A stretch of 64,000 nt of DNA, taken from assembly GCF_030913635.1 (NCBI RefSeq), contig NZ_CP133188.1, positions 3,100,001 through 3,164,000 on the forward strand, written 5' to 3'. The stretch is from Sedimentibacter sp. MB35-C1. Its GTDB lineage: Bacteria > Bacillota > Clostridia > Tissierellales > Sedimentibacteraceae. Positions 1-64,000 of this stretch are shown here, in pieces. The first letter of the stretch is position 1, and each line of letters opens with the position of its first letter. The notes beneath the pieces are model-generated. The model was not told the DNA's origin and made no database searches. It saw nothing but the letters and a program-made list of their open reading frames with translations. Both the position numbers and the translations under genes were made by a program.

Positions 1-89
1 TACGCAAGACTTTCCAAGTTTATTCCTTCGGTAATATGTTCTTCTATATAGTCAATTAAAAATTTGATCACCTGTTTATTATTATCCAT
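1..89 (-). CDS. AraC-family regulator, N-terminal fragment (runs off the window)
   Basis: Only the first 29 codons are in the window, starting at the ATG at 89 behind a GGGGAGGTGAT ribosome binding site. The peptide (MDNNKQVIKFLIDYIEEHIT...) has the pattern of the opening helix of the AraC DNA-binding domain, as in the AraC gene at 34354-35223 (DYIEDHILEPINYEDVA). The rest lies left of base 1, so domain content and integrity cannot be judged. Confidence 0.6.
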   Translation of the reverse strand, partial: MDNNKQVIKFLIDYIEEHITEGINLESLA

Positions 90-238
90 GAGTATCACCT
101 CCCCATTTATAGAATACCAGCACAAGCTACTTATTTTTTCATATTTCTTGCTATGCATATATATTTTTTCTCACATATGATTTTATCAATCTTTTCTTCT
201 AAAAGCAAAAATTCTAATGGGTTAGATTATTATCAAGT

Positions 239-257
239 CTCGGCAACGCTCGCCGAG
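239..257. other. GC-rich hairpin between the AraC fragment and the fusion gene
   Basis: CTCGGC and GCCGAG form a 6-bp stem with a 7-nt loop just beyond the stop of the minus-strand gene ending at 283. It may be its terminator, but the following minus-strand bases (ACTTGATAA) are not a good U-tract. A second weak pairing (GAGGT with ACCTC, 264-288) overlaps the gene end. Confidence 0.35.
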
Positions 258-282
258 GCACTGAGGTAGATGGGCATTTTGG

Positions 283-1347
283 TCACCTCTTTTTACAATA
301 GTCTGAAACAATACAGCGCTGACATTTTGGAGTAGCTGTGCAAATTTCGCCAAATCCGGTAGCACAGTAACTCCAGATAATAGAATCAATTTCTGCCATG
401 GTTATATGAAGGACATTACTTATTTCCTCCATAATATCTGCAACCTCTTGCTTTGTAGCAATGGGAGATTGGCAAATCCCCATTCTGTTCGAACCAAGAA
501 AGCGGCAAATGTGGATATCAGGTTTTGCTCCATCAATCCCAACATTGCGTAAATATTCCCAAGCTAAAGCGGTACCGATATAGGCTAGCTTATATATCCC
601 GGAAGATAAATCAGCTACGATTTTAATGGCGGGCTTTGAGGTAACATAAGCGTCTAAAGAGTGGTATTCCTTTTCTATTTGCTGTAACATGCAAATATTT
701 TTTGCAAGATTGTTCATTTGATTGGCAGTACATCGGCTTCCGCATTTTAGCATTTTAATTCCTTTTATAAAATAATCGGAATTATGTTTCAGAATTTCAT
801 CACAATCATAGTCAAAAAACAAATTATCTATTTCTTTTAGATGTTGCTCCACTCGTTGCCATTGAACTTGCGCGCTTAGTTGAGAGTAAATAAGCCCACG
901 CAAATGTTCTTGAAAAGTAAAAACTCTTCCATTTCTTCGCTCAGCCACATAGTTTGGGAATGAATTCGAATGCAAAAGATTATTTCGCAAAAGATATTTA
1001 CGCATTGTGAGAAGAAATGAGTAGTCTTTTTCTTCATATACCTCTTTCAATAGTATTTTCTCCTTGAATCCCCCACGCTTATCCGCCTTTTCTTGGCGGA
1101 TTGTTTCCAGCTGCTCTATGGAAAAACCCCTTGCTTTTATGATTGCACGCATTACCTCAAGCATATCGGCAAGTTCTTCGATGTCCTTGCTTTCTTGATA
1201 TTCGGCGAGTTCCTCGTTTAGCTTTTCATCAAGCATCTTTATGTATTGTTCATCAGATAAAATTTCCGTGTTATAAGCCTTGCCGTCAGCTTTTATTATC
1301 TTGGGGATTTTATCACGAACTAATTTGTTGTAAACTTTAGTACTCAT
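283..1347 (-). CDS. MazG-like NTP pyrophosphohydrolase fused to HhH-GPD DNA glycosylase
   Basis: This 354-aa protein joins two repair-related modules. Residues 1-95 resemble the small MazG/PRA-PH type pyrophosphohydrolases: it opens with VYNKLVRDKIPKII and shows the Mg-binding pattern EExxE (E45, E46, E49) and ExxD (E58, D61). Residues about 135-354 resemble the HhH-GPD glycosylase/endonuclease III superfamily. There is a hairpin region near 252-270, then KPDIHICRF with D277 at the catalytic Asp position, and a C-terminal cysteine set C336-x5-C342-x2-C345-x5-C351 like a [4Fe-4S] loop. The lysine of bifunctional lyases is not evident (IGTALAW in place of VGRKTA), suggesting a monofunctional glycosylase. 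By family, one half would clean damaged nucleotides from the pool and the other would remove damaged bases from DNA. The fusion is read directly; its substrate is unknown. Confidence 0.75.
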   Translation of the reverse strand: MSTKVYNKLVRDKIPKIIKADGKAYNTEILSDEQYIKMLDEKLNEELAEYQESKDIEELADMLEVMRAIIKARGFSIEQLETIRQEKADKRGGFKEKILLKEVYEEKDYSFLLTMRKYLLRNNLLHSNSFPNYVAERRNGRVFTFQEHLRGLIYSQLSAQVQWQRVEQHLKEIDNLFFDYDCDEILKHNSDYFIKGIKMLKCGSRCTANQMNNLAKNICMLQQIEKEYHSLDAYVTSKPAIKIVADLSSGIYKLAYIGTALAWEYLRNVGIDGAKPDIHICRFLGSNRMGICQSPIATKQEVADIMEEISNVLHITMAEIDSIIWSYCATGFGEICTATPKCQRCIVSDYCKKR

Positions 1348-1940
1348 CTTTTATCCTCCTCTATTTTACAGTCCAAAATTTTGCAAATTTTTTTCTTAAA
1401 ATTGGTAGCACATATCCTACTTTCCCATTTGAGTATTTGAAGCAGAATGTCACATCTTTTTTTCTTTAAAATCTTAGCAATGAGCAATTTAAAAACTTTT
1501 TGTAGCTTTCAGATATTTGATGCCCATATAACAATAAATCTTCACCCACTGGCAGAGGATTGATGTTATCACTTTCTGTCGTCTTAACACAATTGTGACA
1601 ATGTTATATATAATAATATCAAATTTTTGTAATTTCTCAAGAGGAAAACGCTAAATAGCGAACACTCAAAATATCGTTGTTTAGTATTTTAAAAATTCAC
1701 ATCATAATAAAGAAACCAACTGTAGGTTTCTTTTGTATTATCCAATATTCTATCTCTATATGACAGATCCTTGCTCTTTGTTTGATTTTTGTAGTTCCGC
1801 AACTCATTAACGTGATTTGATTAGACAAAAATAGTGTGTAAAAATCGACTGGTTCCTTGTCCAAAGATTATTCTTTTTCATCAAAATCAATTTTATCCAA
1901 AATAAATCATCATTTAGAATGTGAGTAAATGTTGTTTTCT
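1348..1940. other. Long intergenic region, no gene seen
   Basis: About 590 bases of AT-rich DNA separate the fusion gene from the MerR gene. No ORF with a ribosome binding site and no recognisable gene relic was found on either strand. The only clear structure is a hairpin at 1710-1732 (AAGAAACC, 7-nt loop, GGTTTCTT) followed by TT on the plus strand, which looks like a terminator without an upstream plus-strand gene. Confidence 0.5.
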
Positions 1941-2756
1941 CTATTTTAATATGATTTGTACTGACACCTTAATCACATAATCCTCACTATTATTTACTGC
2001 CCAATCCCCAATTACCATTTCTTCATAAAACCATTCACCTAAGATTAGATTGTTATTACCGGCATATGTAAGAATTTCTTTGTAAGTGTTGACCAAATCT
2101 TCGTATCCTCCACAATGATATGTAACAAGGTAATCTCCAGAAGGTTTTAAAGTACAATCACAATTTTTCTTATTACAAGGTGTGCGCAAATAAAATATAC
2201 ATTGCTGGTTATAATTTTCCTGCTTTATGTCACAAGTACGATGAATCATGCCAGAAACTGGTCGAAACATTGTATCTCTTACAGAACGCATTAAATTACC
2301 AAATGCAAATGTCATTTTAGCGTCATCCGCATTCTCAAGAATTTCGGATAACCGCAGATGTTCTTGCAATTCTTTTCGAATAAAGAATTTGCTTTGTGAT
2401 GCAATAGCTTGTTCCACACCCTTACGCGTGGCACACAAGCTAGCTTTTATTTGTCGAAGCTGTCTTATCTGTATATCAATTAAAGATTCTTGTTCTGAAC
2501 ATAAGGAAATCAGTTTTGATGGTGAACGATGACTCAAATATGACTTAATTTCTGATAAAGGCATACCAATTGTACGAAGTTGAGTTATAGTGCAAAAAGT
2601 ATCATATTGAAGTACATGATAGTAACGATACCCGTTTTCATCTATATATTGTGGCACAAAGACACCAATGTCATTGTAGTGAAATAGTGTATGCTTGCTT
2701 ACATTGCAAAGCTTCGCAAACTCTCCTGTAGATAAATGCATTTTTTTATTTTTCAT
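1941..2756 (-). CDS. MerR-family regulator with C-terminal effector domain
   Basis: The 271-aa protein starts with a MerR winged-helix domain (residues 8-76: STGEFAKLCNVSKHTLFHYNDIGVF...NGYRYYHVLQYDTFCTITQLR). A coiled-coil linker follows (about 85-125), then a C-terminal domain of about 135 residues in the position of the ligand-sensing domain of BmrR/BltR-type regulators. That domain has several cysteines (CIFYLRTPCNKKNCDC), so a thiol- or metal-related signal is possible but unproven. It is divergent from the flavoprotein gene at 2871, and the intergenic promoter has MerR geometry, so it very probably controls that gene and itself. RBS AGAGG precedes the ATG. Confidence 0.85.
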   Translation of the reverse strand: MKNKKMHLSTGEFAKLCNVSKHTLFHYNDIGVFVPQYIDENGYRYYHVLQYDTFCTITQLRTIGMPLSEIKSYLSHRSPSKLISLCSEQESLIDIQIRQLRQIKASLCATRKGVEQAIASQSKFFIRKELQEHLRLSEILENADDAKMTFAFGNLMRSVRDTMFRPVSGMIHRTCDIKQENYNQQCIFYLRTPCNKKNCDCTLKPSGDYLVTYHCGGYEDLVNTYKEILTYAGNNNLILGEWFYEEMVIGDWAVNNSEDYVIKVSVQIILK

Positions 2757-2769
2757 ATAAAAACCTCTC

Positions 2770-2800
2770 TTGACCGTAGGGTTACCCTATAGATTATACT
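2770..2800 (+). promoter_or_regulatory. MerR-type promoter with internal dyad operator
   Basis: TTGACC (-35, 2770-2775) and TATACT (-10, 2795-2800) are separated by 19 bp, the over-long spacer characteristic of MerR-activated promoters. The spacer contains the 13-bp dyad TAGGGTTACCCTA (2777-2789), a perfect inverted repeat around a central base. It points toward the flavoprotein gene at 2871; the MerR gene starts at 2756 on the opposite strand. Confidence 0.85.
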
Positions 2801-2870
2801 AAATCTGTTATCATTTCACAATGATAAATACTTGTATTTAACCATATTAAAATTTAAGGGAGAAATAAAA

Positions 2871-3467
2871 TTGAAAATTTTATTAGTTTCAGGAAGTCCA
2901 AGAAAGCGAGGTAATACCGCAAAGATTTTAGAACTGGTAAGCAACAAAATAAAGGATAAATTTGATGTCCAAATATGCTATTTAGCGGATTACCAAGTCA
3001 ACGGCTGTTTGGGTTGTTCACATTGTCAAGAGGTTTTTGATAAACCGGGATGCATACAGAAAGATGATGCAGAAAAGCTACTGTACCGACTAATAGATTC
3101 AGATATCATTTTATATGGAACACCACTATATGGCCATTCCTATTCAGGTCAATTAAAGCTCTTTATGGACAGGCATGTTGCACTCTTCAAATTTGTATCA
3201 GGCAGCGATAAAGCTGTAAATGAAATGGAAATACGTTCTTTTATCAGTGACAAACCAGTTGGATTAATTGTATCTTGTCAGGGTCCGGAAGAGCAAAATA
3301 CAGAGTTAATAAAAGCTCAGTTTGATAAATTCTGCGAATCATCTTTAGCTCATTGCTTTGGTAAATATATTTTTCCATGGTGTGATTCAACTGCTAAGCA
3401 ATCTAAATATGCAGTTGAGACCTTGCAACAGATAATTGATGATATTCAACACCTTAGTGTAATGTAA
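2871..3467 (+). CDS. NADPH-dependent FMN reductase / flavodoxin-fold protein
   Basis: This is a 198-aa flavodoxin-fold protein. The opening KILLVSGSPRKRGNTAKILE is the phosphate-binding loop of NAD(P)H-dependent FMN reductases. It is followed by a cysteine set C46-x2-C49-x2-C52-x8-C61, near the place where iron-sulfur flavoproteins carry their cluster, so it may be an Isf-like electron carrier. The TTG at 2871 is preferred over the in-frame TTG at 2832 because AAGGGAG lies 8 bases upstream of it. It is transcribed from the MerR-type promoter at 2770-2800. Likely role: inducible reduction of a toxic or electrophilic compound sensed by the MerR protein. The substrate is unknown. Confidence 0.82.
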   Translation: MKILLVSGSPRKRGNTAKILELVSNKIKDKFDVQICYLADYQVNGCLGCSHCQEVFDKPGCIQKDDAEKLLYRLIDSDIILYGTPLYGHSYSGQLKLFMDRHVALFKFVSGSDKAVNEMEIRSFISDKPVGLIVSCQGPEEQNTELIKAQFDKFCESSLAHCFGKYIFPWCDSTAKQSKYAVETLQQIIDDIQHLSVM

Positions 3468-3523
3468 GCCGTAAAATCGGCGACTGCTATTGCAAAAGAA
3501 ATTGAGAACTGTTTTTTTGAATA

Positions 3524-3574
3524 AAAATATTCTAAGCCTGTAGATTGTAATCTACTTAAGGCTTAGAATATTTT
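3524..3574. terminator. Bidirectional rho-independent terminator
   Basis: AAAATATTCTAAGCC pairs with GGCTTAGAATATTTT (15-bp stem). It has an A-run before and T-run after, between the convergent flavoprotein and DUF1835 genes, so it can serve both strands. Confidence 0.85.
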
Positions 3575-3627
3575 CATTATAGACACAATCTGCTGACTTT
3601 TCTGATCTCGACTTAATTGTTATTTGT

Positions 3628-4521
3628 TCACACAATTACTTTCTTTAAAATTTTTCTATAAGGATGAGATATATTCTTATTTTCAACAATAGCCAGTTTG
3701 TTCTCCTCAATCATCTTATCTATACGCAAACCATACCAACTATCACTAACACCCAACTCGTAATTTCCCATAATCTTACCAATTAAACGAGCCATAAGAA
3801 AATCATCGTCAGGAATATTTTTTGTAATAATGTGATCATAATAATCTTCGGGAACAGAAATCAACTTTCCGTTTACAACAGCTCTTAATGGGGCGTTTTC
3901 CCTTACCAAGCCGAACCAACGGGTACTAAACATTATTTTTTCAGATTGAGATAATTGTCTTTCCAAAGGCAGGAATTGATAAAATTTCCCTGGCTCTATT
4001 TGCCCCCAGTCGCTATAACTAACAATTTCATTCTCAGATACTTGCTTATATTCCGGTAATGAAACAACGCTTAATTGGCAATCAATATTTCTTAACACAT
4101 TGCAAATGAAGTAAAATCCGCAAGTCGAATAAGGGGTGTTACTCTTCCAAACTCGTACTGGAACGCCGTTGCTTGCAGCAGACAAAAGTTTTTTCATATC
4201 TTCGCGTTGATTTTGAAAAAACTGTTTCATCTCATCATCTCCAAACTCAAACTGTTTCCATATTTTTCTGAAAACAGTTTGACGCTCAATCCCATCAAAT
4301 TCGCCGGATATATCCCCTATATCCAATGCAAATCCTATATAAACAACATCTTTTGAATCTCCGCCGACAGCCTGACCTTCAAAGTGTTTCTTTAATTCAG
4401 CTTTGGGTGGCTTTTTCCCAATATATCCGACAGCTCCGCCAACAATCATGCTTTTTTCATCATAGTTTTTTGCTATTTTCATAGAACCTTTTGTGCTATC
4501 ACTAAATACGACCTCAAGCAT
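3628..4521 (-). CDS. DUF1835/DUF3658 domain protein
   Basis: This 297-aa soluble protein begins MLEVVFSDSTKGSMK. That opening and the later pattern (IVSYSDWGQIEPGKF in the middle; DDDFLMARLIGKIM near the end) match the DUF1835 plus DUF3658 family that is common in Firmicutes. No catalytic motif is evident and the family has no established function. The start is supported by AAGGAGGAAGAACA before the ATG. It is followed on the same strand by nothing in frame; the GNAT gene lies 80 bases upstream. Confidence 0.75.
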   Translation of the reverse strand: MLEVVFSDSTKGSMKIAKNYDEKSMIVGGAVGYIGKKPPKAELKKHFEGQAVGGDSKDVVYIGFALDIGDISGEFDGIERQTVFRKIWKQFEFGDDEMKQFFQNQREDMKKLLSAASNGVPVRVWKSNTPYSTCGFYFICNVLRNIDCQLSVVSLPEYKQVSENEIVSYSDWGQIEPGKFYQFLPLERQLSQSEKIMFSTRWFGLVRENAPLRAVVNGKLISVPEDYYDHIITKNIPDDDFLMARLIGKIMGNYELGVSDSWYGLRIDKMIEENKLAIVENKNISHPYRKILKKVIV

Positions 4522-4601
4522 TGTTCTTCCTCCTTATATTAGCTTTATTTTACCCCAAAACATTTAAGTATTACAACTTCATACAGTCAACTTTTTTATT
4601 T

Positions 4602-5024
4602 CTATTCTGTAAATCCTCTTTCCTCCATGCGGTCTGCTTTGACAAACTTAGCCATACCTGTCTTCATAATCCTAAAACCAAATTTTCTGTAAAAATCTTC
4701 TTTGCCTGGATTTGAATAAAGAATAAAATTGCAGCCTGGAAACTTATTTGTTATATTTTCAATTAAAATTCTTCCTATTCCCTTTCCCTGGTATTCTGGC
4801 AGTACCGCAACATCATAAATAGCCGCCTGCTTTACACAATCAGAAATTGCTCTTGAAACTCCAATTAATTTATCATTATCAAATACAAATACAGCGGCCT
4901 GGCTTCCTAAAAAAGCTCTTTTGCAAATTTCCGAATCTGTACCGCTTAACCCCGCAGCTCCCAGCAGAGAGCTCACTGTATTCCAGTCTATACCTTTTGT
5001 TTCAAATTTAATATTTATATTCAA
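4602..5024 (-). CDS. GNAT-family N-acetyltransferase
   Basis: A 140-aa single-domain GNAT enzyme. The acetyl-CoA binding motif A is visible in DVAVLPEYQGKGIGRILIENI (Q/RxxGxG/A as QGKGIG), followed by the conserved YSNPGKEDFYRKFGF segment near the end. The TTG at 5024 is chosen over the TTG at 5036, because the latter overlaps the GGAGGT ribosome binding site that sits 5 bases before 5024. The acceptor substrate cannot be told. Confidence 0.8.
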   Translation of the reverse strand: MNINIKFETKGIDWNTVSSLLGAAGLSGTDSEICKRAFLGSQAAVFVFDNDKLIGVSRAISDCVKQAAIYDVAVLPEYQGKGIGRILIENITNKFPGCNFILYSNPGKEDFYRKFGFRIMKTGMAKFVKADRMEERGFTE

Positions 5025-5089
5025 TTTTACCTCCAAATTATATGTTATATATCAGGTGAATTTTTACATTATTTTACCATAAATGCAAT

Positions 5090-5137
5090 AAAAAAGATAG
5101 AAAAATGCTAGGTGAACTTAGCACATTTTTCTATCTT
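5090..5137 (-). terminator. Terminator of the 5.2-10.6 kb SLH gene
   Basis: A long stem pairs AAGATAGAAAAATG with CATTTTTCTATCTT and encloses an inner GCTA..TAGC pairing. On the minus strand it is followed by TTTTTTATT. It lies downstream of the stop of the giant SLH gene. Confidence 0.8.
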
Positions 5138-5235
5138 CAAACTTTACTTCTTTAAAGTTGCATTTTTTAAAATATACTCACGTCATATATTCCAATAGTT
5201 AATCATTTACAAGGACTCACATAGTTGAAATATTT

Positions 5236-8200
5236 CTATTTATTTTCAGATATCTCAACAAAACGCTTTATTACTGCACTAACCTCAGCTCTTGTCGCTG
5301 TACCTTTTGAGTCAAACCTGTTGTCTTCCCTTCCTGAGAACAGTCCTGCCATCTGCATCTGTTTAACTGCATTTTTGGCATAATAGCTTATTTCTTCATT
5401 ATCTGCAAAGCTGTTTTCTGCTTGTAATTGTGGAAGCTCCAAGCCTATTGCCTTTGCGTAGTTTGCCATAATCACTGCCATTTGTTCTCTGGTAATAGCT
5501 TGCTCTGGTTCAAAGTAAGTATCTGATGTACCTCTTACAATTCCATTTTTGCTTGCCCATTCTATAAACGGCATATAGTAAGCATTTGAACTTACATCTG
5601 TAAAGTGACTATCTTTATAACTGCTTACATCAGCCTCTGCAAGTCTTCCAAGCACAGTAACAAACATTCCTCTTGTCATAGACATATTTGGAGAGAATTT
5701 GTCTTGGGCTGTCCCATCAAAAATTCCCCTTGAAGTTACAAAATCAATAGCATCCTTTGCCCAATGACCTTCAATATCTGTAAAAACAATTGTTATATCC
5801 GATTTATATCCCACTGCAAATTTTGAAAAATGGTCTGTCACAAAATTTACAGCTTTGATTCTTTCATCATAAGCAGAGTTTGGCATTTCCTGAATATCGC
5901 CATCTGCATTGATGTAGTAGGCAGCTATATTTTCAGCTTTTTCATTTTCACCCAAAACATACGGAATTGAGACTGCAATTTTACCTTTGCCAAAGTTTGT
6001 TACCTTAGTACCGTTTGTACCTATAATGGAAAACTCAAATACAGGACGGTCACCAACTATCTTCTTTGCTTCGGCTGAAAGGGTAGTTTTATCTGCATTT
6101 TTAGCAGACACAACTATATCTCCATTTATTTGCTTCTGGATAATTTTAAGCGTTTCAAGATCAAGGATAATTGTCCCTGCTTCGCTATCAATGCTAAACT
6201 CCTTTACTTCTTCTTTTACAAGCTTATCTATAAGTTCTTTTGAAAGATTGCCGTCTTTTCCAGCAGATACAGTTGATGCTTCAATTTTGCTTCTAGACTC
6301 ATTCGCTTCAGATGGAGCTTTCTCATTATTAGTGGATGAATTTACTATGCTAAGTTTGCCATTTACGTAACTTACAGTATAATTTTCAGCATTTTTAAGC
6401 ACACCGCCACTGATATTGATTGTATATTCACCTAAAGTACCAGTATCGATTGCTATTGTAGAAATTTCGGGTAATAAAGTAAAGCTGTCCTGATTTACAA
6501 GTCCTTTTGCAGTAAAGGTGAACTTAGGAAATTTACAACCCTTCACTACCTCTTTGTCATCCGCCTTAACAATAACGGCTTTTTTAGCTACTGTTATAGA
6601 AGCGGTATGCTTTGCTTCGTTGTAATCTAAGTCTTGAGCTTTTATCGCAGTTATGTTTACCGTGCCAGCTTTATGAATAGTAGCTGTACTGCCCTCTATG
6701 CTGATAATACTAGAATCTGAGCTTTCAAAGCTCACAATTCCTTTACCGTCTCCACCAGTAGTAGAAAGTGTAAAGCTGTTGTCACCATAGGTTTTACTTC
6801 CTATCTGATTTAGGTTAAAGCTTTTTTGGTCCTGCTTACGACTATCAAAGCTTAATTCACTGCTTATCGCGGTTTCATAATTGTTATCTCCGCTGTATAT
6901 AGCTTTTATCTTATATATTTGATCTCCAATACCTGTATACATATATATTGCTGTATCATAATTGATTGGGACAGCTTCTGCTCCCAAAATCTTTATAGCC
7001 GTTCCGCTGGTGCTGTCTACAAATTTTATCGAACCAGTTGGTATATGTCCATTATCAACCTTAGACATTGTAGCCGTAAGTACCGCCTTGCGGATTCCAT
7101 CATCTTCTGAGATGGCAGCGGTCACTATTACCTCCGGTGTTGCCTTACTTACAGAAAAAGTTACTGTATTTCTTTTATAATAATCATCAATAGGCTCATA
7201 ATTCTTAATGGTTTCAACACTTGGCGTAAAAATTGCGCTAGATGTATTGGTGCCTCCATTTACCTCAGGAACTTCATCGCTATCTTCCCAATCAAAGTGC
7301 CCGTATTCAGTGCTGCCGCCTTTCAGTATGCTTGTGGACAGCTTCTGTCCATAGGTAATATCTGTTGCTGTAGGAAAGACTATACTTGGTGCCTCCGCCT
7401 TAGCAATGGTAATTTCACGAGTTGCACTCGAGGCATTATAGTTATCATCTTCCGCCTTGGTGGCTGTAACAGAAACTTTACCCGCTCCCATAATAGTTGC
7501 AGTATTACCGCTTATAGATAGTATACCGTTACCTTCCGAAACAATATATACCACTTCACCAGTTCCGCTGCCCCCCGTAGTGGAAAGCGAAAACTCCCCA
7601 TAACCATATTTTTTATCTGTCACTTCAGAAATAATTAGCGGAACTTGCTCTGCTTTGGATATATTTACCCTAAAAGTAGTGCTGGCAGAAGTAACACTAT
7701 CCGTTTCCCCCAAATCGATTTTCAAGGTGTAAATACCTGCATTAACAGGAACTTTATTCATTTTGTCAATGTCTTGTGTAGAATCTCCTTTATACCATAA
7801 AAATGTCACAACACCATTACTGTTAGTTAAAAAGTTGTTTTTTGCCGGTATAGCAATGCAGTTACCGCTGTATGTATATAGAGTTTCATAATCCTTATTT
7901 ACAATACTACCTGTGAGCTTATTTACCGTTACCATAGCAGCATCGCTATTAACGGTATAACCGTCACAAGTTACGGCACAAAAATATGAATATATGCCCG
8001 CATCAAGATCTGGCGAAATAGCATAATTTGAATTTATTGCATTATCAATAGATATACCGTCCTTATACCATTGGTAGGTAACTGTTTTTCCTGAATCAAC
8101 GGGTTGAGTTTGGACCTTCACGCCAAGTGTAGGAAAATTAGTATAACCATATGTCAAAGCTATACTTTTAGGCTGCTCTACAATCTTTATTGGAGCATAA

Positions 8201-10596
8201 TTAATATTTATTATCTGCGTTCCATATACTCCGCTTCCATCAATTGCAGCTGCTTTTACAGTTACAGTACCTACTCCCGTAGCAGTCAAAAGACCTGTAT
8301 CGCTTATAGTAGCACTTCCTGTTCCATTCTCTGCGCTCCAAATGACATTTTTTTCTGTTGCATTTGATGGTTCCACAGCAGCAATCATCCGAAGCAATCC
8401 ACCATCCAGAACATCTTTTGCATTTTCAGCACCAGATACAGTTATCCCACTGACTGGTATAGCCTTTATAGTTATTAACAGAGTCCCATATATCCCGCTT
8501 TCGTCAGCTGCAGCTGCTTTTACAGTCACGGTACCTACTCCAGTAGCAGTCAAAAGACCTGTATCGCTTATAGTAGCACTTCCTGTTCCATTCTCTGTGC
8601 TCCAAATGACATTTTTTTCTGTTGCATTTGCTGGTTCCACAGTAGCAATCATCTGTAATGTTTCTTCATTGAATATGCTTGTATTCTCACTGGATACAGA
8701 TATATCACTAACTGGTATAGCGTTAATCGTAATTAAAATGGTTCCATATACTCCACTTCCATCATTTGCTACTGCCTTAACGGTTACAGTACCTGCTCCA
8801 ACAGCAGTTAAAAGACCTGTATCATTTATAGTCGCACTTCCTGTTCCGTTCATTACGCTCCATGTGACACCTTTTTCCGTTGCGCTCGATGGAGTCACAG
8901 CCGCAGCCATTTGCAGTGTTCCTCCTTTTAAAACGCTGGTAGCATTATCTTCAGCAGATACAGATATGTTCTCTACAGAAGGAATTTTTTTTACTATAAA
9001 GCTGGTTACTTCCGTACCATTGGCGAAAATGGTTATTCTTGAGCTGCCCGGCTCTACATCTGCAGGGGTTACACAAACTGTGCGCTGATATCCGCTTCCG
9101 TGAAAGATTATTTGGGAATCTGGAACAAAAGTAGTGTCAGATGAGGTTGCTGAAAGAGTAACACTTTCCCCAGCATAACCTATCGTAAAAGGAATGTCTC
9201 CCGTGCTGTCATTAATTGTCTGATCTCCGATTGGTGTCATTTTAGGCAATCCGGCGCTGTTAATCATAAGATTTACATTGCTAATTTTACATCCAGATGT
9301 TCCGCCCACTTCCACACGAATTATACGTGTGCCGGTAGGAATTAAACCACTGCCTACACTGCCTGATGAAATTTTATTACCGAAAGAATCCGTAAAAATT
9401 ACATTTATGGCTCCACCATTTGTAAGATTGCACGATGTCGTATAAGTAAGAAAGCCAGCATCAATCATTTCACTAAACTTGCTTACATTAGTGGTCTGGT
9501 ACATAAAATAAGGCGAATTATAAACGTGTGTAAATGCTCCTCCGCTAATATAAAAACGACCGCTAGGATCAGTCCAGCCATTCAGAGAGTTCCCCACACC
9601 GTTAACAATAAGATTTGTATCCATTTGCACGTCACTATTCACCGTAACAGAAAAGCGTGTAACCGCAGTTTTTGTACCGTCTGATATTGAAACCGTCACC
9701 GTAGACTGCCCTTCCTTGCCGCTGACTGCAGTAAGACTTAATTCTCCATGCCCGTCAGAAAGGCTTGCTGAAATATTAGAGTTTGGAATAAGCGACGTAT
9801 TTGAAGAAGCCACAGATATTAAAAGATCTGCAAAATTCGTATCATCATCACTTACAGAAAAGCGAATGGGTCCAAGTGTTTCACCTGATACCATCCTTTG
9901 GTCAGGTATGGAAGAAATAACTGGCAGAGATGATATGTTGGGTGAAATTGTTAAAGAAAGGTCGTCAAACGCAGCAAGTCCGCAAGCAGAATAAGTACCA
10001 GTAATAATCACCCTCAAATATCTAACATTTGATGCAACTGCACCGGAAAGTGTTACCTGTGTCCATGTTTCTTCTGTAGTGGATTTTTCATATACAGGTG
10101 TACTTACAACATTTTTGTTCTCATCAAGCTCTTCGACACTTATTTTTGCTATGTTTCCGCCTGTGGCACTAAGCCATCCGCTCAAGTTAAAAACCATCGC
10201 ATTATTATCAATATCAGCTGCATTTCCACTAATGTCAATATCTTGAAAACAGCTATGAGTGCCTTCTCCCACGGATGCTGATACTGTTGTGGCAAACCCC
10301 ATGTAATATTCTCCACTATGCGGCACAATACTTAACACCGAAGTAATATCATTACCATTATACTTTTTTTCTATCTCAATAAATGTTGAAAAATCATTAA
10401 CACTTTTATTAGAATATCCTAGATCACTACCGCTCCAGTAATTGCTGGTTAGCTTGCCATTGTCGTTTGTACCCTCTCCTCCCGGATTAGCTAATAAATT
10501 TGTGTTCAGTTCCGCAGCATTTGCGTATAGCGCTGAGCCCAGCAAAAGAATTAGACTAATGCTAAAGCAAAGCAAACCTTTTAGTGTTTGATTCAT
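5236..10596 (-). CDS. Giant SLH-anchored surface protein with Ig-like and MBG repeats
   Basis: A 1786-aa secreted protein. It has a signal peptide (residues 1-28, ending near LYANAA) and an N-terminal carbohydrate-binding-like beta domain. Three or more Big_2-type Ig repeats near 540-770 share the pattern VTW/VIWSxxNGTGSATIxDTGLLTAxGxGTVTVKA. They are followed by MBG-like repeats (YGDNSFTLSTTGGxGxGxVSFES) and an MBG-2 type module (KAVIVKADDKEVVKGCKFP). Three C-terminal SLH domains occupy the last ~185 residues (DIEGHWAKDAIDFV..., TDVSSNAYYMPFIEWASKNGIVRGT, FADNEEISYYAKNAV). SLH domains bind pyruvylated secondary wall polymer, so it should sit on the cell surface as an adhesin or scaffold. RBS CAGGAGG precedes the ATG. 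It is divergent from the two-component operon at 10773 and a paralogue in its SLH part of the 15760-21843 protein. Confidence 0.88.
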   Translation of the reverse strand: MNQTLKGLLCFSISLILLLGSALYANAAELNTNLLANPGGEGTNDNGKLTSNYWSGSDLGYSNKSVNDFSTFIEIEKKYNGNDITSVLSIVPHSGEYYMGFATTVSASVGEGTHSCFQDIDISGNAADIDNNAMVFNLSGWLSATGGNIAKISVEELDENKNVVSTPVYEKSTTEETWTQVTLSGAVASNVRYLRVIITGTYSACGLAAFDDLSLTISPNISSLPVISSIPDQRMVSGETLGPIRFSVSDDDTNFADLLISVASSNTSLIPNSNISASLSDGHGELSLTAVSGKEGQSTVTVSISDGTKTAVTRFSVTVNSDVQMDTNLIVNGVGNSLNGWTDPSGRFYISGGAFTHVYNSPYFMYQTTNVSKFSEMIDAGFLTYTTSCNLTNGGAINVIFTDSFGNKISSGSVGSGLIPTGTRIIRVEVGGTSGCKISNVNLMINSAGLPKMTPIGDQTINDSTGDIPFTIGYAGESVTLSATSSDTTFVPDSQIIFHGSGYQRTVCVTPADVEPGSSRITIFANGTEVTSFIVKKIPSVENISVSAEDNATSVLKGGTLQMAAAVTPSSATEKGVTWSVMNGTGSATINDTGLLTAVGAGTVTVKAVANDGSGVYGTILITINAIPVSDISVSSENTSIFNEETLQMIATVEPANATEKNVIWSTENGTGSATISDTGLLTATGVGTVTVKAAAADESGIYGTLLITIKAIPVSGITVSGAENAKDVLDGGLLRMIAAVEPSNATEKNVIWSAENGTGSATISDTGLLTATGVGTVTVKAAAIDGSGVYGTQIININYAPIKIVEQPKSIALTYGYTNFPTLGVKVQTQPVDSGKTVTYQWYKDGISIDNAINSNYAISPDLDAGIYSYFCAVTCDGYTVNSDAAMVTVNKLTGSIVNKDYETLYTYSGNCIAIPAKNNFLTNSNGVVTFLWYKGDSTQDIDKMNKVPVNAGIYTLKIDLGETDSVTSASTTFRVNISKAEQVPLIISEVTDKKYGYGEFSLSTTGGSGTGEVVYIVSEGNGILSISGNTATIMGAGKVSVTATKAEDDNYNASSATREITIAKAEAPSIVFPTATDITYGQKLSTSILKGGSTEYGHFDWEDSDEVPEVNGGTNTSSAIFTPSVETIKNYEPIDDYYKRNTVTFSVSKATPEVIVTAAISEDDGIRKAVLTATMSKVDNGHIPTGSIKFVDSTSGTAIKILGAEAVPINYDTAIYMYTGIGDQIYKIKAIYSGDNNYETAISSELSFDSRKQDQKSFNLNQIGSKTYGDNSFTLSTTGGDGKGIVSFESSDSSIISIEGSTATIHKAGTVNITAIKAQDLDYNEAKHTASITVAKKAVIVKADDKEVVKGCKFPKFTFTAKGLVNQDSFTLLPEISTIAIDTGTLGEYTINISGGVLKNAENYTVSYVNGKLSIVNSSTNNEKAPSEANESRSKIEASTVSAGKDGNLSKELIDKLVKEEVKEFSIDSEAGTIILDLETLKIIQKQINGDIVVSAKNADKTTLSAEAKKIVGDRPVFEFSIIGTNGTKVTNFGKGKIAVSIPYVLGENEKAENIAAYYINADGDIQEMPNSAYDERIKAVNFVTDHFSKFAVGYKSDITIVFTDIEGHWAKDAIDFVTSRGIFDGTAQDKFSPNMSMTRGMFVTVLGRLAEADVSSYKDSHFTDVSSNAYYMPFIEWASKNGIVRGTSDTYFEPEQAITREQMAVIMANYAKAIGLELPQLQAENSFADNEEISYYAKNAVKQMQMAGLFSGREDNRFDSKGTATRAEVSAVIKRFVEISENK

Positions 10597-10626
10597 TATT
10601 TTTCCTCCTGTTTACCTCTTAAAATA

Positions 10627-10643
10627 ACCTTGTGTATTAAGGT
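10627..10643. promoter_or_regulatory. Inverted repeat in the SLH gene / LytTR operon intergenic region
   Basis: ACCTT-N7-AAGGT lies 31 bases upstream of the SLH start codon, with a TTGACA sequence just upstream on the minus strand (10657-10652). It may be an operator for the SLH gene; no matching protein can be assigned, and the -10 is not convincing. Confidence 0.35.
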
Positions 10644-10726
10644 AGCATTTTGTCAAGGTATTTTCAAGATGTTATGATCAAGCGGTAGAAAATTTGCACA
10701 AGTGGTCATACTTTTTTTAGAATTTG

Positions 10727-10735
10727 TGGTATAAT
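10727..10735 (+). promoter_or_regulatory. Extended -10 promoter of the LytTR operon
   Basis: TGGTATAAT (TGn plus a perfect TATAAT at 10730-10735) is an extended -10 element with no good -35. Transcription should begin near 10742. The ATG at 10734 overlaps the -10 and would therefore not be on the mRNA, which decides the start of the next gene. Confidence 0.75.
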
Positions 10736-10772
10736 GTTGAATGGATTATTATATGCAAAGGAGGGATTTCAA

Positions 10773-11498
10773 ATAATCGCAGCAATCATAGATGATATGG
10801 CGGACGAGTGTGAAGTGCTCCGCAGCCTTTTGAAGCAATACGAAATTGAACAGCAGCAAACGATACAAATCAAAGAATTTTACAGCGGCAGGGAACTGCT
10901 TCATGATTACATACCTGGCAGCTACGATGTTGTTTTTATGGATATTTTTATGAACAATGAGAACGGCGTAGACTGCGCACTAAAGCTACGACAGCTTGAC
11001 GATAATGTCAACCTTGTTTTTCTTACCACCAGCTCGGAATTCGGCGTAAAAAGCTATGATGTCCGGGCAGCAGATTACATTGTAAAACCAGCCACGATTG
11101 AAAAGATCTCTCGGGCGCTGCATTACTGCAAAATTGCAGAATCACAAAGCGAAACCTCCATCACAGTTACCGCAAAACATCAACCGTTGGAAATTGCCCT
11201 GAACCGTATTCTTTATGCCGATTACCAGAACCGCTCCACCTGTATACATTTAAAGTACTGCCTTATTTCGGTATCAGGAAGCTTCTCTGAGCTTTCCGAA
11301 CAGCTAAGCGATTATCCGCAGTTCATCTCATGCTTCAAGGGCATTGTGGTCAACTTAAATGAGGTGCAGGGACTTGGCAGTAATTATCTGATCCTGAAAA
11401 ACGGAGAGCAGCTGCCAGTCAGCCGGCGTTTGCATAGGCAGGTACAGCAAAAGCGTCTGAGTCTTTCCGCCGGTTCGCTGAGAGGTGATATGGTATGA
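10773..11498 (+). CDS. LytTR-family response regulator, apparent non-AUG start
   Basis: About 241 aa. The receiver domain (residues 1-120) carries the acidic pair in AAIIDDMADE, the phospho-acceptor in VVFMDIFMNNENG, and the Lys in DYIVKPAT. A LytTR DNA-binding domain follows (about 130-235, LNRILYADYQNRSTCIHL...LPVSRRLHRQVQQKRL). A perfect AAAGGAGGG (10757-10765) precedes codons ATA (10773) and ATC (10776); no ATG, GTG or TTG lies at that spacing. The next ATG (10797) would delete the acidic pair, and the ATG at 10734 is upstream of the predicted transcript. Initiation at ATA or ATC is therefore inferred. It is first in an operon with the LPMSG protein and sensor kinase, overlapping the next gene by 4 bases. 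Confidence 0.85.
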   Translation: MIAAIIDDMADECEVLRSLLKQYEIEQQQTIQIKEFYSGRELLHDYIPGSYDVVFMDIFMNNENGVDCALKLRQLDDNVNLVFLTTSSEFGVKSYDVRAADYIVKPATIEKISRALHYCKIAESQSETSITVTAKHQPLEIALNRILYADYQNRSTCIHLKYCLISVSGSFSELSEQLSDYPQFISCFKGIVVNLNEVQGLGSNYLILKNGEQLPVSRRLHRQVQQKRLSLSAGSLRGDMV

Positions 11499-13294
11499 AG
11501 CAGATACTTTCATTGATTTTAACTGCCATGCTGCTTTTGGTCATGCCCGCTCCTTACGCACTGGGAGCGATACTCTCAGATGATCTGGATGATACCATAC
11601 ACATTTCCGTACAGGTAACCGCTCCGGTGCTTACCGTAACACCTGCGGCAATTACCCTAACCGGCTTTGATGAACCTGACCGAACTGATGCAGTGGCATT
11701 TGCCGTCGGAACCTCACAGAATGAGCTGTCAGACTGGTTCTCTGATTCTGTTACAGGCTTTACCGGCTATGATGCAGACGGAAACCCCTATGATTTGATA
11801 TCAGGCGAATGGTATTTGGATGCAGTTGATACCGACACAGTCGGTGTGTACTATGCTTCGACGGCACCCGACCTTGGAGCAGAATATATTCTGACTGACG
11901 GTGTTTCTCTGCCACGGCAGCTATGTGCTGTTTCCATCCAAGCGCCCGGCGAACCAGATATCAACTGCTGCGTAGTAGGACGCGGCTTTCTACACTTTCC
12001 GTGGGTGCTTTCATTAGAACAGGATGAACAGTTAGATGAGTTTGTTGTATGGCTTCGGCAAAATGAAGGAGAATGGACAAGTTTAGGCGATGGCTTCTCG
12101 TTTACTTCCGGAGATTTTCAGCTTTCTCAACGAATCCTTACATACGGAAGCACTTATGAGCTTAAGGTAACCTATCCAGGCGGTCAGACCAGCGTTTTGT
12201 CCTTTCAATATGAAGGAGAGCTTAGTATCCTTGATTATTCAGGAGGTGACCGGGATGGCGGCGACGTAAAAGGCAGCGATTCCGGTACAGGCACACAACC
12301 GGCTCCAACCATTCCGCAGATGCCGGTCGATTCTCCCGAGGATGATAATTCTGACAACAGCAATAAAGGATCTGTGAAGGATAATTCGTCATCCAAAGAA
12401 AAGGAAACACTGCCGAATTCAGACTCCCATTTGCAGGAGGAACATGGTTATTCATTCGGTGAATCCCAGCCTTCTTTAACCGCTCCCAAGACACCAGACA
12501 GCTCGCAAAATAACGAAAATTATAACAGTAATAATACTTCATTGGTTCAGTCTGCTGTAGTAAAAAAATCGGAAGCCGAAGCTCCTGGTACTCCATCCGG
12601 ATCGGCAGTATCAATATATTCTGACACCTCTCTTTCACATGAAGCAGAGGGTGCTTCTTCACCCGAGCTGTTTAACTATTCAGTGTCACAATCAAATGGC
12701 AGCGACAAAGCAGTTATAAAGCAGGTTCCTAATGATAACAATATGCCGCCGGAGAATCATTCCAAAGCTCAAGTATTCGCCACTGTTGCAGAATCATATT
12801 CTCCAAACAAAACTGTCATTTCCGGTCTTCGTCTGCGAGATCTTTGCGCCGATGGAGAAAGTGTCGTATTTGGTGCCGGCAATTTAACTGTAAGTATTCC
12901 AAGCGATTTGCTTATAGCTCTGAACCTGTCGGATTCGGATACTATATCCGTTAAACTAACCCAGCCGGAAAGCAATCAAATTATGCTTTCAGTAGAGACT
13001 TCCGGCAAATTGGTTACAAACCTAACGGGAACGGTATTGCGGCTTCAATATATACCACAGTCGGAAAACGCAGATATAACCGTCCAGAATGAAACGGGAG
13101 AACAGATTACAAATGTTTTCTATGACGGCGAGCTTCTGCGCTTTGCAGCAGATGTGACAGGAACTTATACAATTATAGAACCATCAAATACACAGGAGGC
13201 GCAGAAAGATATGTCGCCTCTACTTCCCATGTCAGGCGGATTGATTTTGGCTGCAGGAGGAATTATATTTTTCAGGAGGAAACGCCATGGATAA
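11495..13294 (+). CDS. Secreted protein with C-terminal LPxSG-like wall-sorting signal
   Basis: A 599-aa protein with a signal peptide (residues 1-25, LILTAMLLLVMPAPYALGA). It has a beta-rich ectodomain (about 30-245), a long low-complexity linker rich in Ser, Asn, Asp and Pro (about 250-430), and a second folded region (about 430-560). The tail is LLPMSGG, a hydrophobic stretch and RRKRHG, the layout of a sortase signal with Ser in place of Thr. Its ATG overlaps the response-regulator stop (ATGA-type), and its stop overlaps the kinase start, so the three are translationally coupled. Inference: a surface component sensed by, or accessory to, the two-component system. No family function was recognised. 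Confidence 0.75.
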   Translation: MKQILSLILTAMLLLVMPAPYALGAILSDDLDDTIHISVQVTAPVLTVTPAAITLTGFDEPDRTDAVAFAVGTSQNELSDWFSDSVTGFTGYDADGNPYDLISGEWYLDAVDTDTVGVYYASTAPDLGAEYILTDGVSLPRQLCAVSIQAPGEPDINCCVVGRGFLHFPWVLSLEQDEQLDEFVVWLRQNEGEWTSLGDGFSFTSGDFQLSQRILTYGSTYELKVTYPGGQTSVLSFQYEGELSILDYSGGDRDGGDVKGSDSGTGTQPAPTIPQMPVDSPEDDNSDNSNKGSVKDNSSSKEKETLPNSDSHLQEEHGYSFGESQPSLTAPKTPDSSQNNENYNSNNTSLVQSAVVKKSEAEAPGTPSGSAVSIYSDTSLSHEAEGASSPELFNYSVSQSNGSDKAVIKQVPNDNNMPPENHSKAQVFATVAESYSPNKTVISGLRLRDLCADGESVVFGAGNLTVSIPSDLLIALNLSDSDTISVKLTQPESNQIMLSVETSGKLVTNLTGTVLRLQYIPQSENADITVQNETGEQITNVFYDGELLRFAADVTGTYTIIEPSNTQEAQKDMSPLLPMSGGLILAAGGIIFFRRKRHG

Positions 13295-15221
13295 AAAAAC
13301 ATTTTTATTACGGCGGTCTTTTGCGCTGTTTCTGACGATTGTCCTTTCCTCCACTATGTTTCTTGCCTTATATCACTTTGACAACAAGTACACAAAAAAC
13401 GCACCCCAAGCTATTAACGGCGCGCTTTATGTATTAGAGACGGACTGGACAAATACGCCCATACGCTATCTTATGGACGGTTGGCGTTACTATGCGGATC
13501 GCCTGCTGACACCAGAAACTCTACAGCAACAGGGTGACAATTATCAGTACCTATCCATAGGAAATAATTCCAACTTTTCTATGGGTGAACGCCGACGCTC
13601 CCCTCATGGAAGCGCAAGCTACGCCTTAACACTGTATCTGCCGGAGGAAGTGCACACCTATACCATTGAGCTTCCGGAAATCTATTCCGCCTACCGGTTT
13701 TACATTGATGATAAGCTGAAGCTTCAGATAGGCGAGCCGGACATAATAGAATATCACGATCAGACCCAATGCCGTATGATTACCTTTGAAGCCTCCGGCA
13801 AGATAACACTTCTGCTGGCAGTCAGCAACCATTCTTGGATATATAGCGGTCTTGTTTATCCTCCGGCCTTTGGTGAACCGCTGAATCTAAACACCACTCG
13901 TGGAATTCGAATTGGTCTTTGCCTTATTTTAGTCACTGTGACACTGATGCTTGCCATTTTTAGCTTTTATCTTGCCATTCGTAACCGGCGCATGAATAAT
14001 ATATGGTTTTTTTTCCTTTTATGCATGGCAACCGCAGTGTTCAAATCCTATTCCGTGGTACATGGTATCCTGACGCTGTCCATTCAACCATGGTATTCCA
14101 TTGAATTTGTCAGCGGGTATCTGGTAACACTGCTCGTCATTATTCTTCACAACCGAATTTGCGATACAAAAATATATGCGCAAATTATCAGTAGCACTTT
14201 AGCAGGAGTGGTCTGTATACTGGCGCTGCTTTATGGATTGTTTGCCGCACATCTGACGATGTCAATGATGCTAGCTTTTTCCAATCTGGTTTTTTGCTTC
14301 AAGCTGCTGACAGCCGTGTATCTTTTGTTTACTGCCGCGATAGCTGCACACCGAAATATAGAAAAAGCTTCGATACTGCTCTACGCTGATATTGTATATG
14401 CCTGCGCCTTTGTATGGGACCGCCTCCTGCCAAATTACGAGCCTGTCTTTAGTGGCTGGTTTCAGGAATGGGGCAGTTTAATCCTGGTGTTCGCAACAGG
14501 TATGGTTCTTTGGTACGACATAGCCATGGGATATCGGCACAGTCTCGTCTATGCTGAGGAACAGCGGCAGATGAAGCGTCAGCTTACAATGCAAGTGGAA
14601 CATCTGCGACAAACGAACCAGAAAGTGGAAGAAAGCACCAAACTGCGCCACGACTTTCGTCATCATCTACGCACCCTAATGACGCTTTCCGAGGAGGGAC
14701 GCCGGGATGAACTTGAAAACTATATTCGTAGCATTACAGCCATCAACGATGGCACCCGGATTGGCCGTCTCACTGACAATATCGAGTTGGATGCGGTGGT
14801 GCAGTATTACAGCAACCTTGCACAGTCAAGCGGCATCCAGTTCCGAGCAAGGCTGCAGATTCCCGCAAAGCTGCATTTTCCCATTGTTGATTTATGCGGT
14901 CTTCTTGGAAACTTGCTGGAAAATGCAGTGGAAGCTTGCCAGCGCCAGGAAAATAAGGATAATGCTATCTTTATTGCCGGACGCACACAGAACGGACAGC
15001 TTGAATTTGTTGTAGATAACAGCTTTGACGGAAAAATTAAAACCATAGGCAAAAAATATTTATCCTCCAAGAGGAACGGCTTCGGCCTTGGAATTTCCTC
15101 CGTTTTGGAAACCGTAGATCGATATGGAGGCGTAATCAATCTGTATACCGATGAAAATGGCTTCCACGCAGAGGTGTCCCTCCCCCTTGGAATTGAAGAA
15201 AGAATTCCTTTGCCTGTGTAA
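13287..15221 (+). CDS. DISM-type membrane sensor histidine kinase (GHKL ATPase)
   Basis: A 644-aa kinase. It has an N-terminal membrane anchor (about 8-28), an extracellular beta-sandwich of about 170 residues (jelly-roll 7TMR-DISMED2 type) and seven membrane helices (about 205-415). A short coiled coil follows, then an H-box KLRHDFRHHLRTLM near residue 452 of the AgrC/LytS-like kind, and a HATPase_c domain with the N-box NLLENAVEAC and G-box NGFGLGISSV. This class pairs with LytTR regulators, which fits the first gene of the operon. RBS CAGGAGG lies inside the end of the preceding gene. The likely signal is a cell-surface carbohydrate or peptide; likely targets are the neighbouring surface-protein genes. 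Confidence 0.87.
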   Translation: MDKKTFLLRRSFALFLTIVLSSTMFLALYHFDNKYTKNAPQAINGALYVLETDWTNTPIRYLMDGWRYYADRLLTPETLQQQGDNYQYLSIGNNSNFSMGERRRSPHGSASYALTLYLPEEVHTYTIELPEIYSAYRFYIDDKLKLQIGEPDIIEYHDQTQCRMITFEASGKITLLLAVSNHSWIYSGLVYPPAFGEPLNLNTTRGIRIGLCLILVTVTLMLAIFSFYLAIRNRRMNNIWFFFLLCMATAVFKSYSVVHGILTLSIQPWYSIEFVSGYLVTLLVIILHNRICDTKIYAQIISSTLAGVVCILALLYGLFAAHLTMSMMLAFSNLVFCFKLLTAVYLLFTAAIAAHRNIEKASILLYADIVYACAFVWDRLLPNYEPVFSGWFQEWGSLILVFATGMVLWYDIAMGYRHSLVYAEEQRQMKRQLTMQVEHLRQTNQKVEESTKLRHDFRHHLRTLMTLSEEGRRDELENYIRSITAINDGTRIGRLTDNIELDAVVQYYSNLAQSSGIQFRARLQIPAKLHFPIVDLCGLLGNLLENAVEACQRQENKDNAIFIAGRTQNGQLEFVVDNSFDGKIKTIGKKYLSSKRNGFGLGISSVLETVDRYGGVINLYTDENGFHAEVSLPLGIEERIPLPV

Positions 15222-15246
15222 TCCCGTTCGTAATAAAATCATAGGT

Positions 15247-15268
15247 AAAATGTATTGAATACATTTTT
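15247..15268 (+). terminator. Terminator after the sensor kinase operon
   Basis: AAAATGTAT, loop TGA, ATACATTTTT lies 26 bases beyond the kinase stop. The stem is AT-rich but followed by T residues. Confidence 0.55.
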
Positions 15269-15354
15269 GCCCTTGATTGCATACAATTTTAATCATAAAA
15301 TAGTAATGCACTAAATATTGTATGGAAATAAATGTGAACTAAGGAGTGATTAAT

Positions 15355-15438
15355 ATGCCTATGATTTATTTACCCAGTTGCAAATTTACAGAATATTCCC
15401 CAGAATCCAGCAAGAGAATTAAGAGCTTTCTTCCTTAG
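15355..15438 (+). pseudogene. 27-codon start of an Fe-S oxidoreductase-like gene, truncated
   Basis: An ATG behind a strong AAGGAGTG site opens a 27-codon frame. Its product contains YLPSCKFT followed by SPESSKRIKSFL, which resembles the amino end of small cysteine-rich (Fe-S)-binding proteins of Clostridia. The expected continuation with the CCR/CNTC-type cysteines is missing; the frame ends at TAG, and the next 300 bases hold nothing similar. It is either a relic or a short peptide gene. The family assignment rests on memory of the pattern and is tentative. Confidence 0.45.
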
Positions 15439-15759
15439 CAGACATTACAAATTCTCCTGATATATTCTATTTAGAAGTACAATTTATTTCTTTATATGTT
15501 TTCATTAAAATTATCTCACATAATCTATATTTTTGCTATATTTTAATAAATGTAATTTAATTTGTAGATGATTTGTTGTTTAATAGTTTGCTTAAGATGT
15601 TCATATTTAACGTTTAAATAGTTTATAAAAGGACATTATTTAATAAAAATAAATTTTATTAGTTAGTTGATATCCTTGCTTATTTCCTAAACATTATTAA
15701 TTATTTTTAGATTTAAAAAGTCTAAAACCAAATCCAAAATTGAAACAAGTGATAGAAGC
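15439..15759. other. AT-rich intergenic region, nothing recognised
   Basis: About 320 bases, very AT-rich, without an ORF with ribosome binding site, convincing hairpin or repeat on either strand. It separates the truncated ORF from the 3' end of the second SLH gene. Confidence 0.5.
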
Positions 15760-18700
15760 TTATTTTGTTTTTCTCATGCCGTTTTCATCTAGCTCGTAAC
15801 CATCTATGGTAGCACTTCTTGCAAGTGAACCGTCATCATAGAAATAATACCATTTACCTCCGATATCCCACCAGCCTGTGATCATCTGATTGTCGGAATA
15901 ATATCTCCAGTTTTCTTCGTCTTTAACCCAGCCGGTTTTTAAAGTGTCATCAATGTTGAAGAAATACTTCACACCACCAATGTTCTGCCAACCGGATAAA
16001 ACTTTCCCGTCCTTGTAATAGAAGTACTGTCCGGCATCATTCATTGCCCATCCATTGGCGGTGGCAGGATTAATGGTTAACTTGATGTAGCGGTAAAGCA
16101 TGGCAGAAACTTCGGCACGTGTTGCACTTAACTTAGGATTAAACTTATTTCCGTTATCACCCGTCATGATACCCGACTGCTGTATTGCTGTAACAGCATC
16201 CTTATAAACGTCACCGATGTCGCTGCCATCCACATAGGTAGTTTTTTCGCGTATTACAGGCAGCTCATAACCGATAGCTTTGGCATAGTTTGCGCAAATT
16301 ACCGCTATTTCCTCACGGGTAACAGACCGGTCAGGTGCAAACTGCTGATTTCCAATTCCTTTAACAATACCATTTTTATATGCCCACTCCACATATGGCT
16401 GATAATATTTATCCTTTGGCACATCGTCGAAGTTGCTCGCAGTGTAATCCTTAACATCTGCGCCAGCCATCCTTCCTAGCACAGTAACCAGCATTCCACG
16501 GGTCATTGCAGCATCTGGGTCGAAAGTGGTATCCGAAGTTCCGGAGAGAAGTCCACGCCCGACTGCATAATCAATGTATTCCCTCCCCCAGTGACTGACA
16601 ATATCGGTAAATTTTGCACCTGGTTCTGTATAGCCTATACCGTATAGCGATAAGTGATCAGTAGTAATAATCAAGCTGCTGCTACCGGTATCATAAGCAG
16701 ACCCAGGTATTCGTTTTACATTTCCCTCCGCATCAACGTATACACCAAACAGATATCCTGCCGCCTCATTTTCATATGGCATATAAGAGATTGAAAGAGT
16801 TGCTGTTCCACTGCCAAGATCACTTACACTGACAATTTTTCCATCATTGATATAGCTTATATTTACATCGTACACATACCGGCTGTCTATAAGTGTCTGC
16901 GCCTGTTCAGAAAGTCCTGTCGCCGGATCAATGGTTATAGTTACATCCCCCGAGCTTTGGTTCAGAATTTCCTTCAGGGCTTTAAGATCAAGGCCAAGAG
17001 AAACTGTTGTGCCGTTTATTTCAAGCTCAGTTACTCCGGCACTCATAAGGCTGTTCAAAGCAGCTCTGCTTAATGTTATCCCCAATGAGTCTTGCTGAAG
17101 CATAGTGAAATCCAATGCAACTGAAATACCGTTTGATGTCTTACCATAATCCTTTGCATATGCCTGTGCCTTGGCAATGGCATCCGCAATAACATTATCT
17201 GGTATGTTTTCATTTTCTGTAACAGAAATAACTGCTGTTACCGGCTGTCCCGGATTTTCCTCCGGCGCAATCAAAATGCTTGATACAACCGGCACGGCAG
17301 ATGTTCCCGCGGAATTTGTCCCTGTCGATTGCTGTTCTCGTATTATCTGCGCAAAGGCAGTGGTAGATATATTGTCTGCAGAATCCTTTGACTGAAGCAG
17401 AATGGTAGCACTTTCTGCTGCGGTACGCCATAAATCCGCCGGGATTAATTGCCCATTCAAGGTAAACTCTCCATTTTCGTCTGCTATCACCTGATTGTTT
17501 TCATCGAGGTTGTTAAGCTCAGCACCGTTTGTTTCATCCGCCGTGATAATCGGTCCTGCCAGCATTACCTTCGCATTGGACTCTGTAACGCCGGTAACAC
17601 TAAATGTACCGGTATTATAATTCGCCCGGAATGAATCGCTGTCCAACGTAATCAACGGTGGCACATTATCAAGCCTCAGCCCCAGATAATCCACCGCAAC
17701 GTCCCCCTCTGCGTCTGTCACCGTAACTTTCAGATTGAGTGCACCTTCAAAGTCCTCAGGGGTTTCAAAGATAAGTGTGGAGCTGCTCATATCATTCGAC
17801 TGTGCCAGCACAGCTCCGGCCGAATCCTCGTCAATATCCATACGTGATACAACGATTTTTGCATTTACATCAGATTCGATGATGACTTCAGTCTTATCCT
17901 TAATGTAAAGAAGCTTCATAGTGTTTTCGCCATCATTGACAGGCTGCGGTATATAAGTAAGCTGCGGGAAGCTCGCCTTAGGTAAATATTGTTCGCTGCT
18001 CTGCACTTCCGCACTTTCAGCAGGAAAGCTTTCGTTCTTGCCGTCCTCATCCTCGTCCATGAGATATCTGAAGGCTGTTACGCCGATTTTATAGTCTTTA
18101 TTTGCATCCAACGGAGAAATCATGTCATTGTTATTTCCCGCCGTGACAGCCATATCGAGACTATATGCACCATCTGCATCCTTAATCAGTTCCTCTGACT
18201 TCAATAAATAATTCGCTCCTGTGGTAATCCAATCGCTACCGTCTTTCTGATACAGCCTGACGTAATAACCATCCGCTTCAGGTCCGCTTGAAGGCTCTTT
18301 CCAGATTGCGCGCATAGTCTCGCTACCTACGGATTTAAGCTCAACATCCTCAGCCATGTGCGGTTGGAGGGTGTTAGTATAAATAACTTTCTGACTATCA
18401 CCAAGTTCATAATCATCTGTTTTTATGAAAGCAATTTCATCATCTTCTACATTTCCGTCACCGTCAAAATCCTCATTAATTTGCTCCAGCAGCACTGTGG
18501 TTGCATAATAGCTTCCTGAAGGAACTGCACCGCCGGAAAGTGAAATAACTTCTCTGATTTCGCCGTTATCCGGGACTTCGCTCTGCGAAATAAGATAATC
18601 TGTACCACCCTTTTCATCTCCGAGATAGATTCGCAGAACGTATGATGTACTAATGTCCATATCCTGTACAGTACCTGATAGCTCCCCTGCAAGATTAATA

Positions 18701-21700
18701 TTCATGCTCGTAATAGAGGCATAAGGGCTTGCATAATAGCAAACAATATCAAACGGTTCTTCAGATGAATCAAAATTCCATGTTCCTCTGTTTGGCAGCT
18801 TCAGCGTCACATAATCATCCCCCAAGACTGTGTTTACCTCGTCCGGGTTGGTTATCTCACCATCTTCGTTATACTCGGCAAGTATGGCTGAAAATGTTGT
18901 GCTTCCTGAACTCCTAATGCTCATGCCGCTTAACAGCTGCTGAGGAGTTGCACTTGAACCCTGCTTCAGTATCAAAGATAATGCAAGATGATCAGAGTCA
19001 AGAATGCCATCTGCAAATTCAACCTCATATCTTTTTTCTGTGTCGTCTGTTTGAGTTATAGTAACACCTGTAACTCCAGAATCATATATACCTCTGCCTG
19101 CTATGCCAGTTGGAGTTGTACTGCCGGATTTTTCAGCAATCATACCCAGCTCTCCGTCCCATGTGCTTGAAGCAAGCAGAATAATATTATCATTAGTTAC
19201 AAGAATTCCAACCTGTTCCCCGGTGTCTTCATCTAGCAGAGCTTGTTTGTAAGGGCTGGGATCAAAGGGTTCAAATTCATCCCACCAGGCTCCAACCCTA
19301 ATTCCCACATCCTTATCCTGGAAGATATAATAAACACGGAAAGGAAGGCCTATAATACTTCCTGTATAAGCCACGCCGCCATAGCCAGAAATATTGTGAA
19401 AGGCGCTTCTGGCTGCATCGCTCACCGAGGTATTTGTAATGGCAAAATCAGTCTGTCCGCCCATGGCAAGTGCAATCTCCGCACTGAGCAGCTTAAGATC
19501 ACCAAATGCCCATGCCTCCTTCGGAATTTGCACCAGTCCATAAATCTTGCCGTCTGCACCAAGCACTACGTACATCCTCTTGCCCCCTGAAGAATTGCCT
19601 ACTCCGGCAAATGCCGAAGCATTGAACTCACCCCCGGCTTTAATGAAAGGCTTATTCTTTGTAACTACAATATCCAGCTTCATGCCACCATTAACCATGA
19701 GGCCGGTATAATTTATGCCCTTGTAATTGCGCACATCTCCGGAAAGCCCCATATACCAGCTATACTTATCAATAATAGGAATTTCCAGAATTGTTCCGTC
19801 CGAAAGTGTTGCCTCGTAATAGCCAGCTCCAAGGGTTACTTTATACCAACCTTCAATTACCTCCAGCACGCTTCCTTTTGCACCAATTGTAAGCTTAATA
19901 GGTGGAATTGCAGAATAATCGCCGTTGATAGTTTCTGCCAGATTGCTGAAACCGCCGCTCAATCCGTTGAGCTCGGCAACCACAACCGGAGGCACCATTG
20001 GGACACCAACTTCAGATGCCACACTAAGTTCCAATGTATTAGGAATAAGTGCACCTGTATAAATACGCTTCAGCTCCAGCTCTCCTTCTGCCTCTAACAT
20101 GTCGAACACGTTAACTTCAAGCTCGAAGGCATAGCGTTCCTCTCCGGGAAATGTATTAATTTCTGCTGAAGCACTGCCTATTCCAAGCCCTAAAAGTTTT
20201 TCCATATCAACATTACCGGATGCCTCCACTCCAGTAATACCAAAGGTATTGTTTTTAGTTCCCATACCCAATCGTTTCATATCTATACTAGCCGCATCAA
20301 TAAAAGGTGTGGAAATACCCATTTCGCCAGTGAAAATTAAGTTGCCACCCGTAGTTGCCGTGACAGTCTCTAACCTGCACTTGGCTCCTGGTATGTCGAT
20401 ATGAAGAATCGCACCGTTTTTGTCCGGGTCAATATCAATTTTTAGCTTTCCGTCGATATACGAAAATCTCAGGCTGTCATCAGAAATGGATTTGGGCTTA
20501 TAGAATTTAAAGGTAGGTGCAGACAGATGGACATTCTGTACAGTTACCGTTCCGTTGGATGCTACAGAAAACCCTCCGCCTTCCGTCCACGTGGCAGTTA
20601 GCGAAGGCGAAAGCTGAACCGCATTATTTTTAAAGATAAATTTGCCGGAAACCTGCTCAAAAGTACCGCGGAAAACCGCAACCAAATTATCGCCGTAACT
20701 GGATTTCAATTCAGTCTCATTTTTCCCGGGCTGAGCCGAAAATGTGCTTCCGCTACTAACAATACCCAAGCAAGCCGCATCTGCCGGAATAGACACAGGA
20801 TCAGCGGGAATATTCGAAGCTCCAAGCTCATACAAATCGCGGAATCCCCACAGTGCCCATGTTGATTCGTTAAAATAAAAATCATGATTGACACTTACCG
20901 AAGAATTATTCTGCGAATAACTTAGCGAATCAGCATATCTGTTTAAGTGTCCACTCACACCGGAAAGCAGAGTGGGTATCCAACCCCCTTGACCGTCACT
21001 GGCCCACGCAACAGCCGTCGCATATCCATCAAGAGCTATAAACTGGTTTGCATAGGAAAAGGAATCAGTAAATACTTCGGTGATATAATAGCCATCATAC
21101 GATGGATCCATATTATCCGTAGTTGAATATAGCGGAGCCGAATAATGAGTATAGCCTCCGGTACGATCAATATAGTCATAGGCATATGTACTGCGGCCCA
21201 GACGAATATTGCCCGCAACACTGTGACCGGCACTTCCAAAACTATTATGGCGAGTCATTACGCGTATGCTTGAGCCTTCGGGAACATTGATGATTTTCGC
21301 TTCGGAAAGTACTCCCCAGGTTTTTCCCGAATCATAATCATCATGGCCTGTTATGTTTCCACTAGTTCCATTTGGTGCTCCTTTGTCAATCTGCACCAGC
21401 TCGTACGTAATCTTAATTATTGTTCCGTTTTCAAAATATAAGTTCTGCACTAACTTGGGATTTTCCGTGTCAGACTTAATAGTCATACTTCTACTGAGTG
21501 GAAATATCTCACGGCTCATATCCGTACTTATGGGATCAATTTCTACTTCCCTAATTGTCTGGGCATAAAATGCGTAGCTTTCCGTTGCACCCATTCCCTT
21601 AACGTCATTCAATGTTTTCTGAGACGGCACAGTAATTAAATTGCCGTCCTGCTGTCTAATATAAAATCCGATGTAAGAGTTTTGAAGATAATAGTAACCG

Positions 21701-21843
21701 TCCTTGTTTCCCGCTGTAATTCCACCTACATCCCGGTCCATCGCTCCCACATAGGCAAATGCAGAAACAGGTAACAAGGCCGCAACCATAACTATAGTCA
21801 GAACTGTTGCTATTATCCTCCTAAACATAAATTTTCGTTTCAT
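15760..21843 (-). CDS. Giant surface protein with three SLH domains and C-terminal cell-wall-binding repeats
   Basis: About 2027 aa. The ATG at 21843 is chosen over 21897 because AAAGGAG lies 8 bases before it and the product then begins with a normal signal peptide (MKRKFMFRRIIATVLTIV..., cleavage near VSAFA). A long ectodomain contains beta-rich segments, fibronectin-like strands (APYASI..., VELKSVGSETMRAIW) and a cadherin-like stretch. Three SLH domains (FTDIVSHWGREYIDYAV, FDDVPKDKYYQPYVEWAYKNGIVKG, YVDGSDIGDVYKDAV) are followed by about five aromatic CW_binding repeats (YFYYKDGKVLSGWQNIGG, WRYYSDNQMITGWWDIGG, WYYFYDDGSLA). It thus has two different wall-attachment modules. The SLH block is paralogous to the 5236-10596 protein. 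Base composition is visibly richer in G+C than in flanking regions. Confidence 0.88.
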   Translation of the reverse strand: MKRKFMFRRIIATVLTIVMVAALLPVSAFAYVGAMDRDVGGITAGNKDGYYYLQNSYIGFYIRQQDGNLITVPSQKTLNDVKGMGATESYAFYAQTIREVEIDPISTDMSREIFPLSRSMTIKSDTENPKLVQNLYFENGTIIKITYELVQIDKGAPNGTSGNITGHDDYDSGKTWGVLSEAKIINVPEGSSIRVMTRHNSFGSAGHSVAGNIRLGRSTYAYDYIDRTGGYTHYSAPLYSTTDNMDPSYDGYYITEVFTDSFSYANQFIALDGYATAVAWASDGQGGWIPTLLSGVSGHLNRYADSLSYSQNNSSVSVNHDFYFNESTWALWGFRDLYELGASNIPADPVSIPADAACLGIVSSGSTFSAQPGKNETELKSSYGDNLVAVFRGTFEQVSGKFIFKNNAVQLSPSLTATWTEGGGFSVASNGTVTVQNVHLSAPTFKFYKPKSISDDSLRFSYIDGKLKIDIDPDKNGAILHIDIPGAKCRLETVTATTGGNLIFTGEMGISTPFIDAASIDMKRLGMGTKNNTFGITGVEASGNVDMEKLLGLGIGSASAEINTFPGEERYAFELEVNVFDMLEAEGELELKRIYTGALIPNTLELSVASEVGVPMVPPVVVAELNGLSGGFSNLAETINGDYSAIPPIKLTIGAKGSVLEVIEGWYKVTLGAGYYEATLSDGTILEIPIIDKYSWYMGLSGDVRNYKGINYTGLMVNGGMKLDIVVTKNKPFIKAGGEFNASAFAGVGNSSGGKRMYVVLGADGKIYGLVQIPKEAWAFGDLKLLSAEIALAMGGQTDFAITNTSVSDAARSAFHNISGYGGVAYTGSIIGLPFRVYYIFQDKDVGIRVGAWWDEFEPFDPSPYKQALLDEDTGEQVGILVTNDNIILLASSTWDGELGMIAEKSGSTTPTGIAGRGIYDSGVTGVTITQTDDTEKRYEVEFADGILDSDHLALSLILKQGSSATPQQLLSGMSIRSSGSTTFSAILAEYNEDGEITNPDEVNTVLGDDYVTLKLPNRGTWNFDSSEEPFDIVCYYASPYASITSMNINLAGELSGTVQDMDISTSYVLRIYLGDEKGGTDYLISQSEVPDNGEIREVISLSGGAVPSGSYYATTVLLEQINEDFDGDGNVEDDEIAFIKTDDYELGDSQKVIYTNTLQPHMAEDVELKSVGSETMRAIWKEPSSGPEADGYYVRLYQKDGSDWITTGANYLLKSEELIKDADGAYSLDMAVTAGNNNDMISPLDANKDYKIGVTAFRYLMDEDEDGKNESFPAESAEVQSSEQYLPKASFPQLTYIPQPVNDGENTMKLLYIKDKTEVIIESDVNAKIVVSRMDIDEDSAGAVLAQSNDMSSSTLIFETPEDFEGALNLKVTVTDAEGDVAVDYLGLRLDNVPPLITLDSDSFRANYNTGTFSVTGVTESNAKVMLAGPIITADETNGAELNNLDENNQVIADENGEFTLNGQLIPADLWRTAAESATILLQSKDSADNISTTAFAQIIREQQSTGTNSAGTSAVPVVSSILIAPEENPGQPVTAVISVTENENIPDNVIADAIAKAQAYAKDYGKTSNGISVALDFTMLQQDSLGITLSRAALNSLMSAGVTELEINGTTVSLGLDLKALKEILNQSSGDVTITIDPATGLSEQAQTLIDSRYVYDVNISYINDGKIVSVSDLGSGTATLSISYMPYENEAAGYLFGVYVDAEGNVKRIPGSAYDTGSSSLIITTDHLSLYGIGYTEPGAKFTDIVSHWGREYIDYAVGRGLLSGTSDTTFDPDAAMTRGMLVTVLGRMAGADVKDYTASNFDDVPKDKYYQPYVEWAYKNGIVKGIGNQQFAPDRSVTREEIAVICANYAKAIGYELPVIREKTTYVDGSDIGDVYKDAVTAIQQSGIMTGDNGNKFNPKLSATRAEVSAMLYRYIKLTINPATANGWAMNDAGQYFYYKDGKVLSGWQNIGGVKYFFNIDDTLKTGWVKDEENWRYYSDNQMITGWWDIGGKWYYFYDDGSLARSATIDGYELDENGMRKTK

Positions 21844-21853
21844 CTTATTTGCT

Positions 21854-21867
21854 CCTTTCGTGAAAGG
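21854..21867 (-). promoter_or_regulatory. Small hairpin covering the ribosome binding site of the giant SLH gene
   Basis: On the minus strand CCTTT-CACG-AAAGG places the AAAGGAG ribosome binding site in its 3' arm, 8 bases before the start codon. The stem is only 5 bp, so any effect on translation would be modest. Confidence 0.45.
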
Positions 21868-21871
21868 GCAT

Positions 21872-21910
21872 AAAAAAACCCCTATTATAGTTTTCAATAC
21901 TATTATAGGG
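21872..21910 (-). terminator. Intrinsic terminator 29 bases upstream of the giant SLH start codon
   Basis: CCCTATTATAG, 9-nt loop, CTATTATAGGG (11-bp perfect stem) is followed by seven T on the minus strand. It ends the transcript of the regulator at 21953-23161 and also lies in the leader of the SLH gene. The upstream arm contains TATAAT, so a promoter starting inside the loop could bypass it. Confidence 0.8.
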
Positions 21911-21952
21911 CAAAATTCCTTTTTTTGGTAGTGACCTTTATCTCATAAAAAG

Positions 21953-23161
21953 TCACCTTTTTATTTCCATGATGTATGCAGCAAGCTCGTCACGACCAGA
22001 TATATTTAACTTATCGTAAATCTCCATCATAATATTTTTGAGTCTTCCCACGGAAATATAATGCTTCTCAGCTATTTTTGCGTATGGAACGTGTCGCGCC
22101 ACAAGCATAGCAATATGGTATTCTCGCAGAGATAAAACAAGCGTGATGTTATCCTGTGCGAACTTATTATGAAAGGTAATCCAGTTCTTAGCAGTGCGAT
22201 TATATTGGCTGATTATAGCGTCGTAATAGTCAGGAAATTCCTGCTTCAGGCACTGCTCAATCAGTCCGCCCAATTGGGTAATAACCTCTGCAAAGGGTGT
22301 AATAAACCCGTGAGGTAGACAAATACGCATAACCTCCAGGAGCCAACGTCTAGCCTCCTCTTCACGTTCGAGATGGTAACAGGCGATGGCGCAAGTTACT
22401 CGTAAATAGATATCGGCAAATGTGATTTCTTGCTCCGACGCACTTAAGGTCAATGCAGTTTGCGCCACGTTTAGCATGGCTTCATACCTGCCTACGCAAA
22501 AAAAATATCTAGCCTGCAAATAGGATGTGTAAGGCTTTTTCAACACCGATCGATCGCTAAAATCCCCTTCTTTCAACCAATCAGGAACCATATTGGGTAG
22601 TGTTGCACTTACAGCGACACTGGCAAGAGCTAACTCTGCAATGGCGACTATGTCGCTACCTCGATTAGTTTTTATGCATCTCTTGAGATAGCTTTCAATT
22701 TCCGTGTAAGCATGGTAATTTCCCAAACTAATGAATGCTGCAACTGCAATCAAGGATGATCGAAGCTTTGCTGCTTCATTCCCTTCGGCTCTTTGACAGC
22801 AGCGTATAGTTTGCTCAAAATCACCGCGCAGATAGGCAAGCTCGCTTTCATATTGCAGCTGATGTTGCTCCTCTTTTACAATATTTAAAATCGCATCGGG
22901 ATTATGAATGGGCATCGGTACACAAGTGGCATCGATTAAACGTTCCAGATCAGAGGGTTCAGAAGACATACCATCTTGAATACGTTTTTTCTTTCTGCGT
23001 GGGTCTACAGGTTTTTCTGCATCGGCAGCAATCATCCAGGCTCTGCCAAACTTCTTGGTACCGGGAATTCGCCCCTGCTCACAAAGTTTCTGCACTCTGC
23101 GCAATGATATATTCCATTTTTCTGCCACTTCCTTGGCAGTGATATATCCCACATTTTCCAT
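21953..23161 (-). CDS. Transcription regulator with HTH domains at both ends and helical repeat core
   Basis: About 402 aa. The amino end (YITAKEVAEKWNISLRRVQKLCEQGRIPG) is an excisionase/MerR-like helix-turn-helix. The middle (about 70-330) is an all-helical TPR-like region. The carboxyl end (LSLREYHIAMLVARHVPYAKIAEKHYISVGRLKNIMMEIYDKL) is a LuxR-type HTH. The ATG at 23161 is preferred to the TTG at 23176. It lies directly upstream of the giant SLH gene on the same strand, separated by a terminator, and probably controls it or other surface genes. LuxR-like proteins of this architecture occur beside clostridial surface genes, but no specific role is known to me. Confidence 0.75.
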   Translation of the reverse strand: MENVGYITAKEVAEKWNISLRRVQKLCEQGRIPGTKKFGRAWMIAADAEKPVDPRRKKKRIQDGMSSEPSDLERLIDATCVPMPIHNPDAILNIVKEEQHQLQYESELAYLRGDFEQTIRCCQRAEGNEAAKLRSSLIAVAAFISLGNYHAYTEIESYLKRCIKTNRGSDIVAIAELALASVAVSATLPNMVPDWLKEGDFSDRSVLKKPYTSYLQARYFFCVGRYEAMLNVAQTALTLSASEQEITFADIYLRVTCAIACYHLEREEEARRWLLEVMRICLPHGFITPFAEVITQLGGLIEQCLKQEFPDYYDAIISQYNRTAKNWITFHNKFAQDNITLVLSLREYHIAMLVARHVPYAKIAEKHYISVGRLKNIMMEIYDKLNISGRDELAAYIMEIKR

Positions 23162-23304
23162 AACCCACTTCACCAACTTTCAATAATTTTAATCATCTTC
23201 ATTATATACGCAATAGCGAATAGAATCAATTAGGATATAAAAAAATTTTACTAACATTAAACTCACTTTTTCTATTTAAATATTGAATGTCATCCTGGCA
23301 CAAT

Positions 23305-23348
23305 TTTTAAATGAGGACAGACGCTTTAACGCATCTGTCCTCATTTTA
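23305..23348 (-). terminator. Terminator of the SLH pseudogene
   Basis: ATGAGGACAGA (from 23311) and TCTGTCCTCAT form an 11-bp perfect stem with T residues following on the minus strand, just downstream of the pseudogene stop at 23357. Confidence 0.75.
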
Positions 23349-23356
23349 TATCGTAT

Positions 23357-23795
23357 TTATATTATATTTTCACAGAATCTCATCAATATCGTTGCAACCT
23401 GAGCACGAGTAGCACTGCCTTGAGGTTCAAGAGTAGTATTGGTAGTGCCCTTTACTAATTCTGCCTCACAAGCCCAGTCAAATGAGGTTTTAGCCCAACT
23501 GCTGATATCATCGGCATCGCTATAATTATCAATGCTTGCAGTTTATCTACATTATATCCTTTATACTTTGCATAATTATATAGACCCTCTTTTACGTCCG
23601 AGAAATTTATTTGTTTTTCATTCCTTCCTCTGTTACAGGATGAGTATAGCCGCCTGACATATTTTCACCTGTCAATGTACCAGAAGCACCGTCAATCTTG
23701 GTTCCTCCTTCGGTGCTGTTTTCATCATTGCGGTACCATTGATAGGTAAGTGTACCGCCGTCAGAAACTGGGTTCACACAGTTGTAGTCAGTTCT
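23357..23795 (-). pseudogene. Remnant of a third SLH surface protein
   Basis: Two pieces are readable on the minus strand. The first (about 23795-23620) encodes an Ig-like motif PVSDGGTLTYQWYRNDEN...GTLTGENMSGGYTHPVTEEG. The second encodes the end of an SLH region, FSDVKEGLYNYAKYKGYNVDKLQAL, then after a frame break NYSDADDISSWAKTSFDWA and GSATRAQVATILMRF to the stop at 23357. Frame changes and missing central sequence show it is dead. It is a third SLH gene of the same kind in this island. Confidence 0.8.
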
Positions 23796-23818
23796 TTAAT
23801 TATCTGCATAGGTGTTAA

Positions 23819-24733
23819 CTATTTTTTTACTGCAAGACAATAATTTACATTATCAAACGCCGTCATAAGATGTGTAGGATTAACATGATTGTAGGCCTCA
23901 AAAAATTGTTGTGTAATTTCCAATGGTGTTAAATGCTCATAAATTAAAAATCCTTGTTTTAAAAGAGTTTTACCCATATCTTCGTACGAATAGCTTGCAA
24001 GCATCTTTTCATTTGCAGAACCTGCCAACAAAACCTGTTTTTTCGCACGCTCTCCTGCTTTCTCAGTATAACTATTATCATCAGGATAATCAAATACAAT
24101 AGAACTCCCACTTGGTAAAATTGAGCTGAGCACAGTAATCAATTCCTCAAATGTTTGCTTAGAAAGATAATATGCAACCCCGAGAATACTGCAAAAGCTA
24201 ATATAATTTTCATCAAATGCAGTATTTTGAGTCAACGCTGTCATCCACTGTTCAGTTGTAAAATCTGCTGCAATAAAATGAACATTATTTGGTATTTCAA
24301 TCTTAGCTTCTTCAAGACGCATTTTCTTATCATTTGCAGTAGAAGGATGATCAATCTCAAAAATCTGTATTTTATCCGCCCAAGAAGGTTGACGATAAGC
24401 AAATGTGTCATAACCTGCACCAAAAATTAAATATTGCCTTGTTCCCATCGATACAGCTGTTTGAAGTGCTTTTTCTGCAAAAGCTGCTCTACCAAGCGGT
24501 GAAGGGGACAATTGGTTGTCTACTACCCATCTTAGAGCAGCATCTTTTGTTCCTGTAAAATTAGGATTGAAAAAACCAATACCGTCTGCCATACTTTTTG
24601 AAATTTGAAGATATTCTTCATCCTTCAAAAGCATCTTGGCAATGCTGTCATCAAAAATTTTAACTTTATTATTTTCAACATGGTACGCTCTTGAGAATGC
24701 ACTAACAAGTGCCGTCATACTTTTTTGTTCCAT
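23819..24733 (-). CDS. SAM-dependent methyltransferase, leucine carboxyl methyltransferase (LCM) type
   Basis: A 304-aa class I methyltransferase. The LCM/PPM pattern is clear: NNKVKIFDDSIAKMLL near the start, ALQTAVSMGTRQYLIFGAGYDTFAYR (SAM-binding motif I), FEIDHPSTANDKK, and FTTEQW further on. Enzymes of this family O-methylate carboxylates, often in small-molecule biosynthesis. RBS AGAGGTG precedes the ATG. It sits alone, immediately after the SLH pseudogene, with no biosynthetic neighbours, so the substrate is unknown. Confidence 0.83.
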   Translation of the reverse strand: MEQKSMTALVSAFSRAYHVENNKVKIFDDSIAKMLLKDEEYLQISKSMADGIGFFNPNFTGTKDAALRWVVDNQLSPSPLGRAAFAEKALQTAVSMGTRQYLIFGAGYDTFAYRQPSWADKIQIFEIDHPSTANDKKMRLEEAKIEIPNNVHFIAADFTTEQWMTALTQNTAFDENYISFCSILGVAYYLSKQTFEELITVLSSILPSGSSIVFDYPDDNSYTEKAGERAKKQVLLAGSANEKMLASYSYEDMGKTLLKQGFLIYEHLTPLEITQQFFEAYNHVNPTHLMTAFDNVNYCLAVKK

Positions 24734-25010
24734 TTTAAATCACCTCTTATACTTAATACACCTAAAATTCAAAAACTACAAGACTTGAAATTTTGCTCAT
24801 TTTATGGTATAGTAAGTATAGAAAATTAATAAAATTTATTTACATTACATATTTTGTCACCAATTTTTATTTTAAAATTAAACTACAAAACAAACCTGCA
24901 AGCACATGCAATACCCCCGGTAAATATTACTGATATATTTTTCTTACCAAATTGTTTAATATTATAAACTATAATTCAAAACTTTAGTTTATATATCATA
25001 ATTCTAAATC

Positions 25011-25958
25011 TTATTCTTCAAAGGTAATCTGTAAGCTCATCAAAAAAGCTCTCATAGCACAAGTCAATCTTTTGCCCCGCTTTTTATAAAAACAAATATC
25101 CCGCCTAATGTCTGAATCACCTATTTTGTAAAAAACAAGAGATGGATAAAAAGCAATATTTTTTATCAAAGTATCACTAATCAGCGCCAATCCTACTTCA
25201 TTACATGCCATATTAAAGGTTGTAACCTGCTGGCTAAAGGATAAAATAATATTAGGTTTTATATTTTCATTTTCAAATAATTTAACTGATTTTTTATATG
25301 TATCTGTATCAGGTTTCATAAATATAAAGGGTTCATTTTTGACAAGGTGTAAAGGTAATATTGGTGTTTTTTCTAATAAATGAATATTTTTCAATATATC
25401 ATTTTTCGTCAAACCATACGATTTTAATTGCTCATTGCAAGAAAACGATTCCGGTATAGCCAACAAAAGAGTTTCCGGTGTGTATTTAAATTCAACATAT
25501 TTCTTAGAATTTATTTCACAAGCATCGATCAGTAAATCGATTTCCCCACAATATAGTTTTTCCAGCATTGGAGAAATATCTCCTTCTACAATATTCAATT
25601 TTATATTTGAATATTGCGATCTAAACTTTCTAATCTCCTTTGGTAACACATACGAAATCATAAAATTGCTTCCCCCAATAGAAAGATTTCCTGTATTACA
25701 ATTATGAACATCTTCTAAATAGGCTTTAAAATCCGACTCCGCAGAAGAAATAGATTGCGCTACTTCAATATATTTCAATCCACATTCTGTTAATTTTATT
25801 GGATATGTACTTCTATCAAAAATAGGTTCTCCAATTTTTTCTTCCAAACGTTTTATTGTTGCGCTTAAAGAAGGCTGCGATATGTAAAGATTTTGTGCTG
25901 CCTTAGAGAAATTATGCGTTTTATAAACTTCTAATATATATTCTTTTGCAGAAAACAA
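25011..25958 (-). CDS. LysR-family transcription regulator
   Basis: A 315-aa LysR protein. The N-terminal winged helix contains FSKAAQNLYISQPSLSATIKRLEEKIGEPIFDRS, followed by a linker helix and a two-lobed substrate-binding domain (about 90-300). The start is a TTG with GGAGG about 8 bases upstream. It is divergent from the three-gene operon beginning at 26319, across a 360-bp gap, which is the usual LysR arrangement. It is therefore the probable activator of that operon, with a pathway metabolite as likely co-inducer. Confidence 0.87.
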   Translation of the reverse strand: MFSAKEYILEVYKTHNFSKAAQNLYISQPSLSATIKRLEEKIGEPIFDRSTYPIKLTECGLKYIEVAQSISSAESDFKAYLEDVHNCNTGNLSIGGSNFMISYVLPKEIRKFRSQYSNIKLNIVEGDISPMLEKLYCGEIDLLIDACEINSKKYVEFKYTPETLLLAIPESFSCNEQLKSYGLTKNDILKNIHLLEKTPILPLHLVKNEPFIFMKPDTDTYKKSVKLFENENIKPNIILSFSQQVTTFNMACNEVGLALISDTLIKNIAFYPSLVFYKIGDSDIRRDICFYKKRGKRLTCAMRAFLMSLQITFEE

Positions 25959-26318
25959 AAAAAAACCTCCTTTTTATTTCAAATCTTTTTTTGAATAATA
26001 TCATAATGTAGCATCTTTTTTTAATAATTTTATTTTATCAAACTTACGCTAGTGATACAACTTAATTATAACAGATCAATCTATTATCGAAAACTATGTA
26101 AAATATATAAATAAGCATCTATAAAATATATATACATATTTATATTATACAAAAACAAAGAGTTGTGCTAATCTGATTATATAAATTATAATAAAATTTT
26201 ATTTAATTTACTAAAATTTTTGCTTCTATTTGACTATAACATTCCATGGAAAAAACAACTATCAAAATAACATCCAAGCAAAAGTAACTTTCAAAAAGTA
26301 CAAGACTGGAGGTTTCGA
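25959..26318. promoter_or_regulatory. Divergent control region, LysR gene / catabolic operon
   Basis: About 360 bases of extremely AT-rich DNA. A T-N11-A LysR box and promoters for both directions are expected here. Several AT-rich imperfect dyads exist (for example around 26064-26090), but none stands out enough to assign. Confidence 0.4.
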
Positions 26319-27449
26319 ATGAAAATTAGCAAAATCATAATTAATCAATTAAAAATACCATTAAAAAAGCCCTATAAATTATCTAAAGAATACGGCACAT
26401 TGTTTGATTCTTCTATAATTGTTTTAGAAGTACATACTGATGAAGGTTTCATCGGTTATGGAGAATGTGATCCTTGGCCACTTTTTACAGGGGATACATC
26501 TGATACATGCACATTATTGCTAAGAAACATAATTTGTCCTTATTTAATTGGTAAGGATCCTACAAATATTAGAGAAATCCATAGATTAATGGATGCGCTC
26601 ATCTTGAACAATCACATTGCAAAATCTGCAGTTGATATGGCGATGTATGATATCACGGGAAAAGCAACAAATATGCCTGTCCATAAGCTACTTGGCGGTA
26701 AATTAAGATCAGAAATAGACGTTATGTGGTCTCTCGGTGGTGAAACCCCAGAGGAAAGCGTTGCAGACATTTTAAGAATAAAAGAAATGGGTTATCGTGG
26801 TTGTATGATTAAAGTTGGCGGTGAAGATTATAAATTAGACGCCGCTCGTACTATTGCAGCAAGAGAAGCAGCAGGCCCTGATTTTATGCTAAACGCTGAT
26901 GCAAACCAAGGTTGGGATGTAGATACAGCGATTCGTTATGGAAAACTGGTTAAAAATTGTGACTTAATGTTCTTTGAGCAGCCCGTTAAATATTGGGACG
27001 TAGACGGTCTTGCTAAGGTTCGTCGTGCTGTTTCTATGCCTATATCTGCTGATGAAGGAATTGTAAGTATGGCGGATGCAAGAAGATTAATTCAGGCTGA
27101 GGCTGTAGATATTTTCAGTATAAAAGTTACAAAAAATGGCGGTATTTTACCTGCTTCTGAATTATGCGAATTTTCAAAGGCAAATGGCATCAGACTCTTT
27201 TTTAACTCTATGATTGAAGAAGGCATAACACAAGCGGCCAGCTTAGCTGTTGGTGCAACTGCCTCAGCATTGGTACCCATGGGACATGCGTATTTCTCAG
27301 TTCAAAGAATGGCTGAAGACATTACAAATTTTAACAGACTAATCCGTCCAAATGGTACTGTTGAAGTTCCTGAATCACCGGGATTAGGTATCGAATTGAA
27401 CTATACAGCAATTCAAAAGTACAAAGTAGCACAATATATAGTTATATAG
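26319..27449 (+). CDS. Enolase-superfamily enzyme, mandelate racemase/muconate lactonizing group
   Basis: A 376-aa protein with the MR/MLE capping domain (1-120) and TIM barrel. Metal ligands appear in order: NADANQGW (Asp), FFEQPV (Glu), SADEGI (Asp). A second catalytic Lys is seen in FSIKVTKNGG and a Glu in SMIEEGITQAA, which gives the two-lysine arrangement of the MLE subgroup. The usual K-x-K on strand 2 reads M-I-K (GCMIKVGG), so only the second lysine is kept. The family abstracts the alpha-proton of a carboxylate (racemase, epimerase, dehydratase or cycloisomerase). RBS GGAGG. It is first in the operon with the symporter and opine-type dehydrogenase, suggesting an amino-acid derivative or sugar acid substrate. 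Confidence 0.82.
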   Translation: MKISKIIINQLKIPLKKPYKLSKEYGTLFDSSIIVLEVHTDEGFIGYGECDPWPLFTGDTSDTCTLLLRNIICPYLIGKDPTNIREIHRLMDALILNNHIAKSAVDMAMYDITGKATNMPVHKLLGGKLRSEIDVMWSLGGETPEESVADILRIKEMGYRGCMIKVGGEDYKLDAARTIAAREAAGPDFMLNADANQGWDVDTAIRYGKLVKNCDLMFFEQPVKYWDVDGLAKVRRAVSMPISADEGIVSMADARRLIQAEAVDIFSIKVTKNGGILPASELCEFSKANGIRLFFNSMIEEGITQAASLAVGATASALVPMGHAYFSVQRMAEDITNFNRLIRPNGTVEVPESPGLGIELNYTAIQKYKVAQYIVI

Positions 27450-27461
27450 GAGGTATGTAAA

Positions 27462-28883
27462 ATGAATATTACAACAATTGCAATTATCATTGCGACACTT
27501 TTTGTTATTATAGCAACCCTATTGCCTACATTCATCATGAACCGAAAGAAAAAAACTTCTGAAGAAGATTGGGCGGTAGCAAGTAGAAGCCTTCCAATGT
27601 TTGTCGTTATTGGTACACAATTTGCCAGTATCATGGGTGGAGGTGTATTAGTAGGACATGTTGCAAGCGCTTACCGCAATGGTGTTGGTCACATGGTTTA
27701 TGGCGTTTTAGTTTGCTCCCCCCTCTTAGTTATTATGTTAATCGCTAGATGGTTGAGACATAACAACTTTACAACGATCCCTGAAATTTTTGATAATTTT
27801 TGCGGTGAAAATAAAATTATTAAAGTAATTGCAGCGGTTATGACCATTATTGTTCCATTTGGTTGGGTAACATCACAAATTACAGCCTTTGGTAGCATTT
27901 ACTCAGAACTAACAGGCCTAAATTATAATACTATTTGCATAATTTTTGCTATAGTTAGCTTGCTATTTATAATGCCTGCCGGTTTAAAAACCGTCGCTTG
28001 GACAGACTTCATTTTTTCTTGCTTTATTGTAGTATTTATGATTGCAAGTTTACTTTATGCTACAAATATGGCAGGTGGAACAACAGGAATTGTTAACAAT
28101 GCAGAACCTCATTTAGTATCAATCGGCGGCTCTTTACAAAAAATAGGTTGGAGCACAATCTTCCTGTGGATATTTGCTATTCTTCCCGGTGGTGTTACAA
28201 ATCAATTATACTTCCAACGTGTATGTGCAATGGAAGATGAATCGAAAGTAAATCGCAGCCTATTTATTTCTTTTGTTGTATCTTTAATCGGTTTCACATG
28301 GGCAGTTTATATGGGCATTTCCATCAACTCTGTTAACCCTAATATTGCAGACAACGGTCAGACAGGCTGGTTCATGTCTCAATTACCTCTGCCTTTACTG
28401 GCAGCGTTTGCCGCGCTGGTTTTTGCAACATTAATGTCTACTGTAAGTAGTGGTGTACAATCTGCTGTAGTTAATATTACACGAGACATTATCCCCTCAT
28501 TTAAAAAAAATATTCCTCCTGAAAAGATGTTGCAAATTTCAAGAATGCTTTCAGGCGTAACAATGGTAGTAGCACTTTTAATGTGTCTTGTTTTTACAGA
28601 TACATTAGGATGGCTAACCGTAACCTACGGTTTCTCTGCAGCAACCTTGCTTTGTCCTATTTATGTAGGCTATGCGTTTCGCAATAAAAATTTCATTACC
28701 TCTAAAGGAATTGGCGCAAGCATGATAGCAGGGGCAATTGGTGCAACAACCGGTTTGATTCTTAAAACAACCATAAATTATGCTGCAATCGGTGTTTGTT
28801 TATCATTTATAACATTAATCGTTGTAAGTGCAATGACAAGTAAGGTATCAAATAAAGTAAAAAATTTAAACCTTAACAACTAA
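27462..28883 (+). CDS. Sodium:solute symporter (SSS family)
   Basis: A 473-aa integral membrane protein with about 13 hydrophobic helices and the SSS signature region (GVTNQLYFQRVCAMEDESKVNRS; EEDWAVASRSLPMFVVIGTQFASIMGGGVLVG at the start). It should import an organic substrate with Na+. It lies 12 bases after the enolase-superfamily gene with its own AGGAGG site, so its substrate is probably that of the operon. Family members take up sugars, amino acids, pantothenate, proline or carboxylates; the sequence alone does not say which. Confidence 0.85.
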   Translation: MNITTIAIIIATLFVIIATLLPTFIMNRKKKTSEEDWAVASRSLPMFVVIGTQFASIMGGGVLVGHVASAYRNGVGHMVYGVLVCSPLLVIMLIARWLRHNNFTTIPEIFDNFCGENKIIKVIAAVMTIIVPFGWVTSQITAFGSIYSELTGLNYNTICIIFAIVSLLFIMPAGLKTVAWTDFIFSCFIVVFMIASLLYATNMAGGTTGIVNNAEPHLVSIGGSLQKIGWSTIFLWIFAILPGGVTNQLYFQRVCAMEDESKVNRSLFISFVVSLIGFTWAVYMGISINSVNPNIADNGQTGWFMSQLPLPLLAAFAALVFATLMSTVSSGVQSAVVNITRDIIPSFKKNIPPEKMLQISRMLSGVTMVVALLMCLVFTDTLGWLTVTYGFSAATLLCPIYVGYAFRNKNFITSKGIGASMIAGAIGATTGLILKTTINYAAIGVCLSFITLIVVSAMTSKVSNKVKNLNLNN

Positions 28884-28915
28884 TTATTAAAATTTATAGA
28901 AAAAGGGTGATAAAA

Positions 28916-29989
28916 ATGAAAGAACATATTGCAATTATTGGAGCGGGAAACGGCGGTCAAGCATTTGCAGGCTACCTATCTTTGCACGGTCACGAAGTAA
29001 AAATATTTGATATTGTAAAAGAAACTGTTGATATATTGAATGAAAAAGGCGGCGTTTTAATCGAAGGCAACAGCAATATAACCGGCTTTGGAAAAATTGC
29101 TTTGGCTAGTACAGATATTGGCGAAGTAATGGAAGGCGCAAAAATAATTTTAGTAGTATTGCCGTCTCTTTACCACAAAGATATGGCAAAGAAAATGATG
29201 CCTTATTTAAAAGATGGCCAATGTGTTGTATTAAATCCCAACGCATCATTGGGTACTGTTGAATTCAAGAAGCAGCTGGATGATTTAAATTGTACCGCAA
29301 ACATTATGTTAGCTTGTACTGCGACTTTATTGTTCGCTTGCCGTGCTGTAGAAGTTGGACATGTTGTAATAGCAGGTCAAAAAACAAGTTTTACTGCATC
29401 TACATATCCTTCCAGCAGAAATGAAGAAGCAAAAAAGCTCTTTGCAGGTATATTGCCTCAATTCGATTTTTGTGAAGATATTATACGTGTAAGTTTAGAT
29501 AACTTAAATGCATTTATGCATCCTGGCCCTACAATCTTAAATACAGGTAGAATTGAATCTAAAACACCTTTTGAATACTATCTGGATATGACTCCAAGTC
29601 AGGCAAAGTTTGTAGAAAAGTTGGATGAAGAAAGGATGGCAATCGCTAAAGCTTTCGGAGTAAACTGCATAACTCTAAAAGAAGAATATTCAGATATTTA
29701 TGAAACTCATGGTGATACTCTCCACGAAGTTATTATTAATTGTGAAGGTTACCATGGAATCAAAGGTCAAACATCTTTGAATACTCGATACGTTATGGAA
29801 GACATTCCATGCTCTTTAGTTGCAATTCAAACAATGGGCAAAATTGCTGGAGTGCCTACTCCTTGTACGGACGCGATAATTGTAATTGCAAGAGCTATGA
29901 TTGATGGTATTGAAGAAGGTAGAACTCTGAAAAACCTTGGCCTTGAAAATGTATCCAAGGAAAAATTTATTGCAATGTGTAGGGGTTAA
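28916..29989 (+). CDS. NAD(P)-dependent octopine/nopaline-type (opine) dehydrogenase
   Basis: A 357-aa protein. A Rossmann domain opens with IAIIGAGNGGQAFAGYLSLHGHEVKIFD. The C-terminal helical domain has SLDNLNAFMHPGPTILNTGRIE, whose His matches the catalytic His of the opine dehydrogenase family. The ATG at 28916 is used because AGGGTG precedes it. Members reductively join an amino acid to a 2-oxo acid or run the reverse oxidation. In this operon the reverse (catabolic) direction, releasing an amino acid after uptake by the symporter, is a reasonable inference. It is last in the operon; a terminator follows at 30066. Confidence 0.83.
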   Translation: MKEHIAIIGAGNGGQAFAGYLSLHGHEVKIFDIVKETVDILNEKGGVLIEGNSNITGFGKIALASTDIGEVMEGAKIILVVLPSLYHKDMAKKMMPYLKDGQCVVLNPNASLGTVEFKKQLDDLNCTANIMLACTATLLFACRAVEVGHVVIAGQKTSFTASTYPSSRNEEAKKLFAGILPQFDFCEDIIRVSLDNLNAFMHPGPTILNTGRIESKTPFEYYLDMTPSQAKFVEKLDEERMAIAKAFGVNCITLKEEYSDIYETHGDTLHEVIINCEGYHGIKGQTSLNTRYVMEDIPCSLVAIQTMGKIAGVPTPCTDAIIVIARAMIDGIEEGRTLKNLGLENVSKEKFIAMCRG

Positions 29990-30065
29990 TTATCTAAAGC
30001 TTAGCATATTCTTCTATTTATAAAACAAAAAGTTTTTCAGCCTCCTTTAAGAATGAAAAACGTAA

Positions 30066-30104
30066 AAAGAAGGTTACCGTAATCTAATAGGTAACCTCTT
30101 TACT
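30066..30104. terminator. Bidirectional terminator
   Basis: GGTTACC and GGTAACC flank an 11-nt loop, with A-rich DNA before and CTCTTTACTTTT after, between the convergent dehydrogenase and NhaC-family genes. A weaker hairpin (GTTTTTCA/TGAAAAAC) precedes it at about 30032-30061. Confidence 0.75.
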
Positions 30105-30188
30105 TTTAAATTATTTGTACATATAGCTTTAGTGTACACACTTTATGCACTGGTATTAACCACCTGGTTTATCTTTTATCGGGGTTTT

Positions 30189-31808
30189 TTATGCTTCGAC
30201 TTTTGCCCTGTATATTTTCTGAACTACCACTAATGTTCCAATCATTAGAACAATGCCTATTGGTAATGCCATTACACTTTGTACAAAACCTGCGATAATG
30301 TATGTTACAAAGGAAACACCTGCAACTGTTAAAGCATAAGGAAGCTGAGTAGATACGTGATTAATGTGGTTGCACTGAGCTCCTGATGAAGCCATAATCG
30401 TAGTGTCTGAAATAGGTGAACAGTGATCACCACACACAGCGCCTGCAAGACAAGCCGAAATTCCTATAATAAGCATATCTGCAGATATAGTTCCACTCAA
30501 ATTTACAACAATAGGAATAAGAATTCCGAAAGTTCCCCATGACGTACCTGTAGCAAATGCGAGGAAACAAGCAACTACAAAGATAATTGCAGGCAAAAGA
30601 AGTTTAAGCGCAGCCGCACTTCCTTCTACAAGACCAGCCACATAAGGAGCTGCTCCTAGGGCACCTGTCATTGAAGATAACGTCCATGCAAAAGTTAAAA
30701 TAAGAATTGGCGGAACCATTGCATTAAATCCTAAGGTAATGCACTCCATAAAATCACTGAATGATAAAACTTTTCTTGCAACAATCCATATAAATATCAA
30801 AATCAATGATACCAAAGATCCCATTGGAAGACCAACTGAAGCATCGGATTTTGCAAAAGCTTCTACAAATGATGTTCCTGAAAAGAATCCTCCTGTATAA
30901 ATCATACCGATTATACTACATACAATAAGTATAATTACAGGAAGAACCAAGTCTATAACTCCACCTTTGTCTGAGCTTGCATCCGGAACTGCATTTTCAA
31001 ATGGCCTATCAGCAGTTGTAAACAAATCTCCCTTTTCTTTGGCGTTTTTTTCATGCTTAAGCATTGGACCGAAATCCATATCAGTAAATATAATGAACAA
31101 AATCATTACTATAGTAAGTAGTGAATAGAAGTTATAAGGAATAGCTCTTATGAATAATTCTAAACCATTGTAACCTTCTAAAACGCCTGATACTGCAGCA
31201 GCCCATGATGATATTGGAGCAATCATACATATTGGAGCAGCAGTAGCATCTATCAGGTACGCTAACTTAGCTCTTGAAATGTTATGCCCATCTGTCACTG
31301 GCTTCATAACACTACCAACTGTCAGGCAGTTAAAATAATCATCAATGAATATTAAGCAACCAAGACCAAAAGTAGCCCCCATTGCACCTCTTCTAGTTTT
31401 AATTTTTTTCTTAGCCCATTCACCGTAAGCTTTTGAACCTCCGGCTTTGTTCATAATTGCTACAATAATTCCAAGTACTACAAGAAATATAAGAATACCT
31501 ACGTTCCAAGAATCAGCTAAACTGGCAATAAATCCATTAATAATCATTGTATCAAGCGCATTAACCGGATTTCCGTTTGCTACAAGTAAAGCACCTACTG
31601 CTATACCTATAAACAATGAACTATAAACCTCTTTTGTAATTAATGCTAAGGCAATAGCAATAATCGGCGGCAGCAATGCCCAAGCTGTTGAATATACAGC
31701 TGGAAGTGTTTCTTCTGCTTCATCTGCAAATGCTACAACAGTGAACAGCATACTTATTATCATAACTAATGTAATTACAATAAAAATGTGTCTCTTATTA
31801 AAATTCAT
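30189..31808 (-). CDS. lysW: NhaC-family antiporter-like transporter, probable lysine transporter
   Basis: A 539-aa protein with an amino-terminal signal-like helix and about 12 further membrane segments. Typical NhaC-family motifs are seen (FIDDYFNCLTVGSVMKPVTD, ATAAPICMIAPISSWAAAVSG, FATGTSWGTFGILIP, GAVCGDHCSPISDTTIMAS). RBS AAAGGAG precedes the ATG. The leader contains a lysine riboswitch (32098-32256) and terminator (32043-32075). NhaC-type proteins under lysine riboswitches have been proposed by comparative genomics as lysine transporters (LysW). So the transported substrate is inferred to be lysine, rather than only Na+/H+. Confidence 0.8.
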   Translation of the reverse strand: MNFNKRHIFIVITLVMIISMLFTVVAFADEAEETLPAVYSTAWALLPPIIAIALALITKEVYSSLFIGIAVGALLVANGNPVNALDTMIINGFIASLADSWNVGILIFLVVLGIIVAIMNKAGGSKAYGEWAKKKIKTRRGAMGATFGLGCLIFIDDYFNCLTVGSVMKPVTDGHNISRAKLAYLIDATAAPICMIAPISSWAAAVSGVLEGYNGLELFIRAIPYNFYSLLTIVMILFIIFTDMDFGPMLKHEKNAKEKGDLFTTADRPFENAVPDASSDKGGVIDLVLPVIILIVCSIIGMIYTGGFFSGTSFVEAFAKSDASVGLPMGSLVSLILIFIWIVARKVLSFSDFMECITLGFNAMVPPILILTFAWTLSSMTGALGAAPYVAGLVEGSAAALKLLLPAIIFVVACFLAFATGTSWGTFGILIPIVVNLSGTISADMLIIGISACLAGAVCGDHCSPISDTTIMASSGAQCNHINHVSTQLPYALTVAGVSFVTYIIAGFVQSVMALPIGIVLMIGTLVVVQKIYRAKVEA

Positions 31809-32042
31809 TTTAAAATTCTCCTTTTCTGATGAGCAGGGTTATTTTTTTACACCAATACATTTATATGCAAAAAAATTGAGTCACCCTGACAAAGTATTTC
31901 TGCTAATTTTGATAAATCATGTGTCCTAAGCTGTATCCTAGGACCGTAATACTTATTTTCCCCTCCTAATATTCATTCCATCAAATATAATGCGTTAAGC
32001 AACTTCATTTTTCTTATTAGTAAATCTTACTCATTGCAAAAA

Positions 32043-32075
32043 TCAAAAAAATGCCATGAGTAAGACTCATGGCAT
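32043..32075 (-). terminator. Riboswitch expression-platform terminator
   Basis: ATGCCATGAGT, loop of 3, ACTCATGGCAT forms an 11-bp perfect stem followed on the minus strand by TTTTTTGATT. It lies between the lysine aptamer and the transporter gene, so lysine binding should end transcription here. Confidence 0.9.
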
Positions 32076-32097
32076 TTATTCCACATATTGCTTACCC

Positions 32098-32256
32098 AAA
32101 TGTATTCCAGCACTCCTCGAACAGTCGGGTAAACTGCTAAAGACAGTGCCATGTATTTTTTACATGACCCCAATGTATATAAATAATATACATTTCGGCG
32201 ACTGTACCTTTCCTTAATTAGTACTCTTTACAAGTCGCAGCCTCTGTAACACATTG
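32098..32256 (-). promoter_or_regulatory. Lysine riboswitch (L box) aptamer
   Basis: Read on the minus strand, conserved L-box blocks appear in order: ACAGAGGCTGCGAC, AAGAGTA, AGTCGCCGAA, TTGGGGTCATG, CACTGTC and GAGTGCTGG. The ends AATGTGTT and GAATACATT pair as P1, and the usual five-way junction can be drawn. It controls the NhaC-family gene at 30189. Confidence 0.88.
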
Positions 32257-32351
32257 TATTCAATTTAAGTAAATACTAACAGATATATCTGATAAAGTCA
32301 ATGCATATTATGTGATTAATTTTATCAAAACACTGAAGGAAAAATAAAAGC

Positions 32352-32384
32352 AGAGAAAAGTCCCTCAAACAATTGTCTGAGGGA
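32352..32384 (-). terminator. Terminator of the GGDEF gene
   Basis: TCCCTCA/TGAGGGA stem, extendable inward by AAACAATTGTC, followed on the minus strand by CTTTTCTCT. It lies 82 bases beyond the GGDEF stop. Confidence 0.7.
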
Positions 32385-32465
32385 ACATATAATATTCCTA
32401 TTAAATTAATTTGAAATCTCTATAAACTATTGATTTCAACCCATTTTTCGTGATGCAACTAAAAC

Positions 32466-33977
32466 TTATATGCTTATCGTGTTTTTCCCAAGCTGCTTAG
32501 ATTTATATAAAGCTAGATCAGCTTTATGAAGAAGATCACTTAAAGAGTTCTCTTGAAAATTACAACCTGCAATTCCGACACTGATGGTATAATAAATTTT
32601 ATGATTTAAGTATTGAACAATTCTTTCAGAAACGCTCTTTCGTAAATTTTCAGCAAAATCAAAAGCTTCCTCAATCTCCACGGGCAAAAGCACAACAAAT
32701 TCATCACCACCGTGACGCCCAAAAACATACTTTCCTTCCAAAAAGGCTTGTACTGTATTGACCAAGTCCCTAAGAATCATGTCTCCCCCAAAATGACCAT
32801 ATGTATCATTAATATTTTTAAAATTATCCAAGTCGATAATTATTGCAGATACATTAGGATTGCTTTGGGAATATTTTTGCAATTGCGAATAAGCTGTTGT
32901 CATACCTTCGCGGTTATAAATGCCAGTCAGAGGATCAAGCTCCGCACGTTCTTTCAATAATGTTATGTCGGTCAAAACAAGAACGTACCCGAAAAATCTT
33001 CCTCCAGACCTCTCCAGCGTATGACGGGCTAATGAAATATATCTTCCGCTTTGTGATTTTGGAAGTTCGGCAGGCAAATCATCAACCGAAATATATAATT
33101 TTCCGGGGTGCTTTGGTTCACCAAGTATGCGTTCCAAAATATTAGAACCAATTTCAAGAGAGTCGTAATAGTCCAAATCATTCATCAGTTCTGAGGCACG
33201 TCTGTTATATTCGATAACATTACCATTGTAATCAATAACAATAATCCCCTGATCAATAACTTCAAACACTTTATTGAGAGCTATCGGCGTGATTCCAAGG
33301 AATCCGCCACTGAGAACCGCGTAGAACAGCAGCACAACACACGGAAGGTTTAAAACCGATATCGGTATAATGATACCTATATCACTTAATACTGTAGATT
33401 GTACAGTTGCAATGACAAAAGTTGCAAATATACTTATGATAATCAGCCACAACGGACGCCGCAGATTATTTGATACAGACCTCACAAAAAGTATAAGAAT
33501 TACAACAGCTATCAAAGGAATACAGAAATTGAAAGCAACTAAGATTGACCCAATTGTTGTTGATTGAACAACAATTGCATGCCCGAACACAGTATCTGTT
33601 TGCAGTTCAACACTTATACGCATGATATGGTGGTATTGATCTGTAAAAATAAGAAGAACAGAAACTACTTGGACAACACTTATTATGTATGCAAGCACCC
33701 TCAATTTTCTATTTGCCGTGTATTCAATACTGAAATAAAATGTACACAGCGGAGTAAAAAAAACACCAATTTGTTGAATATTTCTTCCCCACAGCATCCA
33801 TTCAAATGTTGATGCATTGACCTCAATTAAATTTCCTATCACCCATACCATAAAAAATACAACCATGGCAAACAATGCTGGCATGCCCATGATATTAAAT
33901 TTTGCTCCTGTGTGTATTGCCAAAGCCATAAGCAACAAGCAAGAGGATATTAACAATATGTTTTGCAGTAACCCCAT
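32466..33977 (-). CDS. Membrane diguanylate cyclase (7TM sensor, PAS-like, GGDEF)
   Basis: About 503 aa. Seven hydrophobic helices (about 1-220) resemble the histidine-kinase N-terminal 7TM sensor region. A PAS-like domain follows (about 230-340, GIIVIDYNGNVIEYNRRASELM), then a GGDEF domain with the active-site loop FGRHGGDEFVVLLP, so it should make c-di-GMP. The usual RxxD inhibitory site upstream of GGDEF is absent (FLEGKYVFG), suggesting no product feedback. The ATG at 33977 is used because AAGGTGG lies 5 bases before it. It is monocistronic, with terminator at 32352. The ligand of the 7TM part is unknown. Confidence 0.87.
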   Translation of the reverse strand: MGLLQNILLISSCLLLMALAIHTGAKFNIMGMPALFAMVVFFMVWVIGNLIEVNASTFEWMLWGRNIQQIGVFFTPLCTFYFSIEYTANRKLRVLAYIISVVQVVSVLLIFTDQYHHIMRISVELQTDTVFGHAIVVQSTTIGSILVAFNFCIPLIAVVILILFVRSVSNNLRRPLWLIIISIFATFVIATVQSTVLSDIGIIIPISVLNLPCVVLLFYAVLSGGFLGITPIALNKVFEVIDQGIIVIDYNGNVIEYNRRASELMNDLDYYDSLEIGSNILERILGEPKHPGKLYISVDDLPAELPKSQSGRYISLARHTLERSGGRFFGYVLVLTDITLLKERAELDPLTGIYNREGMTTAYSQLQKYSQSNPNVSAIIIDLDNFKNINDTYGHFGGDMILRDLVNTVQAFLEGKYVFGRHGGDEFVVLLPVEIEEAFDFAENLRKSVSERIVQYLNHKIYYTISVGIAGCNFQENSLSDLLHKADLALYKSKQLGKNTISI

Positions 33978-34234
33978 AGACGCCACCTTAGATTAAGTAA
34001 ACAGTATTTGAAGTATTCGATATGTTTATCATTAAATTATATATTATTTCTACTACTCAAGCAAGAATATGTTAACGATTTTTTAAGCTGAATTTTATAC
34101 CTTTTCACCGGTTGCCACGTCTTTGACTACTGATGTACTCATTATTAACTCGTTTAAGTAATAACTGCAATTTGATGCCATTCACATTATCAATAATCTT
34201 GTCCAGTTCTTGCCTTCTTGTCCGGATAGGAAGC
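33978..34234. other. Intergenic region, possible short relic
   Basis: No gene with ribosome binding site. On the minus strand one frame (about 34230-34120) reads RRQELDKIIDNVNGIKLQLLLKRVN..., basic and helical. It could be a short relic of a DNA-binding or transposase gene, but it was not recognised. Confidence 0.3.
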
Positions 34235-34285
34235 AAAAAAGAGGCGAAGCCTATCGATATAAGCTGATCGAAGACTTCACCTCTT
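34235..34285 (-). terminator. Terminator of the AraC/GyrI gene
   Basis: A long stem (GAGGTGAAG with a second paired block, closing on CTTCGCCTC) is followed on the minus strand by TTTTTTGC, 70 bases beyond the AraC stop. Confidence 0.8.
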
Positions 34286-34353
34286 GGATTTCTTTATGTA
34301 GTTTTGCATTTATATTATTAAGTAAAAATTATACTCATAACTAATATTATCAA

Positions 34354-35223
34354 TTATACATATATCTTCTTCTCAACGGGAATCCATATTTCACAGAAAC
34401 AGTCTGCATTAGGCTCTTGGGAGTACAATTCAAAATCGGTATCATCAATCATATTATATTCTGAACTTGGAAGGAACTCTGAAAAAATTTTCCCCCATGT
34501 TTCGCCTATGCAATCTCCATTTTCACCAATACATTTAAATACAGCCCATAAAGTAGGATTTACCTCCCATATTGTATATCCTTCCGGCATATTACCACCA
34601 TCAAATTCCATACCAATCCCATAATCAAAATATGAGCTTTCTTTTGAAATAGGTGCACAAGCTCCATAAATACTATGTTTACTAGTGTTTTGTTTTAGTA
34701 TTTCAAATGTGCCATTGACGCCGCATTCTTTCCAAAAGTCTGGAATTTCGGTGTTTCCTTCTTCTGAAATTGATTCATTTCTAAACTTTTCAACCTTAGC
34801 AAGTAATTTAAATGGTTCTCTTTTTTCAATCCTATAATCCATAATAGTACCACCTTCCAATTTTATTTTAATAAGAAGTCGATTAAAGGATTTTAGCTTA
34901 ATACCTGCACGCCTTGCTACATTAGGTGTAATGCCGTGAAATCTGGTAAATGCTTTTGTAAAACTCTCAGGTGACTCATAACCATATTTTAAAGCAATAT
35001 CAATTACCTTTTCATCAGATATAGATAGTTCCTGCCCGGCCATAGATAATCTTCTATTCCTAATATATTCGTTAGCTGTAATACCAGTCACTAAGCTAAA
35101 TGTTCTATGAAAATAATAGCTTGACACATATATATGCTTTGCAACATCTTCATAATTAATAGGTTCTAATATATGGTCTTCTATATAATCAATCGCCTTT
35201 TGCAAGTTTTGAATAAAATCCAT
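34354..35223 (-). CDS. AraC-family regulator with GyrI-like effector domain
   Basis: About 289 aa. The N-terminal AraC double HTH covers about residues 3-105 (EDVAKHIYVSSYYFHRTFSLVTGITANEYIRNRRLSMAGQ...ALKYGYESPESFTKAFTRFHGITP). A GyrI/AraE-type ligand-binding domain follows (about 130-289, ending LYSQEPNADCFCEIWIPV). This architecture is that of Rob/BltR-like drug-responsive regulators. The ATG at 35223 is used because GGAGGTGAG lies immediately upstream. It has no obvious target next to it. A 38-base piece of this gene recurs identically at 61585-61622. Confidence 0.85.
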   Translation of the reverse strand: MDFIQNLQKAIDYIEDHILEPINYEDVAKHIYVSSYYFHRTFSLVTGITANEYIRNRRLSMAGQELSISDEKVIDIALKYGYESPESFTKAFTRFHGITPNVARRAGIKLKSFNRLLIKIKLEGGTIMDYRIEKREPFKLLAKVEKFRNESISEEGNTEIPDFWKECGVNGTFEILKQNTSKHSIYGACAPISKESSYFDYGIGMEFDGGNMPEGYTIWEVNPTLWAVFKCIGENGDCIGETWGKIFSEFLPSSEYNMIDDTDFELYSQEPNADCFCEIWIPVEKKIYV

Positions 35224-35439
35224 TTTTCTCACCTCCATATATAAATTGTACTAAAGCATACCTATTATTTCCTATCCTAGATTGCTTTGATTTGTCTATT
35301 TAAATATTAATAACCTTTACTTCGTCATATTTCACAACAACTTTACCATAAAAGCTTAAATTCTTTCTAACAAAAATGCGAATCAATATTCTCACTCTCA
35401 TTAAAATCATATCTTATCTAAACAGCCTAACTAACTAAG

Positions 35440-35476
35440 ACATATCGTTGACAGCCGAAAGGTTGTGGGGATATGT
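35440..35476. other. Isolated hairpin with GAAA tetraloop
   Basis: ACATATC/GATATGT outer stem and ACAGCC-GAAA-GGTTGT inner stem form a compact two-part hairpin in the 290-bp gap before the Crp/Fnr gene. There is no T-run on either side, so it is not a terminator; it could be a processing site, small RNA or protein-binding site. Confidence 0.4.
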
Positions 35477-35531
35477 GTAATGTCATGTACAAATGTATTT
35501 GACAAATAAACATTAACATATTTGTTTTCGT

Positions 35532-36191
35532 TTAAAGAATTTCAAATTCATTCTTATTAAATTTTAATAACCCCTCATCCCGCATATTAGATAACTCACG
35601 TGACAGTGCACTTCTATCTACACAAAGATAAAATGCAAGTCCTTCTCGGTTATAAGGTATTGAAAATCTTTTAGAATGATTTATTTGAATTTGTGTATTG
35701 AAAAATTCTAATAACTTTTCCCTTGTAGTACGTTTTGATAATATCTCCATTTTTTGATTCAGCATTATATTTTTTCTTGCAATCATTGAAAGCATATTTT
35801 CTATCATATTCCAATGAAATGCACAGGCATTATTACAAGTTTTGATGATTCGTTTACAATCAATAAACATTATTTCACAATTCTCAGTGGCTTGCACTGT
35901 GATAGGGCATTCATAAATATCAGCATATGCAAATGCTTCTGCAAAAATATCATTGATACCTAAATGAGAAATAATATTTATATTACCTTCTATATCTTCT
36001 TTTATTATTTGAATACCTCCTGACAAAACTATCCCAACATAGTGAACTTGGGCTCCTTGCTGTATTATCACATCCTTTTTTTTATAATAATTAACCTTTG
36101 CAGATAGGCAATTTAAAATTCTTTCCAAATCATTTAAATTAAAATTATTGAACAATTCATTATTTTGTAATTGCTTAAGATACTTCTTCAT
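35532..36191 (-). CDS. hcpR: HcpR-like Crp/Fnr-family regulator
   Basis: A 219-aa Crp/Fnr protein. The cyclic-nucleotide-binding-like sensor fold covers about 10-120 (VIIQQGAQVHYVGIVLSGGIQII) and the C-terminal HTH about 150-215 (YNREGLAFYLCVDRSALSRELSNMRDEG). RBS AGAGGTG precedes the ATG. It is divergent from the ferredoxin-like gene, with dyad GTTGCAAATGCAAC between them. The same dyad lies before hcp and before the cupin gene, always 22 bp from the -10. HcpR-type Crp/Fnr proteins are known to control hcp and an adjacent ferredoxin in response to nitric oxide or nitrite stress. Here the symbol is by context, not by sequence identity. Confidence 0.8.
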   Translation of the reverse strand: MKKYLKQLQNNELFNNFNLNDLERILNCLSAKVNYYKKKDVIIQQGAQVHYVGIVLSGGIQIIKEDIEGNINIISHLGINDIFAEAFAYADIYECPITVQATENCEIMFIDCKRIIKTCNNACAFHWNMIENMLSMIARKNIMLNQKMEILSKRTTREKLLEFFNTQIQINHSKRFSIPYNREGLAFYLCVDRSALSRELSNMRDEGLLKFNKNEFEIL

Positions 36192-36207
36192 AATTCACCT
36201 CTTATGT

Positions 36208-36249
36208 GTTGCAAATGCAACCGACGTCTTATGTTCATTATACTATACT
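36208..36249 (+). promoter_or_regulatory. HcpR-type operator and -10 box, ferredoxin-like gene
   Basis: Dyad GTTGCAAATGCAAC (36208-36221), 22-bp gap, then TATACT (36244-36249). The dyad centre falls at about -41.5 from the expected start site, the class II activator position. The HcpR-like gene starts 17 bases away on the other strand, so autoregulation is likely. Confidence 0.8.
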
Positions 36250-36279
36250 AAGATTATAAAAAACAAGGAGGACTTTAAA

Positions 36280-36987
36280 ATGATTAGGAAAATAATAAAA
36301 ATAGATGAAGATAAATGCAATGGTTGCGGATTATGTGTTACTGCCTGTCACGAAGGAGCCATTGGTATGGTAAACGGAAAAGCAAAGCTTCTTCGTGATG
36401 ATTATTGTGACGGACTTGGTGACTGTTTACCGGCTTGCCCAACCAATGCTATCAGTTTTGAAGAAAGAGAAGCAGCAGCATATGATGAGACGGCGGTAAA
36501 GATGAATATGGAAAATAAGCAGCCTGAAAATTTGGCTTGTGGTTGTCCTGGTACTCAATCAAAAACGTTCATGCGTAATGTTATTAATGAAGCCAAGGTA
36601 GAAACACCTGCAACAATACAAACCCAATTGAACCAGTGGCCAGTACAAATTAAACTAGCTCCACCAAACGCACCCTACTTTAATAATGCTCACCTGCTAA
36701 TTGCAGCCGACTGTACGGCATATGCATATGGCAATTTCCATAATGAGTTTATGAAAAACAAAATAACCCTTATAGGCTGTCCAAAGCTGGATGAAGGTGA
36801 TTACAGCGAAAAGTTCACTGCCATACTAAAAATGCATAATATAAAGTCTTTGACAGTAGTAAGAATGGAAGTTCCATGCTGTGGTGGTATTGAAAATGCT
36901 GTTAAAACAGCCCTTCAAAATAGTGGGAAACTCATTCCTTGGCAAGTCATAACAATTTCAACTGATGGCAAAATTCTTAAAGCATAA
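36280..36987 (+). CDS. Two-cluster ferredoxin-like Fe-S protein (FrdX-like)
   Basis: A 235-aa protein. The amino end has a 2x[4Fe-4S]-like region (CNGCGLCVTACHEGAI and DYCDGLGDCLPACPTNAI, about residues 13-63). A roughly 170-residue C-terminal domain follows, with further cysteines (ACGCPG, LIGCPKLDEGDY, EVPCCGGIE) found in proteins of the same family. The ATG at 36280 is used (AAGGAGG upstream). In several anaerobes such ferredoxin-type proteins are co-regulated with hcp and are thought to feed it electrons; the operator supports this here. It ends in its own terminator. Confidence 0.83.
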   Translation: MIRKIIKIDEDKCNGCGLCVTACHEGAIGMVNGKAKLLRDDYCDGLGDCLPACPTNAISFEEREAAAYDETAVKMNMENKQPENLACGCPGTQSKTFMRNVINEAKVETPATIQTQLNQWPVQIKLAPPNAPYFNNAHLLIAADCTAYAYGNFHNEFMKNKITLIGCPKLDEGDYSEKFTAILKMHNIKSLTVVRMEVPCCGGIENAVKTALQNSGKLIPWQVITISTDGKILKA

Positions 36988-37007
36988 TTCATAAACCATT
37001 TATTTTT

Positions 37008-37057
37008 ACACCTGCAAATGCTAGGACACCTAAATCTTGCGGGTGTTCTAATTTTTT
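37008..37057 (+). terminator. Terminator of the ferredoxin-like gene
   Basis: ACACCTGCAA pairs with TTGCGGGTGT and is followed by ATTTTTTC, 21 bases beyond the stop. Confidence 0.75.
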
Positions 37058-37099
37058 CTATATCAAAAAGTAGTCTTAATTCTTAGTTTAGGCTATGGC

Positions 37100-37550
37100 A
37101 AATACATTTGTTTCAAAAAGTTTGCCCTGCATCCGTTTTAAAATAATTGTCACTTATTTTGCAAATTGCTTCCTTCGAAATTTCATCCTCATATATATTG
37201 ATTAAAATATCTGCTTCAACAAAAATTTGAAAATCTATGACATCAATCTGTATATGTATGATGATGTCCTACAATAAAACACACTCTTGAAATTATAGTG
37301 TCTTCATAATCAAGCTTTTCAAGTAATTCCTTTGCTAAGCAGGGCCTTCAATTTGTTGATACTTTCCTCAACTCGAATTATATTTCTGCTCACTTAATTT
37401 AATTCCAATATCATGAACAATTGCTGTAATTTCTAAAACTTCTTGGTTTAAGCAATCTACCTTCTCCATCTCTCCAATTGTTTTTGCAAAGCTATATACT
37501 TTCATAAAATGATTAATTCTTTTCACATCACTTGCATAATATTTAGTCAT
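37100..37550 (-). pseudogene. HD-domain phosphohydrolase, frameshifted
   Basis: The first 60 codons from the ATG at 37550 encode a typical HD-domain start (HFMKVYSFAKTIGEMEKV...EITAIVHDIGIKLSEQKY) with the HD metal motif. The frame then stops, and other frames continue the family pattern: KELLEKLDYEDTIISRVCFIVGHHHTY and IDFQIFVEADILINIYEDEISKEA on to about 37100. At least one frameshift lies near 37340-37375. The full family protein is about 150 aa. It is probably inactive, unless the shift is a sequencing error in an A/T run. Confidence 0.7.
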
Positions 37551-37596
37551 TTAATTTATTAAAACAGATTTTTTATCCATGCTATATCCCTCCGTT

Positions 37597-37638
37597 TAAA
37601 AAACAACTCCTGACAAAGACTATTGATTGTCAGGAGTT
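37597..37638 (-). terminator. Terminator of hcp
   Basis: AACTCCTGACA/TGTCAGGAGTT (11-bp perfect stem) is followed on the minus strand by GTTTTTTAA, 22 bases after the hcp stop. Confidence 0.88.
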
Positions 37639-37659
37639 ATATATTGTTTATTTACTATT

Positions 37660-39288
37660 TTATGCCATGAATAACTTAATATCATCCTCAACTGTACCAA
37701 TACCTGCAATACCGAATTTCTCAACCAAAACCTTTGCCACATTAGGAGACAAGAAGCCAGGTAGTGTTGGTCCTAGATGTATGTTTTTCACACCTAAATA
37801 CAGTAATGCCAAAAGGACAATTACTGCTTTCTGTTCATACCAAGCAATATTAAAGGCAATAGGTAACTTATTGATATCGTCCAGACCGAAAACTTCCTTA
37901 AGTTTTAGTGCTATAACTGCTAGTGAATAAGAGTCATTGCACTGACCTGCATCAAGTACTCTTGGAATTCCACCAATATCACCTAAATTCAACTTGTTAT
38001 AGCGATATTTAGCACAACCCGCAGTAAGTATTATAGTATCCTTTGGAAGATTTTTGGCAAATTCTGTATAATACTCTCTTGACTTCATTCTTCCGTCGCA
38101 CCCTGCCATAACAAAGAACTTTTTAATTGCGCCAGACTTCACGGCCTCAACTACTTTGTCCGCAAGTGCAATCACCTGATTATGAGCAAAGCCGCCTACA
38201 ATGCTTCCTGTCTCAATTTCTTCTGGCGAAGGCAGTGTCTTAGCAAGTGCTATTATTTCTGAAAAGTCTTTTTTGCCATTTTCATCGGCTTTAATATGCG
38301 TGCAGCCAGGATATCCGGTAGCTCCAGTAGTAAAGATTCTGCCCCTTACTTCTTCGCTCCTAGGCGGAACAATACAGTTCGTTGTAAAAAGAATAGGACC
38401 ACGGAAGGATACAAATTCGTCAAGCTGTTTCCACCATGCGTTTCCGTAGTTCCCAGCAAAGTTGTCATATTTTTTGAAAGCAGGGTAATAATGTGCAGGA
38501 AGCATCTCACTATGGGTATATACGTCAACACCAGTACCCTTAGTCTGCTCAAGAAGTTGCTCTAAATCAGTTAAATCATGACCTGAAATAAGAATGGCAG
38601 GATTATTTCGCACCCCGATATTAACCTCGGTAATCTCAGGATTCCCAAATCTCGTTGTATGTGCCTCATCCAACAAAGCCATAACCTTAACACCATATTC
38701 TCCCGTCTTCAGTGTTAATGCCACAAGATCCTCAGCTGTAAGAGAATCGTCTAGTGTTGCTGCCAATGCTTCGTAAATAAAAGCATTAATGTCTAAATCC
38801 TCTTTTCCAATATTCTTTGCGTGTTCGCCGTAAGCCGCCATACCTTTAAGTCCATAAATAATCATTTCATGCAAGGAACGAATGTCTTCATTCTCTGTTG
38901 AAAGAACACCCACGGATGTTGCTTTTTCAAGCATAGCTCCTCTTGAATCCACCGTGAATGTTGATGCATCGTGGAAATCGTTAAGGTTAACAGAATTTTT
39001 TAGTTCATCTCTTAGCTTAATCATTTTACTGATTTGTGCATCAATATGATCATCATCAAAGTTTGCGTTGGTAATAGTCATAAACAAGCTGCTTAGAACC
39101 TCATAATTAGTCTTGTCCAAATTATGTACATCAACCTTTCCTTTTACAACAATATCCGAAATGCCTTTAAGTGTGTATATCAGAAGGTCCTGAAGCTTTG
39201 CAACCTCTTCATTCTTTCCGCAAACACCTTTCACTGTACAACCTGTGTTTTTTGCTGTTTCTTGACATTGATAACAAAACATACTCAT
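37660..39288 (-). CDS. hcp: Hydroxylamine reductase (hybrid cluster protein)
   Basis: A 542-aa Hcp. The N-terminal cluster ligands are C5-x2-C8-x8-C17-x5-C23 ([22 protein letters not shown]). All hybrid-cluster ligand motifs are present: SGHDLTD (His), YTHSEMLPA (Glu), [34 protein letters not shown] (Cys) and WYEQKAV (Glu, Lys). The family reduces hydroxylamine and nitric oxide and protects anaerobes from nitrosative stress; it acts in the cytoplasm with a ferredoxin-like donor. The ATG at 39288 is chosen (AAAGGAGG 9 bases upstream); the longer frame to 39393 would include the promoter. It has its own promoter with an HcpR-type dyad and a strong terminator. Confidence 0.95.
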
Positions 39289-39349
39289 TTGAAATCCTCC
39301 TTTTATTATTAAAATTTTAGAAATTAGAATTACAAATTTATTCATATCC

Positions 39350-39391
39350 ATTATACTGCTAAATTTTGCATAAGTATGTTGCAAAAGCAAC
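39350..39391 (-). promoter_or_regulatory. HcpR-type operator and -10 box of hcp
   Basis: On the minus strand, dyad GTTGCTTTTGCAAC (39391-39378), a 22-bp gap, then TATAAT (39355-39350). The geometry is identical to the ferredoxin-like and cupin promoters. Confidence 0.85.
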
Positions 39392-39469
39392 AATATAGAA
39401 CTAATCTACAAATTTTTATAAAAATATGGGCTGTCGAATCAATTTAGCATATAATATAAATACAGAATC

Positions 39470-39518
39470 AAAAAAGCCTCAGAAAATCATTAGCCTATAA
39501 AATAAACTAATGACTTTT
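39470..39518 (-). terminator. Possible terminator of the hcp-like pseudogene
   Basis: A CATTAG/CTAATG-centred stem with flanking A/T pairs; the minus-strand U-tract begins a few bases late. It lies about 90 bases beyond the pseudogene end. Confidence 0.4.
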
Positions 39519-39606
39519 TAAAGCTCCCTAGTTAACTAATAATTTATTGTTATTATTTCCCTTTATACGACAATTTCAAACCATAATATTAATTATTGTT
39601 ATTGTC

Positions 39607-40264
39607 CTAAAATTTCTTCTCTTGTTCCGGTGTTGAAATAGGTTTTAAATCAAATTTGTCAACTAATACTTGCAGTATATTGGGTGTAATAAATGCTGGT
39701 AGTGTTGGTCCAAGACGGATGTCCTTAATTCCTAAGGATAATAAAGCAAGAAGTATTCCAACTGCTTTTTGTTCATACCAAGAAAGAACTAAGGAAAGTG
39801 GTAATTCATTTACTCCACAGTTAAATGCTTCTGCTAATGCAACTGCAACCTTAATAGCTGAATATGAATCACTACATTGACCACAATCAAGTATTCTTGG
39901 GAAACCTGCTACCGTTCCTAAATCAAGTTTATTGAAACGAAATTTACCACAGGCTAAAGTTAAAATAATAGTATCTTTTGGAGTTTTTTCTGCAAATTCT
40001 GTGTAGTAATTTCTGCCTGGTCTTGCCCCATCACAACCTCCAATTAAGAAGAAATGTTTAATTCCACCATTTTTAACTGCATCTCCTAATCTTTAGCCCT
40101 TTTTCTAAATTTTTTTGACCATAGAATCCGATACCTTTTAATTCGTGAATCAATACATCCTGCAAATTGGCAACAATTGGATTTTTTCCACATACTCCTG
40201 ACTTCACACAACCTTTTCCACCTAATGTTTGCTCACACTGATAACAAAACATTGAATTTTCCAT
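39607..40264 (-). pseudogene. Second hybrid cluster protein gene, large internal deletion
   Basis: An intact start (RBS AGGAGG) encodes MFCYQCEQTLGGKGCVKSGVCGK with all four N-terminal Cys ligands. After about 57 codons the frame breaks near 40080. The frame that follows encodes only the carboxyl part ([25 protein letters not shown]..., [33 protein letters not shown]), ending at 39607. Compared with the 542-aa neighbour, about 320 central residues are missing, including the His, Glu and first Cys ligands. It is a distinct paralogue, not a copy of the intact hcp, and is nonfunctional. Confidence 0.88.
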
Positions 40265-40332
40265 AATTAAACCTCCTAATATTTTGGGATAGTTATATTA
40301 TTTCCAGAATGAATAAAATATATTATAAAATA

Positions 40333-40360
40333 TCAAAACCCCGCAAAAATGCTGCGGAGT
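40333..40360 (-). terminator. Terminator of the cupin-ferredoxin operon
   Basis: CTCCGCA/TGCGGGG stem followed on the minus strand by TTTTGAT. A second hairpin, CCTCATCA/TGATGAGG at 40471-40497, lies between it and the ferredoxin stop. Confidence 0.65.
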
Positions 40361-40521
40361 TCAGTTTTTATTAGGATAATAATCTTTTTTCATATAAAAA
40401 TTTCCGAATTGTTTTTAATCCTGTACACCTCTAATACACCTAAATATTATTTACTCTCATTATAAATATAACCTCATCAATGAATTTTATGATGAGGCAA
40501 TACATATTAATTATTACATTG

Positions 40522-40710
40522 TTATTCAACTGTTATTACAGATACAGGACAACCGTCTCTTGCTTCTAATGCTGAATTCTCTGCATCTGATGGTATAGGA
40601 TCAACATAAACTTCAGCCGGACCATCATCACCCATACGAAATACTTCTGGACACATAGACACACAAAGACCACAGGAAATACAACCTTCTCTATCAATTT
40701 CTGCTTTCAT
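40522..40710 (-). CDS. Single-cluster [4Fe-4S] ferredoxin
   Basis: A 62-aa ferredoxin with C-x2-C-x2-C-x3-C-P (GCISCGLCVSMCPEVF) and a remote fourth-type Cys in DGCPVSVITVE, the layout of Clostridium/Thermotoga-type single-cluster ferredoxins. The ATG at 40710 is preferred to a GTG at 40719 that overlaps the AGGGTG site. It is co-transcribed with the upstream cupin gene (21-base gap) from an HcpR-type promoter. It is probably an electron donor for hydroxylamine/NO reduction. Confidence 0.9.
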   Translation of the reverse strand: MKAEIDREGCISCGLCVSMCPEVFRMGDDGPAEVYVDPIPSDAENSALEARDGCPVSVITVE

Positions 40711-40731
40711 CTCATTCACCCTTTCATATTT

Positions 40732-41046
40732 TTACATTTTGGGAGCTGGTGCTTTTACAACAATAAGCTCCAATGTTTCATGATGCAAATTTTTCACATT
40801 CATCTTCGTTTGAAACGGTATTTTTAATAAAGTACCTGCCTCATACTCATGGATATCCTGATCATTAAGTCCTATTGAAAGTTTTCCTCTAATAACTGTC
40901 ATATAAACGTTTGAATTAGAAAAATGTTCAGGAAGCCCTTCATCTTTATTAAAAATCATGTGAAGATAATGTATATTTTCGTCAAATACAACTTTCTCAA
41001 CAGCTTCTTCATTGCCTCTAGCCAGTTCAAATATCTGTTCAATCAA
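40732..41046 (-). CDS. Small cupin-domain protein
   Basis: A 104-aa single-domain cupin (HYLHMIFNKDEGLPEHFSNSNVYMTVIRGKLSIGL...YEAGTLLKIPFQTKMNVKNL). The beta-barrel motifs are visible, with His residues in the first motif (HYLHM, EHF), but no complete metal-binding set in the second. RBS GGAGGTG precedes the ATG-equivalent start at 41046. It leads an operon with a ferredoxin behind an HcpR-type operator, so it is probably part of the redox/nitrosative-stress response. The ligand is unknown. Confidence 0.78.
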   Translation of the reverse strand: MIEQIFELARGNEEAVEKVVFDENIHYLHMIFNKDEGLPEHFSNSNVYMTVIRGKLSIGLNDQDIHEYEAGTLLKIPFQTKMNVKNLHHETLELIVVKAPAPKM

Positions 41047-41112
41047 TATTTAACACCTCCAACTCAATTATTGTTTCAAAATTTAGAATTTAATACTACA
41101 AATCGTACATTT

Positions 41113-41154
41113 ATTATACTGTTAACTTTTGCAAAAATATGTTGCAAATACAAC
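41113..41154 (-). promoter_or_regulatory. HcpR-type operator and -10 box, cupin-ferredoxin operon
   Basis: On the minus strand the dyad GTTGTATTTGCAAC (41154-41141; one mismatch from the other two sites) is followed after 22 bp by TATAAT (41118-41113). Confidence 0.8.
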
Positions 41155-41243
41155 AAAACTCATTTTTTTTGCTATAATAAATATTCGCTTTATAGGTTTG
41201 TGCTTAAAGATAAAGATAATTTTCGGTTGATAAATACATATGC

Positions 41244-41573
41244 ACAGCGACTTAGGTACACAGTACACAAGCCCGTTTATTTGAGGATTATTTATCCTCA
41301 AAAGAAATCACTCATTCCTTTAGTAGGAAAGATAACCCCTATGATAATGCGTGTATTGAATCCTTCCATTACATACTTAAAAAGGAAGAAGTAAACCATC
41401 ACTAATATTTTGATTTCAATGTTGCTCGCAAAGTAATATTTGAATACATTGAATCCTGGTACAATCGTAAAAGGATTCATGGTTCTATAAATTATATGAC
41501 TCCACAGGCTGCTCATGATGCGGCCTGATCGGTGTCAAAAAAGTTAAACTTTTTGTGTCTACTCTATTGACAC
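41244..41573 (+). pseudogene. IS3-family transposase, 3' remnant
   Basis: Broken frames on the plus strand encode the end of an IS3/IS150-type DDE transposase: HSDLGTQYTSPF (second catalytic Asp), then after a frameshift EDYLSSKEITHSFSRKDNPYDNACIESFHYILKKEEV (catalytic Glu region). After a second break, FDFNVARKVIFEYIESWYNRKRIHGSINYMTP runs to the stop at 41528. The bases up to 41573 (with GTGTC...GACA) may include its right end. The 5' half is missing. Confidence 0.83.
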
Positions 41574-41666
41574 AAGCACAATCCTTAACATTATTTTTGC
41601 TAAATTATACTTATTTTTATTTTCTTCCAATTTATTCTCCCCCTATTTCTTACATGATTGTAATAT

Positions 41667-42212
41667 TTACTCCATTAAGGAAGCCTTATCATATATTTTA
41701 TCTTTTTCTTCTTTAGACAACAATTTTTCAGTTGTATAAGCAATTACTCCAATTCCTATAAAGTTTAAAGCAAATCTTAAAACTGTAAATTTTAATCCCA
41801 TTGATGAAGCTTCAAACAACAAAAGAGGTATTTTGGTTGTGGACCAGGCACCAATCATAATCAATACATAAGAAAACTTACTTCCTTTTTTAAGAAGAAC
41901 CATTGCTACAGGAAAAGCTGCATATAAAGGACCAGCAGCAGCTGAGCCTAATAAAAATGCAATAAGTACTCCTATAATCCCCGATTTTTCACCCATATAT
42001 TTCATCATTGTTTCCCTTTCAACCCACACATCTAAAAGCCCCAGCAAAATAAATATGGGAGGTAAGATAGATAGCATTTCCATGGTGCTGTTAATTGTAA
42101 TTTCAACTGAACGCATTCCTGTTTCGGGATACAAAACAACTATTAATGCATTTGCTAACATGAGTAAAATAAATATTTTATATCTTTTGATTACATTAAT
42201 TAATTTATCCAT
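41667..42212 (-). CDS. YraQ/UPF0718-like permease, second half-protein
   Basis: A 181-aa membrane protein with about four to five hydrophobic helices and the segment FLLGSAAAGPLYAAFPVAMVLLKKGSKFSYVLIMIGAWSTTKIPLLLFE, typical of the DUF318/UPF0718 permease group. The ATG at 42212 overlaps the stop of the upstream half (TAATG), so the two are translationally coupled. It is last in the six-gene efflux operon running from 46945. The group has been linked to metal or metalloid export in other bacteria; the substrate here is unknown. Confidence 0.72.
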   Translation of the reverse strand: MDKLINVIKRYKIFILLMLANALIVVLYPETGMRSVEITINSTMEMLSILPPIFILLGLLDVWVERETMMKYMGEKSGIIGVLIAFLLGSAAAGPLYAAFPVAMVLLKKGSKFSYVLIMIGAWSTTKIPLLLFEASSMGLKFTVLRFALNFIGIGVIAYTTEKLLSKEEKDKIYDKASLME

Positions 42213-42691
42213 TATAAAAACACCCCCATTATCAAAGCTACTATCAAAGAAAAAATATACGCCTCTATATTTCTGATTATTGCTGCTTTTTTTCCTAAAA
42301 ATTTCATTTCCAGAGGAATGGTCACAACTCCAACCATCATTAAAGTTGAGATAAATGCTGCAATCTGCATATATCCGGCACCGCTTTTTATCAAAGCTGC
42401 TGCTAATGGAAATGCTATAAAACCAGGTACAAGCGTTATTGCTCCTACTATGGATGCAAGAATTACACCCATCCATCCTGACTCTTTTCCGATAATATGA
42501 GAGATTTGTTCCGGAGTCATTATCGCCAATATTATTCCAATTAATATTAATATGGAAAGGAATTGAGGCAAGATATTTTCAAATGACTTCCATGCTTTTT
42601 TCAGTGCAATTTTTGTATTCTTCTTATCTTTCATAAAAGATATGGTTAAAGCTATTGTGGCTATTACGTATAATGCTATTGTTGACGCCAT
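42212..42691 (-). CDS. YraQ/UPF0718-like permease, first half-protein
   Basis: A 159-aa membrane protein with about four helices. The motif GWMGVILASIVGAITLVPGFIAFPLAAALIKSGAGYMQIAAFISTLMMVGVVTIP is the mirror-like counterpart of the GSAAAGPLYAAFPVAMVLLKKG motif in the next gene. In many bacteria both halves are one protein; here they are separate and overlap by one base. RBS AGGAGG; 12 bases after the ABC permease gene, so probably part of that operon. Confidence 0.72.
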   Translation of the reverse strand: MASTIALYVIATIALTISFMKDKKNTKIALKKAWKSFENILPQFLSILILIGIILAIMTPEQISHIIGKESGWMGVILASIVGAITLVPGFIAFPLAAALIKSGAGYMQIAAFISTLMMVGVVTIPLEMKFLGKKAAIIRNIEAYIFSLIVALIMGVFL

Positions 42692-42703
42692 AAAATCCTC
42701 CTA

Positions 42704-43822
42704 TTATTCAATTTTCTTTTTAAACTTTACAGTTGCAAGCATCAAAAATCCTAAACCAAATAGGGTCAAGATAATAAATTCATCAAACAACTGTGCAAAT
42801 CCATTTCCTTTTAATATTATACCTCTTAGCACCTCTATAAAATATGTCAATGGCAACACTGTGCTTATTTTACCGATAAATTCAGGCATTGCCTCAATTG
42901 GAAACATATATCCAGAAAGCAATATGTTTGGCATTATCATAAACATTGAAAGCTGCATTGCTTGAAGCTGACTTTTTGATACTGTTGATATAACAAGTCC
43001 CACGCCAAGAGAACCAAACAAAAATATAACAGAAAATAATAAAAGCAATGTAATACTCCCTGCAATAGTTACCTTAAACCAAAACACACTTAAAGCCAGT
43101 GCAAGAACTATATCCACAAATCCTATTATTACATAGGGCACAATTTTTCCTACCATTAACTCCATTTTAGTTATAGGTGTAACAATAAGCTGTTCCATAG
43201 TTCCTCTTTCTCTTTCTCTTACTATTGAAAAAGATGTAAGCATTAAAGTTACAGTTTGCAATATTACTCCAATCAGCCCAGGAATGTTAAAGTTAATGCT
43301 GCTCATATCAGGATTATACCAAACCCTGCTTCTTAAGTCTAAAACCTGGGGCATGGAAATCCCTCTTGTTTCTTGTATAATCTCAACAGACATTGCTTGA
43401 ACTACTCCTCCAGCGCTTGATAATATGGTTTGAGCCGTTGTAGGGTCGGAACCATCAACTATGAGCTGAATTTGCGCAGTCTTTCCATTTTTTAAATCTT
43501 GAGAATATTCAGGTGGAATAACAATTCCAGCTTTTGCATCTCCGTTGTCAATATATTCTTCAATTTCTTGTATACTATTTGCATTGTAATCCAGATCGAA
43601 ATACTGTGAATTTACAAAGCTGTCTAATAGCTCACTGCTTTCACCTCCTATATCATTGTTATATACAACTGTTGGAATGTGGTCAACGCTTGTAGATGCT
43701 GCATAACCAAATAGCAATAATTCCATGATAGGCATTAAAATTATTATTGCTATAGTTCTTTTGTCTCTTTTTATTTGAAAAAATTCTTTTCTTATTATGG
43801 ACAGAACTCTTTTATAATTCAT
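42704..43822 (-). CDS. ABC-2 type transporter permease
   Basis: A 372-aa permease of the ABC-2 (YhhJ/YbhR-like) kind. It has an N-terminal helix after a cytoplasmic start (FFQIKRDKRTIAIIILMPIMELLLFGYA), a large external domain (about 45-170) and five C-terminal helices with the conserved region RERERGTMEQLIVTPI. It works with the two ATPases and HlyD protein encoded upstream in the same operon. A single permease gene for two ATPase genes suggests homodimerisation, unlike YbhFSR, where there are two permeases. Likely drug or lipid-like substrate export. Confidence 0.85.
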   Translation of the reverse strand: MNYKRVLSIIRKEFFQIKRDKRTIAIIILMPIMELLLFGYAASTSVDHIPTVVYNNDIGGESSELLDSFVNSQYFDLDYNANSIQEIEEYIDNGDAKAGIVIPPEYSQDLKNGKTAQIQLIVDGSDPTTAQTILSSAGGVVQAMSVEIIQETRGISMPQVLDLRSRVWYNPDMSSINFNIPGLIGVILQTVTLMLTSFSIVRERERGTMEQLIVTPITKMELMVGKIVPYVIIGFVDIVLALALSVFWFKVTIAGSITLLLLFSVIFLFGSLGVGLVISTVSKSQLQAMQLSMFMIMPNILLSGYMFPIEAMPEFIGKISTVLPLTYFIEVLRGIILKGNGFAQLFDEFIILTLFGLGFLMLATVKFKKKIE

Positions 43823-43837
43823 ATACTCACTTCCATG

Positions 43838-44773
43838 TTAATTTATTTTGCTGTTTTCCTTTTCTACAAGAAAAACAAAGACATCTTCTAATGTAGGTTT
43901 TACCTTTTTTATTCCGTAAACATCCACGTTATTTTTTATTAAAAATACTTTCAATTCATTTAAATCCAAATTTGGCTCTGTCAAGACATGAATTCCTGCG
44001 CCATAGACAGAGGCATCTTTGACATTTTCTTTAGTTTTCAATAATTCTATTGATTTTAATGTATTATTAACTTTAATTTCTACTATGTCACCATGGATTA
44101 CTTTTTCTTTCATGGCATTTGGCGTATCTAATGACAATATGTTTCCATAATACAAGAACCCTATAAAATTACAGTGTTCTGCTTCGTCCATGTAATGCGT
44201 AGTAACTAATATGGTTACACCTTTTTTAGATAAATCATATATTACGTCCCAAAATTGTCTTCTGGCTATGGGATCAACCCCACCTGTTGGTTCATCTAAC
44301 AATAATATTTCAGGCTCATGGATAATAGAACATCCAAGCGCAAGTCTTTGCTTCCATCCCCCTGACAAATTCGATGTAATCATATGTTCTTTTCCTACCA
44401 AATCAGCCATTTCCAATATTTCTTTTTTCTTATCTTTTATTTTATTTTTTGGTACATTGTAAACACCGGCATAAAAATCAAGATTTTCTTCTACGGTTAA
44501 GTCTTCATAAAGGCTAAATTTTTGGGACATATAACCAATGTGTGACCTGATTTTTTCATTTTCAGTTGAAACATCAAATCCTAAAACCTTTCCTGTTCCC
44601 AAAGTGGGAGTTAATAATCCCATAATCATTCTTATTACAGTTGTTTTGCCGGAGCCATTTGGACCTAAAAATCCATACACATCTCCCTTTTTTACATTAA
44701 AGCTCACATTGTTAACAGCTGTAAAGTCACCAAATTTTTTAGTTAAATTATTTATTACTATAACATTTTCCAT
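43838..44773 (-). CDS. ABC transporter ATP-binding protein (second of pair)
   Basis: About 311 aa. Walker A is GPNGSGKTT, the signature LSGGWKQRL, Walker B ILLLDEPTGGVDP and the H-loop VTTHYMDEAEHC. A C-terminal extension of about 80 residues is typical of drug-efflux (DrrA/YhbF-like) ATPases. The ATG at 44773 is used because GAGGACG precedes it, just after the stop of the first ATPase. With the first ATPase it corresponds to the two halves of YbhF/RbbA-type tandem ATPases. Confidence 0.88.
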   Translation of the reverse strand: MENVIVINNLTKKFGDFTAVNNVSFNVKKGDVYGFLGPNGSGKTTVIRMIMGLLTPTLGTGKVLGFDVSTENEKIRSHIGYMSQKFSLYEDLTVEENLDFYAGVYNVPKNKIKDKKKEILEMADLVGKEHMITSNLSGGWKQRLALGCSIIHEPEILLLDEPTGGVDPIARRQFWDVIYDLSKKGVTILVTTHYMDEAEHCNFIGFLYYGNILSLDTPNAMKEKVIHGDIVEIKVNNTLKSIELLKTKENVKDASVYGAGIHVLTEPNLDLNELKVFLIKNNVDVYGIKKVKPTLEDVFVFLVEKENSKIN

Positions 44774-44780
44774 AACGTCC

Positions 44781-45704
44781 TCAATTCTTTTCACTTTTAA
44801 TAATATTGACAAAAACATCTTCCAAAGATGGAGCTACTTCCTTTATAGAATTTACTACAATTTTGTTTTTGAACTTTTCTTTTAATTTCTTAGAAGCATA
44901 ATCAAAATCTTCCACTGCAATATGAAGTTCTTCGCCCAACATATATGCATCCAAGACGTATTCTTCTTTTTGAGCTAAGTTTCTAGCAACGTGATTTTCA
45001 TCAGAACAAACACTTACAATGTGTTTATCAAAATTGTTGATAATGTTGGAAGGAGTATCCGTCTTTATTATTCTGCCTTTATCCATAAGCCCCACCTCAT
45101 CACATCTTTCAGCTTCATCCATGTAAGGTGTACTGACAAATATAGTTGTGCCTTGTTCTCTCAGTTCGAAAAGTATTTTCCAAAATTCTCTTCTTGCCAC
45201 TGGATCAACACCAATAGTAGGCTCATCAAGCAGCAGGTATTTGGGAGTATGAATCAAATTGCATGACAATGCCAATTTCTGTTTCATTCCTCCTGAAAGT
45301 TGGTCTGCTAATTTATATGAGTGCTTTGTAAGATTACTGAATGACAATAAAAATTCAATTTTCTCTTTTCTTTCCTTCTTTGGTATTTGATATACTTCTG
45401 CATAAAATTCAAGGTTTTCTAGAACAGTAAGGTCCCCGTATAAACTGAACTTTTGAGGCATATATCCAATGTGTTGTTTTATTACTTCACTTTCTTTTAA
45501 AATATCATATTTGCCTATTTGAGCTGTTCCGCTGTCTGGAGTTAATAAAGAGCACAACATCCTCATTGTAGTTGTCTTGCCTGCTCCATCTGGTCCCACT
45601 AACCCAAAAATCGTGTTTTTTTTAACCTGTATATTTAAATCATCTACGGCAGTAATATTCTCAAATTTTTTTGTGAGAGAAAATATTTGAATATCATATT
45701 CCAT
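44781..45704 (-). CDS. ABC transporter ATP-binding protein (first of pair)
   Basis: A 307-aa protein with Walker A GPDGAGKTTT, signature LSGGMKQKL, Walker B YLLLDEPTIGVDP and switch STPYMDEAERCD, in which the usual switch His is replaced by Pro (STPYM). In tandem YbhF-like proteins one ATP site is also altered, so this half may be regulatory or less active. RBS AAAGGAG. Co-transcribed with its neighbours. Confidence 0.88.
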   Translation of the reverse strand: MEYDIQIFSLTKKFENITAVDDLNIQVKKNTIFGLVGPDGAGKTTTMRMLCSLLTPDSGTAQIGKYDILKESEVIKQHIGYMPQKFSLYGDLTVLENLEFYAEVYQIPKKERKEKIEFLLSFSNLTKHSYKLADQLSGGMKQKLALSCNLIHTPKYLLLDEPTIGVDPVARREFWKILFELREQGTTIFVSTPYMDEAERCDEVGLMDKGRIIKTDTPSNIINNFDKHIVSVCSDENHVARNLAQKEEYVLDAYMLGEELHIAVEDFDYASKKLKEKFKNKIVVNSIKEVAPSLEDVFVNIIKSEKN

Positions 45705-45718
45705 TATTTGCTCCTTTA

Positions 45719-46945
45719 TTAATCTATCTTTATGTTTACATCCACTGGCATGCCTGGCTTTATCGCCCCTTTGGAATCTAAAGCCTCAACTGTAACTTCA
45801 AACACTGTATTTACTCTTTCTTCTTTAGTTTGAATATTCTTAGGCGTAAATTCTGCTGTATTATTTATTCTTGTTACCTTCCCATGGTAAGCCTTCTCAT
45901 TATGAGAATCAATAAATATGTTAGCATCTTGACCAACTATGATATGTCCTATATTTGCTTCAGATACATATGCCTTTATTTCAACATTTTCAGGATTATA
46001 TATTTCAGCTATTAGCTTACCCATGGAAACAAATTCACCATTTTTTATTAACAGCGAATTAACAATTCCGTCAATTGGTGATTTTATTGTTAATTTATCT
46101 AATTCTCTTTTAGTTTGTTCTACAATATTTTTTGATTGTTCTAGTTGTACCTTAGCTATTTCTAGTTGACCTTGTAACTGACTGAGCTGGGTATTACCAT
46201 TGGAAATTGCTAGTTCGTATCCTGCTTTTGCCTGCAGCATTTTGTTTTCAGCGGCATTAATAGTATTTTTTGTCGGTCCGGATTTTATTAAATTCAGCTG
46301 TGAAACTGCAGCATTGTATTGTGCTTCACTGACATTATAGCTTTTTAATGCCTCATCGTACTTACTTTGAGAAATTATCTGCTGCTCAAATAGTTCAGTA
46401 CTTCTCTCTAAATTTGTCTTCATAAAGTCGAAATTTGTTTTCGCTTGATTAACAACCTCTTCTGCTTGTTTTATTTCATCTGCGCTAGCTCCATCCATCA
46501 CTTTTTGATATTCTGCCTCTGATACTAAATAAGCATTATGAGCTTGTTGAATAACGTCAGTATTTTGCAAAGACAAGCTGCTTATGCTATTTTCAAGCGC
46601 CTCTATGTTTTTTTCTGTTATTTGGAAATTTGTTAAAGCTTGATCATATTGATTTTTTAAGGCTGTATTATCTATAACTGCTATTACAGCACCTTTTTTT
46701 ATATTGTCGCCTTCTTTTACCTTGTTTTCTATTACTGTACCAGTAATTTCACTGCTTAAGGATATGGAACCATTCTTTACAACACCTGAAGATTCAATAT
46801 ATGTGCCTCCATCGGCATATACAATTGCTGAGTCGTTTTTTTGCAAGCCATTAAAAATATAAATTGAAATAAGCACAAGAATTATAACAGCAGGCATAAT
46901 TATTAATTTTCCTTTTCCTTTAATATGATTTAATATTTTTATCAT
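45719..46945 (-). CDS. HlyD/YbhG-family membrane fusion protein
   Basis: A 408-aa adaptor. It has an N-terminal membrane anchor (about 15-33), a biotinyl-lipoyl half (VKNGSISLSSEITGTVIENKVKEGDNIKKGAVIAVID), a long coiled-coil hairpin (about 105-280, heptad Q/E/L/K repeats), a second lipoyl half (SPIDGIVNSLLIKNGEFVSMGKLIAEI) and a beta-barrel domain. It links the ABC-2 exporter to the cell envelope. First gene of the operon, RBS GGAGG. Its promoter region contains the AGTTACC dyad shared with the divergent Crp/Fnr gene. Confidence 0.87.
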   Translation of the reverse strand: MIKILNHIKGKGKLIIMPAVIILVLISIYIFNGLQKNDSAIVYADGGTYIESSGVVKNGSISLSSEITGTVIENKVKEGDNIKKGAVIAVIDNTALKNQYDQALTNFQITEKNIEALENSISSLSLQNTDVIQQAHNAYLVSEAEYQKVMDGASADEIKQAEEVVNQAKTNFDFMKTNLERSTELFEQQIISQSKYDEALKSYNVSEAQYNAAVSQLNLIKSGPTKNTINAAENKMLQAKAGYELAISNGNTQLSQLQGQLEIAKVQLEQSKNIVEQTKRELDKLTIKSPIDGIVNSLLIKNGEFVSMGKLIAEIYNPENVEIKAYVSEANIGHIIVGQDANIFIDSHNEKAYHGKVTRINNTAEFTPKNIQTKEERVNTVFEVTVEALDSKGAIKPGMPVDVNIKID

Positions 46946-47010
46946 TTTTTCCTCCGCTTATATTGATTAGTTGTTATTTTAAAAATATAATATATGTTAA
47001 TAATAAAAAC

Positions 47011-47026
47011 AGTTACCACGGTAACT
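47011..47026. promoter_or_regulatory. Perfect dyad, probable Crp/Fnr operator for both flanking units
   Basis: AGTTACC-AC-GGTAACT is a 16-bp perfect inverted repeat. AT-rich -10 candidates lie 21 bp away on each side: TATATT (46989-46984) toward HlyD, and TATAAT (47048-47053) toward the regulator. The centre would be near -41.5 for both. Confidence 0.7.
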
Positions 47027-47091
47027 TTTTTAAAATTATTATTAAACTATAATTATAATATTGTGATTCTAACCATAGGAAAGGTGAAATA

Positions 47092-47775
47092 ATGAAAAAC
47101 TATATAAAATTAATTAAAAATATGGATTTATTTAAGTGTTTGTCTGAAGATGAATTAGAAAGTGTCCTTAGTAATAACAATTATAATATAAAAAATTATA
47201 ATAAAAATTCCATAATATATATGCAAAATGAAAAATGTAAAAGCCTAGATATTATTTTGGAAGGAATCGTTTCTGTACAAAAAATAAATTCAGAGGGGAA
47301 CGTTCTGACCATAAACGATTTTATGAGTGGTGACGTCATAGGTGAAAGCCTAGTTTTCTCCATAGATAACAAATATCCTATGACGGTATTTGCAAAAAAT
47401 GATGTGACAATATTAAACATAAAAAAAGAACTTATCTTAAAACTATGTCAAAGTAATGAATGTTTTTTAATTTCTTTTCTACATTCCCTATCTAGTAAAG
47501 CACTAATATTGTCTGACAAAATAAAATCTTTAACAATGAAAACCTTAAGACAGTGTATTATTGAATATTTATTGTTTGAATACTACGCTCAAGACAGCAC
47601 AAAAATCAAATTAAACATGACTAAGAAGGATTTAGCCGAAAAAATTGGTGTCCAGCGTTCATCTCTCTCCCGCGAGTTAAATAAAATGAGAAAAGACGGC
47701 TTAATAGACTTCAATGCAAAATTCATCTTCATTAAAGATATAGATTTGCTTAGTAAGCTTCATATAGAAAATTAA
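47092..47775 (+). CDS. Crp/Fnr-family regulator of the efflux operon
   Basis: A 227-aa Crp/Fnr protein. The sensor domain covers about 10-120 (IIYMQNEKCKSLDIILEGIVSVQKINSEGNV). The HTH covers about 170-215 (NMTKKDLAEKIGVQRSSLSRELNKMRKDGLI), a homologue of the HcpR-like protein at 35532 but a different paralogue. RBS AAAGGTG. It is divergent from the six-gene efflux operon across a 146-bp region with one dyad, so it probably activates that operon and itself. No Cys cluster of Fnr type was seen; the signal is unknown. Confidence 0.82.
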   Translation: MKNYIKLIKNMDLFKCLSEDELESVLSNNNYNIKNYNKNSIIYMQNEKCKSLDIILEGIVSVQKINSEGNVLTINDFMSGDVIGESLVFSIDNKYPMTVFAKNDVTILNIKKELILKLCQSNECFLISFLHSLSSKALILSDKIKSLTMKTLRQCIIEYLLFEYYAQDSTKIKLNMTKKDLAEKIGVQRSSLSRELNKMRKDGLIDFNAKFIFIKDIDLLSKLHIEN

Positions 47776-47932
47776 GTTTACAAATATTCACTTTTGTAAG
47801 AATCACTTACATTTCTAAATCATTGTCTATTGTAGAATTTTGACTAAAAATATATACTTTAGACAGATAATACTTATAAAGTATAACATTCTTTAATTCC
47901 CCAAAACTCCTATGAAAATGTTTAAGGGGACT

Positions 47933-47982
47933 TAATAGCGATGCTATGAATAAGCTAGTACTTAAACATAGTCTCGCTATTA
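47933..47982. other. Inverted repeat between the Crp and winged-helix genes
   Basis: TAATAGCGA...CTATG and CATAG...TCGCTATTA form a strong stem around a 16-nt loop. There is no T-run, so it is not a simple terminator; it may be an operator or leader structure of the gene at 48027. Confidence 0.4.
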
Positions 47983-48026
47983 TGATTTTAAAGAACATAA
48001 TTTAAAAGTTTAATGAGGGGATTTAT

Positions 48027-48470
48027 GTGGAAAGTGCAGCACCTGAAAATTTAAATAAAATAAAAGATAATATTGTAATATTCGAAATATCCCACAAGGA
48101 TAATACTTATAAGCAAATTTCCATTGAAGAATTTATAGAAAAATTAAAAAACAATGAAATAAAGATAAGAAAAAAGTTAAATATTATAAATTATGCCTCT
48201 TTGGCAATAAATATTGACAGTACGGAAGTATATAAAGATGGAATGAAAATTGATTTATCTCCCAGAGAATATAAAATGCTTAAGCTTTTCATAGATAATA
48301 AAGGAAAAATTTTAACAAATGAACAAATTATAAACTGTGTTTGGGGCATAGCATATGCTAATGCCGGAATGCTTAGAGTAGCAATCAAAAGACTGCGAAA
48401 TAAAATTGATCCTGACAACGAATATTTAAAAACAATTAGAGGCAAGGGATACATACTTATAGATATGTAA
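48027..48470 (+). CDS. OmpR/PhoB-type winged-helix DNA-binding protein without receiver
   Basis: A 147-aa protein starting at GTG (GAGGGG upstream). Residues about 60-147 are a complete Trans_reg_C domain (SLAINIDSTEVYKDGMKIDLSPREYKMLKLFIDNKGKILTNEQIINCVW...RGKGYILIDM). The first 55 residues are helical and charged and lack the receiver Asp residues, though ISIEEFIEKLK looks like the end of a receiver. It is probably a truncated or signal-independent response regulator. It lies immediately before the IS110 element; no kinase is nearby. Confidence 0.75.
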   Translation: MESAAPENLNKIKDNIVIFEISHKDNTYKQISIEEFIEKLKNNEIKIRKKLNIINYASLAINIDSTEVYKDGMKIDLSPREYKMLKLFIDNKGKILTNEQIINCVWGIAYANAGMLRVAIKRLRNKIDPDNEYLKTIRGKGYILIDM

Positions 48471-48542
48471 AAATACAAAAGTTAAGGAGCTTCCTGTATA
48501 ATTCAAATATAAGGAATTCCAAGAAAGAAGGTTGAGAAAAAA

Positions 48543-48611
48543 ATACCTCAGTGTACAATAAGATTACTGACTTTGCCGGTTAGTAAAAAATCTTATTAAA
48601 CAGAGAGGTAT
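48543..48611 (+). promoter_or_regulatory. 5' hairpin covering the transposase ribosome binding site
   Basis: ATACCTC (48543-48549) pairs with GAGGTAT (48605-48611), enclosing a second stem AATAAGATT/AATCTTATT. The outer 3' arm contains the GAGAGG ribosome binding site of the transposase at 48618, so the leader can mask translation from readthrough transcripts. Confidence 0.65.
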
Positions 48612-48617
48612 CTAGAA

Positions 48618-49910
48618 ATGAATTATAACACACAGAACGCAAAATTAGGAACTATTACAGAAAAAACTTTAGTGGTTGGTATTGATGTCGGAAGTGAACT
48701 ACACTATGCCAGAGCTTTTGACTGGAGAGGTTATGAGTACTCAAAGAAGGCCTTCTCATTCAGTAATACAGAAGCTGGATTTAACAGTTTTTTGGCATGG
48801 ATGCATGAACTGGGAGAAAAGCATGAGAAACAGGCTGTACTTCCAGGGATGGAGCCAACAGGACACTACTGGTTTGCACTAGGAAAGTTCCTACAGGACA
48901 ACGGCATGAGACCGGTGCTTGTCAATCCTCATCACGTAAAGAAATCCAAAGAACTAGATGATAACAATCCAACAAAGACTGATCGCAAGGATCCGAAAGT
49001 AATCGCAGGACTAATCAATGAGGGGCGATTCTCTTACCCTTACCTTCCGGAAGGTGTCTATGCAGAGCTTAGGACGGCTTCAAACCTGAGATTTCAGGCG
49101 CAGGAGGAACTTACAAGAGTTCTTAATAGGATTGCAAGATGGTTCAGCATTTACTTTCCAGAGTATAAAGACGTTTATGGGAAGAAAGATGCAAAAAGCG
49201 GATTGATGATTTTAGCACAGGCACCATTGCCAGCAGACATTGCAGCGTTAGGTGTGGAAGGAGTGAACAAAATCTGGCGGGACGCAAAGCTGAGAGGCGC
49301 TGGACGAAAGAGGGCAAAGACCTTGGTAGCAGCTGCAGAGCATAGCATTGGCAGTCAGGAAGGTTTGACAGCAGCACGTATGGAAATAAAAAATCTGCTC
49401 AGTGATTATGAGGTTTATAGTAAAAGAGTCAATGAACTAATGGCTCTAATAGAAGACTTGATGAGTGGAATTTCATACACAGATAAGTTGCTGGAAATTA
49501 AAGGTATTGGAAGTAAGACCGTATCTGGATTTATAGCTGAAGTGGGTGACATAAGACGTTTTGATAACCCAAAACAGATACAGAAGCTAGCAGGATATGC
49601 ACTGGTGGAGAACAGTTCTGGAAAACATAAGGGCGAGACAACGATAAGCAGACGTGGTCGCAAGAGACTGAGATATCTGCTGTTTGAGGTTGCAATGTCA
49701 TTAGTTGGAAAAAATAAAGAGTTCAGGGAACTGCACCATTATTATACGACCAGACAGAATAATCCATTGAAGAAGATGCAGTCGCTGATTGCAGTTGCCT
49801 GTAAGTTGCTTAGGGTGATTTACAAGATTCTAACAACAGGAGTCAGCTATGATCCTGTAAAAATGCTTGGAGACATCAAGAGACCACCGATATCAGCACA
49901 GGCAGCATAA
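48618..49910 (+). CDS. IS110-family DEDD transposase/recombinase
   Basis: A 430-aa protein. The RuvC-like N-terminal part shows the DEDD set: GIDVGSE (Asp), GMEPTGHYW (Glu), TKTDRKDPKV (Asp, Asp). The C-terminal Tnp_20 domain has the HhH LLEIKGIGSKTVSGFIAEVG and the Ser-bearing segment SGKHKGETTISRRGRKRLR. All catalytic motifs are intact and no frameshift is seen, so it may be active. RBS GAGAGG is partly hidden in the upstream hairpin. G+C is higher than in the neighbouring genes. In this family, insertion is directed by an RNA encoded in a non-coding end of the element. Confidence 0.93.
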   Translation: MNYNTQNAKLGTITEKTLVVGIDVGSELHYARAFDWRGYEYSKKAFSFSNTEAGFNSFLAWMHELGEKHEKQAVLPGMEPTGHYWFALGKFLQDNGMRPVLVNPHHVKKSKELDDNNPTKTDRKDPKVIAGLINEGRFSYPYLPEGVYAELRTASNLRFQAQEELTRVLNRIARWFSIYFPEYKDVYGKKDAKSGLMILAQAPLPADIAALGVEGVNKIWRDAKLRGAGRKRAKTLVAAAEHSIGSQEGLTAARMEIKNLLSDYEVYSKRVNELMALIEDLMSGISYTDKLLEIKGIGSKTVSGFIAEVGDIRRFDNPKQIQKLAGYALVENSSGKHKGETTISRRGRKRLRYLLFEVAMSLVGKNKEFRELHHYYTTRQNNPLKKMQSLIAVACKLLRVIYKILTTGVSYDPVKMLGDIKRPPISAQAA

Positions 49911-50380
49911 AAAGTAAAGCAATAAGCTTAAACCTCTGTTGAAAGATATCGCGGTTGAATTTAATTATCAAGGGTACGTTAGTACCGCTAAAGCGGCAAG
50001 CCCTTGACAATTAAATCCAGCCACGATAAATAGTAAACAAGAGGTTAAGCTGGAAACTGCCACAAATGTGGCTATACAATAAACAGAAAGCAACAGGAAA
50101 ACGTCCGTTGGAAACAACGCTGTTGTAGGAGCAAAATCAGTAATCAAAACAAAGAATGAGCCAGTAGTCGGCAGGAATATTTTCCATAGGGCATAGACCC
50201 TGTTAAGGAGCTAAGCTGACACCCTGGTTATGGATAGGCAGGACGAAGGTAGTTAGGACGCATGCGGAAACGGATGGAGATCCTGGTGGATACAGGAGGT
50301 TAGCTGCCATAGAGGGATGGGTATACACAAGGCCATGTAAAGCGAAAAACAAAGACGTTTTACTTCGTGTACCCTAATAC
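49911..50380 (+). ncRNA. Candidate bridge/seek RNA region in the right end of the IS110 element
   Basis: About 470 bases follow the transposase without any ORF, and they are densely structured. A giant foldback lies at 49926-50050: GCTTAA..CCTCT, ATCGCGGTTGAATTTAATT and TCAAGGG pair in order with CCCTTGA, AATTAAATCCAGCCACGAT and AGAGGTTAAGC, with few mismatches and a CCGC-TAAA-GCGG tip. Shorter hairpins follow (CCAC/GTGG near 50062, AAAAC/GTTTT near 50347). IS1111-group elements encode their guide RNA on this side. Whether this RNA is made, and which loops guide, is unproven. Confidence 0.55.
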
Positions 50381-50497
50381 CACTATTTTAGTACTCGATA
50401 CAAGAAATATCCATGACTATGGCCATTTATCTGAGATAAAGAAACAAAAAACCTTGATTTTTCAAGGAAAAAAGCTTGACTATATGAGGAGGATAAT
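50381..50497 (+). promoter_or_regulatory. Upstream region of the TetR gene
   Basis: About 117 bases between the presumed IS right end and the TetR start. It holds a small CCTTGA/TCAAGG hairpin (50452-50467) and an AGGAGG ribosome binding site. No convincing promoter was found, so IS insertion may have changed control of the gene. Confidence 0.35.
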
Positions 50498-51070
50498 ATG
50501 GCACATTCTATTATGACGGAAATGACTAAGATATTGCTTAGCAATTCTTTAAAAAAATTACTAAGTAAAAGACCTCTAAATAAAATAACCGTAAAAGACA
50601 TTGTCAATGATTGCAAATTAACCAGACAGACTTTTTATTACCACTTCCAGGATATTTATGAATTATTAGATTGGACATATAAAAATGAAATAGGTCACTT
50701 TTTAAATGATTCTAAAAATAACAGTTGGGAAAAAGTTATCAATAATATTTTAAGCTATATTCGTGAGAATAAATCTATGTTTTCCTATACAATTCAATCT
50801 GTTGGCAGAGAACATTTCGAACAAGCCCTTTATCTAGATTTATATGAATTCTGTAAAAGTAAAATATCTAAAGTATCTTCCAAATCAGATATCCCTGAAG
50901 AAAAAATTAATTTTTTAGCTAATTTGCAGACAATTACATTAACATCAGTCATAGTCCAATGGGCAAACAATGGCATGAAAGAAAACCCTGAAGAAATTGT
51001 AAAAATGTTGGGCAAGACATTAAATTCAGCTACGCTGAATGTTTTAAAAGAATATGAAGCTGCTAACTAG
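50498..51070 (+). CDS. TetR/AcrR-family regulator (DhaS-like)
   Basis: A 190-aa TetR-type protein. The N-terminal HTH reads LLSKRPLNKITVKDIVNDCKLTRQTFYYHFQDIYELLDW, the pattern of the TetR group with a TetR_C_7/8 C-terminal domain. RBS AGGAGG. It is convergent with the RND operon, with a terminator between, so its targets are not obvious; it may act on the RND genes or on something removed by the IS insertion upstream. Confidence 0.82.
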   Translation: MAHSIMTEMTKILLSNSLKKLLSKRPLNKITVKDIVNDCKLTRQTFYYHFQDIYELLDWTYKNEIGHFLNDSKNNSWEKVINNILSYIRENKSMFSYTIQSVGREHFEQALYLDLYEFCKSKISKVSSKSDIPEEKINFLANLQTITLTSVIVQWANNGMKENPEEIVKMLGKTLNSATLNVLKEYEAAN

Positions 51071-51109
51071 AGTCCCCCTCTAGAAGTAATTCAAACCCTC
51101 TAGATATAT

Positions 51110-51142
51110 AAATCCCCTAGTATATTATATCTAGGGGGTTTT
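51110..51142. terminator. Bidirectional terminator
   Basis: CCCCTAG/CTAGGGG with further AT pairs in the loop, and TTTTAATTAA on one side and AAAT on the other. It lies between the convergent TetR and RND genes. Confidence 0.8.
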
Positions 51143-51144
51143 AA

Positions 51145-54100
51145 TTAATTTACTAAAGCTTTGTTAAATTTATTTATTGTTCCTTCAAATGATGCATAGA
51201 TAACTGGAATAATAACCATTGTCAAGAATGTTGAGGCAGTCATACCTCCTATAACTGCAATAGCCAGAGGTGAAAACCTCTCCGAACCCAGTGCCAATTG
51301 CGCAGCCAAAGGAATCATACCTGTTATATCTGACAGAGCAGTCATCATAATTGGTCTGAATCTTGATTTAACTGCTTGGGTTATGGCTTCATTAAGTTCA
51401 ATTCCTTCTTTTTTCCTTTCATTTATAAACTCAACCAGCAATATTGCATTATTTACAACTGTACCTACCAGAAGTATAAATCCCAAAAGAACCGGCATAG
51501 AAATATACTTTCCCGTCAAACCTAAGGCTGGGGCTATACCGATTACTACCAAGGGTATCGATGCCATAACAGTAACAGGTTGCATAAATGATTTAAACTG
51601 TGGTACAAGTATCAAATAAACCAATATTACAGACAACGATAAAAGAAACATCATGTCTTTTGCTGAATCAGACATACTTTGCTGTTCTCCCGTCAGTTCT
51701 ATTGCGTAACCGCTTGGAACAGGATAGTTTTTTATTATCTTGTTAATATCTTTTGTTATATGGCTGAATGCTCTTGAATGAGTGTATCCCAATATGTCTA
51801 TTGTGTATTCCAAATCTTCTCTTGTAATTAAATTTGCTCTTTCATTTAACTCAATATCTGCCAATTCTCTTAAAGGAACTTTCACACCCAAAGGAGCATT
51901 AATATATGTGTCTAAAAGACTGTCTGCTGACTCTTTGTACTCATCCATATATTCAACTGAAATTCCCACATTATCAGATTCGTCAATATCCAAATCAGTT
52001 CCTACAATTCCTTCCATTGAGTTATATATTTGATTAGCAACTTGAGCATTTGTCAACCCAAGTTCCTGAATACGGGATTCATTCATTATAATATTCATTT
52101 GTAAGTTATCCACGTTGAAGCTTTTGTATAAATTAGTTGTTCCTTCAACCTTAGCAATTTCTTGCTGCAGCTTGTCAGCAATGTTATAAAGTATCTCTTG
52201 ATCAGCACCGCTTATTTTTATGTCTATAGGAGCAGCAGCACTGGATGAAGCAGTTCCTCCTTGTTCTTTAACGGAATATCTTTTTATGCCTGGAATTTTT
52301 TTAATTTCATCTCTCAACCTTTCTTGAAATTCCCATATAGTTTCATCTCTTTCAATCCTAGTTGTCAAATTGATGGTAAGTAATGCTTGATTAGTACTCA
52401 TTACTCCAAAATCACTGAGCATGTTACTATCTCTTTCATAGCCTATTTGTGCATCATAATTTATAACGATTTCTTCTTTTGCTAAAAAATTTTCAATATA
52501 TTCTACAGCCCTGCTTGTTTCTTCTATTCTTGTTCCTGGCTCCATTTCAACAGATACAAATGTTTTTCCGCTGTCAAATTGAGGAAGCATTTCCATTCCG
52601 TTATTAGCTAAAAATCTACCGCTTAAAACAAGAAGAACCAAGGCAATTAATATGGTTTTTACTTTGTTTTTCAAAGCTAATTTCAATACACTTATATAAA
52701 ATTCACTTAATTTAGCCATCAATTTGTTCCACGGTAATGAAATCTTATCAATTAATTTTTCAGCTTTTGCAAATTCAAATTTACTGAGCATTACCGTAAA
52801 CAACGGTATAATTAATAATGAAATCAATATAGAGGAACCTATTGCAAATATTACTGTTAAAGAAAGAGGTCTAAAAATTTCCCCTACAAAACCTTCTATG
52901 AACAAAAGAGGTATTAAAACAACCAATGTTGTTGTTGCACCTGCTATATTAGCCATCGCTATTTCATTAGTTCCATCAATGGCAGCAGCAATTATATCTT
53001 TATTTTGATTCCTATGAGATACGATATTTTCAACAACTACTATGGATGCATCAACAACAAATCCTATGCTGAGAATTAACGCTGACAAAGTAACCATATC
53101 TAACTTCATATCGAAAAACTTCATAAGGGCCAACGTAGTTAAAAATACCAGCGGCATTGACATGGAGACTACCAACGACTGGCTGACATTGGATATAAAA
53201 AGCATTATAAGTATTATTGTAAAAACCATTGACATTAATACACTAGATGACATATTGTCAACCATCTGATTAGTAAAAATCGAGTCATCTTGTGCGATTT
53301 CAAATTGAATAAAAGGATATTTATCTTTTAATACTTCAACTTCTTTTATGATGTCCTCAACAACTTCCACTGTATTGGCATCACTTCTTTTTAATACTAA
53401 TAGCGCAATACCTTCATTTCCGTTGTATCTGTAATTGCTTTCCAAATCTTCTGTAGTAAATTCTACTTCTGCTATATCTTTTAAATAAATTGCATTTCCA
53501 TCCTTCAACGGAATTCTTATGTTTTCAATATCATTAGTGGTTTTTAAATCTTCTTCAATTCTTATTAATACTTCCTTATTGGCATCTGTTAATTTTCCTC
53601 CAGGTGCCTTAATATTATTTTGGGCAAGTAAGGAAGATACTTGTTCTAAAGTAAGTCCGTAAGAATTAAGTCTGTTTTTATCCACATTAACCTTAACCAA
53701 GGATTTGTATCCGCCAAAAATATCAACTGAAGCAATTCCATCTAAAAGTTGCAAACTAAAACCTATTTCATCTTCAGCTATTTGTCTTACTGTTCTTAAG
53801 TCAACTGAATTACTGTTTAAGCTCAATGTTAAAACCGGCTTATCTGAAGTACTGAATTTTAATACCTTCGGCTCACCCATATTTGAAGGCAATTTGTTTC
53901 TTATTCTACTGATAGCATTTTGTATGTCAATTGCTGCCTCGTCAATATTTGTTGCATAGCTGAACTCCAGCGTTATAACTGCAATGTTATCCTGACTTGT
54001 GGATTTTATATTGGAAATACCCTCCAGCTTTCCAAATTCATCTTCCATTGGCTCAACAACATCTTTGACAACATCTTGAGAAGAAGCGCCTGGATACTGA

Positions 54101-54246
54101 GTAATTACGGTTACTGTAGGGGCGTTAGTATCTGGAGACAATTGTGTCTTTAATGAAATCCTTGAATATATTCCAAAAATCACTATTGCTATAGCAACAG
54201 ATAATATGAAATATTTGTTTTTAATTGAAAATCTGCCTATATTCAT
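51145..54246 (-). CDS. RND-family efflux transporter (HAE1/AcrB-like)
   Basis: A 1033-aa protein of full family length. The N-terminal helix is followed by the porter signature (APTVTVITQYPGASSQDVVKDVVEPMEDEFGKLEGI), twelve predicted helices, and two large external loops. The TM4 proton-relay region reads SIGFVVDASIVVVENI, with one Asp where AcrB has two. The C-terminal half has GTVVNNAILLVEFIN and SRFRPIMMTALSDITGMIP. It should export drugs or metabolites using a proton or ion gradient. Its start overlaps the adaptor stop (TAATG). Last gene of the TolC-TetR-adaptor-RND operon. Confidence 0.92.
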   Translation of the reverse strand: MNIGRFSIKNKYFILSVAIAIVIFGIYSRISLKTQLSPDTNAPTVTVITQYPGASSQDVVKDVVEPMEDEFGKLEGISNIKSTSQDNIAVITLEFSYATNIDEAAIDIQNAISRIRNKLPSNMGEPKVLKFSTSDKPVLTLSLNSNSVDLRTVRQIAEDEIGFSLQLLDGIASVDIFGGYKSLVKVNVDKNRLNSYGLTLEQVSSLLAQNNIKAPGGKLTDANKEVLIRIEEDLKTTNDIENIRIPLKDGNAIYLKDIAEVEFTTEDLESNYRYNGNEGIALLVLKRSDANTVEVVEDIIKEVEVLKDKYPFIQFEIAQDDSIFTNQMVDNMSSSVLMSMVFTIILIMLFISNVSQSLVVSMSMPLVFLTTLALMKFFDMKLDMVTLSALILSIGFVVDASIVVVENIVSHRNQNKDIIAAAIDGTNEIAMANIAGATTTLVVLIPLLFIEGFVGEIFRPLSLTVIFAIGSSILISLLIIPLFTVMLSKFEFAKAEKLIDKISLPWNKLMAKLSEFYISVLKLALKNKVKTILIALVLLVLSGRFLANNGMEMLPQFDSGKTFVSVEMEPGTRIEETSRAVEYIENFLAKEEIVINYDAQIGYERDSNMLSDFGVMSTNQALLTINLTTRIERDETIWEFQERLRDEIKKIPGIKRYSVKEQGGTASSSAAAPIDIKISGADQEILYNIADKLQQEIAKVEGTTNLYKSFNVDNLQMNIIMNESRIQELGLTNAQVANQIYNSMEGIVGTDLDIDESDNVGISVEYMDEYKESADSLLDTYINAPLGVKVPLRELADIELNERANLITREDLEYTIDILGYTHSRAFSHITKDINKIIKNYPVPSGYAIELTGEQQSMSDSAKDMMFLLSLSVILVYLILVPQFKSFMQPVTVMASIPLVVIGIAPALGLTGKYISMPVLLGFILLVGTVVNNAILLVEFINERKKEGIELNEAITQAVKSRFRPIMMTALSDITGMIPLAAQLALGSERFSPLAIAVIGGMTASTFLTMVIIPVIYASFEGTINKFNKALVN

Positions 54247-55511
54247 TATTCTTCTCCTTTAAAAACATAAACAACTGCATTTTCATAAAGTTTGGATAAA
54301 TTTGTGATTGCTATTTTATCTCCTCCTTTAAGCCCCTTAGTTACTTCAGTACTCTCCCCCATAGTAATGCCTGTTGTTATTTCAGTTTCTTTAACTATGC
54401 CGTCCATATACAAATAGACTATATTCTTGTTGTTTAAATTTTTTATAGAATTTTTTGGTATAATTAATTTATCTTTCGCTTCGTTTGCAATAATTTTAAC
54501 CTCTGCGCTGTTACCTGAAAACAGCATGTATGATTTTTCATTTTGAATAGGACCTAATTCTATTAGTCCGATCCTCGTGTTGGGATTTACATTAGGAACA
54601 ATTTTACTTACTGCTGTAGTTATTTCACCTTCTAAACCGTTTATTTTTAAGTCACCTTTGCTGCCAACAAATATTCTGTTAATGTCACGTTCAGATACAT
54701 TAACCTTAACTATCAATTCTTTATTGTCATCAATGGCAACTAAGGGTTTTCCAACTACAGCCAAATCCCCCACGTCTCCTTCAATCATTTTAACCACACC
54801 GCTTATTGGCGCCTTAATAACTGTGTCTTCAATTTTTACATTAAGTTCATTTATTGATGAATTTAATTCTTCCATTTGCTTTAATGCCATGTCTTTTTCA
54901 TGAACTAAGTTTTCATAAGAATTTTGGGTTGTTGCTTTTAGTTCCTCTAATTTAAGATAAGCATTGTTTGTTTCTTGCACTAATTTGTCAAATGTTGTTT
55001 TAGGAATTGCTCCTTCTTCATACAAACCTTCATAATTACTTTTTTCGCTTTTCAAATATTCATAATTTGACTGAGCTGTTTCAAGTTGTTTAAGAAGCGG
55101 ATTTGTTTCATAAAAATCATTTATTTCATTGACTAGATAATTATAATTTGTTTTTAATGTTTCAAGTTTCTTTTGTACTGTTTCAAGACTTGCTTTTAGT
55201 TGGCTGTCATCAATTTTTATCAATAAATCTCCATATTTGACAATACTTCCTTCTTCAACATAGACTTGAACGATCTGCCCTGCTATGGAAGGTGATATGG
55301 TTGTAGAGCTTTTAGGTTCAATTGTACCTACATAGTTTATTGTTTCTGTCAGATTGCCTTTGACAACAGTTTCAAGTTTTATGGGAATACCAAGATCTGA
55401 ATTTTTTGCGGCGCTTTCTTTGCTGCCTGAAGCTGAGTTGATGTTTTTAACAACTGCAGCTAAAATTACTAATGAAAATATAACAATCAATATAAGCTTT
55501 TTTTTATTCAT
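54246..55511 (-). CDS. RND periplasmic adaptor (membrane fusion protein)
   Basis: A 421-aa adaptor with an N-terminal membrane anchor (LILIVIFSLVILAAVV) and a lipoyl half (NYVGTIEPKSSTTISPSIAGQIVQVYVEEGSIVKYGDLLIKID). A coiled-coil hairpin follows (about 100-235), then the second lipoyl half (TVIKAPISGVVKMIEGDVGDLAVVGKPLVAI) and beta-barrel and membrane-proximal domains. It is coupled to the RND gene by a one-base overlap. RBS GGAG. It would bridge the RND pump to the TolC-like protein. Confidence 0.9.
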   Translation of the reverse strand: MNKKKLILIVIFSLVILAAVVKNINSASGSKESAAKNSDLGIPIKLETVVKGNLTETINYVGTIEPKSSTTISPSIAGQIVQVYVEEGSIVKYGDLLIKIDDSQLKASLETVQKKLETLKTNYNYLVNEINDFYETNPLLKQLETAQSNYEYLKSEKSNYEGLYEEGAIPKTTFDKLVQETNNAYLKLEELKATTQNSYENLVHEKDMALKQMEELNSSINELNVKIEDTVIKAPISGVVKMIEGDVGDLAVVGKPLVAIDDNKELIVKVNVSERDINRIFVGSKGDLKINGLEGEITTAVSKIVPNVNPNTRIGLIELGPIQNEKSYMLFSGNSAEVKIIANEAKDKLIIPKNSIKNLNNKNIVYLYMDGIVKETEITTGITMGESTEVTKGLKGGDKIAITNLSKLYENAVVYVFKGEE

Positions 55512-55529
55512 AGATGATCTCCAATCTTA

Positions 55530-56081
55530 CTATACTAATGTTTTAATTGTTTCATATAACTTAATTGTATCTTTGAAGGTATCGCTGCCTGTTAGAGATT
55601 CAAAAATAATTAAACCCACAATAGTTGACAATATAATTTGTGCCATATACTCAATTGTTTTTTCGCCAGACTTCATATACCCGTCTCTCATATAATGCAT
55701 AAGTTCATCAAAAACTTTTGAAAATATGCTTTTTAGCATATTTTTTATTTCATCATTAAATTGAGCTTCATATATGGTACAAATAAATAAATCTCTGTTT
55801 TTTCTCAATGTGCTTGTTCTTTCTTCTATGATTTTCTCAATAACCTGCTCTGAATTTAGCTTAGTTTTTGATGAGTTGAAGTTTAACATTGGTTTGACAA
55901 TGAATTTAGATATAGTCTCACAAAACAGGTTATTCTTTGTTTCAAAGTGCCTGAACAATGTTATTTCTGCCACTTCTGCAAAAGAAGAAATTTCTTTTGT
56001 AGTAGAACCGGCATATCCTTTTTTAGAAAACACCTCTCTAGCTGCATTTAAAATTCTTTCTCTTGTATCTTCTTCTTTCAT
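55530..56081 (-). CDS. TetR-family regulator of the efflux operon
   Basis: About 183 aa with the N-terminal TetR HTH TRERILNAAREVFSKKGYAGSTTKEISSFAEVAEITLFRHFETKNNLF and a helical ligand domain. The ATG at 56081 is preferred; a longer reading to 56126 would overlap the end of the TolC gene. It is embedded between the TolC-like and adaptor genes. The dyad GTAAGT-N4-ACTTAC upstream of the operon is a natural binding site, so it is probably an autorepressor of the pump. Confidence 0.85.
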   Translation of the reverse strand: MKEEDTRERILNAAREVFSKKGYAGSTTKEISSFAEVAEITLFRHFETKNNLFCETISKFIVKPMLNFNSSKTKLNSEQVIEKIIEERTSTLRKNRDLFICTIYEAQFNDEIKNMLKSIFSKVFDELMHYMRDGYMKSGEKTIEYMAQIILSTIVGLIIFESLTGSDTFKDTIKLYETIKTLV

Positions 56082-56097
56082 AGCTGGACCATCATTT

Positions 56098-57204
56098 CTA
56101 ATAACCGATTCCATATGATGCTTCAAAACTTAGCTTAGCCAGATTATAGTTGTGGAGAGACTGAACATATGACAATTCTGCATTATAAAGCATATTTTGA
56201 GCATTTAACACATCCATTTGAATTCCAACTCCTGCTTCGTAGGAAAGTTGTGACAATCTGTATGCTTCTTCAAGACTTGCTATATTTTTTTCATAAACAC
56301 CTACAGCCCTAGAAGCTTTTTGCATATTTAAATAAGCATTATTGACACTTAGCTCAACACTTTGCATTGCATCACTTAATTCATTAATAGCTTTTTCTTT
56401 TTCAAAATTTGCTGCTCTGTAATCATATGTGTTTTCTGCGCTGTAATTTGAAACTATATCAAAATACAATCTTGAAACTTCAGTGTTTTCCTGAGCTTGA
56501 ATTACTTCAATTCTGTTTTTTTGTGCTTCTGAAACTTTATCTGTTAAATCGATGTTATATGACATCTTCAAGCTCATTTTATTTATAACATCGTCAGTTA
56601 AATTTACTTTTATATCAAATGGAAGTCCTAATAGCTTGTTAAATTCCATTTTTTTGTATGTTAAATCATCCTTAGCATTTGATAATGCTAATTTAGCTTC
56701 CTCAACTGCTGCCTGTGCTGTTAAAACTTCCTGTTTTATGCCTGTGCCAATCTTAAATTTTACCTCTGCAATTCTTTGTTGCTCCTGAAAACGTAAGACA
56801 TTTTCTTCTTTTACTTCAATGTCTTTTATACTTCTGCTAATTTCATAATAGCCGTTCTTAATTCCAAGCTCTATTTTTTGCTCTATTAATTCTTTGCTTT
56901 TTCTCGACAGTTTAACAGCCATCTCAGATTGTCTTTTGTAATATCCCTTTGACAACAGTTTAGTTTCAATCATGGAATTTTCGGGAGCTTTTGACCATAA
57001 TAATGAAGCTTTTTTGGAAATGACTTGATTTTTTTCAATATCAAGCTGAGCAATTTTTAAGGCTTCATTGTTTTTTAACCCAAGCTCTACAGCTTCCTCC
57101 ATAGAAAGATTGTATATCTTATTTTGAGACTGCTCCTCAGCATAAGTGATGCTAAATGTTAATATAAGCATTGCTGTCAGTAATACTATTATATTTTTAA
57201 TCAA
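56098..57204 (-). CDS. TolC-family outer-membrane-efflux-like protein
   Basis: About 368 aa. It has a signal peptide (IIVLLTAMLILTFSITYAEEQ) and two related helical repeats of the TolC/OEP pattern (NLSMEEAVELGLKNNEALKIAQLDIEKN and AQKNRIEVIQAQEN...). Long coiled-coil helices contain GIKQEVLTAQAAVEEAKLALSNAKDDLTYKKMEFNKLLGLP. The TTG at 57204 is chosen because AGGTGA lies just before it; the GTG at 57213 is within that site. It is first of the pump operon. TolC proteins are normally outer-membrane channels. Their presence beside SLH S-layer genes may mean a diderm-like envelope or a TolC homologue with another location. Confidence 0.87.
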   Translation of the reverse strand: MIKNIIVLLTAMLILTFSITYAEEQSQNKIYNLSMEEAVELGLKNNEALKIAQLDIEKNQVISKKASLLWSKAPENSMIETKLLSKGYYKRQSEMAVKLSRKSKELIEQKIELGIKNGYYEISRSIKDIEVKEENVLRFQEQQRIAEVKFKIGTGIKQEVLTAQAAVEEAKLALSNAKDDLTYKKMEFNKLLGLPFDIKVNLTDDVINKMSLKMSYNIDLTDKVSEAQKNRIEVIQAQENTEVSRLYFDIVSNYSAENTYDYRAANFEKEKAINELSDAMQSVELSVNNAYLNMQKASRAVGVYEKNIASLEEAYRLSQLSYEAGVGIQMDVLNAQNMLYNAELSYVQSLHNYNLAKLSFEASYGIGY

Positions 57205-57228
57205 TGTAATCACCTCATTTTAAGCTTT

Positions 57229-57244
57229 GTAAGTACTAACTTAC
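57229..57244 (-). promoter_or_regulatory. TetR-type operator before the efflux operon
   Basis: GTAAGT-ACTA-ACTTAC is a perfect 6+6 dyad 25 bases upstream of the TolC-like start, in the promoter interval between that gene and the S-layer terminator. The TetR encoded in the operon is the likely ligand. Confidence 0.7.
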
Positions 57245-57249
57245 ATATA

Positions 57250-57291
57250 TTTTAAAAAAATCTGCCGACTTTCATCGGCAGGTTTTTTAAT
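57250..57291 (-). terminator. Terminator of the S-layer gene
   Basis: CTGCCGA/TCGGCAG stem with AAAAAA and TTTTTT on its flanks, directly after the S-layer stop at 57296. Confidence 0.88.
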
Positions 57292-57295
57292 AATT

Positions 57296-60214
57296 TTATC
57301 TGTCGTATACTGAGATATATTCAGTAACTGTTTCTTCAGGTACATCATAGATGTGAAGCATATCTCCATCAGTTAAATCTCCAAGAGATAATATCTTGTT
57401 TTCAAGATTTCTGTGTGATATATCAACATCGTAGTAGAATGATTCGTTGCCATATTTGTCAACATCTACGAACCAAGTCATATCTTCGTCTTCATCAGTT
57501 CCCACTGCCATAACTTCGATAATTCCGTTCTTAGTGTCAACTCCACCACTTACTATTTCAAACTTGTCAAATTCAAAACTAAAGTCTGAAGCTTTGTATC
57601 CTTCTGCTATATTATCAAGTTTTCCATCAGTTGTATTCCATTTTGCAATTACTACATCATCTAATTTAATGTCATTTTTATCAACTGTTGCAGCCTTAAT
57701 GCTTGAACCTGTTGTTACTTCAACCCCTGCAACTACTTTAAACATGTTGTTTGTCATTTCATCAGCATCAGCATAGAATATTGTTCTATCTACTTTATTT
57801 GCCTTATCTAAATCATTTCCGCTTGCAGTAAAGTTAACAAGAACTTTTTCTTGTAAGCTGTTTTGAGTTGATTTACTTAAATCACCTGCATAGTATTCAA
57901 CAATTTCATCTTCTACAGCCATGAATACATACAATCCTTCTTTTCTAATTTCACGTTTTAATACATAACCATAGTCATTTTTGCCTAAAGCAAAATCTTC
58001 TGAATCTTCATAGTAGAATACCATGGCTTCTAATTCATTATCATCACTGCTTGAAACAGCTTTAAATGATCCTGAATTAATATCAGCTATATCTGCCCAA
58101 GTATAAGCATCTGCATCAACAAATTTCATAGTATCTAAATCATTTACAGCAACACCATAAAATACTGTTTCATCGCTTACATAGTATATTTTTCCACCAA
58201 TTTTTATTCTGTCGTAATCGTCATCGATATCTTTGTAGTCAAAAGTTTCTGAATTATCAATTTCTTCAACTACATCGATAGCTGAGATTGTTCCATCACT
58301 GTTGAATTCAACATCTACCAAAGTACCTTGCGGTAACATAGCAGTAACATTATTCATAGTTGCACTCACAGATAAATCTTCTTCTGCTCCATTAAATTCA
58401 GTTTCATCTTCAGTAAATTCATATGTTATATCATCACCAAACTGATTGATAAGTTCAACATAATATTTATAGCCTGCTGTTCTTGATGCCCATGGTTCTA
58501 CAGTTACTACGTAATAATCATCATCTCCTGTGTTAACAGCAGTTGTGACGTGACGTCCGTAATTCCATCCTTCAGTTTCTTCATAGTATTTACCAATATA
58601 GACTACTACATTTTCGCCAACCATATCTTCCAAATCAGATAATCTGTCATCATCTGCAACCCACTCATAAGCTCCTGGGTTAGTTGCCAATGAATCTATA
58701 GTATCATTTTCATCAGTACTCATTGTAAATGCAGGACCTACTGATATGCTCTTGCCGTCAACTACAAGTGTATAATCCCAGTACATATTGTTATCAGAAT
58801 CTACAGAATCCAATATACCTTCAATCTTATAGTCATAAGCTTCAAGTACATATGCTCCTGATACTTCCCAGAAATAAAGTACATCATCAGCTGCTAAAGC
58901 TTCTAAATCTGCAACTTCGCCATTTTTCATTACAACATAATCTTCGCCATCAAGTTTCAATGTGCTTTCACTGTCGCTATACATAAAGTATTTAACTTTT
59001 TCGTCTTTTAAATTAACATCTGTAATAACTACAGGAGAATCATAGTTAACCATATCCATAAATATGATATCATCATCATCATTTAATATTACTTTACCTG
59101 CTACTTCACCTAATTCTGCATAGCCTACTCCAACTTTTGATGAAGCCATATCTTCAAGATCAGTAACTCTTTCATAATTGTAGAATACAATAGCATCTTC
59201 AGCTATTTCAAATTCATCATCTATTTCATCTAATGCAATTTCTATTCCACCATCTTTGATTTTGTAATTATCCTCATCACTCTCAGTAATGTCAACAATC
59301 CAGTCCCATGCAATTACATCTCTTGCATCAGTAGTATCTTGAATTGATATTACTAATTCATCATCTTCAATTTTCCCATCAGTGTCTGTATCTCTTACAA
59401 ATACAGTAACTTCATGTCCAAGAACTGCATCAGCATCAATAGAATCTATCTTTTTGAATGTGTATGTCTTGCCTGCTTCAGTTTTAATTTTAACTTCGTC
59501 TGCATCTAACTTAGTTAATGAATGTGATGCTGTTTCAGCTACATACGCTTCTTCTAATTCAAATACATTCAAGTACTTTGTAAGAAGCGTATCATCTGTA
59601 ATCTTCCAAGTTTGATCTCCAGATGTTACTTCAGTTAAGTCCATTAAATCAATATCTAATGCCTTATTAACTAAATTTGAAACAACGCCTCTTTTTGCTG
59701 GATCATTATAATTGAATTTAACACCTAGTGTTAATCCGACTTCAGAAGCTTTTGTTAAATAGTTTGAAGGCCATACATTGCTGTTTAAAGCAGGTTCATA
59801 ACCTAATAAACGTACCAACATTGCCACTGCTTCCGAATATGTTACTTGAGCTTCAGGTTTAAATGTTCCGTCAGGATATCCAACTATTATTCCTTGTGCA
59901 GTTGCTAAGTTAACATATCCGCTTGCCCAGTGAGTTCCTCTCATATCAGCAAATTTTGTGTTATCTACTGAATCTACTGCAATATCCTCCATACCTAATG
60001 CACGAATTACAATTGCTGCAAATTCAGCTCTTGTAATTGAATTGTCCGGTTTGAATGTTCCGTCTTCGTAACCAACAATTATGTCTAATGCTGTAAGTCT
60101 TGCTACTGCGTCTGCGTAGTCAGTTCCTTCAACATCAGATGGTAAAGCAAAGGCAAAACTGAAACTTGAAAGAATCATAGCCATTGCTAAAACTAATGAT
60201 AAAACTCTTTTCAT
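57296..60214 (-). CDS. Probable major S-layer protein with N-terminal SLH domains
   Basis: A 972-aa secreted protein. It has a signal peptide (residues 1-25, ALVLAMAMILSSFSFAFA) and three SLH domains at about 27-200: YADAVARLTALDIIVGYEDGTFKPDNSITRAEFA, FADMRGTHWASGYVNLATAQGIIVGYPDGTFKP and a third, degenerate one near VWPSNYLTKASEVGLTLG. An acidic, Asp/Glu/Tyr-rich beta ectodomain of about 770 residues follows. The overall acidity, low cysteine content and single-gene unit with strong RBS (AGGAGG) and long leader fit a major S-layer subunit. It differs from the two giant SLH proteins by having the SLH part at the amino end. No homologue is named. Confidence 0.86.
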   Translation of the reverse strand: MKRVLSLVLAMAMILSSFSFAFALPSDVEGTDYADAVARLTALDIIVGYEDGTFKPDNSITRAEFAAIVIRALGMEDIAVDSVDNTKFADMRGTHWASGYVNLATAQGIIVGYPDGTFKPEAQVTYSEAVAMLVRLLGYEPALNSNVWPSNYLTKASEVGLTLGVKFNYNDPAKRGVVSNLVNKALDIDLMDLTEVTSGDQTWKITDDTLLTKYLNVFELEEAYVAETASHSLTKLDADEVKIKTEAGKTYTFKKIDSIDADAVLGHEVTVFVRDTDTDGKIEDDELVISIQDTTDARDVIAWDWIVDITESDEDNYKIKDGGIEIALDEIDDEFEIAEDAIVFYNYERVTDLEDMASSKVGVGYAELGEVAGKVILNDDDDIIFMDMVNYDSPVVITDVNLKDEKVKYFMYSDSESTLKLDGEDYVVMKNGEVADLEALAADDVLYFWEVSGAYVLEAYDYKIEGILDSVDSDNNMYWDYTLVVDGKSISVGPAFTMSTDENDTIDSLATNPGAYEWVADDDRLSDLEDMVGENVVVYIGKYYEETEGWNYGRHVTTAVNTGDDDYYVVTVEPWASRTAGYKYYVELINQFGDDITYEFTEDETEFNGAEEDLSVSATMNNVTAMLPQGTLVDVEFNSDGTISAIDVVEEIDNSETFDYKDIDDDYDRIKIGGKIYYVSDETVFYGVAVNDLDTMKFVDADAYTWADIADINSGSFKAVSSSDDNELEAMVFYYEDSEDFALGKNDYGYVLKREIRKEGLYVFMAVEDEIVEYYAGDLSKSTQNSLQEKVLVNFTASGNDLDKANKVDRTIFYADADEMTNNMFKVVAGVEVTTGSSIKAATVDKNDIKLDDVVIAKWNTTDGKLDNIAEGYKASDFSFEFDKFEIVSGGVDTKNGIIEVMAVGTDEDEDMTWFVDVDKYGNESFYYDVDISHRNLENKILSLGDLTDGDMLHIYDVPEETVTEYISVYDR

Positions 60215-60322
60215 CTTATCCTCCTATAAAAATAATTTAAGTTTAGTGATTAAGAGCAAGGACTCTAGCGTTCACCGTGTATTAAATTTAGCTTTTTTGT
60301 ATAACAAATACAATAGTCAATG

Positions 60323-60353
60323 AATGTGTAATTGTAAGGTGTTCTTACACATT
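60323..60353. promoter_or_regulatory. Inverted repeat upstream of the S-layer gene
   Basis: AATGTGTAA-N13-TTACACATT is a perfect 9+9 dyad about 110 bases upstream of the S-layer start. It can be an operator, or a hairpin in a long leader; the promoter itself is not certain (candidates TTACAA/TATTGT and TTGTTA/TAATAC with 16-17 bp spacing). Confidence 0.45.
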
Positions 60354-60522
60354 ACCGTAAATGTAAATCACTTTTTTGTTGTTTTGTAATAAAAATGTAA
60401 TATAGAAAATTGAGAACAAAAGTATCAAATGTAACTTAATATTTAATAGGTAAGCGCCAAAAAAGAAGCCGAATAGAAAGACACATCTAAGTGTGCTAAA
60501 GTAGCAAACGAGGAGGTGTAAA

Positions 60523-60849
60523 ATGAGAAGATACAAAGAAGAATAGAAAGAAGAAATACTGAGGAAATTCGAAGAATCAGGGAAGACAGCAACAGAATTT
60601 GGTAAAGAAATCGGAGTACATAGGATAACACTATTAAAATGGGTAAAGGCAAAAAAAGCTAAAAATACCACAGCTAATGATGTAGAAAAAAAAGTAGAAG
60701 TTAAAATAGAAAAAATATTAACAAGCCAAAAGGAACAACCGAAGAATACTTTAATAGTATTGGGAATGAACGGATGCGTCTTGCAAATAGGAGATGAATT
60801 CAATCAATTGACACTAAAGAACATATTGGAAGTGGTAAAGCAACTATGA
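60523..60849 (+). pseudogene. IS66 OrfA (TnpA-like) with in-frame stop
   Basis: A good AGGAGG site precedes an ATG whose codon 8 is TAG. The continuing frame encodes a small HTH protein (ILRKFEESGKTATEFGKEIGVHRITLLKWVKAKKA) to the stop at 60849. The single nonsense codon inactivates it. Its end overlaps the start of the OrfB relic by 4 bases, as in intact IS66 elements. Confidence 0.8.
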
Positions 60850-61199
60850 TGGAAGCGTTCATAAAGGAAGCAGCACACATATACATAGCCTGTGGAAAAA
60901 CAGCTTTTAGAAAACAAATGGAAACGCTTAGTACATATGGTAGTAAATAAATTTAGCTTAGATCCGTATACAGGAAACAGTGTATTCATATTTTGCAATA
61001 AAAAGAGAAACGCAATCAAGGTATTGCGATTTGAAGACAACAGTTTTATACTTGCACATAAAAAATTAATAGACGCAGGCGAAATGAAATTTCAATGGTC
61101 GAAGAACGAAGAAGAAGTAAAGATATAACATTAGAACAGCTTAGATGGCTGTTACAAGGACTAACCATTGAACCAAAAACAGTTAATCAAGAAAAGTAA
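60846..61199 (+). pseudogene. IS66 OrfB (TnpB) with frameshifts
   Basis: The frame opens with AAHIYIACGKTAFRKQMETL, the IS66 TnpB pattern (YLACGxTDMRK). It then shifts at about 60925 into VVNKFSLDPYTGNSVFIFCNKKRNAIKVLRFEDN, and shifts again near 61120 into DITLEQLRWLLQGLTIEPK, ending at 61199. Two frameshifts make it inactive. Confidence 0.82.
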
Positions 61200-61200
61200 A

Positions 61201-61244
61201 AATATCCCTTGTGTCCATAACGAATGCAAGGGATATTTTTTAAT
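61201..61244 (+). terminator. Terminator after the IS66 remnant
   Basis: AATATCCCTTG/CAAGGGATATT perfect stem with 15-nt loop, then TTTTTAATTTT. It is unexpected inside an IS, so it may mark the end of foreign or older sequence. Confidence 0.75.
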
Positions 61245-61287
61245 TTTGCCACCCAGTAAAAAAAGCGGTGGCAAATAGGTGGCAATA

Positions 61288-61567
61288 GAGACTGTATAAA
61301 GTTTCGTGTAAATGGTAATACTAACCATAAAAGGGAGGATATATTATCATGAAACACGAAACTTTTTTACGCGAAGAAAAAACACAGGAATTGGCAAAAC
61401 TTTTAGCAAAGAATTGCGAAAGCTTAAGCGATGTACAAAGTCTTTTAAAAGAACTTTTTAAAGGAACAATTGAAGGAATGCTTGAATCAGAGATGGATGA
61501 ACATTTAGGATATGATAAACATTCAGCAGAAGGAATAGGCAGTGGAAATAGTCGCAATGGCGATTGA
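61288..61567 (+). pseudogene. IS256-family transposase, 5' remnant with left end
   Basis: GAGACTGTATAAAGTTTCG at 61288 resembles an IS256-type terminus. The frame from ATG 61349 (GGGAGG upstream) gives 72 residues of the N-terminal Transposase_mut pattern (LAKLLAKNCESLSDVQSLLKELFKGTIEGMLESEMDEHLGYDKH...GNSRNGD), then a stop. The remaining ~320 residues with the DDE triad are absent. Confidence 0.87.
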
Positions 61568-61584
61568 TTATATAGAAGACCATA

Positions 61585-61648
61585 TATGGAATTTGATGGT
61601 GGTAATATGCCGGAAGGATATATTCTCACTCTCATTAAAATCATATCT
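61585..61648 (+). repeat. Mosaic of two fragments identical to the 34-35 kb AraC locus
   Basis: Bases 61585-61622 are identical (38 nt) to the reverse complement of 34575-34612, inside the AraC/GyrI gene (MEFDGGNMPEGY). Bases 61620-61648 are identical (29 nt) to 35386-35414, upstream of that gene, in the opposite relative orientation. The two overlap at ATA. Confidence 0.85.
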
Positions 61649-61695
61649 GGATTGTCAACAGTAAACTAAAGGATATAATGCTTAATTTAAGCATG

Positions 61696-63021
61696 CTAAT
61701 TCTTTGCTTTCCATAATAAATAAACTATAGGCAGTGTAAACACTTCTGCACATGGCACTGACATCCATATACCATTGTCTCCTAAAAACTTAGGTAATAC
61801 TAACAACAATGGAAGTAATACAATTAAAGACCTACATAATGATATAGCTACGGATTCCTTCCAATGTCCTATAGACTGCATATACGATGCTAAAAGAATG
61901 TTTATACCTGATGCAAATAAAGCAGGGAAATAGTAAATAGTTGCAGTCGCAGCAGTCTTAACAAGCTCAACATCATTATCAGCAAATACATTCACTAAAA
62001 TTTCTTTGTATTTGGTCAATAATACGTATGCTATTATTCCAGTTGCTACGGATATACACAAACTAATTTTTAGAATTGTTCTCATGTTGTTTTTTTCATT
62101 GGCTCCATGATAAAAACTTATTAAGGGCTGTAAACCTTCCGCCATACCTAAAAATACTGACAAAATTATTAAAGCTATATATCCAACTATACCAAACGCT
62201 GCAAATTGTAAAGATCCCATGTGCATTCCAATTGCAATATTAACGCATAAAGTCGTTATACCCAATGCAAACTCCATAGCAAATGATGGTATTCCTTTTA
62301 ATAACATCTCTGATATGATTTTTAAATCAATTTTTACTTTTTTAAGATATAAGTTGCCTTTTTTGGATATAAAATGCGGTAGCATCATTATTATGCTAAA
62401 TACAGGGCCTATGCCAGTAGCTAATGCCGCTCCACTAATTCCCATTTTTAAAGGCCCCATAAAATACCAATCTAAAAATACATTTAATAATGATCCAACA
62501 ATCTGAGCAATCATTACAAGTTTCGGCTGTGAATCATTTCTCAGCCATGTGCACATAGCGTAGCTAAACATAAAAAAAGGGCTAAATGTAAAGAAACAAG
62601 TCAAATATTCAACTACCAAAGTCATTATATCCGAAGTTGCCCCCAGCATTTTTGCAATAGGATGTATAAATATCAAGCTTACCATTGCTATTAGTGCAGT
62701 CACTACAGCTAATAGTCTAACAGATATATTAAAAATATCTCTTGCTTCTTTATGTTCTCCTCTGCCATTTTTGTTAGAAATCAGCACACCTGCTCCTACT
62801 GATATAAGCATACTTAAAGCAAGCAATATTTCTACAACAGGTACACCTACGGTTACCGCAGCAAGTGACTCTCTCCCAAGCATTCTTGCCACGAAAAGTC
62901 CGTCAACTACAATATATAGCGAGTTAAATATAAGACCTGCTATTCCGGGAACAATATAGGACAATAATTTCCTAAACAAATTTTTTGATTGATTCTTAAT
63001 TGCAGCTTCATTATTTTTCAT
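61696..63021 (-). CDS. MATE-family multidrug/Na+ exporter
   Basis: A 441-aa protein with twelve predicted membrane helices. The MATE repeat pattern is visible (LFNSLYIVVDGLFVARMLGRESLAAVTVGVPVVEILLALSMLISVGAGVLISNKNGRGEHKEARD in the first half; FAAFGIVGYIALIILSVFLGMAEGLQPLISFYHGANEKNNM in the second). It should expel cationic compounds in exchange for Na+ or H+. RBS GGAGG. The gene has a 140-base leader with two tiny overlapping ORFs and a terminator hairpin, so expression is probably controlled by attenuation. Confidence 0.9.
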   Translation of the reverse strand: MKNNEAAIKNQSKNLFRKLLSYIVPGIAGLIFNSLYIVVDGLFVARMLGRESLAAVTVGVPVVEILLALSMLISVGAGVLISNKNGRGEHKEARDIFNISVRLLAVVTALIAMVSLIFIHPIAKMLGATSDIMTLVVEYLTCFFTFSPFFMFSYAMCTWLRNDSQPKLVMIAQIVGSLLNVFLDWYFMGPLKMGISGAALATGIGPVFSIIMMLPHFISKKGNLYLKKVKIDLKIISEMLLKGIPSFAMEFALGITTLCVNIAIGMHMGSLQFAAFGIVGYIALIILSVFLGMAEGLQPLISFYHGANEKNNMRTILKISLCISVATGIIAYVLLTKYKEILVNVFADNDVELVKTAATATIYYFPALFASGINILLASYMQSIGHWKESVAISLCRSLIVLLPLLLVLPKFLGDNGIWMSVPCAEVFTLPIVYLLWKAKN

Positions 63022-63049
63022 ACTTCCTCCACATCTTAAAATGCATATA

Positions 63050-63084
63050 AAAAAAGGTAGACCTGATGCAACCTCAGGCCTACC
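63050..63084 (-). terminator. Leader terminator (attenuator) upstream of the MATE gene
   Basis: GGTAG-CCTGA/TCAGG-CTACC stem with one internal mismatch, followed on the minus strand by seven T. It sits 29 bases before the MATE start codon, and downstream of the promoter at 63171-63199. Confidence 0.85.
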
Positions 63085-63098
63085 GATGCAATTTTGTT

Positions 63099-63156
63099 TT
63101 ATCTCTTTAAAGAGGTATTATTCCCCGGCGAGAACAATACCATGAAATCTATTCAT
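63099..63156 (-). promoter_or_regulatory. MATE leader: two overlapping mini-ORFs and a hairpin
   Basis: Two short frames overlap in different registers: MVLFSPGNNTSLKR (ATG 63143 to stop 63099) and MNRFHGIVLAGE (ATG 63156 to stop 63118). The same bases form a strong hairpin, GGTATT..TTCTC-GCCG-GGGAA..AATACC, followed by a CTCTTTAAAGAG dyad. Neither ORF has an obvious ribosome binding site. This layout fits ribosome-mediated attenuation or an unrecognised ligand-binding leader. Confidence 0.55.
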
Positions 63157-63170
63157 TTTATATTTGCCAT

Positions 63171-63199
63171 ATAATATCAAAATAAAACATCTTTGTCAA
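63171..63199 (-). promoter_or_regulatory. Promoter of the MATE gene
   Basis: TTGACA (63199-63194), 17-bp spacer, TATTAT (63176-63171) on the minus strand. Expected start near 63164, giving a leader of about 140 bases. Confidence 0.85.
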
Positions 63200-63204
63200 G
63201 ATAT

Positions 63205-63390
63205 TTACAATGATTTTATTATTTGTGATATCTGTTTTTTCTAATTTTGTTTTACCATTTTTATTCAAGGTATTCCTCCAAGCAAATGCCTTGCTTGAAT
63301 ATTTCCTTGGCAGCTTACTCACCATCATACGCACATGTAGAAATATAGATCTGTTTGAGCATTATAAAAAGATTTTTATTATATAACGCA
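63205..63390. other. Intergenic region, nothing coding seen
   Basis: AT-rich DNA between the MATE promoter and the GNAT terminator. The only structure is an imperfect stem ATTCAAGGTATT/AATGCCTTGCTTGAAT (63267-63299), not assignable. Confidence 0.45.
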
Positions 63391-63440
63391 CAAAACAAAA
63401 TCAGCCTCTTGATTTTTAAACTGATGTCAAGTGGCTGATA
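63391..63440 (-). terminator. Terminator of the GNAT gene
   Basis: ATCAGCC..TTGA/TCAA..GGCTGAT stem followed on the minus strand by TTTTGTTTTG, 14 bases after the stop. Confidence 0.8.
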
Positions 63441-63453
63441 TATATATTGTAGT

Positions 63454-63945
63454 TTACAATGTTCGGGTAGTTTCTTTTGTTTTCAGTCTATACAACTTTT
63501 GAATGCCTGTCGGGGTAGTGTACGGATTGAAATATTCTATAAATTCCCAAGAGAAGTGTTCATAAAAATTATCAATATGGGTATAGAGATATATTTCTTT
63601 CAAATGTAATTCTTGTATTTTTTCAGGTACGGATTTCAAAAGATAACTACCAATTCCTTGTCCTCGGAATTTTTCATCAACAAATACATCAGTAAGCCAA
63701 GGGTAAATATCAGGTCGTGATTTGCAATCGCTCATTAGAATCTGGTACATTCCGGCCGGTTCACCGTCAACCAACGCAAGAAAAGTTTGAGGAATTTGAT
63801 CTTTTGATATGGCGTTTCTACAAAAAGAATATATTTCCTCCTTCGAATATCCTTCTATCGTACCCCACCAGTTATAAATCCAATTTGTAATAGTGTCGAT
63901 ATATGATGTATCGCCATGACATACTTTTATAATTTCCTTTTTCAT
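63454..63945 (-). CDS. GNAT-family N-acetyltransferase
   Basis: A 163-aa GNAT enzyme. Motif A is PWLTDVFVDEKFRGQGIGSYLLKSVPEKIQ (RGQGIG), followed by LYTHIDNFYEHFSWEFIEY. It resembles aminoglycoside/polyamine-type GNATs in layout. The second ATG (63945) is preferred, 7 bases from GGAGG; the first (63948) is only 4 bases away. It is transcribed from a MerR-type promoter (63966-63996). No MerR gene is in the window on this side; it probably lies beyond base 64000. The substrate is unknown. Confidence 0.83.
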   Translation of the reverse strand: MKKEIIKVCHGDTSYIDTITNWIYNWWGTIEGYSKEEIYSFCRNAISKDQIPQTFLALVDGEPAGMYQILMSDCKSRPDIYPWLTDVFVDEKFRGQGIGSYLLKSVPEKIQELHLKEIYLYTHIDNFYEHFSWEFIEYFNPYTTPTGIQKLYRLKTKETTRTL

Positions 63946-63965
63946 CATTTCACCTCCACTAAGGC

Positions 63966-63996
63966 ATTATATACTATGCCATAATGGCAGAGTCAA
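63966..63996 (-). promoter_or_regulatory. MerR-type promoter of the GNAT gene
   Basis: On the minus strand TTGACT (63996-63991), a 19-bp spacer and TATAAT (63971-63966). The spacer holds the dyad TGCCATTATGGCA (63989-63977), a perfect 13-bp inverted repeat about one base. The geometry is the same as the promoter at 2770-2800 with a different dyad. Confidence 0.82.
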
Positions 63997-64000
63997 GTAG

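Follow-up and report, generated by a model that had tools for sequence, protein, structure and literature searches.

The 3′ non-coding end of an IS110-family insertion sequence in Sedimentibacter sp. MB35-C1 very probably encodes a bridge/seek RNA, with which its recombinase would insert into ribosome-binding sites and leave one at the right junction. The element lies in a 64,000-nucleotide stretch of the genome (the window; contig NZ_CP133188.1, positions 3,100,001 to 3,164,000, forward strand). An initial annotation, made from the sequence of the window, had proposed a guide RNA at this position. RNA guidance is expected for the IS110 family and is itself known; the Shine-Dalgarno target is an addition to that proposal, and what is new here is the description of the RNA core together with an explicit RNA explanation of Shine-Dalgarno targeting. 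Searches of the open-access literature gave no account of this RNA, nor of any IS110 element of Bacillota that targets Shine-Dalgarno sequences.

The element and its recombinase

Four identical copies of ~2.0 kb with different flanks were found in the genome. Comparison of these copies with one another, and with relatives that also have differing flanks, placed the left end at 48490, where the element begins with CTTCCTGTATAAT, and the right end at 50491, where it closes with TTGACTATATGAGGAG. The dinucleotide AG was common to element and target on each side. That the four copies are identical suggests recent activity of the element. The initial annotation had described a 3′ end of about 470 bases running to 50380; this stretch is non-coding, with no ORF of at least 60 aa within 49911–50380, but the true end lies ~110 nt further, at 50491. 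The non-coding sequence 3′ of the transposase ORF thus measures ~580 nt, compared to 128 nt 5′ of it. The main features of the element, all on the forward strand (+), are as follows.

48484–48489 (+): left target AAGG plus core AG (48488–48489), the left half of the host Shine-Dalgarno sequence (copy comparison, empty site)
48490–50491 (+): whole element, 2,002 bp if the AG core is included on the right side only (copies and relatives sharing both ends)
48490–48496 (+): left-end donor sequence CTTCCTG, predicted to be paired by the left-end guide and co-varying with the RNA
48497–48502 (+): TATAAT, −10 half of a predicted promoter that is complete only once the ends join
48543–48611 (+): leader hairpin, ATACCTC/GAGGTAT, covering the ribosome-binding site of the transposase
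48618–49910 (+): IS110-family DEDD/Ser recombinase, 430 aa (PF01548, PF02371, NF033542, catalytic residues, structure model)
50476–50491 (+): right end TTGACTATATGAGGAG, holding the −35 half (50476–50481), the donor right-end sequence and the core AG (50490–50491)
50492–50505 (+): right target G-ATAAT, ahead of a TetR-like gene whose start codon lies at 50498 (sequence, empty site)

The transposase ORF matched DEDD_Tnp_IS110 (PF01548) and Transposase_20 (PF02371), with a further weak match to NF052498. Residues D23, E79, D122, D125 and S334 were unchanged across 31 homologues, in agreement with the initial reading that the DEDD and Ser motifs are intact, and S334 aligned to S241 of IS621 (residue 243 in the deposited chain). 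The AlphaFold model of the recombinase (mean pLDDT 88.6) matched the structures of ISCro4 (Z 26.0, 2.8 Å over 305 residues) and IS621 (Z 25.9, 3.1 Å over 313 residues), with TIGR-TasR (9mty, Z 19.9) as the next match. Possessing both a RuvC-like DEDD domain and a PF02371 domain with the conserved Ser, the protein is a member of the IS110 family. A transposase tree of the IS110 and IS1111 groups had long branches, few reference sequences and two poorly chosen rows. Elsewhere, one locus (L155; G000:C1:984128–984340) gave a weak match to the IS110 DEDD domain (21 bits, under the cut-off) within a 1449-codon open frame, which perhaps represents merely the shared RNase H fold.

Several further observations concern the setting of the element. 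The insertion site lies upstream of the TetR-like gene, which adjoins genes for an RND-type efflux pump and its membrane-fusion protein (45719–54246); the insertion cuts the regulator gene off from the sequence that preceded it, and expression of this gene could be altered. Protein identity reached 79% to Lachnospiraceae-type copies, compared to 45–56% to copies from the host's own genus and order. As the element is much nearer to the former, this suggests horizontal transfer. Just inside the right end, a minus-strand sequence resembles an intrinsic terminator (CCTTGATTTTTCAAGG then AAAAAA, 50446–50475), and similar hairpins were found in relatives. In two loci (L099 and L111) the right end is itself repeated in tandem (TTGAGGGAGGGAAGATTATTGAGGGAGG). 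Three loci on viral contigs (L116, L121 and L126) carry internal deletions and retain both ends, the RNA and part of the transposase gene; these may be non-autonomous forms mobilised by a helper.

A conserved RNA with four candidate guides

The 49911–50380 stretch folded at −139.5 kcal/mol compared to −109 ± 6 kcal/mol for shuffled sequences (z −4.8; 0 of 100 shuffles as good), which upholds the dense secondary structure first noted there. The 125-base foldback highlighted at the same time does exist, but not as the guide: it is variable and was missing from the alignment in several relatives (L027, L028, L030, L033 and L051), where the 3′ end is just 451–464 nt long. The conserved portion of the 3′ end is instead its second half (50137–50491). 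In some 50 Lachnospiraceae-type relatives, identity across 50137–50492 was mostly 78–83%, compared to ~70–73% for the transposase gene, the reverse of what is expected of a mere 3′ spacer.

We described the core of this RNA by a covariance model (R1; 167 positions) made from 41 Lachnospiraceae-type relatives. Two scans, covering 84,980 species genomes and viral contigs respectively, returned 117 loci. R1 matches were located 3′ of the transposase in Desulfosporosinus, Dethiosulfatibacter, Clostridium, Caloramator and many viral-contig relatives, and extended to relatives with ~40% protein identity, most with E values of 1e-53 to 1e-4. The RNA occurs 3′ of the transposase across Clostridia and Bacilli, and was present in 16 of the 291 genomes of a class-wide sample. 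An order-wide protein search gained no further lineage, and Rfam gave no matches in 48300–50700 at E of 1 or less. R1 found no match in the IS4321, ISEc20, IS116, ISBma3 and ISRel25 regions, with distant homology still possible. Within the 3′ end the following features were delimited.

49930–50050 (+): long foldback, accessory and variable (fold and alignment)
50146–50312 (+): conserved core of the candidate guide RNA, model R1 (41 sequences, distant relatives, helix covariation)
50167–50220 (+): target module, stem 50167–50172/50215–50220 with inner hairpin 50188–50191/50198–50201
50177–50185 (+): right-target guide AUAUUUUCC, complementary to top strand GGAAAATAT
50202–50210 (+): left-target guide GUUAAGGAG, core AG at 50209–50210, complementary to the bottom strand
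50247–50252 (+): left-end donor guide AGGUAG (nearly all Lachnospiraceae-type relatives read AGGAAG)
50255–50284 (+): donor-module hairpin, AGGA (50255–50258) with UCCU (50281–50284)
50293–50298 (+): right-end donor guide CAGGAG, core AG at 50297–50298

The predicted RNA is composed of two similar modules, target and donor, in which three short stems recur: the closing stem of the target module, the hairpin within it and the donor-module hairpin. In the diverse alignment 90.3% of pairing cells could pair compared to 74.9% when shuffled, and two-sided changes were seen in 13/14 pairs (10/10 in the target module), counts that favour both target-module stems, since these were part of the model used to fit the alignment. 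That model did not include the donor hairpin, so the covariation of this hairpin is not fitted. The helix covariation score was 0.436, compared to 0.186 for shuffled alignments and 0.04–0.075 with the partner strand slid. Two additional helices were considered and dropped. CCAT/ATGG would make a pseudoknot and is lost in some lineages, and a closing helix of AACGTC/GACGTT (about 50098 with 50357) is near-invariant in Lachnospiraceae, where it allows no covariation test.

The evidence for guiding comes from covariation at bases beyond the nearly invariant GGAG. The left-target guide GUUAAGGAG is identical to the left flank of the window, GTTAAGGAG. Across 76 distinct element/flank pairs, guide and host flank agreed above permutation (p at most 5e-5), and at the fourth base before the AG core the two were the same in 61/76 pairs compared to 33 expected. 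Kinship between elements does not explain this agreement, since the flanks are host DNA and differ with each insertion. Switches of the left target were also seen: TATACGAG sites are accompanied by the RNA sequence ATACGAG (L011, L012, L020 and L022), L086 has TAGGAAAG in both site and RNA, and the RNA sequence CAATGGAG accompanies sites TAATGGAG (L108) and GCATGGAG (L059). One misfit counts against the guide reading, namely L099, with guide TTTTGGAG and left flank TTTAAGGAG. For the right-target guide, 74 pairs gave 247 matches compared to 191 ± 9.6 (z about 5.8; p 2e-4, the permutation floor). The core-anchored register stood out, a one-base shift gave a weaker excess and other shifts gave none. 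Per site the right-target match is weak (5–6 of 9 bases at three of the four own copies); in the window the sequence is GGATAATAT versus the guide complement GGAAAATAT.

Covariation was likewise detected between the donor guides and the ends of the element, amounting to few independent events because ends and donor guides are inherited together. At the left end, DNA and RNA changed in concert (CTTCCT/AGGAAG, ATTCCT/AGGAAU and CTTCTT/AAGAAG). In the window the left-end guide fails to match the element's left end at a single base (50250), and all four copies share this mismatch; despite it the four are identical and have probably moved recently. Another candidate for this guide, TATACACAAGG near 50322, was rejected as the hairpin partner of GTGTACCC, the co-varying guide being located at 50247. 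At the right end, 20 of 21 distinct pairs agreed at two variable columns (RNA/DNA: CGGGAG/AGGGAG and CAGGAG/GAGGAG), and there were single cases in L091 (A/A) beside its sister L088 (G/G), L110 (GAGAG) and L140 (AAGAG). The four guide readings are mutually consistent and point to an AG core, as AG is all that unusual cases like GGAA-AG and TACG-AG share. In silico, the element is thus predicted to encode an RNA with segments complementary to both target and donor strands that co-vary with them.

The same pattern was found in a held-out species (G380; nine copies) that was reached by the RNA model alone. Its copies share the left-target guide UUUAGGAG, and their nine left flanks agreed with this guide in 43/54 comparisons, a better score than that of any of the 48 other guides (mean 33.3, best 42). 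For the right-target guide the score was 45/72, compared to a mean of 36.8 for the others, which is among the best rather than the top (best 47). The donor guides corresponded to the species' own ends (AUAGGAG in the RNA for TAAGGAG at the right end, and AGGAAU for CATTCCT at the left end).

The 3′ RNA is strongly structured and sits between the transposase and a downstream start codon, as would a regulatory or stabilising 3′ untranslated structure, acting on the transposase mRNA or the downstream gene and guiding nothing. However, its conserved loops co-vary with both ends and with host flanks, for which a regulator has no reason, and we regard this explanation as very improbable. A guide RNA as initially put forward is therefore supported, with co-varying guides located at 50177–50298. 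The three tests named beforehand, on right-end conservation, covariation and the match of loops to flanks, were all carried out: the right end is conserved among copies and relatives, the helices co-vary, and the loops match and co-vary with flanks and element ends.

Shine-Dalgarno sites as targets

The target is almost always a Shine-Dalgarno sequence (AAGG-AG-G). An ATG was located 3–15 nt past the core in 61 of 82 distinct right flanks, compared to 23 ± 4 in shuffled sequences (maximum 36 in 2000 rounds), mostly at 5–11 nt, and ATG, GTG or TTG was present in 74/82. In a congeneric genome the orthologous site, upstream of the same regulator gene, was unoccupied and read TAAGGAGGATAA. Right ends bring GGGAG or AGGAG ahead of the downstream gene, so that a ribosome-binding site for this gene is still visible in the sequence after insertion and would probably bear on its expression.

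Such a bias could also arise by survivorship, if elements with a short GGAG-like core landed widely and only insertions that preserve a ribosome-binding site persisted. The right end does carry GGAG, so a Shine-Dalgarno context is easily kept, and the outer guide matches are imperfect. However, left-flank bases outside GGAG track the guide of their own element, in the 76 pairs and again in G380, and selection for expression would not yield guide-following bases at these positions; we consider survivorship improbable.

Joined ends read TTGACT-17 nt-TATAAT, a predicted sigma-70-like promoter that could be recognised clearly only in Lachnospiraceae-type and L011/L012-type ends. With regard to the short ATA/TAT subterminal repeat that borders the donor in the IS110 group in the sense of IS621, the junctions are ATA-GGGAGCTTCCTG-TAT in most Lachnospiraceae-type elements and ATATGAGGAGCTTCCTG-TAT in the window, and lack TAT in more distant relatives. 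This promoter points into the 128-nt leader with its strong, conserved hairpin (−25.7 kcal/mol, z −6.4), an arrangement repeated in distant relatives (e.g. L077, L086 and L125). The guide RNA might accordingly be sought in the 5′ leader, as in IS621, the 3′ structure being incidental. We find this hardly credible, as CCTC of the hairpin pairs with the GAGG before the transposase start, so that pairing to the transposase Shine-Dalgarno accounts for the hairpin, and the four co-varying guides all lie in the 3′ end, set against a leader in which no systematic guide search was made.

With the RNA in the 3′ end, we propose the following course of events. The element would leave as a circle, and the promoter formed by its joined ends would drive transcription of recombinase and RNA. 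In the donor module, the 5′ guide would pair with the left end and the 3′ guide with the right end and core, and recombinase and RNA would bring the circle junction to a Shine-Dalgarno AAGG-AG-G (target form AAGGAGGAAAAT). By homology with IS621, which exchanges strands at a CT core, exchange would follow the AG core. Insertion would split the ribosome-binding site, and the GGGAG or AGGAG of the right end would restore one for the downstream gene. Since Shine-Dalgarno sites lie within transcription units, the leader hairpin would mask the ribosome-binding site of the transposase and silence translation of read-through mRNA.

On balance, we favour a broader reading in which a Bacillota-wide lineage has its own RNA-guided IS110 arrangement, with RNAs tuned to the Shine-Dalgarno signal, rebuilds that signal on insertion and spreads cheaply in operons. 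This arrangement combines a 3′ RNA and an IS1111-like guide order with a large recombinase unlike those of the IS1111 group, and long subterminal repeats are missing. If true, a small signal present before most genes would serve as a generalist landing site and permit spread within operons at low host cost. This suggests a route to a generalist IS110-type element, whose guide fits the ribosome-binding signal and whose insertion leaves one behind. The element is also a candidate RNA-guided recombinase from gut and soil Bacillota for which the RNA core, ends, 2-nt core and four guides have been mapped.

Comparison with known RNA-guided and IS110-family systems

The system resembles IS621 and ISCro4 (PMC11208160, PMC11208158) in its DEDD + Ser recombinase of the same fold (Z 26), in having a target and a donor module with two guides each, and in its dinucleotide core; a promoter at the circle junction, as those elements have, is predicted here from the sequence. 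In IS621 and ISCro4, however, the RNA is at the left end rather than the 3′ end, the recombinase is about 326 aa rather than 430 aa, the core is CT rather than AG and the target is REP rather than Shine-Dalgarno. In IS621 the 5′ side pairs with the bottom strand, whereas here the top-strand guide appears to come first in each module. The traits of the IS110 group in the sense of IS621, a left-end RNA and a bottom-strand guide placed first, thus seem to be absent from this element. A 3′ position of the RNA is not new as such, because non-coding sequence at the 3′ side is on record for some IS110-type elements (Siddiquee et al.).

TIGR-Tas systems (TasR, TasH) share an RNA-binding fold with the C-terminal region of the recombinase (9mty), and the weak NF052498 match is a further resemblance to them. 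Unlike these systems, there is no TIGR array here, and a full IS110 recombinase is accompanied by mobile-element ends.

IS900 of Mycobacterium avium subsp. paratuberculosis, also of the IS110 family, has been reported at translation-initiation signals (PMC8141618). Its target, CATGN6TCTCCTT, is the complement of AAGGAGA-N6-CATG and hence a similar signal, but IS900 is actinobacterial and, seen from the element, its motif is on the opposite strand. The open-access literature searched described no guide RNA for IS900, and our analysis turns the old IS900 observation into a hypothesis at the RNA level.

The IS1111-group seekRNA elements (ISEc11, ISPa11 and ISKpn4; PMC11187229) likewise have their RNA 3′ of the transposase and the top-strand match 5′ of the bottom-strand match, as here (50177 before 50202, and likewise in the donor module). 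Their recombinases are 330–350 aa long, compared to 430 aa here, and a comparison of corresponding positions in the outermost 70 nt showed no perfect or near-perfect subterminal inverted repeats of 7–17 bp, an IS1111 trait. A further difference is that R1 located no RNA in IS4321. Group membership therefore appears mixed, with RNA position and guide order IS1111-like, and recombinase length and the missing long repeats un-IS1111-like. This mixture of IS110-like and IS1111-like traits bears on how the RNA has moved between the ends of these elements.
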